A stretch of DNA of 41,571 nt from Clostridia bacterium. GTDB lineage: Bacteria > Bacillota > Clostridia > TANB77 > RGIG9151. The position numbers and the translations under genes are program-made. The notes below the pieces were generated by a model. It was not told the DNA's origin. It saw nothing but the letters and a program-made list of their open reading frames with translations, and ran no database searches. Location: the NCBI GenBank assembly GCA_017450465.1, contig JAFSUW010000029.1, positions 1 through 41,571 of the forward strand, given 5' to 3'. Of the stretch, positions 1 to 41,571 are shown one piece after another (position 1 is the stretch's first letter; each line of letters opens with the position of its first letter).

Positions 1-140
1 AAACAGTTTTTGCCGGTCAAAAAAACTGGATGTTTTTTTGAGTGACGATTAAGGCATGGATGCCGCATCGGAACGACCGGCAATCGTTTTGGCTAGAAAT
101 GATAAAACGTAGCGCTTGTGAGCGTTATTTTTTATATTTT
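1..140 (+). repeat. Palindrome-rich intergenic element, possible structured RNA, cut by window edge
   Basis: This stretch is visibly richer in G and C than its surroundings and holds nested complementary segments. TTGCCGGTC (10-18) is the exact complement of GACCGGCAA (75-83). Between them lie an A-tract/T-tract hairpin (about 19-39) and GGCATGGATGCC (53-64). After them come CGTTTT/AAAACG (85-109) and a terminator-like hairpin (110-135). A GTG-started open frame crosses it, but it resembles no protein I know and runs antisense into trmL, so I do not call it. It could be the end of a small structured RNA or a dispersed intergenic repeat; the left boundary lies outside the window. Confidence 0.45.
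110..135 (+). terminator. Rho-independent terminator at the end of the left-edge element
   Basis: TAGCGCT (110-116) pairs with AGCGTTA (121-127), with one G-U pair and a TGTG loop, and is followed by TTTTTT. It would stop transcription entering from the left, opposite to trmL, which ends at 192 on the other strand. Confidence 0.55.
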
Positions 141-191
141 GCAGTTACAAATAATTTGATATACAAATTTTACTCATCAACAAACAGTAAT

Positions 192-692
192 TTACTTATC
201 AAAATATGTACTTACCTCTTGAAGACCCTCAAAATCCTTTTGTCTTAATATTTCATATGTTATTATTGCAACTGAATTTGCTAGATTTAACGACCTTAGT
301 GTTGGTAGCATCGGTATCCTAATTGTTTTTTTATCTAAATACTTAGCAAGTAACCATTCAGGTAACCCCTTTGTTTCCTTGCCATACAAAACAAACACAT
401 CATCCATTTTTGAATAATCTACGTCTGTATATTTTGTTTTTCCTTTTGTTGTCGCAAAAAACATGTTGTTTTCATCAGGAGTATATTTTGTTAAAAAATC
501 ATTTAATGAATTATGCTCTTCGATATCTAACTTATCCCAATAATCAAGACCAGATCTTTTTACAGCTTTTTCACTTATGCTAAAACCTAGTGGATGAACT
601 AAATGTAGTTTTGCCCCTGTTATCGCACAAGTACGTGCAATATTCCCTGTATTTTGTGGTATCTCTGGTTCTACTAATACTATGTTTAACAT
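192..692 (-). CDS. trmL: tRNA (cytidine(34)-2'-O)-methyltransferase TrmL
   Basis: SPOUT-class methyltransferase that 2'-O-methylates the wobble nucleotide of leucine tRNAs using S-adenosylmethionine; cytoplasmic, acting as a dimer. Family hallmarks are visible: PEIPQNTGNIART near residues 9-21, LYGKETKGLP near 103-112, and the C-terminal trefoil-knot segment IRIPM...RSLNLANSVAI near 125-145. The 166 residues are close to the usual 150-160, with a slightly longer C-terminus. The gene follows the cysteine desulfurase by only 10 bases, so the two are probably co-transcribed. No terminator is obvious after its stop. The family is secure; the exact tRNA target is from knowledge of the family. Confidence 0.93.
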   Translation of the reverse strand: MLNIVLVEPEIPQNTGNIARTCAITGAKLHLVHPLGFSISEKAVKRSGLDYWDKLDIEEHNSLNDFLTKYTPDENNMFFATTKGKTKYTDVDYSKMDDVFVLYGKETKGLPEWLLAKYLDKKTIRIPMLPTLRSLNLANSVAIITYEILRQKDFEGLQEVSTYFDK

Positions 693-702
693 TTTCTGCC
701 TC

Positions 703-1839
703 CTATAATTTTCTTAATTTGTCTACCGATTCTTTTAACACTTTTACTACATAATCTATTTCTTCTTCAGTGTTTTCGCTACCTATCGTAAATCTTAAAC
801 TACTATGTGCTTCTTCATCTGTTAACCCAATCGCTTTTAACACATGTGATGGTGTATCATTTGCCGCGTTACATGCTGAGCCACTTGATACATATATATC
901 TTTCATATTAAGCATATATAAAAGTGTTGTACTATTTACACCATTTATAAAAACATTTACATTACCCGCTAGTCTATTATTCCTATGACCATTTAATTTA
1001 ATATCACTAATGTTATTAAATAAACCATTTATCAAACGTTCCTTAAGCGAAAATACTTTTTTTGTATTTTCTTCAAAATCTCTATAACTAAGCTCTATTG
1101 CTTTTCCCATGCCTACTATACCTGGTACATTTTCTGTACCTGAACGCATTTTATTTTCTTGGCCCCCGCCATGAATTAAACTATCTATTTTTGTTCTATT
1201 TTTTATATATAATGCTCCAACACCTTTTGGACCATAAAATTTATGAGCCGAAAACGAAAGTAAATCTACACCTAATTTTTTTACATCTATCTTTATATTT
1301 CCTACTGCCTGAACAGCATCTGTGTGAAAGTAAATATTATTATTTCTAGCAATTTCGCTTATTTCTTGTATCGGTTCTATTGTACCTATTTCGTTATTTG
1401 CAAACATTATTGAAATTAGTATTGTGCTGTCTTTTATCGAGTTTTTTAACATATTTAAGTTTACTATGCCATCTTTATCAACATCTATGTAACTTATCTC
1501 AAAGCCCAAGTTTTTCAAGTATTCACATGTATTTAATACTGCTTTATGTTCAATTTTCGTTGTTATTATGTGGTTACCCTTATACATGTTTTTTAATGCG
1601 ACACCAGTTATTGCAAAATTATCGGCCTCACTTCCGCCAGAAGTAAAATATATTTCGCTACTATCGGCGTTTATTACTCTTGCTACCTTTTCCCTTGCGA
1701 CCTTTATAGTCTCCTTGTTAAACTCGCCCAACTTATATATCGCGGATGGATTACCAAATTTTTTTGTAAAATAGGGTTCCATCTCATCAAAAACCTCTTT
1801 TTTAACAAATGTTGTTGCAGCATGGTCTAGATAAATCAT
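703..1839 (-). CDS. Cysteine desulfurase (NifS/IscS-type, class V aminotransferase)
   Basis: PLP enzyme that removes sulfur from cysteine to give alanine and a protein persulfide, feeding Fe-S cluster assembly or tRNA thiolation. Visible features are the PLP Schiff-base lysine in SFSAHKFYGPKG (K200), PLP-contacting H98 and D174 (HTDAVQ), and the persulfide cysteine C323 in SSGSACNAAN. The 378-residue length is normal. No dedicated U-type scaffold or thiI is adjacent; the next gene is trmL, which hints at a tRNA role, and a NifU-like scaffold is encoded at 29692. The start codon and ribosome binding site are embedded in a perfect inverted repeat (1835-1869), suggesting control at translation or by a bound protein. 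NifS versus IscS naming cannot be settled here. Confidence 0.93.
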   Translation of the reverse strand: MIYLDHAATTFVKKEVFDEMEPYFTKKFGNPSAIYKLGEFNKETIKVAREKVARVINADSSEIYFTSGGSEADNFAITGVALKNMYKGNHIITTKIEHKAVLNTCEYLKNLGFEISYIDVDKDGIVNLNMLKNSIKDSTILISIMFANNEIGTIEPIQEISEIARNNNIYFHTDAVQAVGNIKIDVKKLGVDLLSFSAHKFYGPKGVGALYIKNRTKIDSLIHGGGQENKMRSGTENVPGIVGMGKAIELSYRDFEENTKKVFSLKERLINGLFNNISDIKLNGHRNNRLAGNVNVFINGVNSTTLLYMLNMKDIYVSSGSACNAANDTPSHVLKAIGLTDEEAHSSLRFTIGSENTEEEIDYVVKVLKESVDKLRKL

Positions 1840-1869
1840 ATACTATTCCTCCTCAAAATAGTATATGAT
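1835..1869 (-). promoter_or_regulatory. Perfect inverted repeat with the RBS in its loop and the start codon in its stem
   Basis: On the minus strand a 13-base arm ending CATATACTATT is followed by a 9-base loop, TTGAGGAGG, and the exact complementary arm AATAGTATATG. The ATG of the cysteine desulfurase (1837-1839) lies in the second arm and the GGAGG ribosome binding site sits in the loop. In RNA this would pair the start codon; as DNA it is a possible dimeric repressor site. Confidence 0.7.
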
Positions 1870-1889
1870 ATTTATTAAAATTAATTACA

Positions 1890-1917
1890 AATAAAATGGG
1901 CGACTTAACATCGCCCC
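1890..1917 (-). terminator. Terminator after the zinc-ribbon gene
   Basis: On the minus strand GGGCGA and TCGCCC (1898-1916) form a six-pair stem with a seven-base loop, followed by ATTTTATTTG. It lies just after the stop of the gene ending at 1937 and separates the efp group from the cysteine desulfurase. Confidence 0.7.
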
Positions 1918-1936
1918 TTCAAACTTTGTTATCTAT

Positions 1937-2344
1937 TTATTCTTCATTGTCGTCATCGCAACCATCACAGTCGCCATCACAATCTCCGCCACAATCACAA
2001 ACCGAATCCCATTCAAGTGTGATTGCTTTGCCACATTCTGGGCACTTAAATTCGTCTTGTCCTTCTACTTCGTCTAAATTTATTTCAATATCTGCATTGC
2101 AATATGGGCAAACTGCATCTAAGATTGGATCGTAATCTTCCATATGCATTCCATCGGTTAAAAGTTCCATATCCTCATTTATTGCTTCGATATCTTCTTC
2201 TAAATCACTACATCTTGTTGTTAATTCTTCTATTGTTTTTTCTAAATCTTCAATTATATCTAATAACTTTGAAACAACTTCATTGTTGTTATTTTCGTTG
2301 TCAGATATTATCTTTTTTAATTCCTTAATCTCTTTTTTTGACAT
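1937..2344 (-). CDS. Coiled-coil protein with C-terminal zinc ribbon and Cys/Asp-rich tail (CD1247-like)
   Basis: The first two thirds (about 1-65) are a highly charged, heptad-like helix rich in Glu, Leu and Ile. A zinc ribbon follows: CPYC (about 79-82) and CPEC (about 100-103). The last 25 residues are a tail of Cys, Gly and Asp (CDCGGDCDGDCDGC) that could bind metal. The layout resembles small clostridial proteins annotated after C. difficile CD1247 and often found next to efp; I recall this but cannot check it here. The gene starts 11 bases after efp ends, with RBS GGAGG seven bases before ATG. Function unknown; DNA, RNA or metal binding are all possible. Confidence 0.75.
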   Translation of the reverse strand: MSKKEIKELKKIISDNENNNNEVVSKLLDIIEDLEKTIEELTTRCSDLEEDIEAINEDMELLTDGMHMEDYDPILDAVCPYCNADIEINLDEVEGQDEFKCPECGKAITLEWDSVCDCGGDCDGDCDGCDDDNEE

Positions 2345-2355
2345 CCATTTTCCTC

Positions 2356-2913
2356 CTATACTCTTTCCATATATTCACCTGTTCTTGTGTCTATACGGAT
2401 CATATCACCTTGGTTAACAAATAAAGGAACATTTACTTTAGCACCAGTTTCAACTATAGCTGGTTTATTTGCTCCAGTTGCTGTATCTCCTTTAAAACCT
2501 GGCTCTGTTTCTGTAACTTCAAGTTCTACGAATGTTGGTGGTTCAATACCAAATACTGTTCCTTTATAAGAAAGTATTTTTACATTCATATTTTCTTTTA
2601 CGAACATTAATGCATCGCCTAATTGGTCTTTATTGAGTGGTGTTTGTTCATATGTTTCTGTATCCATGAAATAGTATATGCCACCATCTTCATATAAATA
2701 CTGCATTTCTCTTCTTTCTACTTGTGCATTTTCGTACTTATCTGAAGGATTGAATGTTTTTTCTAAAACTGAACCATTCATTACGTTTTTTAATTTTGTT
2801 CTTACGAAAGCTGCTCCTTTACCTGGTTTAACATGTTGGAACTCAACTATTCTATATACTTGACCATCCATCTCAAATGTCATACCATTTCTAAAATCTC
2901 CTGCCATTATCAT
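2356..2913 (-). CDS. efp: Translation elongation factor P
   Basis: EF-P binds beside the ribosomal E site and restores peptide-bond formation at polyproline stretches. The 185-residue length is typical, with the N-terminal KOW-like domain, central OB fold and C-terminal OB fold ending in [12 protein letters not shown] chose the ATG at 2913, which gives [10 protein letters not shown] as in clostridial EF-Ps and follows AGGGGG by nine bases; the longer frame would add 21 atypical residues. The loop [10 protein letters not shown] carries K32, equivalent to the lysine of Bacillus EF-P that is modified with 5-aminopentanol. Genes related to that modification occur at 24016, 37996 and 39267. Confidence 0.96.
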
Positions 2914-2990
2914 AACTAAAAACCCCCTATATTTTATTTCATTTAATATAATACACGAAAAGTAAAAAATTAGCAAGTATTTTTAATAAA

Positions 2991-4091
2991 TTAAAAATTA
3001 AGTCCTCTCTTTTTTAATGATACGTTAATTAATAATCCAACTGCAATTAAATTTGTAAGCATTGAACTGCCTCCATAACTTACAAAAGGAAGTGGTATAC
3101 CTGTTACAGGTACAAGCCCCATCGTCATTCCCACATTTACTATAATGTGAAATCCAAACATCATTCCAAGACCTATTGCGATTAATTTTCCTTCTTCGTC
3201 TCTCGCACCAAGTGATATCTTAAAGCAATTAATAGTAAGTGCTATCAATAAAATTATTAATAATCCAGCAACCAGGAATCCCATTTCTTCTGCTATTGAT
3301 GCAAATATAAAGTCGTTAGTACTTGCATACAAATATTTATTTTGCGTCTGTATACCATTTAATATACCCATACCGGTAAGTTCTCCAGAACCTATAGCAA
3401 GTTTTGATTGCAAAACATGATATCCACTACCTGTTGGGTCTCTTGAAGGGTCTAAAAATACTTTTATTCTTTCTTTTTGTCGTGGCTTTAAGAAGAAAAG
3501 ATAAGTTATCGGAGCAAGTGCTAAAATTCCTATTAACCCATATCCTATAAACTTAAAATCTAATCCCCACACAAATAGCATTGCAAAAAACGAAATTACT
3601 ATTACCATTGCAGTTCCAAAGTCGGGCTGAATCATTATAAGGCCAATCGGCAATACAAGTAATCCAGCAAGTATGCATATTTTTTTAAACTTATCTTTAG
3701 ATGACATACTTATTTTCTTTATTTCTGCTAAATACTTAGCACTCATCAAAATTAACACTATTTTTGTTACTTCAGATGGCTGAAACGCTATGCCTGTATT
3801 TCCAATCTTAAACCAGCTTCGTGCATTATTTATTGGCGCTGTAAACAGTACTCCAATTAGCATCACTATACATACTGCATAAAAAATGTACCAATACCTT
3901 AAGTATGTCTCGTAATCCATGCTACATACAAGTGCTGCTATTATTACACCAATAATTATTGAAGCAACTTGCTTCTTTAAAAGCGACACGTCTCCACCAC
4001 TTGCACTATATATGCCAATTAGGCCAATTATCGTTATTAATGTTATAACTAGTATTAACCGAAATTCTCTACTTTTTAAAAACTTTATCAT
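2991..4091 (-). CDS. rodA: Rod-shape SEDS peptidoglycan glycosyltransferase RodA
   Basis: SEDS-family polytopic membrane enzyme that polymerises lipid II into glycan strands, working with a class B penicillin-binding protein in side-wall growth. About ten hydrophobic segments are visible. SEDS signatures include NARSWFKIG, FQPSEVTKI, QPDFGTAM, the loop LQSKLAIGSGELTGMG and the C-terminal TGIPLPFVSYGGSS. I chose ATG at 4091 (MIKFLKS), preceded by AAAGG at seven bases, over the ATG 15 bases upstream, which lacks a ribosome binding site. It follows minD and minE on the same strand, a common clostridial arrangement, although a hairpin separates it from minE. FtsW or SpoVE are alternatives; the Min context favours RodA. 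Confidence 0.9.
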   Translation of the reverse strand: MIKFLKSREFRLILVITLITIIGLIGIYSASGGDVSLLKKQVASIIIGVIIAALVCSMDYETYLRYWYIFYAVCIVMLIGVLFTAPINNARSWFKIGNTGIAFQPSEVTKIVLILMSAKYLAEIKKISMSSKDKFKKICILAGLLVLPIGLIMIQPDFGTAMVIVISFFAMLFVWGLDFKFIGYGLIGILALAPITYLFFLKPRQKERIKVFLDPSRDPTGSGYHVLQSKLAIGSGELTGMGILNGIQTQNKYLYASTNDFIFASIAEEMGFLVAGLLIILLIALTINCFKISLGARDEEGKLIAIGLGMMFGFHIIVNVGMTMGLVPVTGIPLPFVSYGGSSMLTNLIAVGLLINVSLKKRGLNF

Positions 4092-4113
4092 AGTATTCCT
4101 TTCCATTTATACT

Positions 4114-4146
4114 TAAAATGCTCTAAACATATGTTAGAGCATTTAT
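4114..4146 (-). terminator. Hairpin between minE and rodA (attenuating terminator?)
   Basis: AAATGCTCTAA (4116-4126) and TTAGAGCATTT (4134-4144) are exact complements with a seven-base loop. The trailing tract on the minus strand is weak (TTTTAAGT), so this may only reduce read-through into rodA or protect mRNA ends. Confidence 0.55.
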
Positions 4147-4147
4147 T

Positions 4148-4552
4148 TTACTTACTTTTTTTGTTGTTTTTTTTAGCAGGTGCTTTCTTTGGCGTTTTTG
4201 GCTTTTCTTCTTTTTCTACTACCGCTTCAGCTACTTCTTCTACCTTTTCTTCAATTTTTTTCTCTGCTAAACCTGCAATTTGTTTTACGTTGATGATTGG
4301 AATATTAGCAACTAATGCAGGAACTATACGATTTCCTTCATCATTTTGCATTTTAGTAAGTTGTATATCTAAACTTTCCTCATCAATTTCCATATATTTT
4401 TTAATAACTTTTATTATCTCACCTTTTACCATTTCAAGGAACTCAGGAGATACATTTGCTTTATCGTGAATAAGTACTAACTTTAATCTTTCTTTTGCTA
4501 AGTCTTTAGAATTTTCTTCTTTTTTAAACAACTTTAATATATTCTCAAACAA
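4148..4552 (-). CDS. minE: Cell division topological factor MinE with basic C-terminal extension
   Basis: MinE stimulates MinD ATPase activity at the membrane and places the division site by driving Min patterns. Residues 1-10 (MFENILKLFK) look like the amphipathic membrane-targeting helix, and KERLKLVLIHDKANVSPEFLEMVKGEI (split here: KERLKLVLIHD, then SPEFLEM) matches the MinD-binding and dimer region. Typical MinE is near 85-90 residues; this one has 134, with an added tail of acidic helix then Lys/Pro/Ala-rich sequence (KAPAKKNNKKSK). The start codon is TTG at 4550-4552, preceded by AAAGGAG at about eight bases. minD lies 19 bases upstream, so the two are one operon. Confidence 0.88.
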   Translation of the reverse strand: MFENILKLFKKEENSKDLAKERLKLVLIHDKANVSPEFLEMVKGEIIKVIKKYMEIDEESLDIQLTKMQNDEGNRIVPALVANIPIINVKQIAGLAEKKIEEKVEEVAEAVVEKEEKPKTPKKAPAKKNNKKSK

Positions 4553-4571
4553 GTTTACCGCTCCTTTCGAC

Positions 4572-5360
4572 TTACTTTCTCTTTAGTAATCTTTTGAATT
4601 TTGAAAAAATATCATTTTTTCTTGTCTCAAACGGTACTTCTTCACCCATAACACGTCTTACTATATCACGATATGCTTGACCAGCATTAGATTTTGGATC
4701 TGTTACAGCTGGCTCACCTTTGTTTGTTGAAACAATTATGCTTTGATCATCTGGTACAACACCGATTAAATCGATTGCAAGTATTTCAAGGACATCTTCT
4801 GCACTCATCATTTCGCTTTTCTTTACCATATCATCTCTTACTCTATTAAGTAAAAGCTTTGGTTCTCTAAGCTCGTTAGATTCTAATAAACCAATTATTC
4901 TATCAGCATCTCTTACCGCAGAAACTTCTGGAGTTGTTACAACTAATGCTCTATCAGCACCAGCTATAGCATTTTTGAACCCTTGTTCTATTCCTGCTGG
5001 GCAATCTACAATTATATAATCGAATTCTTTCTTTAGCTCTTCGCAAAGTTTCTTCATTTGTTCTGGTTTAACTGCGTTTTTATCCTTTGTTTGAGCTGCA
5101 GGTAATAAATATAAACCCTCGTATCTTTTATCTTTTATTAGTGCTTGTTTTAATTTGCAATTTCCTTCTACAACATCAACTAAGTCGTATACTATTCTGT
5201 TTTCTAAACCCATTACTACGTCTAAGTTTCTAAGTCCTATATCTGTATCAAGTAGCGCCACCTTCTTACCACTAAGAGCAAGTCCTGTACCAAGGTTAGC
5301 AGTAGATGTAGTTTTTCCAACTCCACCTTTACCTGATGTTATAACAATTACTTCACCCAT
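4572..5360 (-). CDS. minD: Septum site-determining ATPase MinD
   Basis: ParA/MinD-family ATPase that dimerises on the membrane with ATP and positions division inhibitors. The deviant Walker A motif GKGGVGKTT is at residues 10-18, the DTDIGLRN loop near 39-46, and IIVDCPAG (Walker B) near 116-123. The C-terminus FSKFKRLLKRK is the basic amphipathic membrane anchor. At 262 residues it is normal length. RBS AGGAGGG precedes ATG by about eight bases. It heads the minD-minE-rodA group from its own promoter (5435-5463). No minC is adjacent, so an inhibitor may be encoded elsewhere. Confidence 0.96.
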   Translation of the reverse strand: MGEVIVITSGKGGVGKTTSTANLGTGLALSGKKVALLDTDIGLRNLDVVMGLENRIVYDLVDVVEGNCKLKQALIKDKRYEGLYLLPAAQTKDKNAVKPEQMKKLCEELKKEFDYIIVDCPAGIEQGFKNAIAGADRALVVTTPEVSAVRDADRIIGLLESNELREPKLLLNRVRDDMVKKSEMMSAEDVLEILAIDLIGVVPDDQSIIVSTNKGEPAVTDPKSNAGQAYRDIVRRVMGEEVPFETRKNDIFSKFKRLLKRK

Positions 5361-5434
5361 TTGTTACCCTCCTAAATTTAATTCTTTTTCATATGTTAAA
5401 AATTTAAAATTTACCCAATTTATTTAACACATTT

Positions 5435-5463
5435 ACTATATAATTTTATTATTTAAATGTCAA
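5435..5463 (-). promoter_or_regulatory. Vegetative promoter of minD-minE
   Basis: On the minus strand TTGACA (5458-5463) and TATAGT (5435-5440) are separated by exactly 17 bases, about 75 bases before the minD start. The divergent promoter at 5466 begins three bases away, so the two start sites face away from a very compact control region. Confidence 0.75.
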
Positions 5464-5465
5464 TC

Positions 5466-5494
5466 TTGAATTATATGTTTTTTTTGGTTATACT
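5466..5494 (+). promoter_or_regulatory. Divergent promoter of the zinc-ribbon/glycan-binding protein gene
   Basis: TTGAAT (5466-5471) and TATACT (5489-5494) are 17 bases apart. The gene starts at 5527, so the leader is about 25 bases and ends in the ribosome binding site GAAAGGA. Confidence 0.65.
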
Positions 5495-5526
5495 ATTTTT
5501 ATCAACAAAATGAAAGGATAAAAATT

Positions 5527-6387
5527 ATGCTTACTTGTAAAAAATGTGGTGCCATCATGAGTGGTACCGACCTTGTGTGCAAAAAATGCGGAACTCCTTG
5601 GGGAAAATCTGGTAGAAGTAAAACACCTATACTTGTTTCACTACTACTTATAATTCTTATTTCCCTAGGATTTTTATATATAACAAACAAAGAATTATTC
5701 CTAAGCATCGTTCCCGTGGATTTTTATGCAAATCTTATGGATAATTCAAAGACAGCAGTGCCTGAGAAAAAAGAATCTTCAAACTCTACTGAAAATACTA
5801 TAAAAGAAGAAACAAAAGTAGAGCCAGCTCCTGTAGAAGAAAATACAGTTATTGAACAACCTATAACTGACATAAATGATATTGATAGCTCTATTACATT
5901 AGAAGATATAAAAAATGTGCCACAAGAACAAACTTCTACTACATTGCCACCTGTATTTACTAGCGTTCGTGCATCATCAAACTTACCAGCACAAGGAAAC
6001 TTCAAGTATACACCTCAAATGCTTCTTGATGATAATAAAAATACTGCTTGGACAGAAGGTGTAAAAGGTAACGGCATAGACGAATGGGTACAATTTATAG
6101 CAGATAACGACCAAACAGTAAGTGGTCTTATAATTTATAACGGATATCAAAAAAACGCTACTACCTATGCTAATAACGGAAGATTAAAGAAAGTTGCCAT
6201 TTCATTTGCTGACGGAACAGTCGAAAATTTTGATATACCAGCGCAAAAATACACAGAAAGTTTAAATGGCTACAACATCAAGTTTGATACACCAAAAACC
6301 ACAAATTATGTAACTGTAAAAATCTTAGATGTATATAAAGGTGCATATTATACTGACACAGCAGTAAATAAAATAGAGATTTATTAG
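5527..6387 (+). CDS. Zinc-ribbon membrane protein with extracellular NADase-type/discoidin-like glycan-binding domain
   Basis: Residues 4-22 form a four-cysteine zinc ribbon (CKKC...CKKC). A single membrane helix follows (about 36-54, LVSLLLIILISLGFLYI). A Glu/Thr/Pro-rich linker runs to about 140, and residues 145-286 have a beta-rich pattern with AWTEG, GIDEWVQF and a final VNKIEIY, as in the F5/8-type C (discoidin-like) fold that databases call NADase-type glycan-binding. The predicted topology puts the ribbon in the cytoplasm and the glycan-binding part outside, which would suit a wall sensor or anchor. It is divergent from minD. The exact ligand is unknown; length and reading frame look intact. 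Confidence 0.75.
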   Translation: MLTCKKCGAIMSGTDLVCKKCGTPWGKSGRSKTPILVSLLLIILISLGFLYITNKELFLSIVPVDFYANLMDNSKTAVPEKKESSNSTENTIKEETKVEPAPVEENTVIEQPITDINDIDSSITLEDIKNVPQEQTSTTLPPVFTSVRASSNLPAQGNFKYTPQMLLDDNKNTAWTEGVKGNGIDEWVQFIADNDQTVSGLIIYNGYQKNATTYANNGRLKKVAISFADGTVENFDIPAQKYTESLNGYNIKFDTPKTTNYVTVKILDVYKGAYYTDTAVNKIEIY

Positions 6388-6504
6388 TTCTAATGTTATT
6401 AAAAGTGCCTATTCTATTAAATTATCCAACAAATGGTTAGATTTTAAGTTCTCTCTTAACTTACCCGATAATAAATTCGGATTAGTATTAAGGGGGAACT
6501 TTTT

Positions 6505-8595
6505 ATGAAGAAAATTTTATTTTTAACAACATTTATTTCTATATTTATTATACTGGGGCTCATACTAACGCCTATTAATCAGTCAGTAGAAGCTGCTACT
6601 AACTATACAGCAGGCTATACAAATCCAAACATAACCATAGCTTTTAGCGTTTACGAAGGTGCTACTTTAGCAAAAGGTGCTTCATTATCTTATACTGTAT
6701 CAAATAATTCTGGACTTTCATCAATCACTACTTCATGTAAAAATCCTAATTCTAATACTTCAAATGCTACAATAAATTGTTTTGGAGAAACTGGTTATAC
6801 TGGAAGATTATCAACATCATCCGTGGCAGGACAATATTTATACACAGTAACTGCATTAGACCTTAACGGAAAAACTAAATCTGCAACTTTAACAGTTAAT
6901 GTGGCTGCTACTACTCCCCAACCTTCAGCTAAAGTAAAATATAAAGTACTAGAAAATGATAATAACGATTCAATTATAGATGGCTTAGGTGAATACGAGC
7001 CAGGCGAAAAAGTAACTTTACGTGCAAAATCTAAACAAGAAGGTCTTATATTTGCTAACTGGCAACTTTCAATAAGTGGAGTAAAAAACCTTAAATCCCC
7101 AATAATATATTTTAATATGCCCGAAAAAGATGTATATGTAACCGCAAAATTTTTAACTTCAAGACTTTATGAATTTGAGCGTGCCTACATTGATGACCCA
7201 AACAACCCAGATCACTATGTTTATGAAATCACTGATCATATAAAAGGTGATCATATACGCGTACGTGCAAAATTATTTGATAATTTAACCTTCACAGGAT
7301 GGGACACCTACGGAATCACGCTCGACGACCCTACCCAAAGGGAAGTCGAATTTGATATGCCTGATAATTATGTTAAATTAATACCTCGTTATATAAAAAA
7401 TGAGATAACCATCGCAGTAGATTGTGATGAGAAGCAAGGTTCCGTAAGCGGTGCAGGCACCTACAAATATGGTCAAACTATAACCATCACTGCTACACCT
7501 GCTGCTGGTTACCATTTTGAAGGATGGAGTGCTAAAAGATATTTTTTAAGTTCGAAAGAAAAAACTTCTACAACTCTAACGATAACCGCAACAGATGATT
7601 ACGCTTTTACAGCAAATTTTGCAAAAGGAGCCACAGGTACTTTGGTTGTACTAAAATCTGGCAAAGGAGATATTACTATTGAAGGAAATCATAAATTACT
7701 CGCCTACTATGCAGGTTCTACAATAACTATAACTGCTACACCAAAAGAAAATTGGATGTTTGATCACTGGGAACAAGTGCTTGGTGCTTCAATACCTGGT
7801 TTTGATTATAATGATAACTCTCAACCATTTACAATGCCTGATTACAGCATAATACTAAAAGCAGTATTTAAACAATATGGATATACTGTTAACTTTAAAG
7901 CTAAAAATGGTTCAACATCACCAAGCGGTAAACAAACATATGAAATCGGAGAGCGTATTTCAATTACTGCAACACCTGATTCTGGCTACTACTTTAGTAA
8001 TTGGAAATCAAATACAGATTTAGCTGATTCCTCTTCTGCAAAAACATCTTTTGTAGTGCCTGCTAAAAATGCAACAATAGAAGCTGTATTCGTAAGTGAA
8101 GCTAAAGTTAGTATATCTAAAAAAGGCCCTGGCGAGGTATATTTTGGTGATGGAAGTAATAAAGATACAAGAAGCAAAAATTTCAATGTAGGTGAAAGCG
8201 TAACTGTTGTAGCTGAGCCAAATAAAGACTGTATATTCCTCGGTTGGTTAGATGAAGACGGGAATAAATGTAGTACTAGTGCAACTTATACGTTCAAAAT
8301 GCCCGCACATAAAGTATCATTAAAGGCACATTTTTCCAAAAGAGAATATAAAGTTACTGCAAGTGCAAGCTTCGATACACAGGGAGGAACTGTATCTGGT
8401 AGTGGCACCTATGAAGTTGGACAAAAAATTTATATTTATGCTGTCCCTGCTTTAGGATATAGATTTGATGGTTGGGAAAAAGTAACTGGTCTTCCTCATG
8501 GTGCTTCTTATTACAATTCTCCAACCATTGATGAAGAAATGCCACCAAATAACGTAAAAGTAGTTGCAAAATTTAAATGGGTTGGAGGATATTAA
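6505..8595 (+). CDS. Secreted protein with seven InlB B-repeat-like domains
   Basis: A signal peptide is clear: MKK, a hydrophobic core to about residue 27, and a likely cut after VEA (about 30). Residues 31-140 form an Ig-like segment (ATLTVNV). About 143-693 contain seven diverged repeats of some 70-85 residues, each with a pattern such as YEVGQKIYIYAVP...GYRFDGWE...MP..NVKVVAKF, the divergent InlB B-repeat (beta-grasp-like) type. There is no LPXTG motif, S-layer homology domain or C-terminal membrane helix, so retention at the surface is unexplained. RBS AAGGGGG precedes ATG. A role in surface adhesion or matrix is plausible but only inferred. A strong terminator follows. Confidence 0.8.
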   Translation: MKKILFLTTFISIFIILGLILTPINQSVEAATNYTAGYTNPNITIAFSVYEGATLAKGASLSYTVSNNSGLSSITTSCKNPNSNTSNATINCFGETGYTGRLSTSSVAGQYLYTVTALDLNGKTKSATLTVNVAATTPQPSAKVKYKVLENDNNDSIIDGLGEYEPGEKVTLRAKSKQEGLIFANWQLSISGVKNLKSPIIYFNMPEKDVYVTAKFLTSRLYEFERAYIDDPNNPDHYVYEITDHIKGDHIRVRAKLFDNLTFTGWDTYGITLDDPTQREVEFDMPDNYVKLIPRYIKNEITIAVDCDEKQGSVSGAGTYKYGQTITITATPAAGYHFEGWSAKRYFLSSKEKTSTTLTITATDDYAFTANFAKGATGTLVVLKSGKGDITIEGNHKLLAYYAGSTITITATPKENWMFDHWEQVLGASIPGFDYNDNSQPFTMPDYSIILKAVFKQYGYTVNFKAKNGSTSPSGKQTYEIGERISITATPDSGYYFSNWKSNTDLADSSSAKTSFVVPAKNATIEAVFVSEAKVSISKKGPGEVYFGDGSNKDTRSKNFNVGESVTVVAEPNKDCIFLGWLDEDGNKCSTSATYTFKMPAHKVSLKAHFSKREYKVTASASFDTQGGTVSGSGTYEVGQKIYIYAVPALGYRFDGWEKVTGLPHGASYYNSPTIDEEMPPNNVKVVAKFKWVGGY

Positions 8596-8600
8596 ATTAT

Positions 8601-8636
8601 AAAAGAACCACTTCAATTGTAAGTGGTTCTTTTTTT
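8601..8636. terminator. Bidirectional terminator between the InlB-repeat gene and topB
   Basis: AAAAGAACCACTT (8601-8613) and AAGTGGTTCTTTT (8621-8633) are exact complements with a seven-base loop. A T-run follows on the plus strand and the A-run gives one on the minus strand, serving both convergent genes. Confidence 0.9.
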
Positions 8637-8654
8637 ACATTATATAAAATTAGT

Positions 8655-10598
8655 CTATTTTTGTACGTTCATAAAAAGTTTTGGTGGATTAATATATGCT
8701 TTCTTTTCTTTTGCTCTATCCACCTTATTTTTTATATATGTTTCTAATTTTTCCATAAACACGTCTTTGCCTATATCACCATTTGCAACCATATTAAGCC
8801 CCTTTTCCCAACTTGCCGTAAGTTCTGGGTTTAACATATCTGGCATTGCATCTTTTACTACTTCATAAATAAGTTCACCCTTTAAGCTTGGTGTCATTAC
8901 CTGTGTTTTATTGTTGCAAACAATGTATCCTATTTTCTCTAATTTTTTTATTATTTCAGCACGTGTTGCACTCGTACCAATGCCTGCACCTTTTATTTGC
9001 TCACGAAGTTCTTCATCTTCTATTAGTTTACCCGCATTTTCCATAGCAAGTATCATAGAGCCAGTTGTAAAACGGCTTGGCGGAGTTGTTTCGCCCTCTT
9101 TTAACTGTAAATTACCAATGCTCAACTTCTTCCCTTTTCTTAAACCATTTAATTCTACATTTTCTTCTTTTTCTTCGGTATCTGGTTTCAATATTTGCAA
9201 ATATCCTTGCTCTGCACATACTTTTGTATTGGTAATAAACTTTTCGCCGTCAATATCTGTAACAACTGCAAGTTTATTAAATACTGCTTGAGGATAAAAT
9301 ATTGCTAAAAATCTTCTTGCTATAACTTCAAAAATATTTTTTTCAAGTTCGCTTAATTTATTATAATTCTCAAACCCCTGCCCCGTTGGGATTATTGCAT
9401 AGTGATCAGTTATTTTGGCATCATTTACATATTTTGATTTTAATAAATTTGTGCTATATTTTTCATCAAGTATTTTTTGTACACCCTGCTTTACTTCTAC
9501 ATTTGGGCAGTTTTTAAGTAACCCATTTAAGTTTTTAGTTATTTCTTTTGCTATCGCTGTAGATAAAACCCTTGCATCAGTTCTTGGGTACGTAACTATT
9601 TTCTTCTCATATAAAGACTGTACTACATTTAATGTATCGTCTGGCGATATCTTAAAACGCTTTGAACATTCATTTTGAAGTTCTGCAAGATTAAATAAAA
9701 GTGGTGCATTTTCTTTTTGTTGTTTCTTTGTCACACTATCTACAGTAGCAAATTCTACTTTTTGTAAATTACTTATAAAGTCTTTTGCATCGTCTTCTTT
9801 TAAAAAACCTGAATCATTATATAATAGTGGTGAATTAAAATATTTTGAACCCTCCATAACTTTATACTCACCTGTGTACTTTAATGCACCATCACTAAAT
9901 TCTGCATTTATTTTATAAAACTTCGTTTTAACAAAATTACGTATTTCGCGTTCTCTATCAACCAAAATACCTAAAACGCAAGTCATAACTCTACCAACAG
10001 AAATTACGACCTTATCTTCTTTACCAAAAATTCCAACCGCTCTACCATATAAAAGCGTTAATATTCTTGAAAAATTAATACCTATTAAATAATCTTCTTT
10101 AGCGCGCAAATATGCCGCATCAGCAAGCGAATCATATGACGATAAATCTTTTGCTTCTTTTACCCCTCGAAGTATTTCTTCTTCTGTTTGAGAATCAATC
10201 CATACACGTTTTTTTGCCTTACCTTCTATGCCTATCATACTATCAACAAGACGGTAAATATACTCTCCCTCACGCCCAGAGTCAGTACAAACATATATAG
10301 TATCAACATCATCACGAGTAAGTAGACTTTTTACTATATTAAACTGTTTTTCAACATTTTTTATAACTTCATATTTATATTCAGTAGGTAAAAATGGCAA
10401 AGTATCAAGACGCCAAAATTTTAAATTTTCATCATATTTTTCAGGATAACTCATGTTCACAAGATGACCGACACACCAAGTAGCGATAGCTTTTTCTCCT
10501 TCTATAAAACCGTCGCCTTGTTTACCTGATATTTTTAAAATTTTCGCAAATTCTTTTGCAACACTCGGCTTTTCTGCTATAAATAGTGCTTTACCCAT
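8655..10598 (-). CDS. topB: DNA topoisomerase III (type IA)
   Basis: Type IA topoisomerase that passes single strands through a transient break, decatenating replication and recombination intermediates. Visible features are the N-terminal Toprim motif FIAEKPSVAKE, acidic DSGREGE near residue 106, the catalytic tyrosine in VTYPRTDAR, and later GTSATRAEIIKKLE and LNPELTASWE. Its 647 residues lack the long C-terminal zinc fingers of TopA. I chose ATG at 10598 (MGKALF): GGAG lies six bases before it and it starts one base after the stop of the upstream gene, giving translational coupling. TopB versus a plasmid-type homologue cannot be told apart, but the context is chromosomal. Confidence 0.92.
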   Translation of the reverse strand: MGKALFIAEKPSVAKEFAKILKISGKQGDGFIEGEKAIATWCVGHLVNMSYPEKYDENLKFWRLDTLPFLPTEYKYEVIKNVEKQFNIVKSLLTRDDVDTIYVCTDSGREGEYIYRLVDSMIGIEGKAKKRVWIDSQTEEEILRGVKEAKDLSSYDSLADAAYLRAKEDYLIGINFSRILTLLYGRAVGIFGKEDKVVISVGRVMTCVLGILVDREREIRNFVKTKFYKINAEFSDGALKYTGEYKVMEGSKYFNSPLLYNDSGFLKEDDAKDFISNLQKVEFATVDSVTKKQQKENAPLLFNLAELQNECSKRFKISPDDTLNVVQSLYEKKIVTYPRTDARVLSTAIAKEITKNLNGLLKNCPNVEVKQGVQKILDEKYSTNLLKSKYVNDAKITDHYAIIPTGQGFENYNKLSELEKNIFEVIARRFLAIFYPQAVFNKLAVVTDIDGEKFITNTKVCAEQGYLQILKPDTEEKEENVELNGLRKGKKLSIGNLQLKEGETTPPSRFTTGSMILAMENAGKLIEDEELREQIKGAGIGTSATRAEIIKKLEKIGYIVCNNKTQVMTPSLKGELIYEVVKDAMPDMLNPELTASWEKGLNMVANGDIGKDVFMEKLETYIKNKVDRAKEKKAYINPPKLFMNVQK

Positions 10599-10599
10599 T

Positions 10600-11148
10600 C
10601 TAATCTCCATTTATACAATTATTATATATTTCCTTCAAATGTTTTTTATTTATAACTTTATCAATACCATCTTTTGCAACTTCAGTATAAACTATTTCTA
10701 AAAACTTATGCATTTTAGAATTTAGCATTTCTCCAGGTCGTTCTTTTTCTTTCCAGTAATTTAATTGATACTCATTTGTCCAATTTTTGCCCTGATACGT
10801 CATTCCAGCCGCAAATGTATCACATAACATTTCTACTGCATATTTATATGGCATCACAGGTGCCTTAGGGTTTGCTTTTTCATCAAACCAATATTGATAA
10901 TGATGCTTATTTCTACCTTTGTGATGAAGCCATGCTTCTGAATATCCCTTATCTTGCTTACAAAATGTTATAGGACTTCTTTTGCCATTATAGTACTTAA
11001 CCGATTCAAAAAATTCGGTAGGCGAAAATTTAGACAAATCGTGAACTAATCCACGATAAGGGATCCCTGCCTTAACACATAGCTTAAACACATACCATTT
11101 GTGCTTTAATACTGTTTTTAAATGTCCAAAAAAATTCTTTATATACAT
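10600..11148 (-). CDS. DUF5662-type protein with HD-like histidine/aspartate pattern
   Basis: This 182-residue soluble protein starts with a Lys/His-rich helix (FFGHLKTVLKHKWYVFKLCVKAG) in shorter pieces: FGHLKTVLKHKW then VFKLCVKAG. It contains LVHDLSKFSPTEF, then SEAWLHHKGRNKHHYQYW, a spacing of His and Asp pairs like an HD-domain metal site, and CDTFAAG. I recognise the pattern as that of the DUF5662 family, common in Firmicutes and phages; no function is established that I can state. RBS GAGGAG precedes ATG. It sits two bases before topB, so both are translated from one message. A metal-dependent hydrolase is a reasonable guess only. Confidence 0.7.
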   Translation of the reverse strand: MYIKNFFGHLKTVLKHKWYVFKLCVKAGIPYRGLVHDLSKFSPTEFFESVKYYNGKRSPITFCKQDKGYSEAWLHHKGRNKHHYQYWFDEKANPKAPVMPYKYAVEMLCDTFAAGMTYQGKNWTNEYQLNYWKEKERPGEMLNSKMHKFLEIVYTEVAKDGIDKVINKKHLKEIYNNCINGD

Positions 11149-11165
11149 TTTAACTCCTCTTTTGA

Positions 11166-11849
11166 TTAAATCAATTTATTCTTTAGTTTTACAATTTCTT
11201 CATCGCTTAAACCAATTTCTTTTAAATACCCTTCCATACTTCCATAAACTTCTTTTATTCTCTTTAGCGTTATCTCTAAAGTTTCTACATTCATTGTTCC
11301 TACAAAATCTTTAAATTCAGGAACAGTTGCCTTTAATATTCTAAATTCTTTATAAATATATGCATAGCTACTTATATAATCTGCAAGAATATCTTCTTCT
11401 TTTACACCATTTAAGCTTAATAGTATACCTGAAATAATTCCTGTTCTATCTTTCCCAGCCGAGCAATGAAATACTAGTGGTTCATCTGTATTTGCAATAA
11501 CTTTTAACACACGTGCCATACTCGCATGATCTTTTACGATATCAAAATATAGATTCGGTACTTCATCAGCATTATTCGTCCATTTATCCGACAAAGGAAT
11601 ATTTATATATTCTATTTCATCATCAGTCAAAAAAGCTGATGGTTTACGTTCTAATTCATGTTGCACTCTTAAATCTATTACCTTTTTTATTCCCTTTTTG
11701 TGCAATAATTCTCTTTCCTCATCTGTTAAATCATAAATCGCACTACTTCTAAATACCTTGTTATACTTTGTTACATTACCACTTTCAGTCATAAACCCGC
11801 CTAGGTCTCTAAAATTACTTACATTCTTTAAGTTATAATGTCTTATCAT
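11166..11849 (-). CDS. Tyrosine/serine protein phosphatase family (CX5R, DSP-like)
   Basis: The active-site loop FHCSAGKDRTG (about residues 152-162) is a CX5R phosphatase signature, with the invariant Cys and Arg. Upstream FRDLGGF and VIDLRVQHELERKPS are typical of the Y_phosphatase3 family, which includes bacterial lipid or protein tyrosine phosphatases. Length 227 residues, no signal peptide, so probably cytoplasmic. I chose ATG at 11849, six bases after GAGGTG; the longer frame would use a GTG inside that ribosome binding site. It is followed 17 bases later by the DUF5662 gene and topB. Substrate unknown: phosphotyrosine, phosphoserine and phosphoinositide are all possible. Confidence 0.85.
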   Translation of the reverse strand: MIRHYNLKNVSNFRDLGGFMTESGNVTKYNKVFRSSAIYDLTDEERELLHKKGIKKVIDLRVQHELERKPSAFLTDDEIEYINIPLSDKWTNNADEVPNLYFDIVKDHASMARVLKVIANTDEPLVFHCSAGKDRTGIISGILLSLNGVKEEDILADYISSYAYIYKEFRILKATVPEFKDFVGTMNVETLEITLKRIKEVYGSMEGYLKEIGLSDEEIVKLKNKLI

Positions 11850-11927
11850 AAAAATCACCTCTTTTTTTGAATTTTATCACAAAATTCCCCAAAAAAGCTA
11901 CTGTTTTTACTTTTTTTTAATTTTTTA

Positions 11928-11956
11928 TTGATTATGTAAACGCTTTATGGTATAAT
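11928..11956 (+). promoter_or_regulatory. Promoter of the first Cys/His-module secreted gene
   Basis: TTGATT (11928-11933) and TATAAT (11951-11956) are 17 bases apart. The bases after the -35 box (ATGTAAAC) are shared with the promoters at 14099 and 19834, giving a common 11-base core TTGATTATGTA. Confidence 0.75.
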
Positions 11957-11962
11957 GTATGT

Positions 11963-12003
11963 AGGACGAGTTTTTCTAAGCTAATAGTAGACGGTGTATT
12001 TTT
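11963..12003 (+). promoter_or_regulatory. Conserved 5' leader block of the Cys/His-module genes
   Basis: The transcript probably begins with AGGACGAG-TTTTT and carries TAGTAGACGGTGTATTTTT. The divergent paralogue at 19689 has nearly the same block (about 19759-19799), whereas the rest of the leader differs. No strong hairpin is apparent, and it matches no riboswitch I recognise. It could be an RNA regulatory site or simply recent common ancestry. Confidence 0.45.
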
Positions 12004-12070
12004 ATGTTTAATGTTTAGTTATTTAGTATTAACTAGTATAAATCTCTGTTAAATTTCGGAGGGATATCTT

Positions 12071-13966
12071 ATGAAAAAAGTATTAATTACTTTATCAATA
12101 CTTGTGCTTGCATTATTTGCAAACGCAATACTAACAAATTTTAATAATGAAGAAGGAGTTTTAACGCCTATTTCTTATGCGGCTGGATATGGACCTGTTC
12201 ATACCCATAGTTTTGTGTACACAAAAATAGATGCTTCATATCATAGGGTAACATGTTCTGATCGTAATTGTAGTTACAATCAAGTTAGTCGACACGTTTA
12301 TGATCAGTTAGATGGAGAAAATTCTACAACTATTACTACAATCGACCCTACTTATACACATACAGAAACTAAAGTTATTGGTAATAAGAAATGTAGATGT
12401 GGTCAATCAAGTCCTAATAATAAAAATCCTCAACCATCAGCAAGTACAAACGGAAATCAAACAATAGAACTACAAAATCCTTGCGGACATATAAAATCAG
12501 GCAACCCTACTCCTAGATATATAGATAATGGTGCAGACACACATATTGTTCAATGTACTGCATGTGGATTTAACGGAAAAGAAAGCCATAAATATAAAGA
12601 TGATGTATGCTACTTATGTAAGCACGAAAGAACAAAAACTAGCGACACTACTACAGGAAACTTACATGAAGGATTTGCAACAATACCTGGATTTACGGGA
12701 GGCACAGAAGCAGAGCCAGAATTACCTGAAGTTTTATGCGACCACCAATGGAATGGTCCTTACAATGGATGGAATAGAGTAGATACTAATAAGCACTATG
12801 CAAAATGTACAAAATGTCCTTACGAAAAAGATGGCGATCACTACTTAAATAAAGATCCAAATAGACTTGGTACATGTGGTGCATGTACAGTTAAATTAAA
12901 TGACGACGGATTATTCGTTGGAGAAACTGAACCTTCACATAAACATACATATTTATCTACACATCCTTCGCAGTATAATGGCTGGGATGCAGTAGATGCA
13001 ACTACACACTATATGGTATGTGCAGATCCAAATTGTGGTGCAAAGCTTAATTCACCTTGGGTAGAAGATTACCCATTAGAACACAGCGATTCAAATAGCG
13101 ATGGCAGATGTGATGCGTGCCATGTACCACTACATAATGGAATTTATGATGGACAAAGTCAAATTCTAGATGATATAGATACACCAACTATACCAGCTCA
13201 AGAAAATACTGAGGGTAACAATGGTAACAATGGCAACAATGGCAATAATAATGAGAATTATGGTCAAGCCAATGGACCAAAACCTAATAATCCTTATATC
13301 ATGGATGATAGTATATATAAACCTTGTGGACTTACACAACAAGAACTTGCTGATGTAATTTATGATAGATGTAAATATCAACTAAAGAGTAATGGTGGCT
13401 TATATTCTGAAGACTATTTAAAACAGAAATCTTATACTTATGCTGGATACTTCTTGGAAGCAGAAAGAAAAGAAGGTATAAATGCATTATATCTATTTGC
13501 ACTTTCAATAAACGAAAAAGGAATGGGCTACGGCCAAGAATTTAATGAAAGCGCACCATATGGTTCTGTTGACTATTACAAAAATATCGACGTTATGGGA
13601 TTAAACAATGCTGGTGGTGACAGAGATCCATATCCTTCTGAAACAGCAGAAGAAAGTATAATGGCCGCTGCTAGAAGAATTAACAACTATACTAGAGGCG
13701 GTACGGAACCTGGAAAAGATCACCAGCATGCATATGATGCTATTGATGGTAGGAATGGAACATCCAATGCAGATGACCATCTAAAGGTTGGTTCTGGATA
13801 TGTAAGTACCTCTGGTTCTCCTACTTACGACTTTGTAATGAAATACAATGCTAATGGAGACGAAGCTCTTTATAATCAATACATGTGGGGCGGCGAATAT
13901 AATTTTTCAAATGCTTATAGTTCAACTATAGATTCTGCTTATGCGACAGGTGCTTATAGTTACTAA
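12071..13966 (+). CDS. Secreted modular protein: four Cys/His modules plus lysozyme/glucosaminidase-like C-terminus
   Basis: The N-terminus (MKKVLITLSI, hydrophobic to about 22) is a signal sequence, perhaps cut near SYAA. Four modules of 45-65 residues follow, at about 44-110, 138-183, 223-272 and 290-350. Each has a paired His/Cys pattern such as HY..CTKCP...H...C.AC, reminiscent of zinc ribbons. An Asn/Gly linker (about 381-403) leads to residues 412-631, where FLEAERKEGINALYLFALSINEKGMG (in parts: FLEAERKEGINALY, LSINEKGMG) resembles the substrate helix of glucosaminidase/lysozyme-like wall hydrolases, with E482 as candidate catalytic acid. Residues 1-370 are very close to the 628-residue protein at 17803, but the C-termini differ. 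Likely an extracellular wall-active enzyme; metal binding is inferred. Confidence 0.75.
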   Translation: MKKVLITLSILVLALFANAILTNFNNEEGVLTPISYAAGYGPVHTHSFVYTKIDASYHRVTCSDRNCSYNQVSRHVYDQLDGENSTTITTIDPTYTHTETKVIGNKKCRCGQSSPNNKNPQPSASTNGNQTIELQNPCGHIKSGNPTPRYIDNGADTHIVQCTACGFNGKESHKYKDDVCYLCKHERTKTSDTTTGNLHEGFATIPGFTGGTEAEPELPEVLCDHQWNGPYNGWNRVDTNKHYAKCTKCPYEKDGDHYLNKDPNRLGTCGACTVKLNDDGLFVGETEPSHKHTYLSTHPSQYNGWDAVDATTHYMVCADPNCGAKLNSPWVEDYPLEHSDSNSDGRCDACHVPLHNGIYDGQSQILDDIDTPTIPAQENTEGNNGNNGNNGNNNENYGQANGPKPNNPYIMDDSIYKPCGLTQQELADVIYDRCKYQLKSNGGLYSEDYLKQKSYTYAGYFLEAERKEGINALYLFALSINEKGMGYGQEFNESAPYGSVDYYKNIDVMGLNNAGGDRDPYPSETAEESIMAAARRINNYTRGGTEPGKDHQHAYDAIDGRNGTSNADDHLKVGSGYVSTSGSPTYDFVMKYNANGDEALYNQYMWGGEYNFSNAYSSTIDSAYATGAYSY

Positions 13967-13967
13967 C

Positions 13968-14009
13968 TAAAAAAAATCTCAAAACTTAAAGGTTGTGAGA
14001 TTTTTTTTT
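13968..14009 (+). terminator. Terminator after the first Cys/His-module gene
   Basis: AAAAATCTCAAAAC and GGTTGTGAGATTTTT form a long stem around a short AT-rich loop, followed by a T-run. The hairpin resembles that after the next gene (15561-15596), as expected if the two genes are related by duplication. Confidence 0.85.
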
Positions 14010-14098
14010 GCAATTTTCAATTTCTAGTTTAAAAATTTGCCAATTCCTCTTTTTATCATATATGTATGTTTTTAAAAAGCTCCCAATTTTATCGTAAT

Positions 14099-14127
14099 TT
14101 GATTATGTAGCACTTTTGGGCTATAAT
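14099..14127 (+). promoter_or_regulatory. Promoter of the SleB-type Cys/His-module gene
   Basis: TTGATT (14099-14104) and TATAAT (14122-14127) are 17 bases apart and share the TTGATTATGTA core. The spacer segment ATGTAGCAC recurs at 14182-14190 in the leader, a possible second operator half. Confidence 0.75.
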
Positions 14128-14228
14128 TAAACTAAGTAAAACTATTTTTAAAGTAATTATTATAGTAATTTTCTAGATTTCATGTAGCACATTTTTAGCA
14201 AAGTTTATCATCTACGGAGGGATGAAAT

Positions 14229-15554
14229 ATGAAAAAGTTTTTTGTATTAATTACTATTTTCATGTTTGCTATGTTATCAAACGTGTTACTAGTACAAATC
14301 TATGAAAGGAATAATTCTGGAGCATTAGTTAATGTTTCTTTTGGCTATGTACTAAATATTAATGGCCATAGCGGACATAACTGCACTGTTCAAAAATACT
14401 CTCCTTCTCACCACCTAATTTATTGCTTCACTTGTAAAAAGACTGCTATTTTACAGCACAACTTTGAAAATGGAGTATGTACTTTATGTGGTCAAAAAGG
14501 AAATAATAGCAGTGCAAGTGCATCAAGTAGTGGGGCTAGTACTCCTAGTCAAAAACCACAAGAAGGGACAGCAACAGTTACTTTATATAGCCACGGTAAT
14601 ACCGAAATAGAAGCTACTACTGCCACGAATGATTGCACACATCCTTTAGACAAACGAGTATTTGGTCCTTGGAATGGTTGGTTTGCAGATGATAATGAAC
14701 ATTATGTAATTTGTGATGCATGTGGTGAGCACGTTGATTCACCTAATACTCAAATAAAAAATTACCAAAAAGCTCGTCATCACTTCGTCAATGGTGTATG
14801 TACTGTCTGCTTATGGGGTAGCAAGTTAAATGATGATGGAATTTTGACTATTCCACTAGAAGAAAGCGATTGTGAACACTCTTCTTTATTATATGGAAAT
14901 TATAAAAATGGTTGGCGTGCAGATGCTAACGAACACTATTTAGAGTGTGCTAGCTGCGGTAAACACCTTCCATCTCGTGTTGATCCTAGCATACCTTTAG
15001 CACATAATTATGTTTATGGTGCATGTAAATATTGTAACTACCCTGATCCAAACTATGCACAAGCACCTGCAGTAGATTTATCAACCGGATTTGATACACC
15101 AACAAATAATTACAATAGACAATATGCTACTTCTAACCCTCTTGCAAACGCTTCTCCTAACGATAAATTAAATCTATATCGAATTGTAGAAGCAGAATGT
15201 GGTGGAGAACCGGTAGAACAACGTATGGGTATAGCAGAAGTCATATTAAACAGAGTTCAGAATCCAGCTTATCCTAACACTGTAACAGAAGTTGTATATC
15301 AAAAAGATGTATACAACGGCCAAGAATATTATCAGTTCGAGCCTCTTATGTATCCTGATTATTGGTATAATATACAACCAAGCGAATCCACAATACAAGC
15401 AGTCGATACCGTACTTGCTGGGCATAGATATTGGAATGATTCAAATGTTATTGGTTTCTGCACACCTGCAGCAACAACAGATTATTTCTGGAATAACTTA
15501 GATAGAGTCTCTGGACCTGACGATAATATCGTTTATTACTGGAGAATGCGTTAA
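14229..15554 (+). CDS. Secreted SleB/CwlJ-type cell-wall hydrolase with three Cys/His modules
   Basis: A signal sequence (MKKFFVLITIFMFAMLSNVLL) is followed by three Cys/His modules at about 46-87, 136-194 and 215-269, with repeated patterns such as NGW.ADDNEHY..CDACG and CTVC. Residues 312-441 are a Hydrolase_2 (SleB/CwlJ) domain: LYRIVEAECGGEP contains the catalytic-type glutamate (E321), then GIAEVILNRVQNPAYPNTV and AVDTVLAGHRYW. Members cleave peptidoglycan, classically spore cortex, though many act in vegetative cells. RBS CGGAGGG precedes ATG. It has the promoter core found before the two larger relatives. No cortex-binding LysM or PGB domain is visible; the Cys/His modules may provide targeting instead. 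Confidence 0.88.
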   Translation: MKKFFVLITIFMFAMLSNVLLVQIYERNNSGALVNVSFGYVLNINGHSGHNCTVQKYSPSHHLIYCFTCKKTAILQHNFENGVCTLCGQKGNNSSASASSSGASTPSQKPQEGTATVTLYSHGNTEIEATTATNDCTHPLDKRVFGPWNGWFADDNEHYVICDACGEHVDSPNTQIKNYQKARHHFVNGVCTVCLWGSKLNDDGILTIPLEESDCEHSSLLYGNYKNGWRADANEHYLECASCGKHLPSRVDPSIPLAHNYVYGACKYCNYPDPNYAQAPAVDLSTGFDTPTNNYNRQYATSNPLANASPNDKLNLYRIVEAECGGEPVEQRMGIAEVILNRVQNPAYPNTVTEVVYQKDVYNGQEYYQFEPLMYPDYWYNIQPSESTIQAVDTVLAGHRYWNDSNVIGFCTPAATTDYFWNNLDRVSGPDDNIVYYWRMR

Positions 15555-15560
15555 TTAATA

Positions 15561-15596
15561 AAAAATCTCAAAACTTAAAAGTTTTGAGATTTTTTG
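15561..15596. terminator. Bidirectional terminator between the SleB-type gene and thrS
   Basis: AAAAATCTCAAAACTT and AAGTTTTGAGATTTTT pair almost end to end and have T-runs on both strands. It serves the convergent SleB-type gene and thrS, whose stop is at 15602. Confidence 0.9.
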
Positions 15597-15601
15597 TTTG
15601 T

Positions 15602-17527
15602 CTATAAATGTTTCTTTATTTCTTCTTCTACCTTACTAATAAAATCACTTAAACTCATTTGACCAATGTCGCCTTGTGCTCTATTTCTAACACCAACAGC
15701 ATTTGCCTCTACTTCTTTATCACCAAGTATTAACATATATGGTACTTTGCTAAGTTGTGCTTCACGGATTTTGTAACCTATTTTTTCGCTTCTATCATCT
15801 ACTTCTACCCTAATGTTTTCATCAAGTAGTGCATCTTTTACCTTGTTTGCATATTCAATATGGTTTTCAGATATAGGAAGTATTTTTACTTGAAGTGGTG
15901 AAAGCCATGTTGGAAGTGCTCCCTTTGTTTCTTCTAAGTAATATGCCATAAATCTATCTATACTACCTAAAATTGCTCTATGAAGTACTACTGGTGTTTT
16001 CTTTTGACCATCTTTATCGATATATGATAAATCAAATCGCATTGGTAAGCAGAAATCTAATTGGCAAGTAGATAATGTATATTCATTACCAACAGCAGGT
16101 TTTACCTGTACATCGAGTTTTGGGCCATAAAATGCAGCTTCACCTATTTTTTCTACATATTCTATGCCGATATCATTTAATACTTCACGAAGCTTAGTTT
16201 CTGCATTGTTCCACATTTCATCATCTGGATAATACTTTACTGTGTCATTAGGGTCACGAAGTGACAATTCAAAGTGATAATCTGTTATATTTAACTCTTT
16301 ATATACTTCAAGTATTAAGTCAACAACGCTCTTAAATTCAGATTCTATTTGTTCATGCGTTACAAATAAGTGGGCATCGTTTTGACAGAATGTTCTTACT
16401 CTTTCAATTCCCTTTAATGTTCCACTTGGTTCAAAACGACAGTCACGTGCCACTTCACCAATTCTTATTGGTAAATCTCTATATGAATGGATTTTATTTG
16501 CATATATCATCATATGGTGTGGACAGTTCATTGGACGGAGTACAAATTCTTCTCCTTCTACTTCCATCATTGGGAACATACCATCTTTATAGTGATCCCA
16601 GTGACCAGATGTTTTATAAAGATTAACTGTTCCAAGAGGTGGTGTAAGAACGTGCTTGTAACCTAACTTCTTTTCTTTACCTTTTATATAATTTTCAAGT
16701 TGTTCCCATATTACATAGCCATTTGGCAAATACATAGGAAGCCCTTTACCAGTTAAATCTGTTGTTAAGAAGATTTCAAGCTCCTTACCAAGCTTTCTAT
16801 GGTCTCTTTCTTTTGCTTCTTCAAGCTTTGCTAAATATTCGTCTAAATCGGATTTCTTTGTATATGAAATACCATATATTCTTTGGAGCATTTTATTTTT
16901 TTCGCTACCTCTCCAGTATGCACCTGATACTGTAAGTAACTTAAAGGCCTTTACCTTACCTGTTGAAAGCAAATGTGGACCAGCACAAAGATCAGTAAAT
17001 TCACCTTGTTTATAAAAAGATATTACTGCATCCTCTGGTAAATCATTTATTAACTCTACTTTGTATGGTTCTTCTTTTTCTTCCATAAACTTTATTGCTT
17101 CTTCTCTTGGAAGTTCAAAACGCTCTAGTGGTAAATCTTCTTTTACTATTTTATTCATTTCTTCTTCTATTTTTTCTAACATTTCTGTTGTAAAAGTTTC
17201 TTCAGAATCAAAGTCATAGTAAAAACCATTATCTATAGATGGGCCTATTGCGAGTTTAATACCCGGATAAAGGCGTTTTACTGCTTGAGCCATGATATGT
17301 GACGTCGTGTGCCAAAAAGCCTTCTTGCCGTCTAATACGTCGAATGTAAGTATATTTAATGTAGAATCTTCAGTGATTTCATATCTTAAATCTCTTACTT
17401 TTCCATTTACTTCACCTGCTGTAGCATTACGAGCAAGCCCTTCGCTTATTTTTTGTGCCACTTCATATACTGTTGTATTTTTTTCTACCTCCATAATAGA
17501 GCCATCTTTTAGTGTTATTTTTATCAT
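15602..17527 (-). CDS. thrS: Threonyl-tRNA synthetase
   Basis: Charges tRNA-Thr with threonine in the cytoplasm. The 641 residues carry all usual parts: an N-terminal TGS domain (1-65, MIKITLKDG start), an editing/SAD region (HTTSHIMAQAVKRLYP, DLCAGPH), the class II catalytic core (RPMNCPHHMMIY, motif 2 FEPSGTLKGIERVRTF, motif 3 LHRAILGSIDRFMAYYLEE) and a C-terminal anticodon-binding domain (PLQVKILPIS onward). Expression is very probably controlled by the T-box leader at 17528-17755. The upstream gene on the same strand ends 12 bases before the -35 box, but thrS has its own promoter. Confidence 0.97.
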   Translation of the reverse strand: MIKITLKDGSIMEVEKNTTVYEVAQKISEGLARNATAGEVNGKVRDLRYEITEDSTLNILTFDVLDGKKAFWHTTSHIMAQAVKRLYPGIKLAIGPSIDNGFYYDFDSEETFTTEMLEKIEEEMNKIVKEDLPLERFELPREEAIKFMEEKEEPYKVELINDLPEDAVISFYKQGEFTDLCAGPHLLSTGKVKAFKLLTVSGAYWRGSEKNKMLQRIYGISYTKKSDLDEYLAKLEEAKERDHRKLGKELEIFLTTDLTGKGLPMYLPNGYVIWEQLENYIKGKEKKLGYKHVLTPPLGTVNLYKTSGHWDHYKDGMFPMMEVEGEEFVLRPMNCPHHMMIYANKIHSYRDLPIRIGEVARDCRFEPSGTLKGIERVRTFCQNDAHLFVTHEQIESEFKSVVDLILEVYKELNITDYHFELSLRDPNDTVKYYPDDEMWNNAETKLREVLNDIGIEYVEKIGEAAFYGPKLDVQVKPAVGNEYTLSTCQLDFCLPMRFDLSYIDKDGQKKTPVVLHRAILGSIDRFMAYYLEETKGALPTWLSPLQVKILPISENHIEYANKVKDALLDENIRVEVDDRSEKIGYKIREAQLSKVPYMLILGDKEVEANAVGVRNRAQGDIGQMSLSDFISKVEEEIKKHL

Positions 17528-17755
17528 TCATACCACCCTTTCTGCAAATTAAAACCCCTATGATGCATAAACACATCATAGGGGTAAGTTTTTCTTACGG
17601 TTCCACCCTAAAAATACTCATTATGATTATAACGTAATCAACGGTTAAACTCCAAGGTGGTTTTTCAGATAGATGAATAAAATTAGCTTTCAGCTATTGC
17701 TAATTCTCTCTTGTATTCTTAGGTATCTTACTTGTCCTTTTCAATGTTTATTCTG
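17528..17755 (-). promoter_or_regulatory. T-box riboswitch, threonine type
   Basis: The leader contains the conserved T-box AGGGTGGAACCG (17598-17609) and the antitermination/termination switch. A stem I is visible with AGAGAGAA, a GCTGAAAGC loop region and AGTAAG. The likely specifier is ACC (17659-17661) followed by A, a Thr codon with the usual purine after it. Uncharged tRNA-Thr would pair its anticodon with ACC and its NCCA end with the T-box bulge and favour antitermination. The distance from the promoter to thrS (about 230 bases) fits the class. Confidence 0.95.
17555..17584 (-). terminator. Intrinsic terminator of the thrS T-box
   Basis: On the minus strand CCCCTATGATG (17574-17584 arm) and CATCATAGGGG form an 11-pair stem with an eight-base loop, followed by TTTTAATTT. 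The stem lies just after the T-box sequence, where mutually exclusive antiterminator folding is expected. Confidence 0.92.
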
Positions 17756-17760
17756 CTTAT

Positions 17761-17789
17761 ATAATACAACACTAATAAGAATTTGTCAA
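17761..17789 (-). promoter_or_regulatory. Promoter of thrS
   Basis: TTGACA (17784-17789) and TATTAT (17761-17766) on the minus strand are 17 bases apart, about 10 bases before the T-box transcript. Confidence 0.8.
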
Positions 17790-17802
17790 TTATTTATTCA
17801 TA

Positions 17803-19689
17803 TTAATAATAATTTCCACACTTTGGGCAATATCCAGATTCAGTAAGTGGATTTCTATCGTTCCAACTACTTCTTGGACAATTTGGACAATATCTTCTAT
17901 CACAATTTTGGCAATATCCATCTTTATCTATATATCCATGTACTTCCCCCCACCTGCCTTTTACCGTGCATACACAAGGATACGTACCAGACCTTGCAAA
18001 TAAATTTACATAACCTACATCATCGTATAAAATTGAACCCTCTGTTGCTTCATATCCACCATAAGATAGGGCTGCTACTCCATAACCTCCAGCATCAGCA
18101 TGATCTGAACCACCTGGTGTAGCATGTATACATGCTCCATCAATAAGTCTTGCCACTTCTTTAGCATCTTGAGTTTGGTTTACAACCGCTAAAAATCCTT
18201 TCTTTACTACTTCTGGATATTGATAATTATAATCTTCTCTATTTGTTGGAACATCTTTACTACCTCCAGGGACTACTTCTTCAGAATAAGGGCACCAACC
18301 AGCGGCAATACTAGATTGTATATCTCCATTAAAAGCAGGATGATTTAAGCAACCCTCAAAAATTGCAATTATGGTGTTCACGTTATTAGTGCATCCATCT
18401 TCCTGAGTTAATATATTTAAGATTTCTCGTACTTGTATAGGAGTCATATGAACTGTATTTCCATTATGATCGACAAAAGTAACTCCATTAATTAAAGCTT
18501 CATCAATATCAGATATTTGATTGTTATAATTAGTATCATCACCTACTGATGTACCACTACCTTCCTGTGGATTATCTTGTAAATCGTCTATTATTTGGCT
18601 TTGTTCATCATATACACCATTATGTAGCGTAACATGACAAGCATCACATCTGCCGTCTTTATTTGAATCACTATGTTCTAGTGGATAGCTTTCATTCCAA
18701 GGTGAAGGAAGTTTTGCACTACAATTTGGGTCCGCACATACCATATAGTGCGTTGTTTTATCTACAGCATCCCAACCATTATATTGATTAGTATGAGTTT
18801 TTAAGTACGTATGTGTATGTGTAAGTGCTACAGGTGTTTTAATATATAATCCGTCTGTAAGTGGGACATCACATGCACCACATCTATATGTTATTCCATC
18901 TTTATTATAATAATGTTCTCCATTATCTTCAAAAGGACATTTTGTACATTTTCTATAGTGATTTTTTTCATCAACTTTATACCATCCATTGTAAAGTCCT
19001 TTAAATTCATGTTTACACAAAACTTCAGGTAATTTAGTTTCCTCTACTGGTGCTTCAGTAAATCCAGGTATTTGGGCAATACCTTCATGTAAGTCACCCG
19101 TAGTAGTACCAGTTGTTGCCTTTTTATGTTTGCATAAGTAACATACATCATTTTTATATTTATGACTTTCTTCTCCTCTAAATCCACAAGAAGTGCATTC
19201 AACAATATGAGTATTTTCTCCATTATCTATATATCTAGGAACAGGATAGCCTTGCCTTATATGTCCGCATGGATTTTTTAATTCTACTGTCTCATTACTT
19301 CCTGAGCCTGCTGATGCTTGAGGCGTTTTGTTATTAGGGCTAGATTGTCCACATCTACATTTTTTATTACCTATAACTTTTGTTTCTGCCTTTGTGTAGC
19401 TTGGATCTAATATACTAACAGTAGTAGAGTTTTCACCATCTAATTGATCATAAACATGAAGCTTAACTTCATTATACTTGCAAGTACTATCTTTACAAGT
19501 TACTCTATGATATGAATTATCTATTTTTGTATACACAAAAGTATGGGTATGCTTTGGACCATATCCATAAGTAGTTGCTAGAGAAATAGAACTTAATCCT
19601 CCTCCGTTATTATTAAAAAAATTTGTTAGTACTAAATTGCCAAATAGTGCAAGTACTAGTACTGATAAAGTAATAATTACTTTTTTCAT
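17803..19689 (-). CDS. Secreted modular protein: four Cys/His modules, unrecognised C-terminal domain and zinc-ribbon tail
   Basis: Residues 1 to about 370 closely follow the 631-residue protein at 12071: signal sequence MKKVIITLSVLVLALFG, then four Cys/His modules with patterns such as HYRKCTKCPF and DGRCDACHV. The rest is different. Residues about 400-545 contain MTPIQVREILNILTQEDG, AIFEGCLNHPAF and EVARLIDG, loosely like a SleB/lysozyme-type helix order, but I cannot assign it. The last 75 residues add several CxxC pairs (CQNCDRRYCPNC, CPKCGNYY) that look like zinc ribbons. RBS CGGAGGGG. It appears to be a paralogue with a swapped effector domain, transcribed away from the first copy. Confidence 0.7.
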   Translation of the reverse strand: MKKVIITLSVLVLALFGNLVLTNFFNNNGGGLSSISLATTYGYGPKHTHTFVYTKIDNSYHRVTCKDSTCKYNEVKLHVYDQLDGENSTTVSILDPSYTKAETKVIGNKKCRCGQSSPNNKTPQASAGSGSNETVELKNPCGHIRQGYPVPRYIDNGENTHIVECTSCGFRGEESHKYKNDVCYLCKHKKATTGTTTGDLHEGIAQIPGFTEAPVEETKLPEVLCKHEFKGLYNGWYKVDEKNHYRKCTKCPFEDNGEHYYNKDGITYRCGACDVPLTDGLYIKTPVALTHTHTYLKTHTNQYNGWDAVDKTTHYMVCADPNCSAKLPSPWNESYPLEHSDSNKDGRCDACHVTLHNGVYDEQSQIIDDLQDNPQEGSGTSVGDDTNYNNQISDIDEALINGVTFVDHNGNTVHMTPIQVREILNILTQEDGCTNNVNTIIAIFEGCLNHPAFNGDIQSSIAAGWCPYSEEVVPGGSKDVPTNREDYNYQYPEVVKKGFLAVVNQTQDAKEVARLIDGACIHATPGGSDHADAGGYGVAALSYGGYEATEGSILYDDVGYVNLFARSGTYPCVCTVKGRWGEVHGYIDKDGYCQNCDRRYCPNCPRSSWNDRNPLTESGYCPKCGNYY

Positions 19690-19758
19690 GATTATCCCCT
19701 CCGAAATCTAATTAAGATTTCTTAAAATTAAAATTAATTTTAATTTTAATTAAGCACA

Positions 19759-19799
19759 AAAAATACACCGTCATACTACTGACTTGAAAATTCGTCCTT
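19759..19799 (-). promoter_or_regulatory. Conserved 5' leader block, second copy
   Basis: On the minus strand the block runs AGGACGAATTTTC to ACGGTGTATTTTTT, matching 11963-12003 at most positions. The following 60 bases of the leader are AT-rich and different, so the block itself appears selected or recently duplicated. Confidence 0.45.
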
Positions 19800-19805
19800 A
19801 ATAGT

Positions 19806-19834
19806 ATTATATCACAGTCAGTTTACATAATCAA
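19806..19834 (-). promoter_or_regulatory. Promoter of the 628-residue Cys/His-module gene
   Basis: TTGATT (19829-19834) and TATAAT (19806-19811) on the minus strand have a 17-base spacer beginning ATGTAAAC, as at 11928. Confidence 0.75.
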
Positions 19835-19880
19835 GGGAAATTCCTTTATAAAAGGGATAAACAAAGTTTATCCCTTAACT

Positions 19881-20186
19881 TTAATCACAATTTGAATTTA
19901 ATAAACTACTTAAAATGGTATCGCTATTAACACATACAGAACAAATACAGCCCATATTTATACATCTAAAAGTGTTCTGTTCTCTTACGACAACTAAATC
20001 ATCTGTTACCGCTTCTATTTTTACTTTTTCTCGATTACCATTCATATATCCTAGTACAACCCATTCGCATTCAAGCTCCTCTAACAATTCTTTTATTGTG
20101 TCAGGGAAAAAATTGGGTCTACCATGATGGCAACGTCTTTCATTATTTTCTGCGCTACCAACATTATTACTTTCCATACATCCCAT
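19881..20186 (-). CDS. Small Cys-rich protein with possible SH3/LSm-like core
   Basis: The 101 residues start with a Cys/His/Asn-rich segment (MGCMESNNVGSAENNERRCHHG), given here as MGCMES then NERRCHHG. A predicted beta-rich middle follows, LECEWVVLGYMNGN...VKIEAVTDDLVVVRE, which suggests a small barrel, and then a cysteine run MGCICSVCVN. RBS AGGAG precedes ATG, and a six-pair hairpin (20209-20223) lies before it. I do not recognise it. Clostridial spore-coat or exosporium proteins have similar Cys-rich composition, and weak sigma-K-like boxes lie upstream, but this is too thin for a spore assignment. Confidence 0.55.
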   Translation of the reverse strand: MGCMESNNVGSAENNERRCHHGRPNFFPDTIKELLEELECEWVVLGYMNGNREKVKIEAVTDDLVVVREQNTFRCINMGCICSVCVNSDTILSSLLNSNCD

Positions 20187-20208
20187 ATATAATCACTCCT
20201 ATATATTA

Positions 20209-20223
20209 AAGGTTTTTAACCTT
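20209..20223 (-). other. Short leader hairpin before the Cys-rich gene
   Basis: AAGGTT and AACCTT pair across a three-base loop, a few bases before the ribosome binding site AGGAG. It may stabilise the message or modulate translation. Confidence 0.3.
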
Positions 20224-20269
20224 ACAGTACATAATATGTGATTTATATAGTTATGTTACAAACTATTGT

Positions 20270-21310
20270 TTATTCATTATCTATCATTATATCCAAAGTT
20301 TTTAATATTCCATCTACTATGCCTTCTGCTACTTTTTTCCTAAAACTATCTGAATTTAATTTTTTTAGTTCTGTTTCATTTGTCATATAACCTACTTCAA
20401 CTAATGCTGCAGGCATATTTGCATGATTTAACACAAATAAATTAGTCCTATTTATTAACCCCTTATCAAAAGTTCCTGCACTTTTTACTACACTTTTTTG
20501 TAAATTATTCGCAAGTATTTTATTAGTTACACCTTTTTTTAGTAAATAATTATCTTTATATAATAATTCAGTCCCCTTTATATTTGGCTTTCCTACTATA
20601 GCATTACTATGTATGCTAACAAACAAATCTGCTTTTACTTTATTTGCCAAATCAGTTCTTGCAGCAAGTGTTGTTGTAACATCATTTTTTCTTGTCATAT
20701 ACACTGCAATATCATATTTTTTTAATAATTCCTCAACATACTTTGCAATAGAAATATTTATATTTTTTTCGGCAATTCCATTATAATATGCTCCTGTTTC
20801 ATTTCCGCCGTGGCCTGCATCTATTACTACTTTATACCCTTTATAAATAGAACTTCTTCCATAACTTCTACTTACTTCTTCTACTTTTTTTATTATTTTT
20901 TCATCTTCAATTAAAATATTCACAATTCTGTCTTCATCGTACCATTCTACTTCTACATCAAAATAGTCCGACAAAAATTTAAGTGGCACCATTGTGTATC
21001 CATTGTATAAAATTGCTCCACTATCTAATTCTATAATTTTATTATTTACTATCGCCTGTTTTGCATTTATTGGTAGTATTATTTCGTTATCTTTATAATC
21101 TATTGTTACAATTCCACTAGAGTTCCAATCAACCTCTGCACCAAAAATTTCAGCAAGAGGCCTTAAAGGGACCAAAGTTCTATCATTATGTATTATTGGC
21201 GTTGTGGGTAAACTTAAAGTCCCAAAGTTTACTTTTACTTCTACTGCGTTTACAGTACTGATGCACAAAATTAGTGCAAAAAACAAAGTTAGTAAAATAA
21301 TCTTTTTCAT
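20270..21310 (-). CDS. N-acetylmuramoyl-L-alanine amidase with copper-amine-oxidase-type stalk domain
   Basis: Zinc amidase that cuts the bond between MurNAc and the stem peptide. After a signal sequence (MKKIILLTLFFALILCISTVNA, about 1-22), residues 24-130 form two Cu_amine_oxidN1 stalk-like repeats (RTLVPLRPLAEIFGAEVDW; YTMVPLKFLSDYFDVEVEW), probably targeting or oligomerising on the wall. Residues 160-345 are Amidase_3: VVIDAGHGG (zinc His), AEKNIN (zinc Glu), FVSIHSNA (zinc His) and ALVEVGYMTN (catalytic Glu). I chose ATG at 21310; AGGTG lies six bases before it, and the upstream GTG is inside that site. It has its own promoter at 21370-21398. Confidence 0.9.
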   Translation of the reverse strand: MKKIILLTLFFALILCISTVNAVEVKVNFGTLSLPTTPIIHNDRTLVPLRPLAEIFGAEVDWNSSGIVTIDYKDNEIILPINAKQAIVNNKIIELDSGAILYNGYTMVPLKFLSDYFDVEVEWYDEDRIVNILIEDEKIIKKVEEVSRSYGRSSIYKGYKVVIDAGHGGNETGAYYNGIAEKNINISIAKYVEELLKKYDIAVYMTRKNDVTTTLAARTDLANKVKADLFVSIHSNAIVGKPNIKGTELLYKDNYLLKKGVTNKILANNLQKSVVKSAGTFDKGLINRTNLFVLNHANMPAALVEVGYMTNETELKKLNSDSFRKKVAEGIVDGILKTLDIMIDNE

Positions 21311-21369
21311 TTGTATCACCTATGTTTAAAATTCACGGTAAAACTTTGCTTACCTTTATGTAAATATAG

Positions 21370-21398
21370 GTTATAAAGCTATATAATGCCAAAAACAA
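21370..21398 (-). promoter_or_regulatory. Promoter of the amidase gene
   Basis: On the minus strand TTGTTT (21393-21398) and TATAAC (21370-21375) have a 17-base spacer, about 60 bases before the start codon. Confidence 0.55.
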
Positions 21399-21460
21399 AT
21401 TTTTAAAAATGAATAAATTTTATCAAATTGTCAAAAATACATCTAGAAAGAGGTGAATTT

Positions 21461-21757
21461 ATGACTAATTTTTACTCTGCAAACGGAATTAATTTTACAA
21501 ATCCTAGAGATAAGACTGCTATAAACGTTACTTATAACGGGCTTCTTGCAAAATCGGGTGCAAATACCATTTATGCAGTTTGTGGTTATGGTGACAAGTG
21601 GGAAAATGAAAGTACTATAAAAATGACTAAAAATAATGACAATTTTGTAGCAACACTTCCATTTTCAAAAACTGTTGACTTAAACATTGCTTTTAAGGAT
21701 GCATATAACAACTGGGATAACAATAATGGTTCTAACTACACTATAACCAATGCGTAA
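21461..21757 (+). CDS. Stand-alone carbohydrate-binding module (CBM25/53-like)
   Basis: The 98 residues have the starch-binding CBM25/CBM53 pattern: NVTYNGLLAKSGANTIYAVCGYG in shorter parts (NVTYNGLLAKSGA, IYAVCGYG), then WENESTIKM and DLNIAFKDAYNNWDNNNGSNY. The aromatic Tyr and Trp residues suit sugar stacking. There is no signal peptide and no catalytic domain, so it would be cytoplasmic unless exported another way; glycogen is a possible ligand. I chose ATG at 21461, seven bases after AGAGGTG; the longer frame begins 33 bases upstream without a good site. It ends with its own terminator. Confidence 0.72.
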   Translation: MTNFYSANGINFTNPRDKTAINVTYNGLLAKSGANTIYAVCGYGDKWENESTIKMTKNNDNFVATLPFSKTVDLNIAFKDAYNNWDNNNGSNYTITNA

Positions 21758-21760
21758 GAA

Positions 21761-21797
21761 AAAAATCTGGGAATAAATCTATTTCCAGATTTTTTGT
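21761..21797 (+). terminator. Terminator after the carbohydrate-binding protein gene
   Basis: AAAAATCTGG and CCAGATTTTTT pair around GAATAAATCTATTT, with a T-run. It separates this gene from femAB. Confidence 0.82.
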
Positions 21798-21861
21798 TGA
21801 TTATTGACTTTATCAACCATTAATAGTAGTATTGTTATAGAATTTATTTGGAGGTAATCTA

Positions 21862-22920
21862 ATGAAAGTATCAACTAATTATGATAAAAAGAAACTTGAA
21901 AAATTTTTAGAAACTAATAACAAATCGCATTTTATGCAGTCTTTTTACTGGACAAAGGTTAAAGATAATTGGAAGAACGAGTTTATTGTTGTAACAGATG
22001 ATAAAAAGAAAATCGTCGGTGCTATGATGGTTTTAATAAGAAAACTCCCTAAACTTCCTTGTTCACTTATGTATGCACCTCGTGGTCCTGTTTGTGACAT
22101 ACATAATAAAGAAATAATGACTTTAATCGTATCTGAAGTAAAAAAACTTGCAAAAAAATACAAAGCATACACCTTAAAATTAGATACCGATGTTCTTGCA
22201 ACCGATACTGAGTACTCTGATTTATTAAAAGAGTTAGGTTTTAAGCTCCCTAAACAAAATAAAAACTTTGAAGGAATTCAACCACGATTCGTATTTAGGA
22301 TAAACAATATGAAAGGTAAAACATCTGAAGAATTATTAAATTCTTTTGAATCTAAAACACGTTATAACATACGTCTTGCCTCAAAAAAAGGTGTTACTGT
22401 AAAAATTGGTGAGCGTAAAGATTTGGCTCCCTTTCATAAAATAATGCTTGAAACAGGTTATAGAGATGGTTTTGTTACTCGTCCTTTAGAATATTTTGAA
22501 AAAATGCATGATGCACTTGGCGAGAAACATTTTAGACTTTATATGGCTTACTTAAATGATGAGCCAATTGCTGGTACTATTGCTATTTTATATGGTAACA
22601 AATGTTGGTATCTTTATGGTGCAAGCAGCAATGAACACAGAAACGTTATGCCTAACTATTTACTTCAATGGTCTATGATTGAATGGGCACTCGAAAACAA
22701 ATGTGATGTATACGATTTTAGAGGTGTTTCTGGCGATTTAGACGAAAACAACCACCTATATGGTCTATATAGATTCAAAAAAGGTTTTAACGGCGATTTT
22801 ACGGAATTCGCGGGTGAATTTGAATTAGTATTTAACCCATTTATTAAATTCGCTGTTGATAAAGGCAGTAAGATTTTTAAAGCAGTGCGTCAAAAATTAT
22901 TTTTATCCAAGAAAAAATAA
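21862..22920 (+). CDS. FemAB-family peptidoglycan bridge aminoacyltransferase (FemX-like)
   Basis: FemX/FemAB proteins use aminoacyl-tRNA to add amino acids to the lysine or other side chain of lipid II, building the interpeptide bridge. The 352-residue length and motifs agree: HFMQSFYWTKVKDNWKNE near 26-43, SLMYAPRGPVCD, LLNSFESKTRYNIRLASKKGV near 158-178 (given in two parts: LLNSFESKTRYN and IRLASKKGV), LYGASSNEHRNVMPNYLLQW, and the ending LYRFKKGFNGDFTEFAGE. No membrane segment is visible, so it is cytoplasmic. The racemase-type gene starts 19 bases after it. The amino acid added cannot be read from the sequence. Confidence 0.88.
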   Translation: MKVSTNYDKKKLEKFLETNNKSHFMQSFYWTKVKDNWKNEFIVVTDDKKKIVGAMMVLIRKLPKLPCSLMYAPRGPVCDIHNKEIMTLIVSEVKKLAKKYKAYTLKLDTDVLATDTEYSDLLKELGFKLPKQNKNFEGIQPRFVFRINNMKGKTSEELLNSFESKTRYNIRLASKKGVTVKIGERKDLAPFHKIMLETGYRDGFVTRPLEYFEKMHDALGEKHFRLYMAYLNDEPIAGTIAILYGNKCWYLYGASSNEHRNVMPNYLLQWSMIEWALENKCDVYDFRGVSGDLDENNHLYGLYRFKKGFNGDFTEFAGEFELVFNPFIKFAVDKGSKIFKAVRQKLFLSKKK

Positions 22921-22939
22921 TTCATTATGAGGTGTATCT

Positions 22940-24019
22940 ATGAAAAAACTTGTTATTGAAAAAAATCTTTTAATAGACAACATCAATAAACTAAAATCAC
23001 ATACTTCTTCTACTATCATTGCTACATTAAAAAACAACGGATATGGTTTAGGTTTAAGCGAATACCCAAAAATTCTTCTTGAAAATGGCATCGACTTTTT
23101 CGCTGTAGCGACGTTTGAAGAAGCAATTACACTTAGAAATAATGGTTTTACAAATAAAATAATGTTACTTCACTCAAATGGTATTAAGGAACAAATAAAA
23201 ACATTGATTGAAAACAACATCATACTTACTATTGGCTCGTTTTACACACTAAGTAGTGTTCTTAGCGTACTAAGTGAAATCGACAAAACCATTAATGTAC
23301 AGCTAAAAATCGATTCTGGTTTTGGACGTTTTGGATTTAGCTATAATGAATTACCAAAACTTGTTGAAGAACTAAAGAAGACTAATAAATTAAACATTGT
23401 TGGTACATTTTCACACTTTTCAATGTCTTTTAACCCAAAACCAGCATTTACAAAACTTCAATTTAATGAATTTATGAAATGTGTTAATTTCTTAAAAGAG
23501 AATGATATGAATACCGGTTTATTACATATATGTAATTCATCAGCATTCCTAAAATACAAAGATATGCACCTTGACTGCGTTCGTATTGGTTCAGCATTTT
23601 TAGGTAGAATTCTTGTGCCTAACGATTTAGGTCTAAACAAAATTGGACATTTTGAGGCATCTATCGAAGATATAAAAACTCTACCACAAAATCATTTTAT
23701 AGGTTATTCTAACACTTATAAAACCACCAAAGAAACTAAAATAGGTATCATTCCTGTTGGGTACTTAGATGGCTTTATGGTATCAAAAAATAATGATTGT
23801 TTTAGGTTTAACGATATTTTACGTGAAATTGTTAAAACGCTAAAAAGTTTTAATAAAAAAATTTATGTGGAAGTCGCCGAAAAAAAGTGCCAAATCTTGG
23901 GTAAGATTGGCACGAATAATATTACTATTGATATAACTAATATTGAAAATCCAGTTAACGCTATTCTTGATATTAATCCTATGTATGTTAACCCTACTAT
24001 AGAGCGTGAATTTTGCTAA
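22940..24019 (+). CDS. Alanine racemase-type PLP enzyme (possible amino-acid racemase for the wall)
   Basis: Fold-type III PLP enzyme of the alanine racemase family, which interconverts L- and D-amino acids. The PLP-lysine region is IATLKNNGYGLG (K31; usual form VVKANAYGHG), followed by SGFGRFGFS, GTFSHFS and RIGSAFLG. The C-terminal domain retains a tyrosine-containing HFIGYSNTYKT and IPVGYLDG. Substitutions in the first motif make it divergent from standard Alr, so it may not be the housekeeping enzyme and its substrate is open (Ala, Ser or another). At 359 residues it is full length. It is probably co-transcribed with femAB, so the two may serve an unusual bridge. Its stop overlaps the end of the SDR gene on the other strand by four bases. 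Confidence 0.8.
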   Translation: MKKLVIEKNLLIDNINKLKSHTSSTIIATLKNNGYGLGLSEYPKILLENGIDFFAVATFEEAITLRNNGFTNKIMLLHSNGIKEQIKTLIENNIILTIGSFYTLSSVLSVLSEIDKTINVQLKIDSGFGRFGFSYNELPKLVEELKKTNKLNIVGTFSHFSMSFNPKPAFTKLQFNEFMKCVNFLKENDMNTGLLHICNSSAFLKYKDMHLDCVRIGSAFLGRILVPNDLGLNKIGHFEASIEDIKTLPQNHFIGYSNTYKTTKETKIGIIPVGYLDGFMVSKNNDCFRFNDILREIVKTLKSFNKKIYVEVAEKKCQILGKIGTNNITIDITNIENPVNAILDINPMYVNPTIEREFC

Positions 24020-24711
24020 CAAATACCGCCGTTAACCGATATAACCTGACCTGTTATGTAATTATTCTCATCTTGTGCTAAAAAATATACTGTATTTGCA
24101 ATATCACGAGGAGTTCCAATTGTACCTGTTGGAACTTCTTCTTTTAATTCGCTTAAATTATGCATTTTATTCATGTCGGTATCAATTATGCCTGGTGACA
24201 CACAATTAACCTGAATATTTGAAAGTGCAAGCTCTTTACTAAGTGCTTTAGTAAAACCAATAATACCCGCTTTACTTGCCGAATAATGTACCTCGCATGA
24301 GCCACCTATTTCTCCCCACATAGAAGATATGTTAATTATTTTTCCTTCCTTTTTGTGAATCATGTAATCTAATACACATTTTGTGCAATTATATACGCTC
24401 TTTAAGTTTGTGTTTATCATATTATCCCAATCTGTTTCTGTTATGTCTGTAAAAAGTTTAGTTTGCGCTATTCCTGCGTTATTTACAAGTATATCTATAT
24501 CTCCTACTTCCTCGCACATTTTCTTTACTTCAGAAAAATTACTTACATCTGCCTTATATATCTCTACTTTACCGTATTTGTTTTTTATTTCTTCTGCTTT
24601 ATCTTTTGATGTTTTATAGTTTAAGATTACTTTATATCCATTTTCAGCAAATTTTTCTACTATTGCTCTACCTATTCCTTTTGCACCACCGGTTACTAAA
24701 ACTGTTTTCAT
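24016..24711 (-). CDS. ymfI: SDR oxidoreductase, resembles EF-P 5-aminopentanone reductase (YmfI)
   Basis: Classical short-chain dehydrogenase/reductase: GGAKGIGR (NADP-binding, residues 8-15), NNAG, catalytic Ser in ISSMWGE, YSASK with the catalytic Tyr and Lys, and a final GQVISVNGG. The pattern DITETDWDNMINTNLKSVYN followed by SSMWGEIGGSCEVHYSASKAG, given here as fragments (MINTNLKSVYN; GGSCEVHYSASKAG), is very close to proteins annotated as the reductase that converts a 5-aminopentanone intermediate on EF-P Lys32. FabG, an acyl-carrier reductase, is the main alternative. efp itself is at 2356-2913. RBS GGAG precedes ATG. Confidence 0.75.
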   Translation of the reverse strand: MKTVLVTGGAKGIGRAIVEKFAENGYKVILNYKTSKDKAEEIKNKYGKVEIYKADVSNFSEVKKMCEEVGDIDILVNNAGIAQTKLFTDITETDWDNMINTNLKSVYNCTKCVLDYMIHKKEGKIINISSMWGEIGGSCEVHYSASKAGIIGFTKALSKELALSNIQVNCVSPGIIDTDMNKMHNLSELKEEVPTGTIGTPRDIANTVYFLAQDENNYITGQVISVNGGIC

Positions 24712-24800
24712 AGTTGTACTCCTTCCCTATTGTAAAAATTCAAAAAATATAATATTATATTATCATAAAGTTAAGTTAATTAAAAGAGGAGCGAATACAA

Positions 24801-25781
24801 ATGAGTAAATTAAAGCATTTTGGTGAGAGATTTTCTGTATTTTTCTTTATCCTTATGGCACTAGTTTTATTCGGAAGTTACAATTTAAGATTAACTGTTA
24901 CAAAACCAACTTCACTTACCTCGCAAATTGACTTTTTTAGCAAATTTGCTATACCAGAAGATTTCCTTACATCTAACGTGACTTTAGTTTTAAATTTTGA
25001 ATTTTTGCTTGGCCTTGCACTACTTATACTTGCATATTTTCTTGGCAAAGAAATAGCAAGTAAAGCTACCGGTTTATTTATGGCTGTGTTTTTGGGATTT
25101 TATCCTTACTTTATATCTAACTGCTATGGAACTATAAACTTTTTCTTACTATTCTTTATGTTATACCTATTCTTCCAACTAAAAGCAAATACTTTACTTT
25201 CAAAAGCATGGTCTGTACCTTCAGGAATATTCTTTATATTAAGTGTTATTTTAGAGCCAACATGTATAGTTATTGGCATAATATCTTACATATACTATGC
25301 TATAAAGTCTAGAAATATAATAGTGTTACGCATATTCCTATTCTTCTTACTTGGAATTTTAATTGGTTTTGCTCCTTTTATGATTTATGCATTATTAAGT
25401 GAAACCTCATTAGAATACATTTTGCCTTTAGTAGAAACTTATACAACATTTGTAGATAACTTTAATTTATTCATATCAGCACCAATAGATTATTTTAATG
25501 ATGAAATCATACCATTCTTTGCTAATACACTTGGTGAGCCAAGTTACTATATTTCTCTTAACTCTTACGCATATTTACACTATGTTATAGTAACATTGTC
25601 TGTACTTGGTTTCCTTTATGCATTTAAGGACGAAAAAATTCGTATTATATTTTTAATACTACTCGTATTATTGCTCCAAGCATTATTCATACCTGTTGGA
25701 TTTGAGTTATTATTCTTATTATTAATAATTATGGCAAGTTATATGATAAATAAAGTAGTAAGTGATGTATTTACTTGGTAG
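24801..25781 (+). CDS. Polytopic membrane protein, GT-C-like fold possible
   Basis: Around eight to ten hydrophobic segments lie between about residues 12 and 320. Between them are short polar loops, with FSKFAIPEDF (about 46-55), ISNCYGTINF and a large loop around ETYTTFVDN and IPFFANTLGEPS (about 205-245). The arrangement resembles truncated ArnT/PMT-type glycosyltransferases, but I see no acidic catalytic pair, so the assignment is weak. RBS AGAGGAG. The charged coiled-coil gene starts 12 bases after its stop, so the two are likely partners. A transporter or inactive glycosyltransferase are both possible. Confidence 0.6.
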   Translation: MSKLKHFGERFSVFFFILMALVLFGSYNLRLTVTKPTSLTSQIDFFSKFAIPEDFLTSNVTLVLNFEFLLGLALLILAYFLGKEIASKATGLFMAVFLGFYPYFISNCYGTINFFLLFFMLYLFFQLKANTLLSKAWSVPSGIFFILSVILEPTCIVIGIISYIYYAIKSRNIIVLRIFLFFLLGILIGFAPFMIYALLSETSLEYILPLVETYTTFVDNFNLFISAPIDYFNDEIIPFFANTLGEPSYYISLNSYAYLHYVIVTLSVLGFLYAFKDEKIRIIFLILLVLLLQALFIPVGFELLFLLLIIMASYMINKVVSDVFTW

Positions 25782-25793
25782 AAGGAGTTTATT

Positions 25794-26276
25794 ATGTTTC
25801 AAAAATTATTTGATAAAATCGATGAATTCGTAGAAAATTTTAAAAACATTAACACTGTACAAGAGCTTTCTAAAATCACTTTAGAGGTATTAAACATTAT
25901 AAAACAGGCCTTAACAGAAAACTTATCTCCAGATATGGAAGAAAACGAAAAATTGTTTAATGAAATCATGGGTATTGAAGGTCTTTGGAAAACGATTGGT
26001 GAAAAAGCAAAAAAAGCCATGAAAGAGAAAGAAGAACTCCTGAAGTTCCTACTCTATGTTAGTGCTATTATGAATGAATTCCAAAATCGACTTCGTGAAA
26101 AAGAACGCGAAGAACGTAAAAACAAGAAACTCGATAGAATTATAAAGAAGTATATGAGATACATACAAGAAATATTTGAAAACAAAAACCTTGATGAACG
26201 TGGAAAAGAAAAAGCAATTAGAGACTTAAAAAAAGCTATGGAACGTGAACTTGAAAGCTTTAGTTTAGAACATTAA
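25794..26276 (+). CDS. Hypothetical charged helical protein
   Basis: The 160 residues are almost wholly helical by eye, rich in Glu and Lys, with long coiled-coil-like stretches near 85-125 (REKEREERKNKKLDRIIKKY in the plus frame). There are no Cys, no signal peptide and no motif I recognise. AAGGAG precedes ATG, 12 bases after the membrane gene. A cytoplasmic partner of that membrane protein is the most that can be said. A terminator shared with rnr follows. Confidence 0.6.
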   Translation: MFQKLFDKIDEFVENFKNINTVQELSKITLEVLNIIKQALTENLSPDMEENEKLFNEIMGIEGLWKTIGEKAKKAMKEKEELLKFLLYVSAIMNEFQNRLREKEREERKNKKLDRIIKKYMRYIQEIFENKNLDERGKEKAIRDLKKAMERELESFSLEH

Positions 26277-26305
26277 AAAAATGGTCGATTAAATCGACCA
26301 TTTTT
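26274..26305. terminator. Bidirectional terminator between the helical-protein gene and rnr
   Basis: AAAATGGTCGATT and AATCGACCATTTT are complementary with a one-base loop or a short inner loop. A- and T-runs on both sides make it work in both directions. Confidence 0.88.
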
Positions 26306-28234
26306 CTATGCTAACATAAAGTCTATTCTTTTAGTTTCAACATCGGCACGAGCAAGTTTTACTCTTACCTCATCGCCTAATTTATATACCTTTCTGGTGC
26401 GTTCTCCAATTAGTGCGTACTGCTTTTCGTTATATACATAGTAATCATCTTCCATGTCTTCTACTCGAACTAGCCCTTCTACCGTGTTTGATAGCTCTAC
26501 GAAAAATCCAAATGATGTTACCGATGAAATTACTCCATCAAATTCCTCACCTAAGTAATTACTCATATACTCTACTTTTTTTAGTTCAACCGAATCACGT
26601 TCAGCAAGCATTGCATTACGTTCTGCCTCTGATGCCTCTTTTGCTCCATCTTTAGCAAGCTTCTTTAACTTCTTAACTCTTTTTTCATTCTTAAATTCGT
26701 AATTATTTTCTATCAATTCACTCATTACACGATGTATAAAAAGATCTGGATAACGCCTTATTGGCGAAGTAAAATGGCAATAATACTGTGCTGCCAAACC
26801 AAAATGTCCTAAGTTTTCTGGGCTATATCGTGCTTGTTGCATAGATCTTAAAAGTAGTGTAGATATTATTCTTTCTTCTGGTGTTCCCTTTATTTTTTCA
26901 AGTATCTCTTGGAATGCTTTTGGATATGCCTTATTCAAACCGCTTACCCTATAACCATAGTTATAAACAAATTTCGAAAATTCTTCTATCTTTTCGGTAT
27001 CTGGCACTTCGTGAACCCTGTACATAAATGGTGTTTCAAGCCAGTAAAACTTCTCTGCAACAGTCTCATTAGCAGCAAGCATAAAGTCTTCAATCATATT
27101 GTTTGAAACTGTTATTTCGTATTTTTTTATTTCAATTGGCTTTCCATTTTCATCTAAAATAACCTTTGCTTCTGGCAAATCAAAATCTATACTACCGCGT
27201 TTTTTCCTTCTTTTTCTTAAAATACTCGATAAATCTCTCATGAGCTTAAAATCTTTTACTACATCCTTATACTCTTTCGTTAGCTCCTTATCCTTTGTTT
27301 CAAGTATTTTTGTAACAACTGTATAAGTCATTCTATGGTTTATATTTATAACACTCTTAAATATATCACTATTTACTATTTTCCCTGTTTTATCTATTTC
27401 CATCATTACCGTAAATGCTAGTCTATCTTCGCCTTCATTCAAGCTACAAACACCATTTGAAAGTTTTTTAGGTAACATTGGAATTACTCTATCTACTAAA
27501 TAAACGCTTGTTCCACGTTTTAGTGCTTCTTTATCTAAGGGGCTTCCCTCTTTTACATAGTAAGAAACATCTGCTATGTGTACACCAAGCATAAAGTTAC
27601 CATTTTCTAATTTTTCTATAGAAACCGCATCATCTAAGTCTTTGGCATCTTCACCATCTATTGTAACCATACGAACATTTCTTAAATCGCGACGTTTCTT
27701 TATTTCTTTTTCAGGTACTACATCTGGTATTTTATTAACCTCAGCCAAAACTTCATCAGGAAATTCCTCAGATAAATTATATCCATACATTATGGACAAT
27801 ATATCTACACCTGGTTTACCTGCCTTGCCTAAAATATCTACAATTTTGCCCTCTGCGCTTCTTCTACGTTCTGGCCACTTAACTATCTCTACACATACTA
27901 TATCTCCGTTTTTAGCCCCCTTAAAACACGATTTAGGTATAAATATATCTTGTCCTATCTTCTTATTTTCAGGCACAACAAAACCGAAGTTTTTACTTTT
28001 TTCAAACTTCCCTACAATTGGCTTATTATTTCGCTCTAATATTTTTATTACTTTGCCTTCAGGACCTCTATTTTCATCTCCTGCAGACGTTACACGCACT
28101 TCTACTCTATCTCCATCAAATGCACCACCCGTAAAAGTTGGTGGAATAAAAATATCTTCAGTGTCATCATCTGGTCTTAAAAAACCAAAGCCACGTTCAT
28201 TCGACTCAAAAATTCCTTTAACTACTATACTCAT
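26306..28234 (-). CDS. rnr: Ribonuclease R (RNase II/RNB family)
   Basis: 3'-5' exoribonuclease that degrades structured RNA. Residues 1-135 are two cold-shock-like OB folds (GFGFLRPDD; NFGFVVPEN), 185-515 the RNB catalytic core (TIDGEDAKDLDDAVSIEKL and HIADVSYYV with the acidic metal ligands, then HFTSPIRRYPDLFIHR), and about 565-640 an S1 domain (GVISSVTSFGFFVEL). It has 642 residues, shorter than the 779 and 813 of B. subtilis and E. coli and without their basic tail. I chose ATG at 28234, four to five bases after GGGAGG; the upstream TTG overlaps that site. It follows secG, as in many Firmicutes, but smpB is missing after it. Confidence 0.94.
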   Translation of the reverse strand: MSIVVKGIFESNERGFGFLRPDDDTEDIFIPPTFTGGAFDGDRVEVRVTSAGDENRGPEGKVIKILERNNKPIVGKFEKSKNFGFVVPENKKIGQDIFIPKSCFKGAKNGDIVCVEIVKWPERRRSAEGKIVDILGKAGKPGVDILSIMYGYNLSEEFPDEVLAEVNKIPDVVPEKEIKKRRDLRNVRMVTIDGEDAKDLDDAVSIEKLENGNFMLGVHIADVSYYVKEGSPLDKEALKRGTSVYLVDRVIPMLPKKLSNGVCSLNEGEDRLAFTVMMEIDKTGKIVNSDIFKSVININHRMTYTVVTKILETKDKELTKEYKDVVKDFKLMRDLSSILRKRRKKRGSIDFDLPEAKVILDENGKPIEIKKYEITVSNNMIEDFMLAANETVAEKFYWLETPFMYRVHEVPDTEKIEEFSKFVYNYGYRVSGLNKAYPKAFQEILEKIKGTPEERIISTLLLRSMQQARYSPENLGHFGLAAQYYCHFTSPIRRYPDLFIHRVMSELIENNYEFKNEKRVKKLKKLAKDGAKEASEAERNAMLAERDSVELKKVEYMSNYLGEEFDGVISSVTSFGFFVELSNTVEGLVRVEDMEDDYYVYNEKQYALIGERTRKVYKLGDEVRVKLARADVETKRIDFMLA

Positions 28235-28249
28235 TTTTCCTCCCAAAAA

Positions 28250-28276
28250 TAAAGACTATCTTTAAGATAGCCTTTT
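28250..28276 (-). terminator. Hairpin between secG and rnr
   Basis: On the minus strand GGCTATC and GATAGTC pair (one G-U) around TTAAA and are followed by TTTATTTTT. It is close to the rnr start, so it may attenuate read-through from secG. Confidence 0.6.
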
Positions 28277-28285
28277 TACACCATA

Positions 28286-28525
28286 TTAGTTGTTCCAAAA
28301 AACTGTAAGTGCAAGTGATGTTAAGATGAAAATAACTGCTGCTATTTTTGTCCATCTAACAAGCATTGCATCCATTGTTCTACCTTTGTTTTTACCAAAG
28401 AATGTTTCAGCTCCTCCTGAAATTTCTCCTGAAATTCCAGCGCTTCTTCCAGATTGAAGAATTACGATGAAAATAAGTGATAAGCTAACAATAATATGTG
28501 CAATTATTAAAACAGTTTTTAACAT
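28286..28525 (-). CDS. secG: Preprotein translocase subunit SecG
   Basis: Small SecYEG accessory subunit in the membrane that assists protein export. The 79 residues have two membrane helices (about 3-25 and 56-76) with the typical cytoplasmic loop LQSGRSAGISGEISGGAETF and GKNKGRTMDA. I chose ATG at 28525, preceded by TGGAGG; the longer frame adds 21 residues of unlikely sequence. It is the first gene before rnr on the minus strand, the classic Firmicute order. Confidence 0.92.
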   Translation of the reverse strand: MLKTVLIIAHIIVSLSLIFIVILQSGRSAGISGEISGGAETFFGKNKGRTMDAMLVRWTKIAAVIFILTSLALTVFWNN

Positions 28526-28610
28526 TTTACTACCTCCATTTATAAACTTAAGCTTATTTATAATAACACAAAAGGCAAAAATATACAAGTAGTTTTATAA
28601 ATAATATAAA

Positions 28611-28636
28611 AAATTGCCCACATATGTGAGCAATTT
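28611..28636 (-). terminator. Terminator after the GGGtGRT gene
   Basis: On the minus strand AAATTGCTCACAT and ATGTGGGCAATTT pair (with one T-G pair) and are followed by a T-run. It ends the scaffold/GGGtGRT operon. Confidence 0.8.
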
Positions 28637-28647
28637 ATATATATATC

Positions 28648-29646
28648 TTACTTCATTGCTTCCTCTACTGCTACTGCAACTGCTACTGTTGCACCTACCA
28701 TTGGGTTATTACCCATTCCGATAAGTCCCATCATTTCAACGTGTGCAGGTACTGATGAAGAACCAGCAAATTGTGCATCTGAATGCATTCTTCCCATTGT
28801 ATCTGTCATACCATATGAAGCAGGTCCTGCAGCCATGTTATCTGGGTGCAATGTTCTTCCTGTTCCACCGCCTGATGCAACTGAGAAGTATTTCTTTCCT
28901 TGTTCTACACATTCTTTTTTGTATGTTCCTGCAACTGGATGCTGGAATCTTGTTGGGTTTGTTGAGTTACCTGTTATTGATACATCAACGCCTTCTTTGT
29001 GCATTATTGCAACGCCTTCTCTAACGTCGTTTGCACCATAGCATCTTACTTTTGATCTTTCACCATTTGAATATGCTTTTTCTTTAACTATCTTTAATTC
29101 GCCTGTGAAATAATCGAAATCTGTTTGAACATAAGTAAATCCATTTATTCTTGAAATTACCTGTGCTGCGTCTTTACCAAGACCATTTAAGATAACACGA
29201 AGTGGTTCTTTTCTAACTTTATTTGCAGATTTTGCAATACCAATTGCTCCTTCTGCAGCAGCGAATGATTCGTGACCTGCTAAAAATGCAAAGCATTTTG
29301 TTTCTTCACGAAGTAACATAGCTGCTAAATTACCATGTCCTAGTCCTACTTTTCTATCATCTGCAACAGAGCCAGGAATACAGAATGATTGTAAACCTTC
29401 GCCTATTGCTTCTGCAGCATCAGCAGCTTTTGTGCAACCTTTCTTTATTGCAATTGCTGCACCTACTGTATATGCCCAAGCAGCATTTTCAAAACATATT
29501 GGTTGAATTCCTTTTGTAATTTCATAAGGGTTAAATCCCTTTTCTTTACATATTTCAAGTGTTTCTTCAACACTATTTATACCATACTTTTTGAGTACAG
29601 GTAAAATTTGATTTATTCTTCTTTCATAACTTTCAAATAATGCCAT
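28648..29646 (-). CDS. GGGtGRT family protein (Fe-S associated, function unknown)
   Basis: The name-giving motif is present: VASGGGTGRTLHPDN near residues 255-269. Other conserved-looking stretches are CIPGSVADDRKVGLGHGNLAA in two parts (CIPGSVADDR; GLGHGNLAAML), FLAGHESFAAAEGAIGIAKSA (AGHESFAAAEG; IGIAKSA) and DTMGRMHSDAQFAGSSS. The family is almost always next to a NifU-like scaffold, as here, separated by 45 bases. Glycine-rich loops suggest nucleotide or cofactor binding, which is inference. The 332 residues are of usual length. RBS GGAGGAAAAAATC precedes ATG. Confidence 0.88.
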   Translation of the reverse strand: MALFESYERRINQILPVLKKYGINSVEETLEICKEKGFNPYEITKGIQPICFENAAWAYTVGAAIAIKKGCTKAADAAEAIGEGLQSFCIPGSVADDRKVGLGHGNLAAMLLREETKCFAFLAGHESFAAAEGAIGIAKSANKVRKEPLRVILNGLGKDAAQVISRINGFTYVQTDFDYFTGELKIVKEKAYSNGERSKVRCYGANDVREGVAIMHKEGVDVSITGNSTNPTRFQHPVAGTYKKECVEQGKKYFSVASGGGTGRTLHPDNMAAGPASYGMTDTMGRMHSDAQFAGSSSVPAHVEMMGLIGMGNNPMVGATVAVAVAVEEAMK

Positions 29647-29691
29647 GATTTTTTCCTCCTTTAAATTTTAATTTAACGAACCAATTATTTA

Positions 29692-30384
29692 TTACTCTTT
29701 ACGAGGATCAATCTTCTTAACTGCCTCATCAAATCTACCATATTGACCACTTGCTTTTTCGATTGCTTCTAATGGTTCTAAACCTTTTTTGATGTTTTCC
29801 ATCATTTTTCCTAAATTAACATATTTATATCCAATAATTTCATTATCTGCATCAAGACCGATTTCTGTTATATAACCTTCAGCAAGTTCAAGATATCTTG
29901 GGCCTTTTGCTACTGTACTATAAATTGTTCCTACTTGGCTTCTTGTACCTTTTCCTAAATCTTCAAGACCAGCGCCTATTGTTAGCCCTCCTTCAGAGAA
30001 AGCTGATTGAGTTCTACCATAAACAATTTGCAAGAATAATTCTCTCATTGCAGTATTAATAGCATCACAAACTAAGTCTGTGTTTAATGCTTCAAGTATT
30101 GTTTTACCAATTAAAATTTCACCAGCCATAGCAGCTGAGTGTGTCATACCTGAGCAACCTATTGTTTCTACTAATGCTTCTTGAATGATACCATCTTTTA
30201 CATTAAGTGTTAATTTGCATGCTCCCTGTTGAGGTGCACACCAACCAATACCATGTGTAAAACCAGATATGTCCTTAATTTCTTTTGCTTTTATCCATTT
30301 CCCTTCTTCAGGAATTGGTGCAGGGCCATGATTTACGCCCTTAGCAACTGGACACATTTCTTCAACTTCCTTTGAATAATTCAT
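29692..30384 (-). CDS. NifU-like iron-sulfur cluster scaffold protein, GGGtGRT-associated type
   Basis: Resembles the N-terminal scaffold domain of NifU/IscU: GIGWCAPQQGACKL (C49, C56) and ETIGCSGMTHSAAM (C77) offer cysteines that may hold a transient cluster. The 230 residues are longer than IscU (about 130), with a C-terminal beta-rich extension (GYITEIGLDADNEIIGYKYVN). It is the first gene of the two-gene operon with GGGtGRT. RBS AAAGGGG precedes ATG. The palindrome at 30479-30492 next to its promoter suggests regulation. The third scaffold cysteine of canonical IscU is not clearly placed; C106 is a candidate. Confidence 0.85.
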   Translation of the reverse strand: MNYSKEVEEMCPVAKGVNHGPAPIPEEGKWIKAKEIKDISGFTHGIGWCAPQQGACKLTLNVKDGIIQEALVETIGCSGMTHSAAMAGEILIGKTILEALNTDLVCDAINTAMRELFLQIVYGRTQSAFSEGGLTIGAGLEDLGKGTRSQVGTIYSTVAKGPRYLELAEGYITEIGLDADNEIIGYKYVNLGKMMENIKKGLEPLEAIEKASGQYGRFDEAVKKIDPRKE

Positions 30385-30451
30385 ATTTCTAACCCCTTTC
30401 TATATAATGAATAATGTTTTCATCATTCATAAACACTTGTTTACATCTATA

Positions 30452-30480
30452 TTTTTACTACATTTATTGCTTTATGTCAA
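30452..30480 (-). promoter_or_regulatory. Promoter of the scaffold/GGGtGRT operon
   Basis: On the minus strand TTGACA (30475-30480) and TAAAAA (30452-30457) have a 17-base spacer. The -35 box overlaps the palindrome AATATTCGAATATT by two bases. Confidence 0.6.
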
Positions 30481-30492
30481 TATTCGAATATT
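30479..30492. promoter_or_regulatory. Perfect 14-base palindrome, putative operator
   Basis: AATATTCGAATATT is a perfect palindrome directly upstream of the -35 box of the Fe-S scaffold operon and about 34 bases before that of the acyl-CoA synthetase. Its position suits an activator or repressor of either operon. Confidence 0.45.
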
Positions 30493-30525
30493 AGAAAAAT
30501 AGTTATCTTTATAATGCATTTTTCA

Positions 30526-30554
30526 TTGACTAATATTTTTTAAAATTATATACT
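30526..30554 (+). promoter_or_regulatory. Promoter of the acyl-CoA synthetase gene
   Basis: TTGACT (30526-30531) and TATACT (30549-30554) are 17 bases apart, with RBS AGGAGG following at 30562-30567. Confidence 0.7.
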
Positions 30555-30575
30555 TTTCCCCAGGAGGTTATACAA

Positions 30576-32468
30576 ATGAATAGAAATTTTAATATGTTTG
30601 AACCATTTAAGAAGTTACCAAAGATTAAATTTCCAAAGATTAAAATGGATGATTTAATAAATATGGATGATTTTAAAATAGATTTTTTAAATCTTGCACA
30701 AAAAGAAGAAAAAATAAAAGGAGGAGAACATTATCCTGAAACTCATTACAATACCATAAAAGAAGTTTATTTACACTCTATGGGCAATTTTAGGGATAAT
30801 ATTTTTATACTTGATAAAGATAATCCAAAAGATAAAAATTTTAAAAAATATACATATAAACAATTTGGAAGCGATGTAGAAGCACTTGGTACTTCTTTAA
30901 CAGGAAAATACAATTTAAAAGGTGAAAGAATCGTTATAATTGGTGAAACAAAATATGAATGGTATGTTTCTTATATGACACTTTTAATAGGCAATTTTAT
31001 AGCTGTCCCTGTTGATAAAGAACTTCCTGAAAATGAAATAGAAAACGTAATTAATCGTTCAAAAGCTAGTGCTGTTATTTACTCTCCACATGTAAAAGAT
31101 AGATTAAAAACTGTAATGAACAACTTACCTTACGTTAAATATTTTATCGAAATGTCAAAAGATGATAAGCTCGAAGGTCGTACTGTTGGCTTTAACAGAG
31201 TTATAGAGGAAGGCAAAACTTTACTTGAACACGCAGACTACTCCTTCTTAAATTATGAAATTGATCCGGATGCTTTTAAAGCTTTATTCTTTACATCTGG
31301 CACTACCGCAAATAGCAAGGGTGTTATGACAAGCAGTAGACAACTTGCAAACAATATAAATGCTGTTTCTGCATATGTTAATCTTTCAAATGAGGACAGA
31401 TTTTTCTCAGTACTTCCATTACATCATACATATGAATCGAGTATTGGGTTTTTAGTACCTTTTGCAAATGGCTGTTCAATAGCGGTTTGCCAAGGGCTTA
31501 GATATATCTCAGATAACTTAAAAGAAACTCATCCTACAATTATTTTAGCTGTTCCACTATTAATTGAAAGTTTATACAAAAACATAATGAAAAATATTGA
31601 AAAAAGCAAAAAAGAGCCAATTGTAGCATCAATGATGCAAATTACAAATGTTGCAAAGGCCGCAGGAATAGATGTTAAGAAAAAAATATTTAAGGACATC
31701 TATGCTGGACTTGGTGGAAACCTAAAATATATAGTTTCTGCTGCTGCTCCTATAGATAAAAAAATTGGCAAATGGTTTAGCGATTTGGGTGTTTGTTTTA
31801 TACAAGGATATGGACTTACTGAAACTTCCCCTATTGCCGCTGTAACTCCTGAATATGATACACGTGTTGGTTCCGCTGGCAAAACCATTATAAATGGTAT
31901 CATAAAAGTGGATAACCCAGATAGTAATGGAGAAGGCGAATTATTAATTTCTACCGACACATTAATGATTGGCTACTATGAGGACAAAAATGCTACAGAC
32001 GAAGTAATTGAATTTGACGAAGAAGGAAGGCGCTGGTTCCATTCTGGTGATATCGGATACGTTGATAAAGATAACTTTGTTTATATTACTGGAAGAATAA
32101 AAAATGTAATTGTTACTCAAAATGGTAAAAATATATTCCCTGAAGAGCTTGAACTATTACTTAGTGATATAAAAGAAATTAGTGAATGCATGGTTTATGG
32201 TAAAGAAGTACCTGGTGAAAAAGAACTTGTTGTAACTTGCCGTGCTATTCCAAACTACGACAAAATAAAGGAACTATATGGTGAAAAAACTGATAAAGAG
32301 ATATTTGAAATTATTTGGAACAAGATTAAAAATGTTAATAAAAAAGTTACTACATATAAAGCTATTAAAAGCCTTGAAATAAAGGATGGAGAGTTTATCA
32401 AAACTACTACTAAAAAGATTAAACGACTTGTTGAACTTAAGGAAGGTAAGGTTAAAGAAATCAAATAA
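30576..32468 (+). CDS. Long-chain acyl-CoA synthetase-like AMP-binding protein
   Basis: Adenylate-forming enzyme that activates a carboxylic acid, most likely a fatty acid, to its CoA thioester through an acyl-AMP. The phosphate-binding loop FFTSGTTANSKGVM lies near residues 238-251, GYGLTETSP near 412-420, and the motif HSGDIGYVDKDNFVYITGRIKN near 491-512 (HSGDIGYVD; ITGRIKN). Length is 630. The first 60 residues are an unusual Lys/Met/Phe/Asp-rich extension (FKKLPKIKFPKIKMDDL), perhaps a membrane or partner contact. It faces away from the Fe-S operon across a shared control region and has no fatty-acid synthesis neighbours, so the substrate is uncertain. Confidence 0.88.
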   Translation: MNRNFNMFEPFKKLPKIKFPKIKMDDLINMDDFKIDFLNLAQKEEKIKGGEHYPETHYNTIKEVYLHSMGNFRDNIFILDKDNPKDKNFKKYTYKQFGSDVEALGTSLTGKYNLKGERIVIIGETKYEWYVSYMTLLIGNFIAVPVDKELPENEIENVINRSKASAVIYSPHVKDRLKTVMNNLPYVKYFIEMSKDDKLEGRTVGFNRVIEEGKTLLEHADYSFLNYEIDPDAFKALFFTSGTTANSKGVMTSSRQLANNINAVSAYVNLSNEDRFFSVLPLHHTYESSIGFLVPFANGCSIAVCQGLRYISDNLKETHPTIILAVPLLIESLYKNIMKNIEKSKKEPIVASMMQITNVAKAAGIDVKKKIFKDIYAGLGGNLKYIVSAAAPIDKKIGKWFSDLGVCFIQGYGLTETSPIAAVTPEYDTRVGSAGKTIINGIIKVDNPDSNGEGELLISTDTLMIGYYEDKNATDEVIEFDEEGRRWFHSGDIGYVDKDNFVYITGRIKNVIVTQNGKNIFPEELELLLSDIKEISECMVYGKEVPGEKELVVTCRAIPNYDKIKELYGEKTDKEIFEIIWNKIKNVNKKVTTYKAIKSLEIKDGEFIKTTTKKIKRLVELKEGKVKEIK

Positions 32469-32487
32469 ATTTTAATTTAACAAATTA

Positions 32488-32516
32488 TTGAAATTCAAAA
32501 AACATTGTTATATAAT
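32488..32516 (+). promoter_or_regulatory. Promoter of gap
   Basis: TTGAAA (32488-32493) and TATAAT (32511-32516) are 17 bases apart, about 50 bases before the start codon. It supports independent expression of gap from the upstream gene. Confidence 0.8.
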
Positions 32517-32562
32517 AGCGATGTTAAAATATAAAGTCGTAAGACTAAAGGAGGAAAAAAAT

Positions 32563-33579
32563 ATGTCAGTTAGAGTAGCCATTAATGGTTTCGGACGTAT
32601 AGGTCGTTTAGCATTCAGACAAATGTTTGGAGCAGAAGGTTATGAAATTGTTGCTATCAACGATTTAACAAGTCCAGATATGCTAGCACACTTATTAAAG
32701 TATGACTCAGCACAAAAAAGATACGAGAAGGCTGATACAGTAGTAGCCGGAGAAAATTCTATCACAGTAGATGGAAAGACAATTAGAATCTATGCAGAAA
32801 AGGATGCAAAGGACTTACCTTGGGGTGAGTTAAATGTAGATGTTGTTCTAGAATGCACAGGTTTTTATACATCAAAGGAAAAAGCTCAAGCTCACATCGA
32901 TGCTGGAGCTAAAAAAGTTGTTATTTCTGCACCAGCAGGAAAAGACTTACCAACAGTAGTTTATGGTGTAAATGAAAAAATTCTTACAAAGGACGATACA
33001 ATTATTTCAGCTGCATCATGTACAACAAACTGTTTAGCACCTATGGCAAAAGCATTAAATGATTATGCTCCTATTCAATCAGGAATCATGTCAACAATTC
33101 ACGCTTACACAGGTGACCAAATGTTACTTGATGGTCCACATAGAAAAGGTGATTTAAGACGTGCAAGAGCTGCAGCAATCAACATTGTTCCTAACTCAAC
33201 AGGTGCTGCAAAAGCTATCGGTCTTGTTATTCCAGAATTAAACGGAAAACTTATCGGTTCTGCACAAAGAGTTCCAGTTCCAACAGGTTCAACAACTATC
33301 TTAGTTGCTGTTGTAAAAGGACATGATATAACACCAGAATCAATCAATGCTGCAATGAAGTCACAAGTTAGTGAATCATTCGGCTATACAGAAGAACTTT
33401 TAGTTTCATCTGATGTTGTTGGTATGAGATATGGTTCATTATTTGATGCTACACAAACAATGGTTACACAAATTAGTGATGATTTATATCAAGTTCAAGT
33501 TGTTGCTTGGTATGATAACGAAAATTCTTACACAAGTCAAATGGTAAGAACAATTAAGTATTTCGCAGAATTAAATTAA
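32563..33579 (+). CDS. gap: Glyceraldehyde-3-phosphate dehydrogenase
   Basis: Oxidises glyceraldehyde-3-phosphate to 1,3-bisphosphoglycerate with NAD. The 338 residues show the NAD-binding GFGRIGR (9-15), catalytic cysteine C153 in [32 protein letters not shown] and a terminal [13 protein letters not shown] chose ATG at 32563, seven bases after AGGAGG; the longer frame would include the promoter. Codon use looks highly expressed. It faces the pgk-tpiA-gpmI operon on the other strand instead of leading it. Confidence 0.97.
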
Positions 33580-33584
33580 TAAAT

Positions 33585-33617
33585 AAAAAATAGCGGGTTA
33601 ATAGCTCGCTATTTTTT
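33585..33617 (+). terminator. Terminator after gap
   Basis: AAAAAATAGCG and CGCTATTTTTT pair around GGTTAATAGCT, followed by a T-run. Confidence 0.85.
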
Positions 33618-33622
33618 ATTTT

Positions 33623-33649
33623 AAAAAGGGCGATTAATAATCGCCCTTT
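33623..33649 (-). terminator. Terminator after gpmI
   Basis: AAAGGGCGATT (33625-33635) and AATCGCCCTTT (33639-33649) are exact complements; TTTTT follows on the minus strand. It lies directly before the gap terminator, insulating the convergent operons. Confidence 0.85.
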
Positions 33650-33652
33650 CAT

Positions 33653-35188
33653 TTATTCTTCAATTAAACTATTTCCTGTCATTTCTACTGGTTTTTCTAT
33701 TCCCATTACTTCAAGCATTGTTGGTGCTATATCACATAATGCACCATTTTTTACTTTCTTTACGTCTGTTCCTATCAAAATAAATGGCGTATCATTTGTT
33801 GTATGTGATGTTACAGGTTCGTTTGTTTCGTAATTAAACATTACATCGGCATTTCCATGGTCTGATGTAATTAATACTGCACCATCTTGTTTTAATACAG
33901 CATCTACTACTTTTCCTACACATTCATCTACTGTTTCTACCGCTTTTATTGCTGCTTCCATAACTCCTGTGTGGCCTACCATATCTGGGTTTGCAAAGTT
34001 TAGTATTACTGCATTATATTTGCCAGTATTTATTGCTTCTACTGCTTTCTCTGTTACTTCATAAGCACTCATCTCTGGTTGTAAGTCGTAAGTTGCTACC
34101 TTTGGTGAAGGAACTAATATTCTATCTTCGCCTTCACAAACATGCTCAACACCGCCATTAAAGAAGAATGTTACGTGTGCATATTTTTCAGTTTCAGCAA
34201 TTCTTAACTGCTTTAATCCTAAACCACTTATATATTCGCCGAATTTATTTTTTAGCTCCTCTGGCTTAAATGCTACATATACATTTGTTAAGTTTTCATC
34301 ATATTGTCTCATGCATACATAGTATAGTGGAAATTTTCCTTTTGGTCTATCAAATCCCTCAAATTCGTCATTCATTAATGACCAAGTGAGTTCCCTTGCT
34401 CTATCAGTCCTAAAGTTAAAGAATATTATTGAATCATTTGGTTCTATTGTTGCAACTGGTTTGCCGTTTTCAGTAATTACAAATGGTTTTACAAATTCAT
34501 CTGTTTCATTTCTTGCATATGAAGTTTCAATCGCCTCAACTGCTGAATTTGCCTTTTCGCCTTCTCCTAACACTAATGCATCATAAGCAAGTTTTAATCT
34601 TTCCCAACGTTTATCGCGGTCCATTGCGTAGTATCTACCAGTTACTGTAGCTATCTTTCCTACGCCAATTTCCTTCATTTTTGCTTCTAGCGCTTCTATA
34701 TAACCTTTCCCTGATGTTGGTGGTACATCCCTACCATCTGTAAAGCAGTGAACATATACTTCTTTTAATCCATTATCTTTAGCAAGTTTTAATAATGCAT
34801 ATATGTGCTCTATATGACTATGTACTCCTCCATCTGATACTAAACCGTATAAATGTAGCTTCGTACCATTTTTCTTACAATTTTCTATTGCGCCTAAAAA
34901 TTCTTCTTTTTTGAAGAAATCTCCATCATCAATTGATTTAGATATCTTGGCAAGATCTTGATATACAACTCTTCCTGCACCTAAATTCATGTGCCCTACT
35001 TCTGAAGTACCCATTTGGCCTTCCGGAAGTCCTACAGCAAGCCCTGCTGTTTTTATTCTTGAATGTGGATACTTTTCAATGTATGAATCTAGGTTTGGTT
35101 TTTTTGCATTTTTTATTGCATTACCACGCGTTTCTGGGTTTATACCGAAACCGTCCATTATTATTAATGTAACTAATTTTTTGTTCAT
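33653..35188 (-). CDS. gpmI: 2,3-bisphosphoglycerate-independent phosphoglycerate mutase
   Basis: Interconverts 3- and 2-phosphoglycerate through a phosphoserine intermediate with two manganese ions; alkaline-phosphatase superfamily. Motifs include IIMDGFGINP (metal Asp), GTSEVGHMNLGAGR (nucleophile Ser), HSHIEHIY, GRDVPPTSG, GRYYAMDRD, and near the end ADPDMVGHTG in its form NFANPDMVGHTG plus ITSDHGNAD. The 511 residues are normal. I chose ATG at 35188, after AAAGG; the longer frame adds seven residues. It is last in the operon and follows tpiA by 21 bases. Confidence 0.96.
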   Translation of the reverse strand: MNKKLVTLIIMDGFGINPETRGNAIKNAKKPNLDSYIEKYPHSRIKTAGLAVGLPEGQMGTSEVGHMNLGAGRVVYQDLAKISKSIDDGDFFKKEEFLGAIENCKKNGTKLHLYGLVSDGGVHSHIEHIYALLKLAKDNGLKEVYVHCFTDGRDVPPTSGKGYIEALEAKMKEIGVGKIATVTGRYYAMDRDKRWERLKLAYDALVLGEGEKANSAVEAIETSYARNETDEFVKPFVITENGKPVATIEPNDSIIFFNFRTDRARELTWSLMNDEFEGFDRPKGKFPLYYVCMRQYDENLTNVYVAFKPEELKNKFGEYISGLGLKQLRIAETEKYAHVTFFFNGGVEHVCEGEDRILVPSPKVATYDLQPEMSAYEVTEKAVEAINTGKYNAVILNFANPDMVGHTGVMEAAIKAVETVDECVGKVVDAVLKQDGAVLITSDHGNADVMFNYETNEPVTSHTTNDTPFILIGTDVKKVKNGALCDIAPTMLEVMGIEKPVEMTGNSLIEE

Positions 35189-35209
35189 AAAATCATTCCT
35201 TTCAAGCAA

Positions 35210-35956
35210 TTAATATTTAACTATTGCTGTAAAGTCGTCTATTTTTAAGCTTGCTCCACCAACTAATCCACCGTCTATATCTGTTGTTGTAAATAATTCG
35301 TTTGCATTTGCTGGTTTTACACTTCCACCATATTGAATTCTAATATTTTCTGCAACTTCTTTATTGTATAATTTTTCAACTACACTTCTAATAAACTTAC
35401 AAGCATCGTTTGCATCTGTTGATGATGCTGTCTTACCTGTTCCTATTGCCCATACTGGCTCATATGCAATTACCATTTTGCTTACAGCATCCGCTGGTAT
35501 ATCTTTTAATGCGCCTACTGTTTGTGTTTCAAGTACTGTATTTGTTGTTCCTGCTTCTCTTTGTTCTAGAGTTTCACCTACACATACGATTGGTTTTAAT
35601 TCATATTTAAGTGCTGCTTTTAATCTATTATTTACTGTTTCATCTGTTTCAGCAAAATATTGTCTTCTTTCTGAGTGACCAATTATAACATAATCTACGC
35701 CGATTTCTTTTAACATTTCGCCTGAAATTTCTCCAGTAAATGCTCCGTTATCAGCCCAGTGAATATTTTGTGCACCTACTTTTATGTTTGTTCCTTTTGC
35801 AGCTGCTACTGCATCTTTTAAGCATACAAATGTAGGACATACTACTACATCCCCCTCTACTCCTAACACCTTATCTTTTAATTCATTAATAAATGAAACT
35901 GTTTCTGATGGTGTTTTATTCATCTTCCAGTTTCCTGCAATAATTTTTTTACGCAT
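35210..35956 (-). CDS. tpiA: Triosephosphate isomerase
   Basis: Interconverts dihydroxyacetone phosphate and glyceraldehyde-3-phosphate. The 248-residue barrel shows AGNWKMNKT (7-15 region, Lys), IGHSERRQYF (catalytic His), VIAYEPVWAIGTGKTAS (catalytic Glu and flexible loop), IQYGGSVKPANA and DGGLVGGASL. RBS GGAGG is 11 bases before ATG. It is separated from the HEPN gene by only two bases on the minus strand, so its expression is tied to that gene and to pgk upstream. Confidence 0.97.
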   Translation of the reverse strand: MRKKIIAGNWKMNKTPSETVSFINELKDKVLGVEGDVVVCPTFVCLKDAVAAAKGTNIKVGAQNIHWADNGAFTGEISGEMLKEIGVDYVIIGHSERRQYFAETDETVNNRLKAALKYELKPIVCVGETLEQREAGTTNTVLETQTVGALKDIPADAVSKMVIAYEPVWAIGTGKTASSTDANDACKFIRSVVEKLYNKEVAENIRIQYGGSVKPANANELFTTTDIDGGLVGGASLKIDDFTAIVKY

Positions 35957-35958
35957 AA

Positions 35959-36354
35959 TTACTCATTCCTCCCTAATACTTTATTTACACTACTCAAAAT
36001 ATTACTTGCAATTTCTATACAAGCATTTGCTTCATCATTTGTAACTACTATTTGATTTTCGTTTGGATATCTTGTTTCTGTATAATAACCATTTAATACT
36101 GCACAATCTTTTACTTTATCCTTAAAAGTCTCATCTTTTTCAGAAATCTTTTTACACAAATATATTAAACTATGTCCAGACTCAAGCGAAGAAAAATAGT
36201 ATAAAATAAGTGCTTTTAATGCTTTCTCAACAGCTTGCTGACAATGGAATGCAACTATCTCGTTACCACAATCATTTTCAAATAAAACTTTTGCGGCTTT
36301 TAAATCTTTAATAGCTTTTTCTATCCATTCAGTTACTATTAAACTATCACCCAT
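35959..36354 (-). CDS. HEPN domain protein
   Basis: Small all-helical HEPN domain (about residues 7-120): WIEKAIKDLKAAKVLFEN, then AFHCQQAVEKALKALILYY, the family hallmark, and YYTETRYPNENQ. The canonical RX4-6H ribonuclease motif of toxic HEPN proteins is not apparent: the Arg of ETRYPNENQ is not followed by a suitably spaced His. I chose ATG at 36354, which overlaps the MNT stop codon by eight bases (coupled translation); an ATG 18 bases upstream is also possible. HEPN and MNT genes often act as toxin and antitoxin, or as nucleotide-modifying pairs. Its place inside a glycolytic operon is unusual. Confidence 0.82.
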   Translation of the reverse strand: MGDSLIVTEWIEKAIKDLKAAKVLFENDCGNEIVAFHCQQAVEKALKALILYYFSSLESGHSLIYLCKKISEKDETFKDKVKDCAVLNGYYTETRYPNENQIVVTNDEANACIEIASNILSSVNKVLGRNE

Positions 36355-36658
36355 ATATCGTCTTCCCTTCATTTAATATTTTGTATAAAAAAGATAATTT
36401 TTCATCTTTATATTTTAAATACTCATCCATTGTATAAACTATTATATCTACAGGATATTTTGAATCTATTTTTAAGTACATATCTGCTATTAACTTCCTC
36501 TTGTTTTCAGTTTTTGTTATTATACACAAATCTATATCACTAGTTTCTTTTATTCTCTGTTTGGCTAGTGAACCAAATAAAATAATTTTAAAAGGAGAAT
36601 ATAACTCCACTATTTGATTTTTTACATTATGAAGTTCCTCCATAAATTCATCAAACAT
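36347..36658 (-). CDS. MNT-type nucleotidyltransferase domain protein
   Basis: Minimal nucleotidyltransferase of 103 residues. The signature GSX10DXD is intact: FGSLAKQRIKETSDIDLC (GS at about 28-29, DID at about 40-42), and a third acidic residue is expected in PVDIIVYT. Such proteins transfer AMP or other nucleotides to a partner, commonly to a HEPN toxin, to neutralise it. RBS GAGGAGG precedes ATG, 20 bases after the pgk stop. It is probably the antitoxin-like member of the pair with the downstream HEPN gene, by analogy with the MntA/HepT systems. Confidence 0.87.
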   Translation of the reverse strand: MFDEFMEELHNVKNQIVELYSPFKIILFGSLAKQRIKETSDIDLCIITKTENKRKLIADMYLKIDSKYPVDIIVYTMDEYLKYKDEKLSFLYKILNEGKTIYG

Positions 36659-36678
36659 AGCTATATCCTCCTCTATTT

Positions 36679-37860
36679 TTACTTATCATTTAGTGCTGCA
36701 ATACCTGGGAGTACTTTTCCTTCAATAAATTCTAATGATGCTCCACCACCTGTTGATACGTGTGTCATCTTATCTGATAAACCGAATTTTTCAACTGCAG
36801 CTGCTGAATCTCCACCACCGATTATTGTTGTTGCTGCTGTGTTTTCAGCAAGTGCCTTTGCTACTTCTATTGTACCTGTAGCAAATGGTGTAAGTTCTGA
36901 AAATCCCATAGGTCCATTCCAGATTACTGTCTTAGCAGTTTTTATTACTTCTTTAAATTGCTCTATTGATTTTGGTCCTATATCTAAACCTTCTAAATCG
37001 TCTGGTATTTCTTTTGAATTATATATAGATGTTGTAGCATTTTCAGATATATCGCTTGCACAAACTGAATCTTCAGGGAAATACATCTTTACGCCCTTTG
37101 CTTTTGCTTTATCTAATATTTCACGTGCTAAATCTAATTTATCATCTTCACAAAGTGATTTACCAATCTTTCCGCCTACTGCTTTAGCAAATGTATATGC
37201 CATTCCGCCACCGATTATTATTGCATCTACTTTTTCAAGTAAGTTTTCAATTACACCAATTTTTGATGAAACTTTTGCTCCACCTAAAATTGCTACGAAT
37301 GGTCTTTCTGGGTTTTCAAGTGCATTACCCATTATTCCTATTTCTTTTTGAATTAAGTAACCACATACAGCTGGTAAATATGCTGCTACTCCTGCTGTTG
37401 AAGCATGTGCACGGTGTGCTGTTCCAAATGCATCATTTACATATATTTCAGCAAGTGAAGCAAGTTCTTTTGAAAATGCTGGATCGTTTGCTTCCTCTTC
37501 TTCGTGGATACGAACGTTTTCAAGTAACATTACATCTCCATCATTTAATGCAGCTGCTTTACTCTTTGCATCTTCGCCTACTACATCTTTTGCAAATGGT
37601 ACTTCGCGGTTAAGTAACTCTGAAAGTCTTTTTGCAACTGGTAGTAATGTTTGCTTGTCCTTTGTCTTACCTATATGTGAACAAAGAATAACTTTTGCTC
37701 CATGCTCCATTAAATATTTAATTGTTGGAAGTGCTTCTGTTATTCTTCTATCGTCAGTTATTTTTGTTTTGTCGTTAACATCTAGAGGCACGTTAAAATC
37801 GCAACGTACTAATACTTTTTTCCCTTTCACATCGATATCTTCAATCGTCTTTTTATTCAT
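36679..37860 (-). CDS. pgk: Phosphoglycerate kinase
   Basis: Transfers the acyl phosphate of 1,3-bisphosphoglycerate to ADP. The 393-residue protein has [12 protein letters not shown] near 15-26, [47 protein letters not shown] and the nucleotide-binding WNGPMGFSE and [13 protein letters not shown]. It heads the operon, from the promoter at 37896-37924, with RBS GGAGG. Between it and tpiA lie the MNT and HEPN genes rather than the direct pgk-tpiA junction common in Firmicutes. Confidence 0.97.
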
Positions 37861-37895
37861 AAAACTTCCTCCTTTAATCTTTTATCACAAAGACG

Positions 37896-37924
37896 AGTGT
37901 ATCATATTAAATAAAACAATGCAA
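37896..37924 (-). promoter_or_regulatory. Promoter of the pgk operon
   Basis: On the minus strand TTGCAT (37919-37924) and TACACT (37896-37901) have a 17-base spacer, about 36 bases before the pgk start. Confidence 0.65.
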
Positions 37925-37953
37925 GATATTATGTAAGTTTTTTCAATATTCAA

Positions 37954-37984
37954 CAAAAAAGGAGCGACTTATAATCGCTCCTTA
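37954..37984 (-). terminator. Terminator after the M16 peptidase-like pair
   Basis: AAGGAGCGA (37959-37967) and TCGCTCCTT (37975-37983) are complementary and a T-run follows on the minus strand. It separates the M16 genes from pgk. Confidence 0.85.
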
Positions 37985-37995
37985 TAAAATAATCA

Positions 37996-39264
37996 TTATA
38001 ATGGTTTTACTATTGATGTTGCTTCATATTTCATATTGAAATATTTATCTAATGCTTTTTTTACGTCTTCTTTTGTTACATTATTATATTCTTCTGCATA
38101 ATCTAACATATTTACATTCCTCATTATATTGGCCATAAATATGTGTGCAATTTTATCAACAGAATTAAATTGTCTTATATAATCTCCCGTAAGACGCTTT
38201 CTTATTCTTTCAAATTCTTCAGCATTTATCTCACTGTGTTTCATTTTATTTATTTCTTCTTTTATTTTTGCTATTGCTTCATCTGGTTTTTCAGATTCAC
38301 CAACAAGCCCAATAAATGCATATTCTCTTTCAAACGTTATATCCATACCGATTGGCGAAGTTATAAGACCATTCTCATATAATTCTTGATAAAGTCTTGA
38401 ACTTTTACCGCAAAGCATCTCAAACGCAATATTTACTGCGATTTCTTCTTTTATTATGTCCTCATATTTTGGTTCTGCCTTAAATCCATACATAAACATA
38501 GGAAGTGCTACTTCAAACGCTACTTCTTTTCTACTATGATTTACTTCTGGTGCTTCATCCTTAAAGAATTGCTTGATTTCAAGCGGTGCTTTATTTACAT
38601 CAACACTTTCTTCAACAACCTTAAATACATCGTCTGGATTTACATCACCTACAACAAAAACTACCATATTAGATGGGTCATAGAATGTATTAAAACAGTT
38701 ATATAAAAGTGTTCTATCAATAGGTGCTATTGTTTCAACAGTTCCTGCTGTATCTATTTTTACTGTATTATCGTTATACATACAATTTAAGAAATTGAAA
38801 TATAATTGCCAATCTGCGTCATCTTCATACATTCTTATTTCCTGACCGATTATTCCTTTTTCGTTTGCAACACTTTCATCAGTTATATACGGATTTTGTA
38901 CGAATTTTAAGAGCAACCTAAAGCTATCTGTAAAGCCCTCTGTACAAGAAAATAGGTATGCTGTATGAGTAAATGTTGTATATGCATTAGAACTAGAACC
39001 CATTTCGGCAAACATATCCATAGCACTACCATCTTTTTGTGCAAAAACTTTATGCTCCAAAAAGTGTGCAACACCGTCTGGCACTTTTATACGCTCTTTT
39101 GTTTCTGGATGAATAAAGTCGTTATTTATTGAACCAAAATGTGTACCAAACATTGCAAATTTTTTATCGTATCCAGGTTTAGGCATAACATATGCTCTAA
39201 GTCCACATGGATAATCTTTTTCATATAATTTTTCTTTTAATATTTTGCTTTCTTTTATATCCAT
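37996..39264 (-). CDS. ymfH: M16-family zinc peptidase-like protein, YmfH-type
   Basis: The zinc-binding HXXEH signature is intact in VAHFLEHKVFAQ (about residues 66-77), with a downstream acidic residue in NEKGIIGQEIRMYEDD. The 422 residues comprise two homologous halves as in other M16 subunits. Its partner, encoded immediately upstream with two bases between stop and start, lacks the signature, so a heterodimer of active and inactive subunits is likely. In Bacillus the ymfF and ymfH genes lie beside ymfI and the proteins are linked by databases to EF-P 5-aminopentanol modification; that link is from memory. A peptide-processing role is the alternative. RBS GGAGGAGG. Confidence 0.82.
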   Translation of the reverse strand: MDIKESKILKEKLYEKDYPCGLRAYVMPKPGYDKKFAMFGTHFGSINNDFIHPETKERIKVPDGVAHFLEHKVFAQKDGSAMDMFAEMGSSSNAYTTFTHTAYLFSCTEGFTDSFRLLLKFVQNPYITDESVANEKGIIGQEIRMYEDDADWQLYFNFLNCMYNDNTVKIDTAGTVETIAPIDRTLLYNCFNTFYDPSNMVVFVVGDVNPDDVFKVVEESVDVNKAPLEIKQFFKDEAPEVNHSRKEVAFEVALPMFMYGFKAEPKYEDIIKEEIAVNIAFEMLCGKSSRLYQELYENGLITSPIGMDITFEREYAFIGLVGESEKPDEAIAKIKEEINKMKHSEINAEEFERIRKRLTGDYIRQFNSVDKIAHIFMANIMRNVNMLDYAEEYNNVTKEDVKKALDKYFNMKYEATSIVKPL

Positions 39265-39266
39265 AG

Positions 39267-40514
39267 TTATGCCTCCTCCTTGCCTTTCATAAAGTAAACT
39301 GTATCTAGTTTTACATTCTTTGATACTTCTACAACGTCTTTTATTGTAACTTTAGTTAGTTTATCTATTAATTCATCTATAGTTTCTTCTGATGAAATTA
39401 ATTCTTGTCCATAATAAAACTCTAGTAATGCTCCTTGTTCATCTTTCATTGAACTTAATGAATTTTTTAACGTTTTTAGTGTGGTTTCATACTCATAATC
39501 AGTAATTTTACCATCTTCCATATCCTTAATTTGCTCTAAAATAGTGTCATATGCCTTTTGATAATTCTTAAATTCAATACCTGAACTTATTCCCATTACA
39601 CCTTTATATTTGTCTAATCTCGAAAATGCATAGTATGCAAGACTGTTCTTTTCCCTCACATTTTGGAATAATTTAGACTGAACGCCGCCACCAAGTATTC
39701 CGTTATATACCATCATTTCGTAGTACTCTTTTGTGTTTGGCTCAATATTTGTACGAAATGCTAAAGATAATTTCCCTTGATTTATATCAAATTCTTCTGC
39801 CACATTCTTAACTTTTTCAGGTATTATACGCGTTACTGTAGTGATTTTAGCAGCATTACGAGGTGCAAAACCAAAACTATCTACTATTTTATTAAATTCA
39901 TCATCCGATACATCGCCTATCATAACTATATCTACCGCAAAATTATTTATCATATTTTTATATGCTTCAAATACATCTTTATTAGTTGCTCTATCTAAAC
40001 CCGCGATATCTCCATATTCGCATAATGAATATGGCTCATTTTCCGCCATTAATTCATAGCAGCGTTCAAGTGCATATTGCACTTTATCATTTTTCCTACT
40101 TTCAATGATATTTTTTAATTTTACCTTTTCTTGGGCAAGGTAATCTACCTTAAAGCCATCATTTTCAAGTAATGGATTAAATATAATGTCCTTCATCATA
40201 TCTACAATTTTATCTGTAACACTTTCTTCTAAGTACTTATCGTTTACAAACTCTGCATAGAATTTCAATATTTGATTTTCGCCTTTTTTCGATACGCTAC
40301 AATCAAACTTTGCGCCATACATCTTTTCAAGTTCTATGGAAATATCTCGCATTGTTGGATAATTTTTAGTACCACGTCTTAAAATTGCTGGTACTAATGC
40401 GTTTTTTGAAACATCATCTTTTGTTAGTGGTGTACTAAAAAACACTCCTAACATATTAGTTTTATACTTACCGCTTTTTATAAGTTTTGCTCTTACACCA
40501 TCTTTTATTTTCAT
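39267..40514 (-). CDS. ymfF: M16-family peptidase-like protein, inactive partner (YmfF-type)
   Basis: M16-type fold of 415 residues. Where active members have HXXEH, this one reads ALVPAILRRGTKNYPTMRDI, so the zinc site is absent; the glycine-rich loop NGILGGGVQSKLFQNVREKNSLAYY is present (as YNGILGGGVQSKLF then REKNSLAYY). It therefore resembles the non-catalytic subunit of an M16 heterodimer. It is first of a two-gene operon, with its stop just before the start of the active partner. RBS AAGGAGGATATT. The terminator-like hairpin at 40551-40588 separates it from lon. Confidence 0.8.
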   Translation of the reverse strand: MKIKDGVRAKLIKSGKYKTNMLGVFFSTPLTKDDVSKNALVPAILRRGTKNYPTMRDISIELEKMYGAKFDCSVSKKGENQILKFYAEFVNDKYLEESVTDKIVDMMKDIIFNPLLENDGFKVDYLAQEKVKLKNIIESRKNDKVQYALERCYELMAENEPYSLCEYGDIAGLDRATNKDVFEAYKNMINNFAVDIVMIGDVSDDEFNKIVDSFGFAPRNAAKITTVTRIIPEKVKNVAEEFDINQGKLSLAFRTNIEPNTKEYYEMMVYNGILGGGVQSKLFQNVREKNSLAYYAFSRLDKYKGVMGISSGIEFKNYQKAYDTILEQIKDMEDGKITDYEYETTLKTLKNSLSSMKDEQGALLEFYYGQELISSEETIDELIDKLTKVTIKDVVEVSKNVKLDTVYFMKGKEEA

Positions 40515-40550
40515 AATATCCTCCTTTTGCTATTCTTACCATATTATTAT

Positions 40551-40588
40551 ACAAAAAAATAATCTATATATTCATATAGATTATTTTA
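40551..40588 (-). terminator. Probable terminator of lon
   Basis: On the minus strand AATAATCTATAT and ATATAGATTATT pair around a short loop, followed by TTTTTTTG. A TATAAT box comes immediately after, which may serve the M16 operon. Confidence 0.75.
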
Positions 40589-40622
40589 TAATATCTATTT
40601 TTTACTGTCTAGTGGATAATTC

Positions 40623-40768
40623 AAATTGTTGCTTATCTAACTAATTAAAAACTACGCGAACTTCGTTCGCGTTCGGGCGGGTTACAAACCCGCCCCTACA
40701 TTGTTTGATGAATCATTCAATATGTGTATTTACAATACATTATAATTTTCTTAGATAAACAATAATTT
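40623..40768. repeat. MITE-like element with imperfect terminal inverted repeats and two GC-rich palindromes
   Basis: The ends AAATTGTTGCTTATCTAA (40623-40640) and the complement of TTAGATAAACAATAATTT (40751-40768) agree at 16 of 18 positions. Inside are two G/C-rich palindromes, CGCGAAC-TTC-GTTCGCG and GGGCGGGTT-ACA-AACCCGCCC (about 40655-40697). No transposase is present. The right end overlaps the lon stop codon by two bases. No clear target duplication is visible, and the type is inferred from structure alone. Confidence 0.6.
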
Positions 40769-41571
40769 ATTGCTCTGCCACCTGATGATACTCCATTGTA
40801 GAATCTATCTCAAGCATTGGCTTCATACGAGTTTTTCCTGAGAATATATTTTCAGTTAAAGCAATCTTTAATACTTCTTCCATTTTTGTGACAGGAACAA
40901 ATTTAAGTTTGCTTCTTATTTTCTCTGGTATCTCTTCTATGTCTTTTTCATTGTCTTTTGGTATTATAACTGTTTTTACACCAGCATTAAATGCGGCAAA
41001 TATCTTTTCTTTTAAGCCACCTATTGGTAAAACTCTACCCCTTAATGTTATTTCACCTGTCATAGCCACATCACGCTTTACAGGCACGCCTGTAAGAGCA
41101 GAAATTAAAGCAGTAGCCATTGTTATACCTGCCGATGGGCCATCTTTTGGAGTAGCTCCTTCTGGTATATGGATATGGATATCTGTATTTTTATAAAACT
41201 CATTATCTACATCTATTTTGTCTGAAATCGACCTTATATACGACATTCCTGCCTTAGCAGACTCTTTCATGACATCACCAAGTTGACCGGTAAGCTCTAA
41301 TTTACCAGTTCCTGGCATTGTATTTACTTCTATACTAAGTATTTCGCCACCAACTTGTGTCCAAGCAAGACCAGTTACTATACCTATTTCATCTTTACTA
41401 TTTATCTTATCATGCTTTACTTTTATTGGCCCTAAATAATCTTCCAAATTATTAGTAGTAATAGCAACATGACTTACACCTTCTTCTAAAATTTTTCTTG
41501 CAACTTTTCTACATATTGTAGCTATTTCACGTTCTAGAGTTCTTACACCAGCTTCTCTCGTGTACTCATCA
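40767..41571 (-). CDS. lon: ATP-dependent protease Lon, C-terminal part (5' end outside window)
   Basis: Lon is a hexameric AAA+ serine protease that degrades damaged and regulatory proteins. The frame stays open from the window edge; the first visible residues, [24 protein letters not shown] (in parts: [20 protein letters not shown]), are the typical end of the ATPase region. The proteolytic domain follows, with catalytic Ser in [12 protein letters not shown] and Lys in [14 protein letters not shown], and [14 protein letters not shown] between. Only about 268 of some 770 residues are seen. The final residues VAEQ end at the TIR of the element at 40623. The N-terminal portion must lie to the right. 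Confidence 0.95.

Follow-up and report, generated by a model that had tools for sequence, protein, structure and literature searches.

The DNA analysed (hereafter the window, 41,571 nucleotides of one contig of a Clostridia bacterium) carries on its minus strand five genes arranged head to tail in the order pgk–MNT–HEPN–tpiA–gpmI. The upstream gene of this operon is pgk (phosphoglycerate kinase, 36679..37860; homologous pgk ORFs occur in 35 of the 37 genomes searched), followed after 20 nt by the gene of a minimal nucleotidyltransferase (MNT, 36347..36658, 103 aa, with FGS-X10-DID and D71) and then by that of a class II HEPN protein (35959..36354, 131 aa, without RX4-6H). The MNT stop and the HEPN start overlap by 8 nt (ATGGGTGA, 36347..36354), allowing, in principle, translational coupling of the two, and 2 nt separate HEPN from tpiA (triosephosphate isomerase, 35210..35956), whose Shine-Dalgarno-like GGGAGGA lies within the final HEPN codons. 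The last operon gene, gpmI (phosphoglycerate mutase, 33653..35188), adjoins tpiA, a neighbourhood conserved in the order. A second in-frame ATG of the HEPN ORF, at 36372, is likewise open; the start at 36354 is backed by the HEPN of a sister genus, which begins at the equivalent ATG. ORFs, sequence and Pfam matches confirm what the first-pass annotation had read here, i.e., a HEPN/MNT pair between pgk and tpiA with gaps of 20 and two bases, an overlap of eight bases and a GSX10DXD signature.

The overlap, the 2-nt gap between HEPN and tpiA and the GGGAGGA inside HEPN together indicate one expression unit. A consensus scan predicted terminator-like hairpins just upstream of pgk (37959..37983, minus strand) and between the convergent gpmI and gapA (33625..33649, palindromic and reported on the plus strand), the latter closing the unit, and found none on the coding strand from pgk to gpmI. 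The same scan counted 25 promoter-like sites in the window against 22.8 ± 5.0 in shuffled sequence, i.e., no excess, so we do not claim a separate promoter for the pair; Rfam yielded no RNA elements in the window. The genes from pgk to gpmI are very probably co-transcribed as one long transcript, in keeping with the earlier suggestion that expression of the pair is tied to glycolytic transcription. High expression is not indicated, as the CAI of the pair (0.61-0.62) is like that of ordinary window genes and below that of pgk and tpiA (0.74-0.78).

Class II affiliation of the two proteins

The HEPN protein matches PF05168 far beyond chance (E 6.4e-30, 104 bits against a cut-off of 22); no match to PF01934 or PF08780 was reported at E up to 0.1, and NCBIfam gave it no name. 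Class I pairs comprise PF01934 or PF08780 proteins with RX4HXY (the MntA/HepT type VII system), and class II pairs comprise PF05168 proteins without RX4HXY and with a conserved Tyr (PMC7641770). Because its HEPN belongs to PF05168, the window pair is, on domain content, a class II HEPN/MNT module, whereas MntA/HepT, the comparison originally offered for it, is class I (RX4HXY). MntA/HepT (PF01934 or PF08780 with PF01909) does share the MNT-then-HEPN layout, GSX10DXD and the third Asp, but it has a different HEPN family and carries RX4HXY, and HepT structures match much more weakly. The class II modules described previously (PMC7641770) resemble the window pair in their PF05168 HEPN, GSX10DXD MNT, lack of RX4HXY, conserved Tyr and adjacent, usually upstream, MNT; the window pair differs from them in sitting inside pgk-tpiA-gpmI and in having a sister-genus counterpart with the MNT core deleted and HEPN retained. 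Motif scanning in that study used 9,583 class II HEPN/MNT sequences and its toxicity panel consisted of class I pairs only (PMC7641770); in the literature searched, we found no toxicity, AMP-transfer or other functional test of a class II pair.

The MNT protein matches PF18765 (Polbeta, E 4.3e-12) and PF01909 (E 1.3e-10), again far beyond chance, and its catalytic set (G29, S30, D41, D43 and the third Asp, D71) does not vary across ten aligned MNTs; its AlphaFold model is confident (pLDDT 96.3). It scored below the cut-off of the NCBIfam MntA equivalog (34.4 vs 60 bits). Its PADLOC matches were to candidate NTase profiles (PDC-S09, PDC-M05A) and not to a named defence system.

The HEPN model is confident as well (pLDDT 92.5), and its best Foldseek matches are PF05168-type structures, i.e., ST0689 (1wol), TT1696 (1ufb), the sacsin HEPN (3o10) and AF0298 (2hsb), with TM (by query length) of 0.74-0.84, class I HepT entries scoring far weaker. 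These proteins share family and fold with the window HEPN but occur in other contexts. Conserved positions are W10, Q39-Q40, E43-K44, K47, H61 and R95-Y96-P97: among 115 unique relatives, H61 is kept in 99%, R95 in 98%, Y96 in 100% (of the rows covering that column), E43 in 99%, K44 in 99% and K47 in 100%, and W10 falls within the same 98-100% set. All invariant residues of both proteins are retained in the window pair. The site of RX4HXY reads RYPNENQI in the window HEPN, with the His absent, and the first-pass annotation was correct in noting that RX4-6H is missing. It went on to suggest that this protein may not be a ribonuclease toxin, but the missing motif does not single it out as inactive, given that none of the 115 unique relatives has RX4-6H at the expected place. 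Such absence is typical of the family without being absolute, TT1696 of Thermus having RYPDAH (an RX4H) where the window HEPN has RYPNEN. In some PF05168-type proteins that lack this His, a different conserved His is present and might make up an alternative site together with the Arg (PMC3710099); H61 (with R95) would be the obvious candidate here.

Distribution and history of the pair

Comparison of the operon among relatives, which the first-pass annotation had proposed, located a HEPN gene after pgk in the window genome (G000) and in G001, a sister genus of the same family, only (30 pgk loci). The only close HEPN in 385 genomes of the order is that of G001, all others being at most 41% identical, and apart from G001, pgk was not found near any of the HEPN relatives fetched from these genomes, nor near those from 391 genomes of the class, nor near HEPN in 80 public genome loci with flanks of up to 5 kb. 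Across these loci and genomes the pair at pgk is restricted to one family, and it is not an ancient, neutral neighbour shared by most Clostridia, as had been contemplated beforehand. In the HEPN tree the window and G001 proteins are sisters (support 100/99; branch lengths 0.37 and 0.58, respectively) and they occupy the same operon site; tree and site together show a single origin of the two at pgk. The nearest free-standing pairs (three loci, L153-L155) are 49-54% identical, belong to other families and have MNT upstream, in unrelated neighbourhoods with no pgk near. Between window and G001, dN is higher for HEPN (0.35) than for pgk (0.20) and tpiA (0.12), which fits the vertical descent of a faster gene. 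In G002, a congener of G001, tpiA comes directly after pgk and no HEPN match was found. The simplest history, which rests on three species of the family and thus on a small sample, would be one entry of the pair in the family ancestor followed by loss in the G002 line.

The pgk of G002 has a C-terminal extension of ~23 residues (EGPEKEEAKQYTTSRPKDVELDR, L150:9460-9541, G002:C25), located exactly where the pair would sit and possibly a scar of its loss.

A joint horizontal movement of the pair and pgk is not favoured: identity of the window pgk reaches 80% with another family, f4, against 74% with G001, yet the HEPNs of window and G001 are sisters. The window pgk is 77-80% identical to the pgk of several f4 members vs 74-75% to that of its own family, whereas tpiA is closer to its own family (75-84% vs 52-62%). 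The gapA of the window (32563-33579, plus strand) is 90% identical to that of G015, a member of another family whose pgk is just 62% identical, and 42-47% identical to the gapA that adjoins pgk in G001 and in the majority of the order. There are thus two gapA types, and horizontal transfer of gapA is probable.

A sister genus keeps HEPN beside an MNT relic

In G001, a 37-codon in-frame ORF (MFEEFMKEAERIKEQILEYYSPFILAHFIVGEIIYER) follows pgk, and its first part corresponds to the N-terminus of MNT (28 aa, 54% identity, E 3.6e-5; alignment score 81 against a maximum of 50 in 5000 shuffles). This relic has lost the GS and Asp motifs, and its stop overlaps the HEPN start. No MNT core survives near the G001 HEPN, the only one found being a class I MNT downstream of gpmI. 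The HEPN itself is full length and 59% identical to that of the window, and keeps E43, K44, K47, H61, R95, Y96 and P97, with Cys replacing the otherwise universal W10. Its pN of 0.28 vs a pS of 0.74 shows purifying constraint, although a comparison of two HEPN sequences gives no date for the loss of MNT, and the constraint may partly be older than that loss. The MNT core, and not HEPN, has been lost at this locus.

One could read the pair as a strict, type VII-like addiction module, in which HEPN is a lethal RNase that the adjacent MNT must AMPylate, and the pair is guarded against loss by residing in a glycolytic operon that is essential. Class I relatives do act in this manner (PMC7641770, PMC11586414), the window MNT is upstream and overlapping with its catalytic motif intact, and in 112 of 118 loci MNT adjoins HEPN in the same orientation. 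A HEPN without MNT is rare: the exceptions are G001 (three loci that overlap), one HEPN at a contig edge, one truncated copy and a single further locus. We nevertheless regard this reading as unlikely: the G001 HEPN is kept intact with the MNT core deleted, which argues against strict addiction and strict toxicity, the pair was lost from, or never present in, G002, and RX4-6H is absent throughout the 115 relatives. The G001 locus weakens rather than excludes strict addiction, for contig C34 of this draft assembly encodes another class II MNT (40% identical to that of the window) that might act in trans on the G001 HEPN. The same locus weakens the earlier idea that neutralisation, too, may be coupled to transcription of the glycolytic genes, and it suggests that the supposed class II toxin need not be lethal.

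Rather improbable, in our judgement, is that HEPN is an accessory subunit working with MNT and not a toxin. Such a role was proposed early for MNT-HEPN proteins (PMC2701414, PMC3710099) and agrees with a HEPN that is devoid of the canonical RNase motif, but a HEPN that survives in G001, under constraint, without its own MNT is hard to explain in these terms unless it serves another MNT.

G001 harbors a second pair directly after gpmI (L149:5980-6641, G001:C14), consisting of a class I MNT and a PF08780 HEPN (E 7e-35) with RNELSHIY, i.e., RX4HXY. Like the window pair it is a HEPN/MNT pair beside the same glycolytic genes, but its HEPN family and motif differ and it is an independent insertion, so that in this family one glycolytic operon has received two unrelated HEPN/MNT modules. 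On the same contig (L149:9986-10093), a 36-aa 5' fragment of tpiA with a broken frame is found upstream of the intact tpiA, flanked by two membrane-protein ORFs that resemble each other; it looks like the scar of a tandem duplication.

Cargo genes at the pgk–tpiA junction

Non-glycolytic ORFs come directly after pgk in ~9 of the 28 other pgk loci, about a third of the order, and comprise LytB/IspH, GcpE, NUDIX together with guanylate kinase, an HD-domain protein and membrane proteins. The junction tolerates cargo genes, of which the HEPN/MNT pair is one of several types. Since so many unrelated genes occur there, location by itself is weak evidence of a glycolytic role, and we rejected inferring such a role from location alone.

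This variety of cargo, the decay of MNT in G001 and the absence of the pair from G002 could all be taken to mean that the pair is a neutral passenger, i.e., a functionless insertion decaying in the family. That, too, seems improbable, because both window ORFs are intact and retain every invariant residue, and HEPN pN is far below pS.

Proposed function of the pair

We postulate, with a probability of roughly 0.65, that the pair is a mobile class II toxin-antitoxin-like module that was captured once between pgk and tpiA and is now decaying or being domesticated. A PF05168/PF01909-type module would have been acquired at this junction in the family ancestor and would now be translated together with the glycolytic genes of the operon. 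We infer nucleotidyl transfer, RNA activity and toxicity of the pair from class I systems (PMC7641770, PMC11586414). MNT would transfer AMP to HEPN, the candidate acceptor being Y96, a family-invariant Tyr beside R95, and the unmodified HEPN could bind or cleave RNA via an alternative site composed of H61, R95 and E43 of helix 2. Most likely, AMP modification by MNT would restrain a modest RNA-directed activity of HEPN, and the HEPN retained in the MNT-less G001 may act as a regulator, mild or domesticated, and not as an addictive killer.

A more specific version, in which the class II HEPN of this family, now domesticated, would by itself regulate the glycolytic operon that carries it by binding or cleaving RNA, its activity being set by MNT AMPylation (tracking ATP) in the window genome and this control being dispensable in the sister genus, strikes us as improbable. 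If HEPN did act on glycolytic mRNA, a toxin-antitoxin-type protein would have been put to a new use. G001 offers a natural experiment on whether class II HEPN proteins are toxins, with two actual proteins available for comparison.

Pairs of class II are a known and abundant kind, and what is unusual here is the location in a glycolytic operon together with the MNT-less locus of the sister genus. Close to the end of one contig, the window genome contains another class II MNT-HEPN pair (L002:628-1326, G000:C1), adjoining an ORF that by eye resembles an IS200/REP-type transposase. Clustered modules are seen again in G642, a genome of the same class, where a HEPN/MNT pair that by eye is PF08780-like lies alongside a class II MNT-HEPN pair (L155:367-1905).
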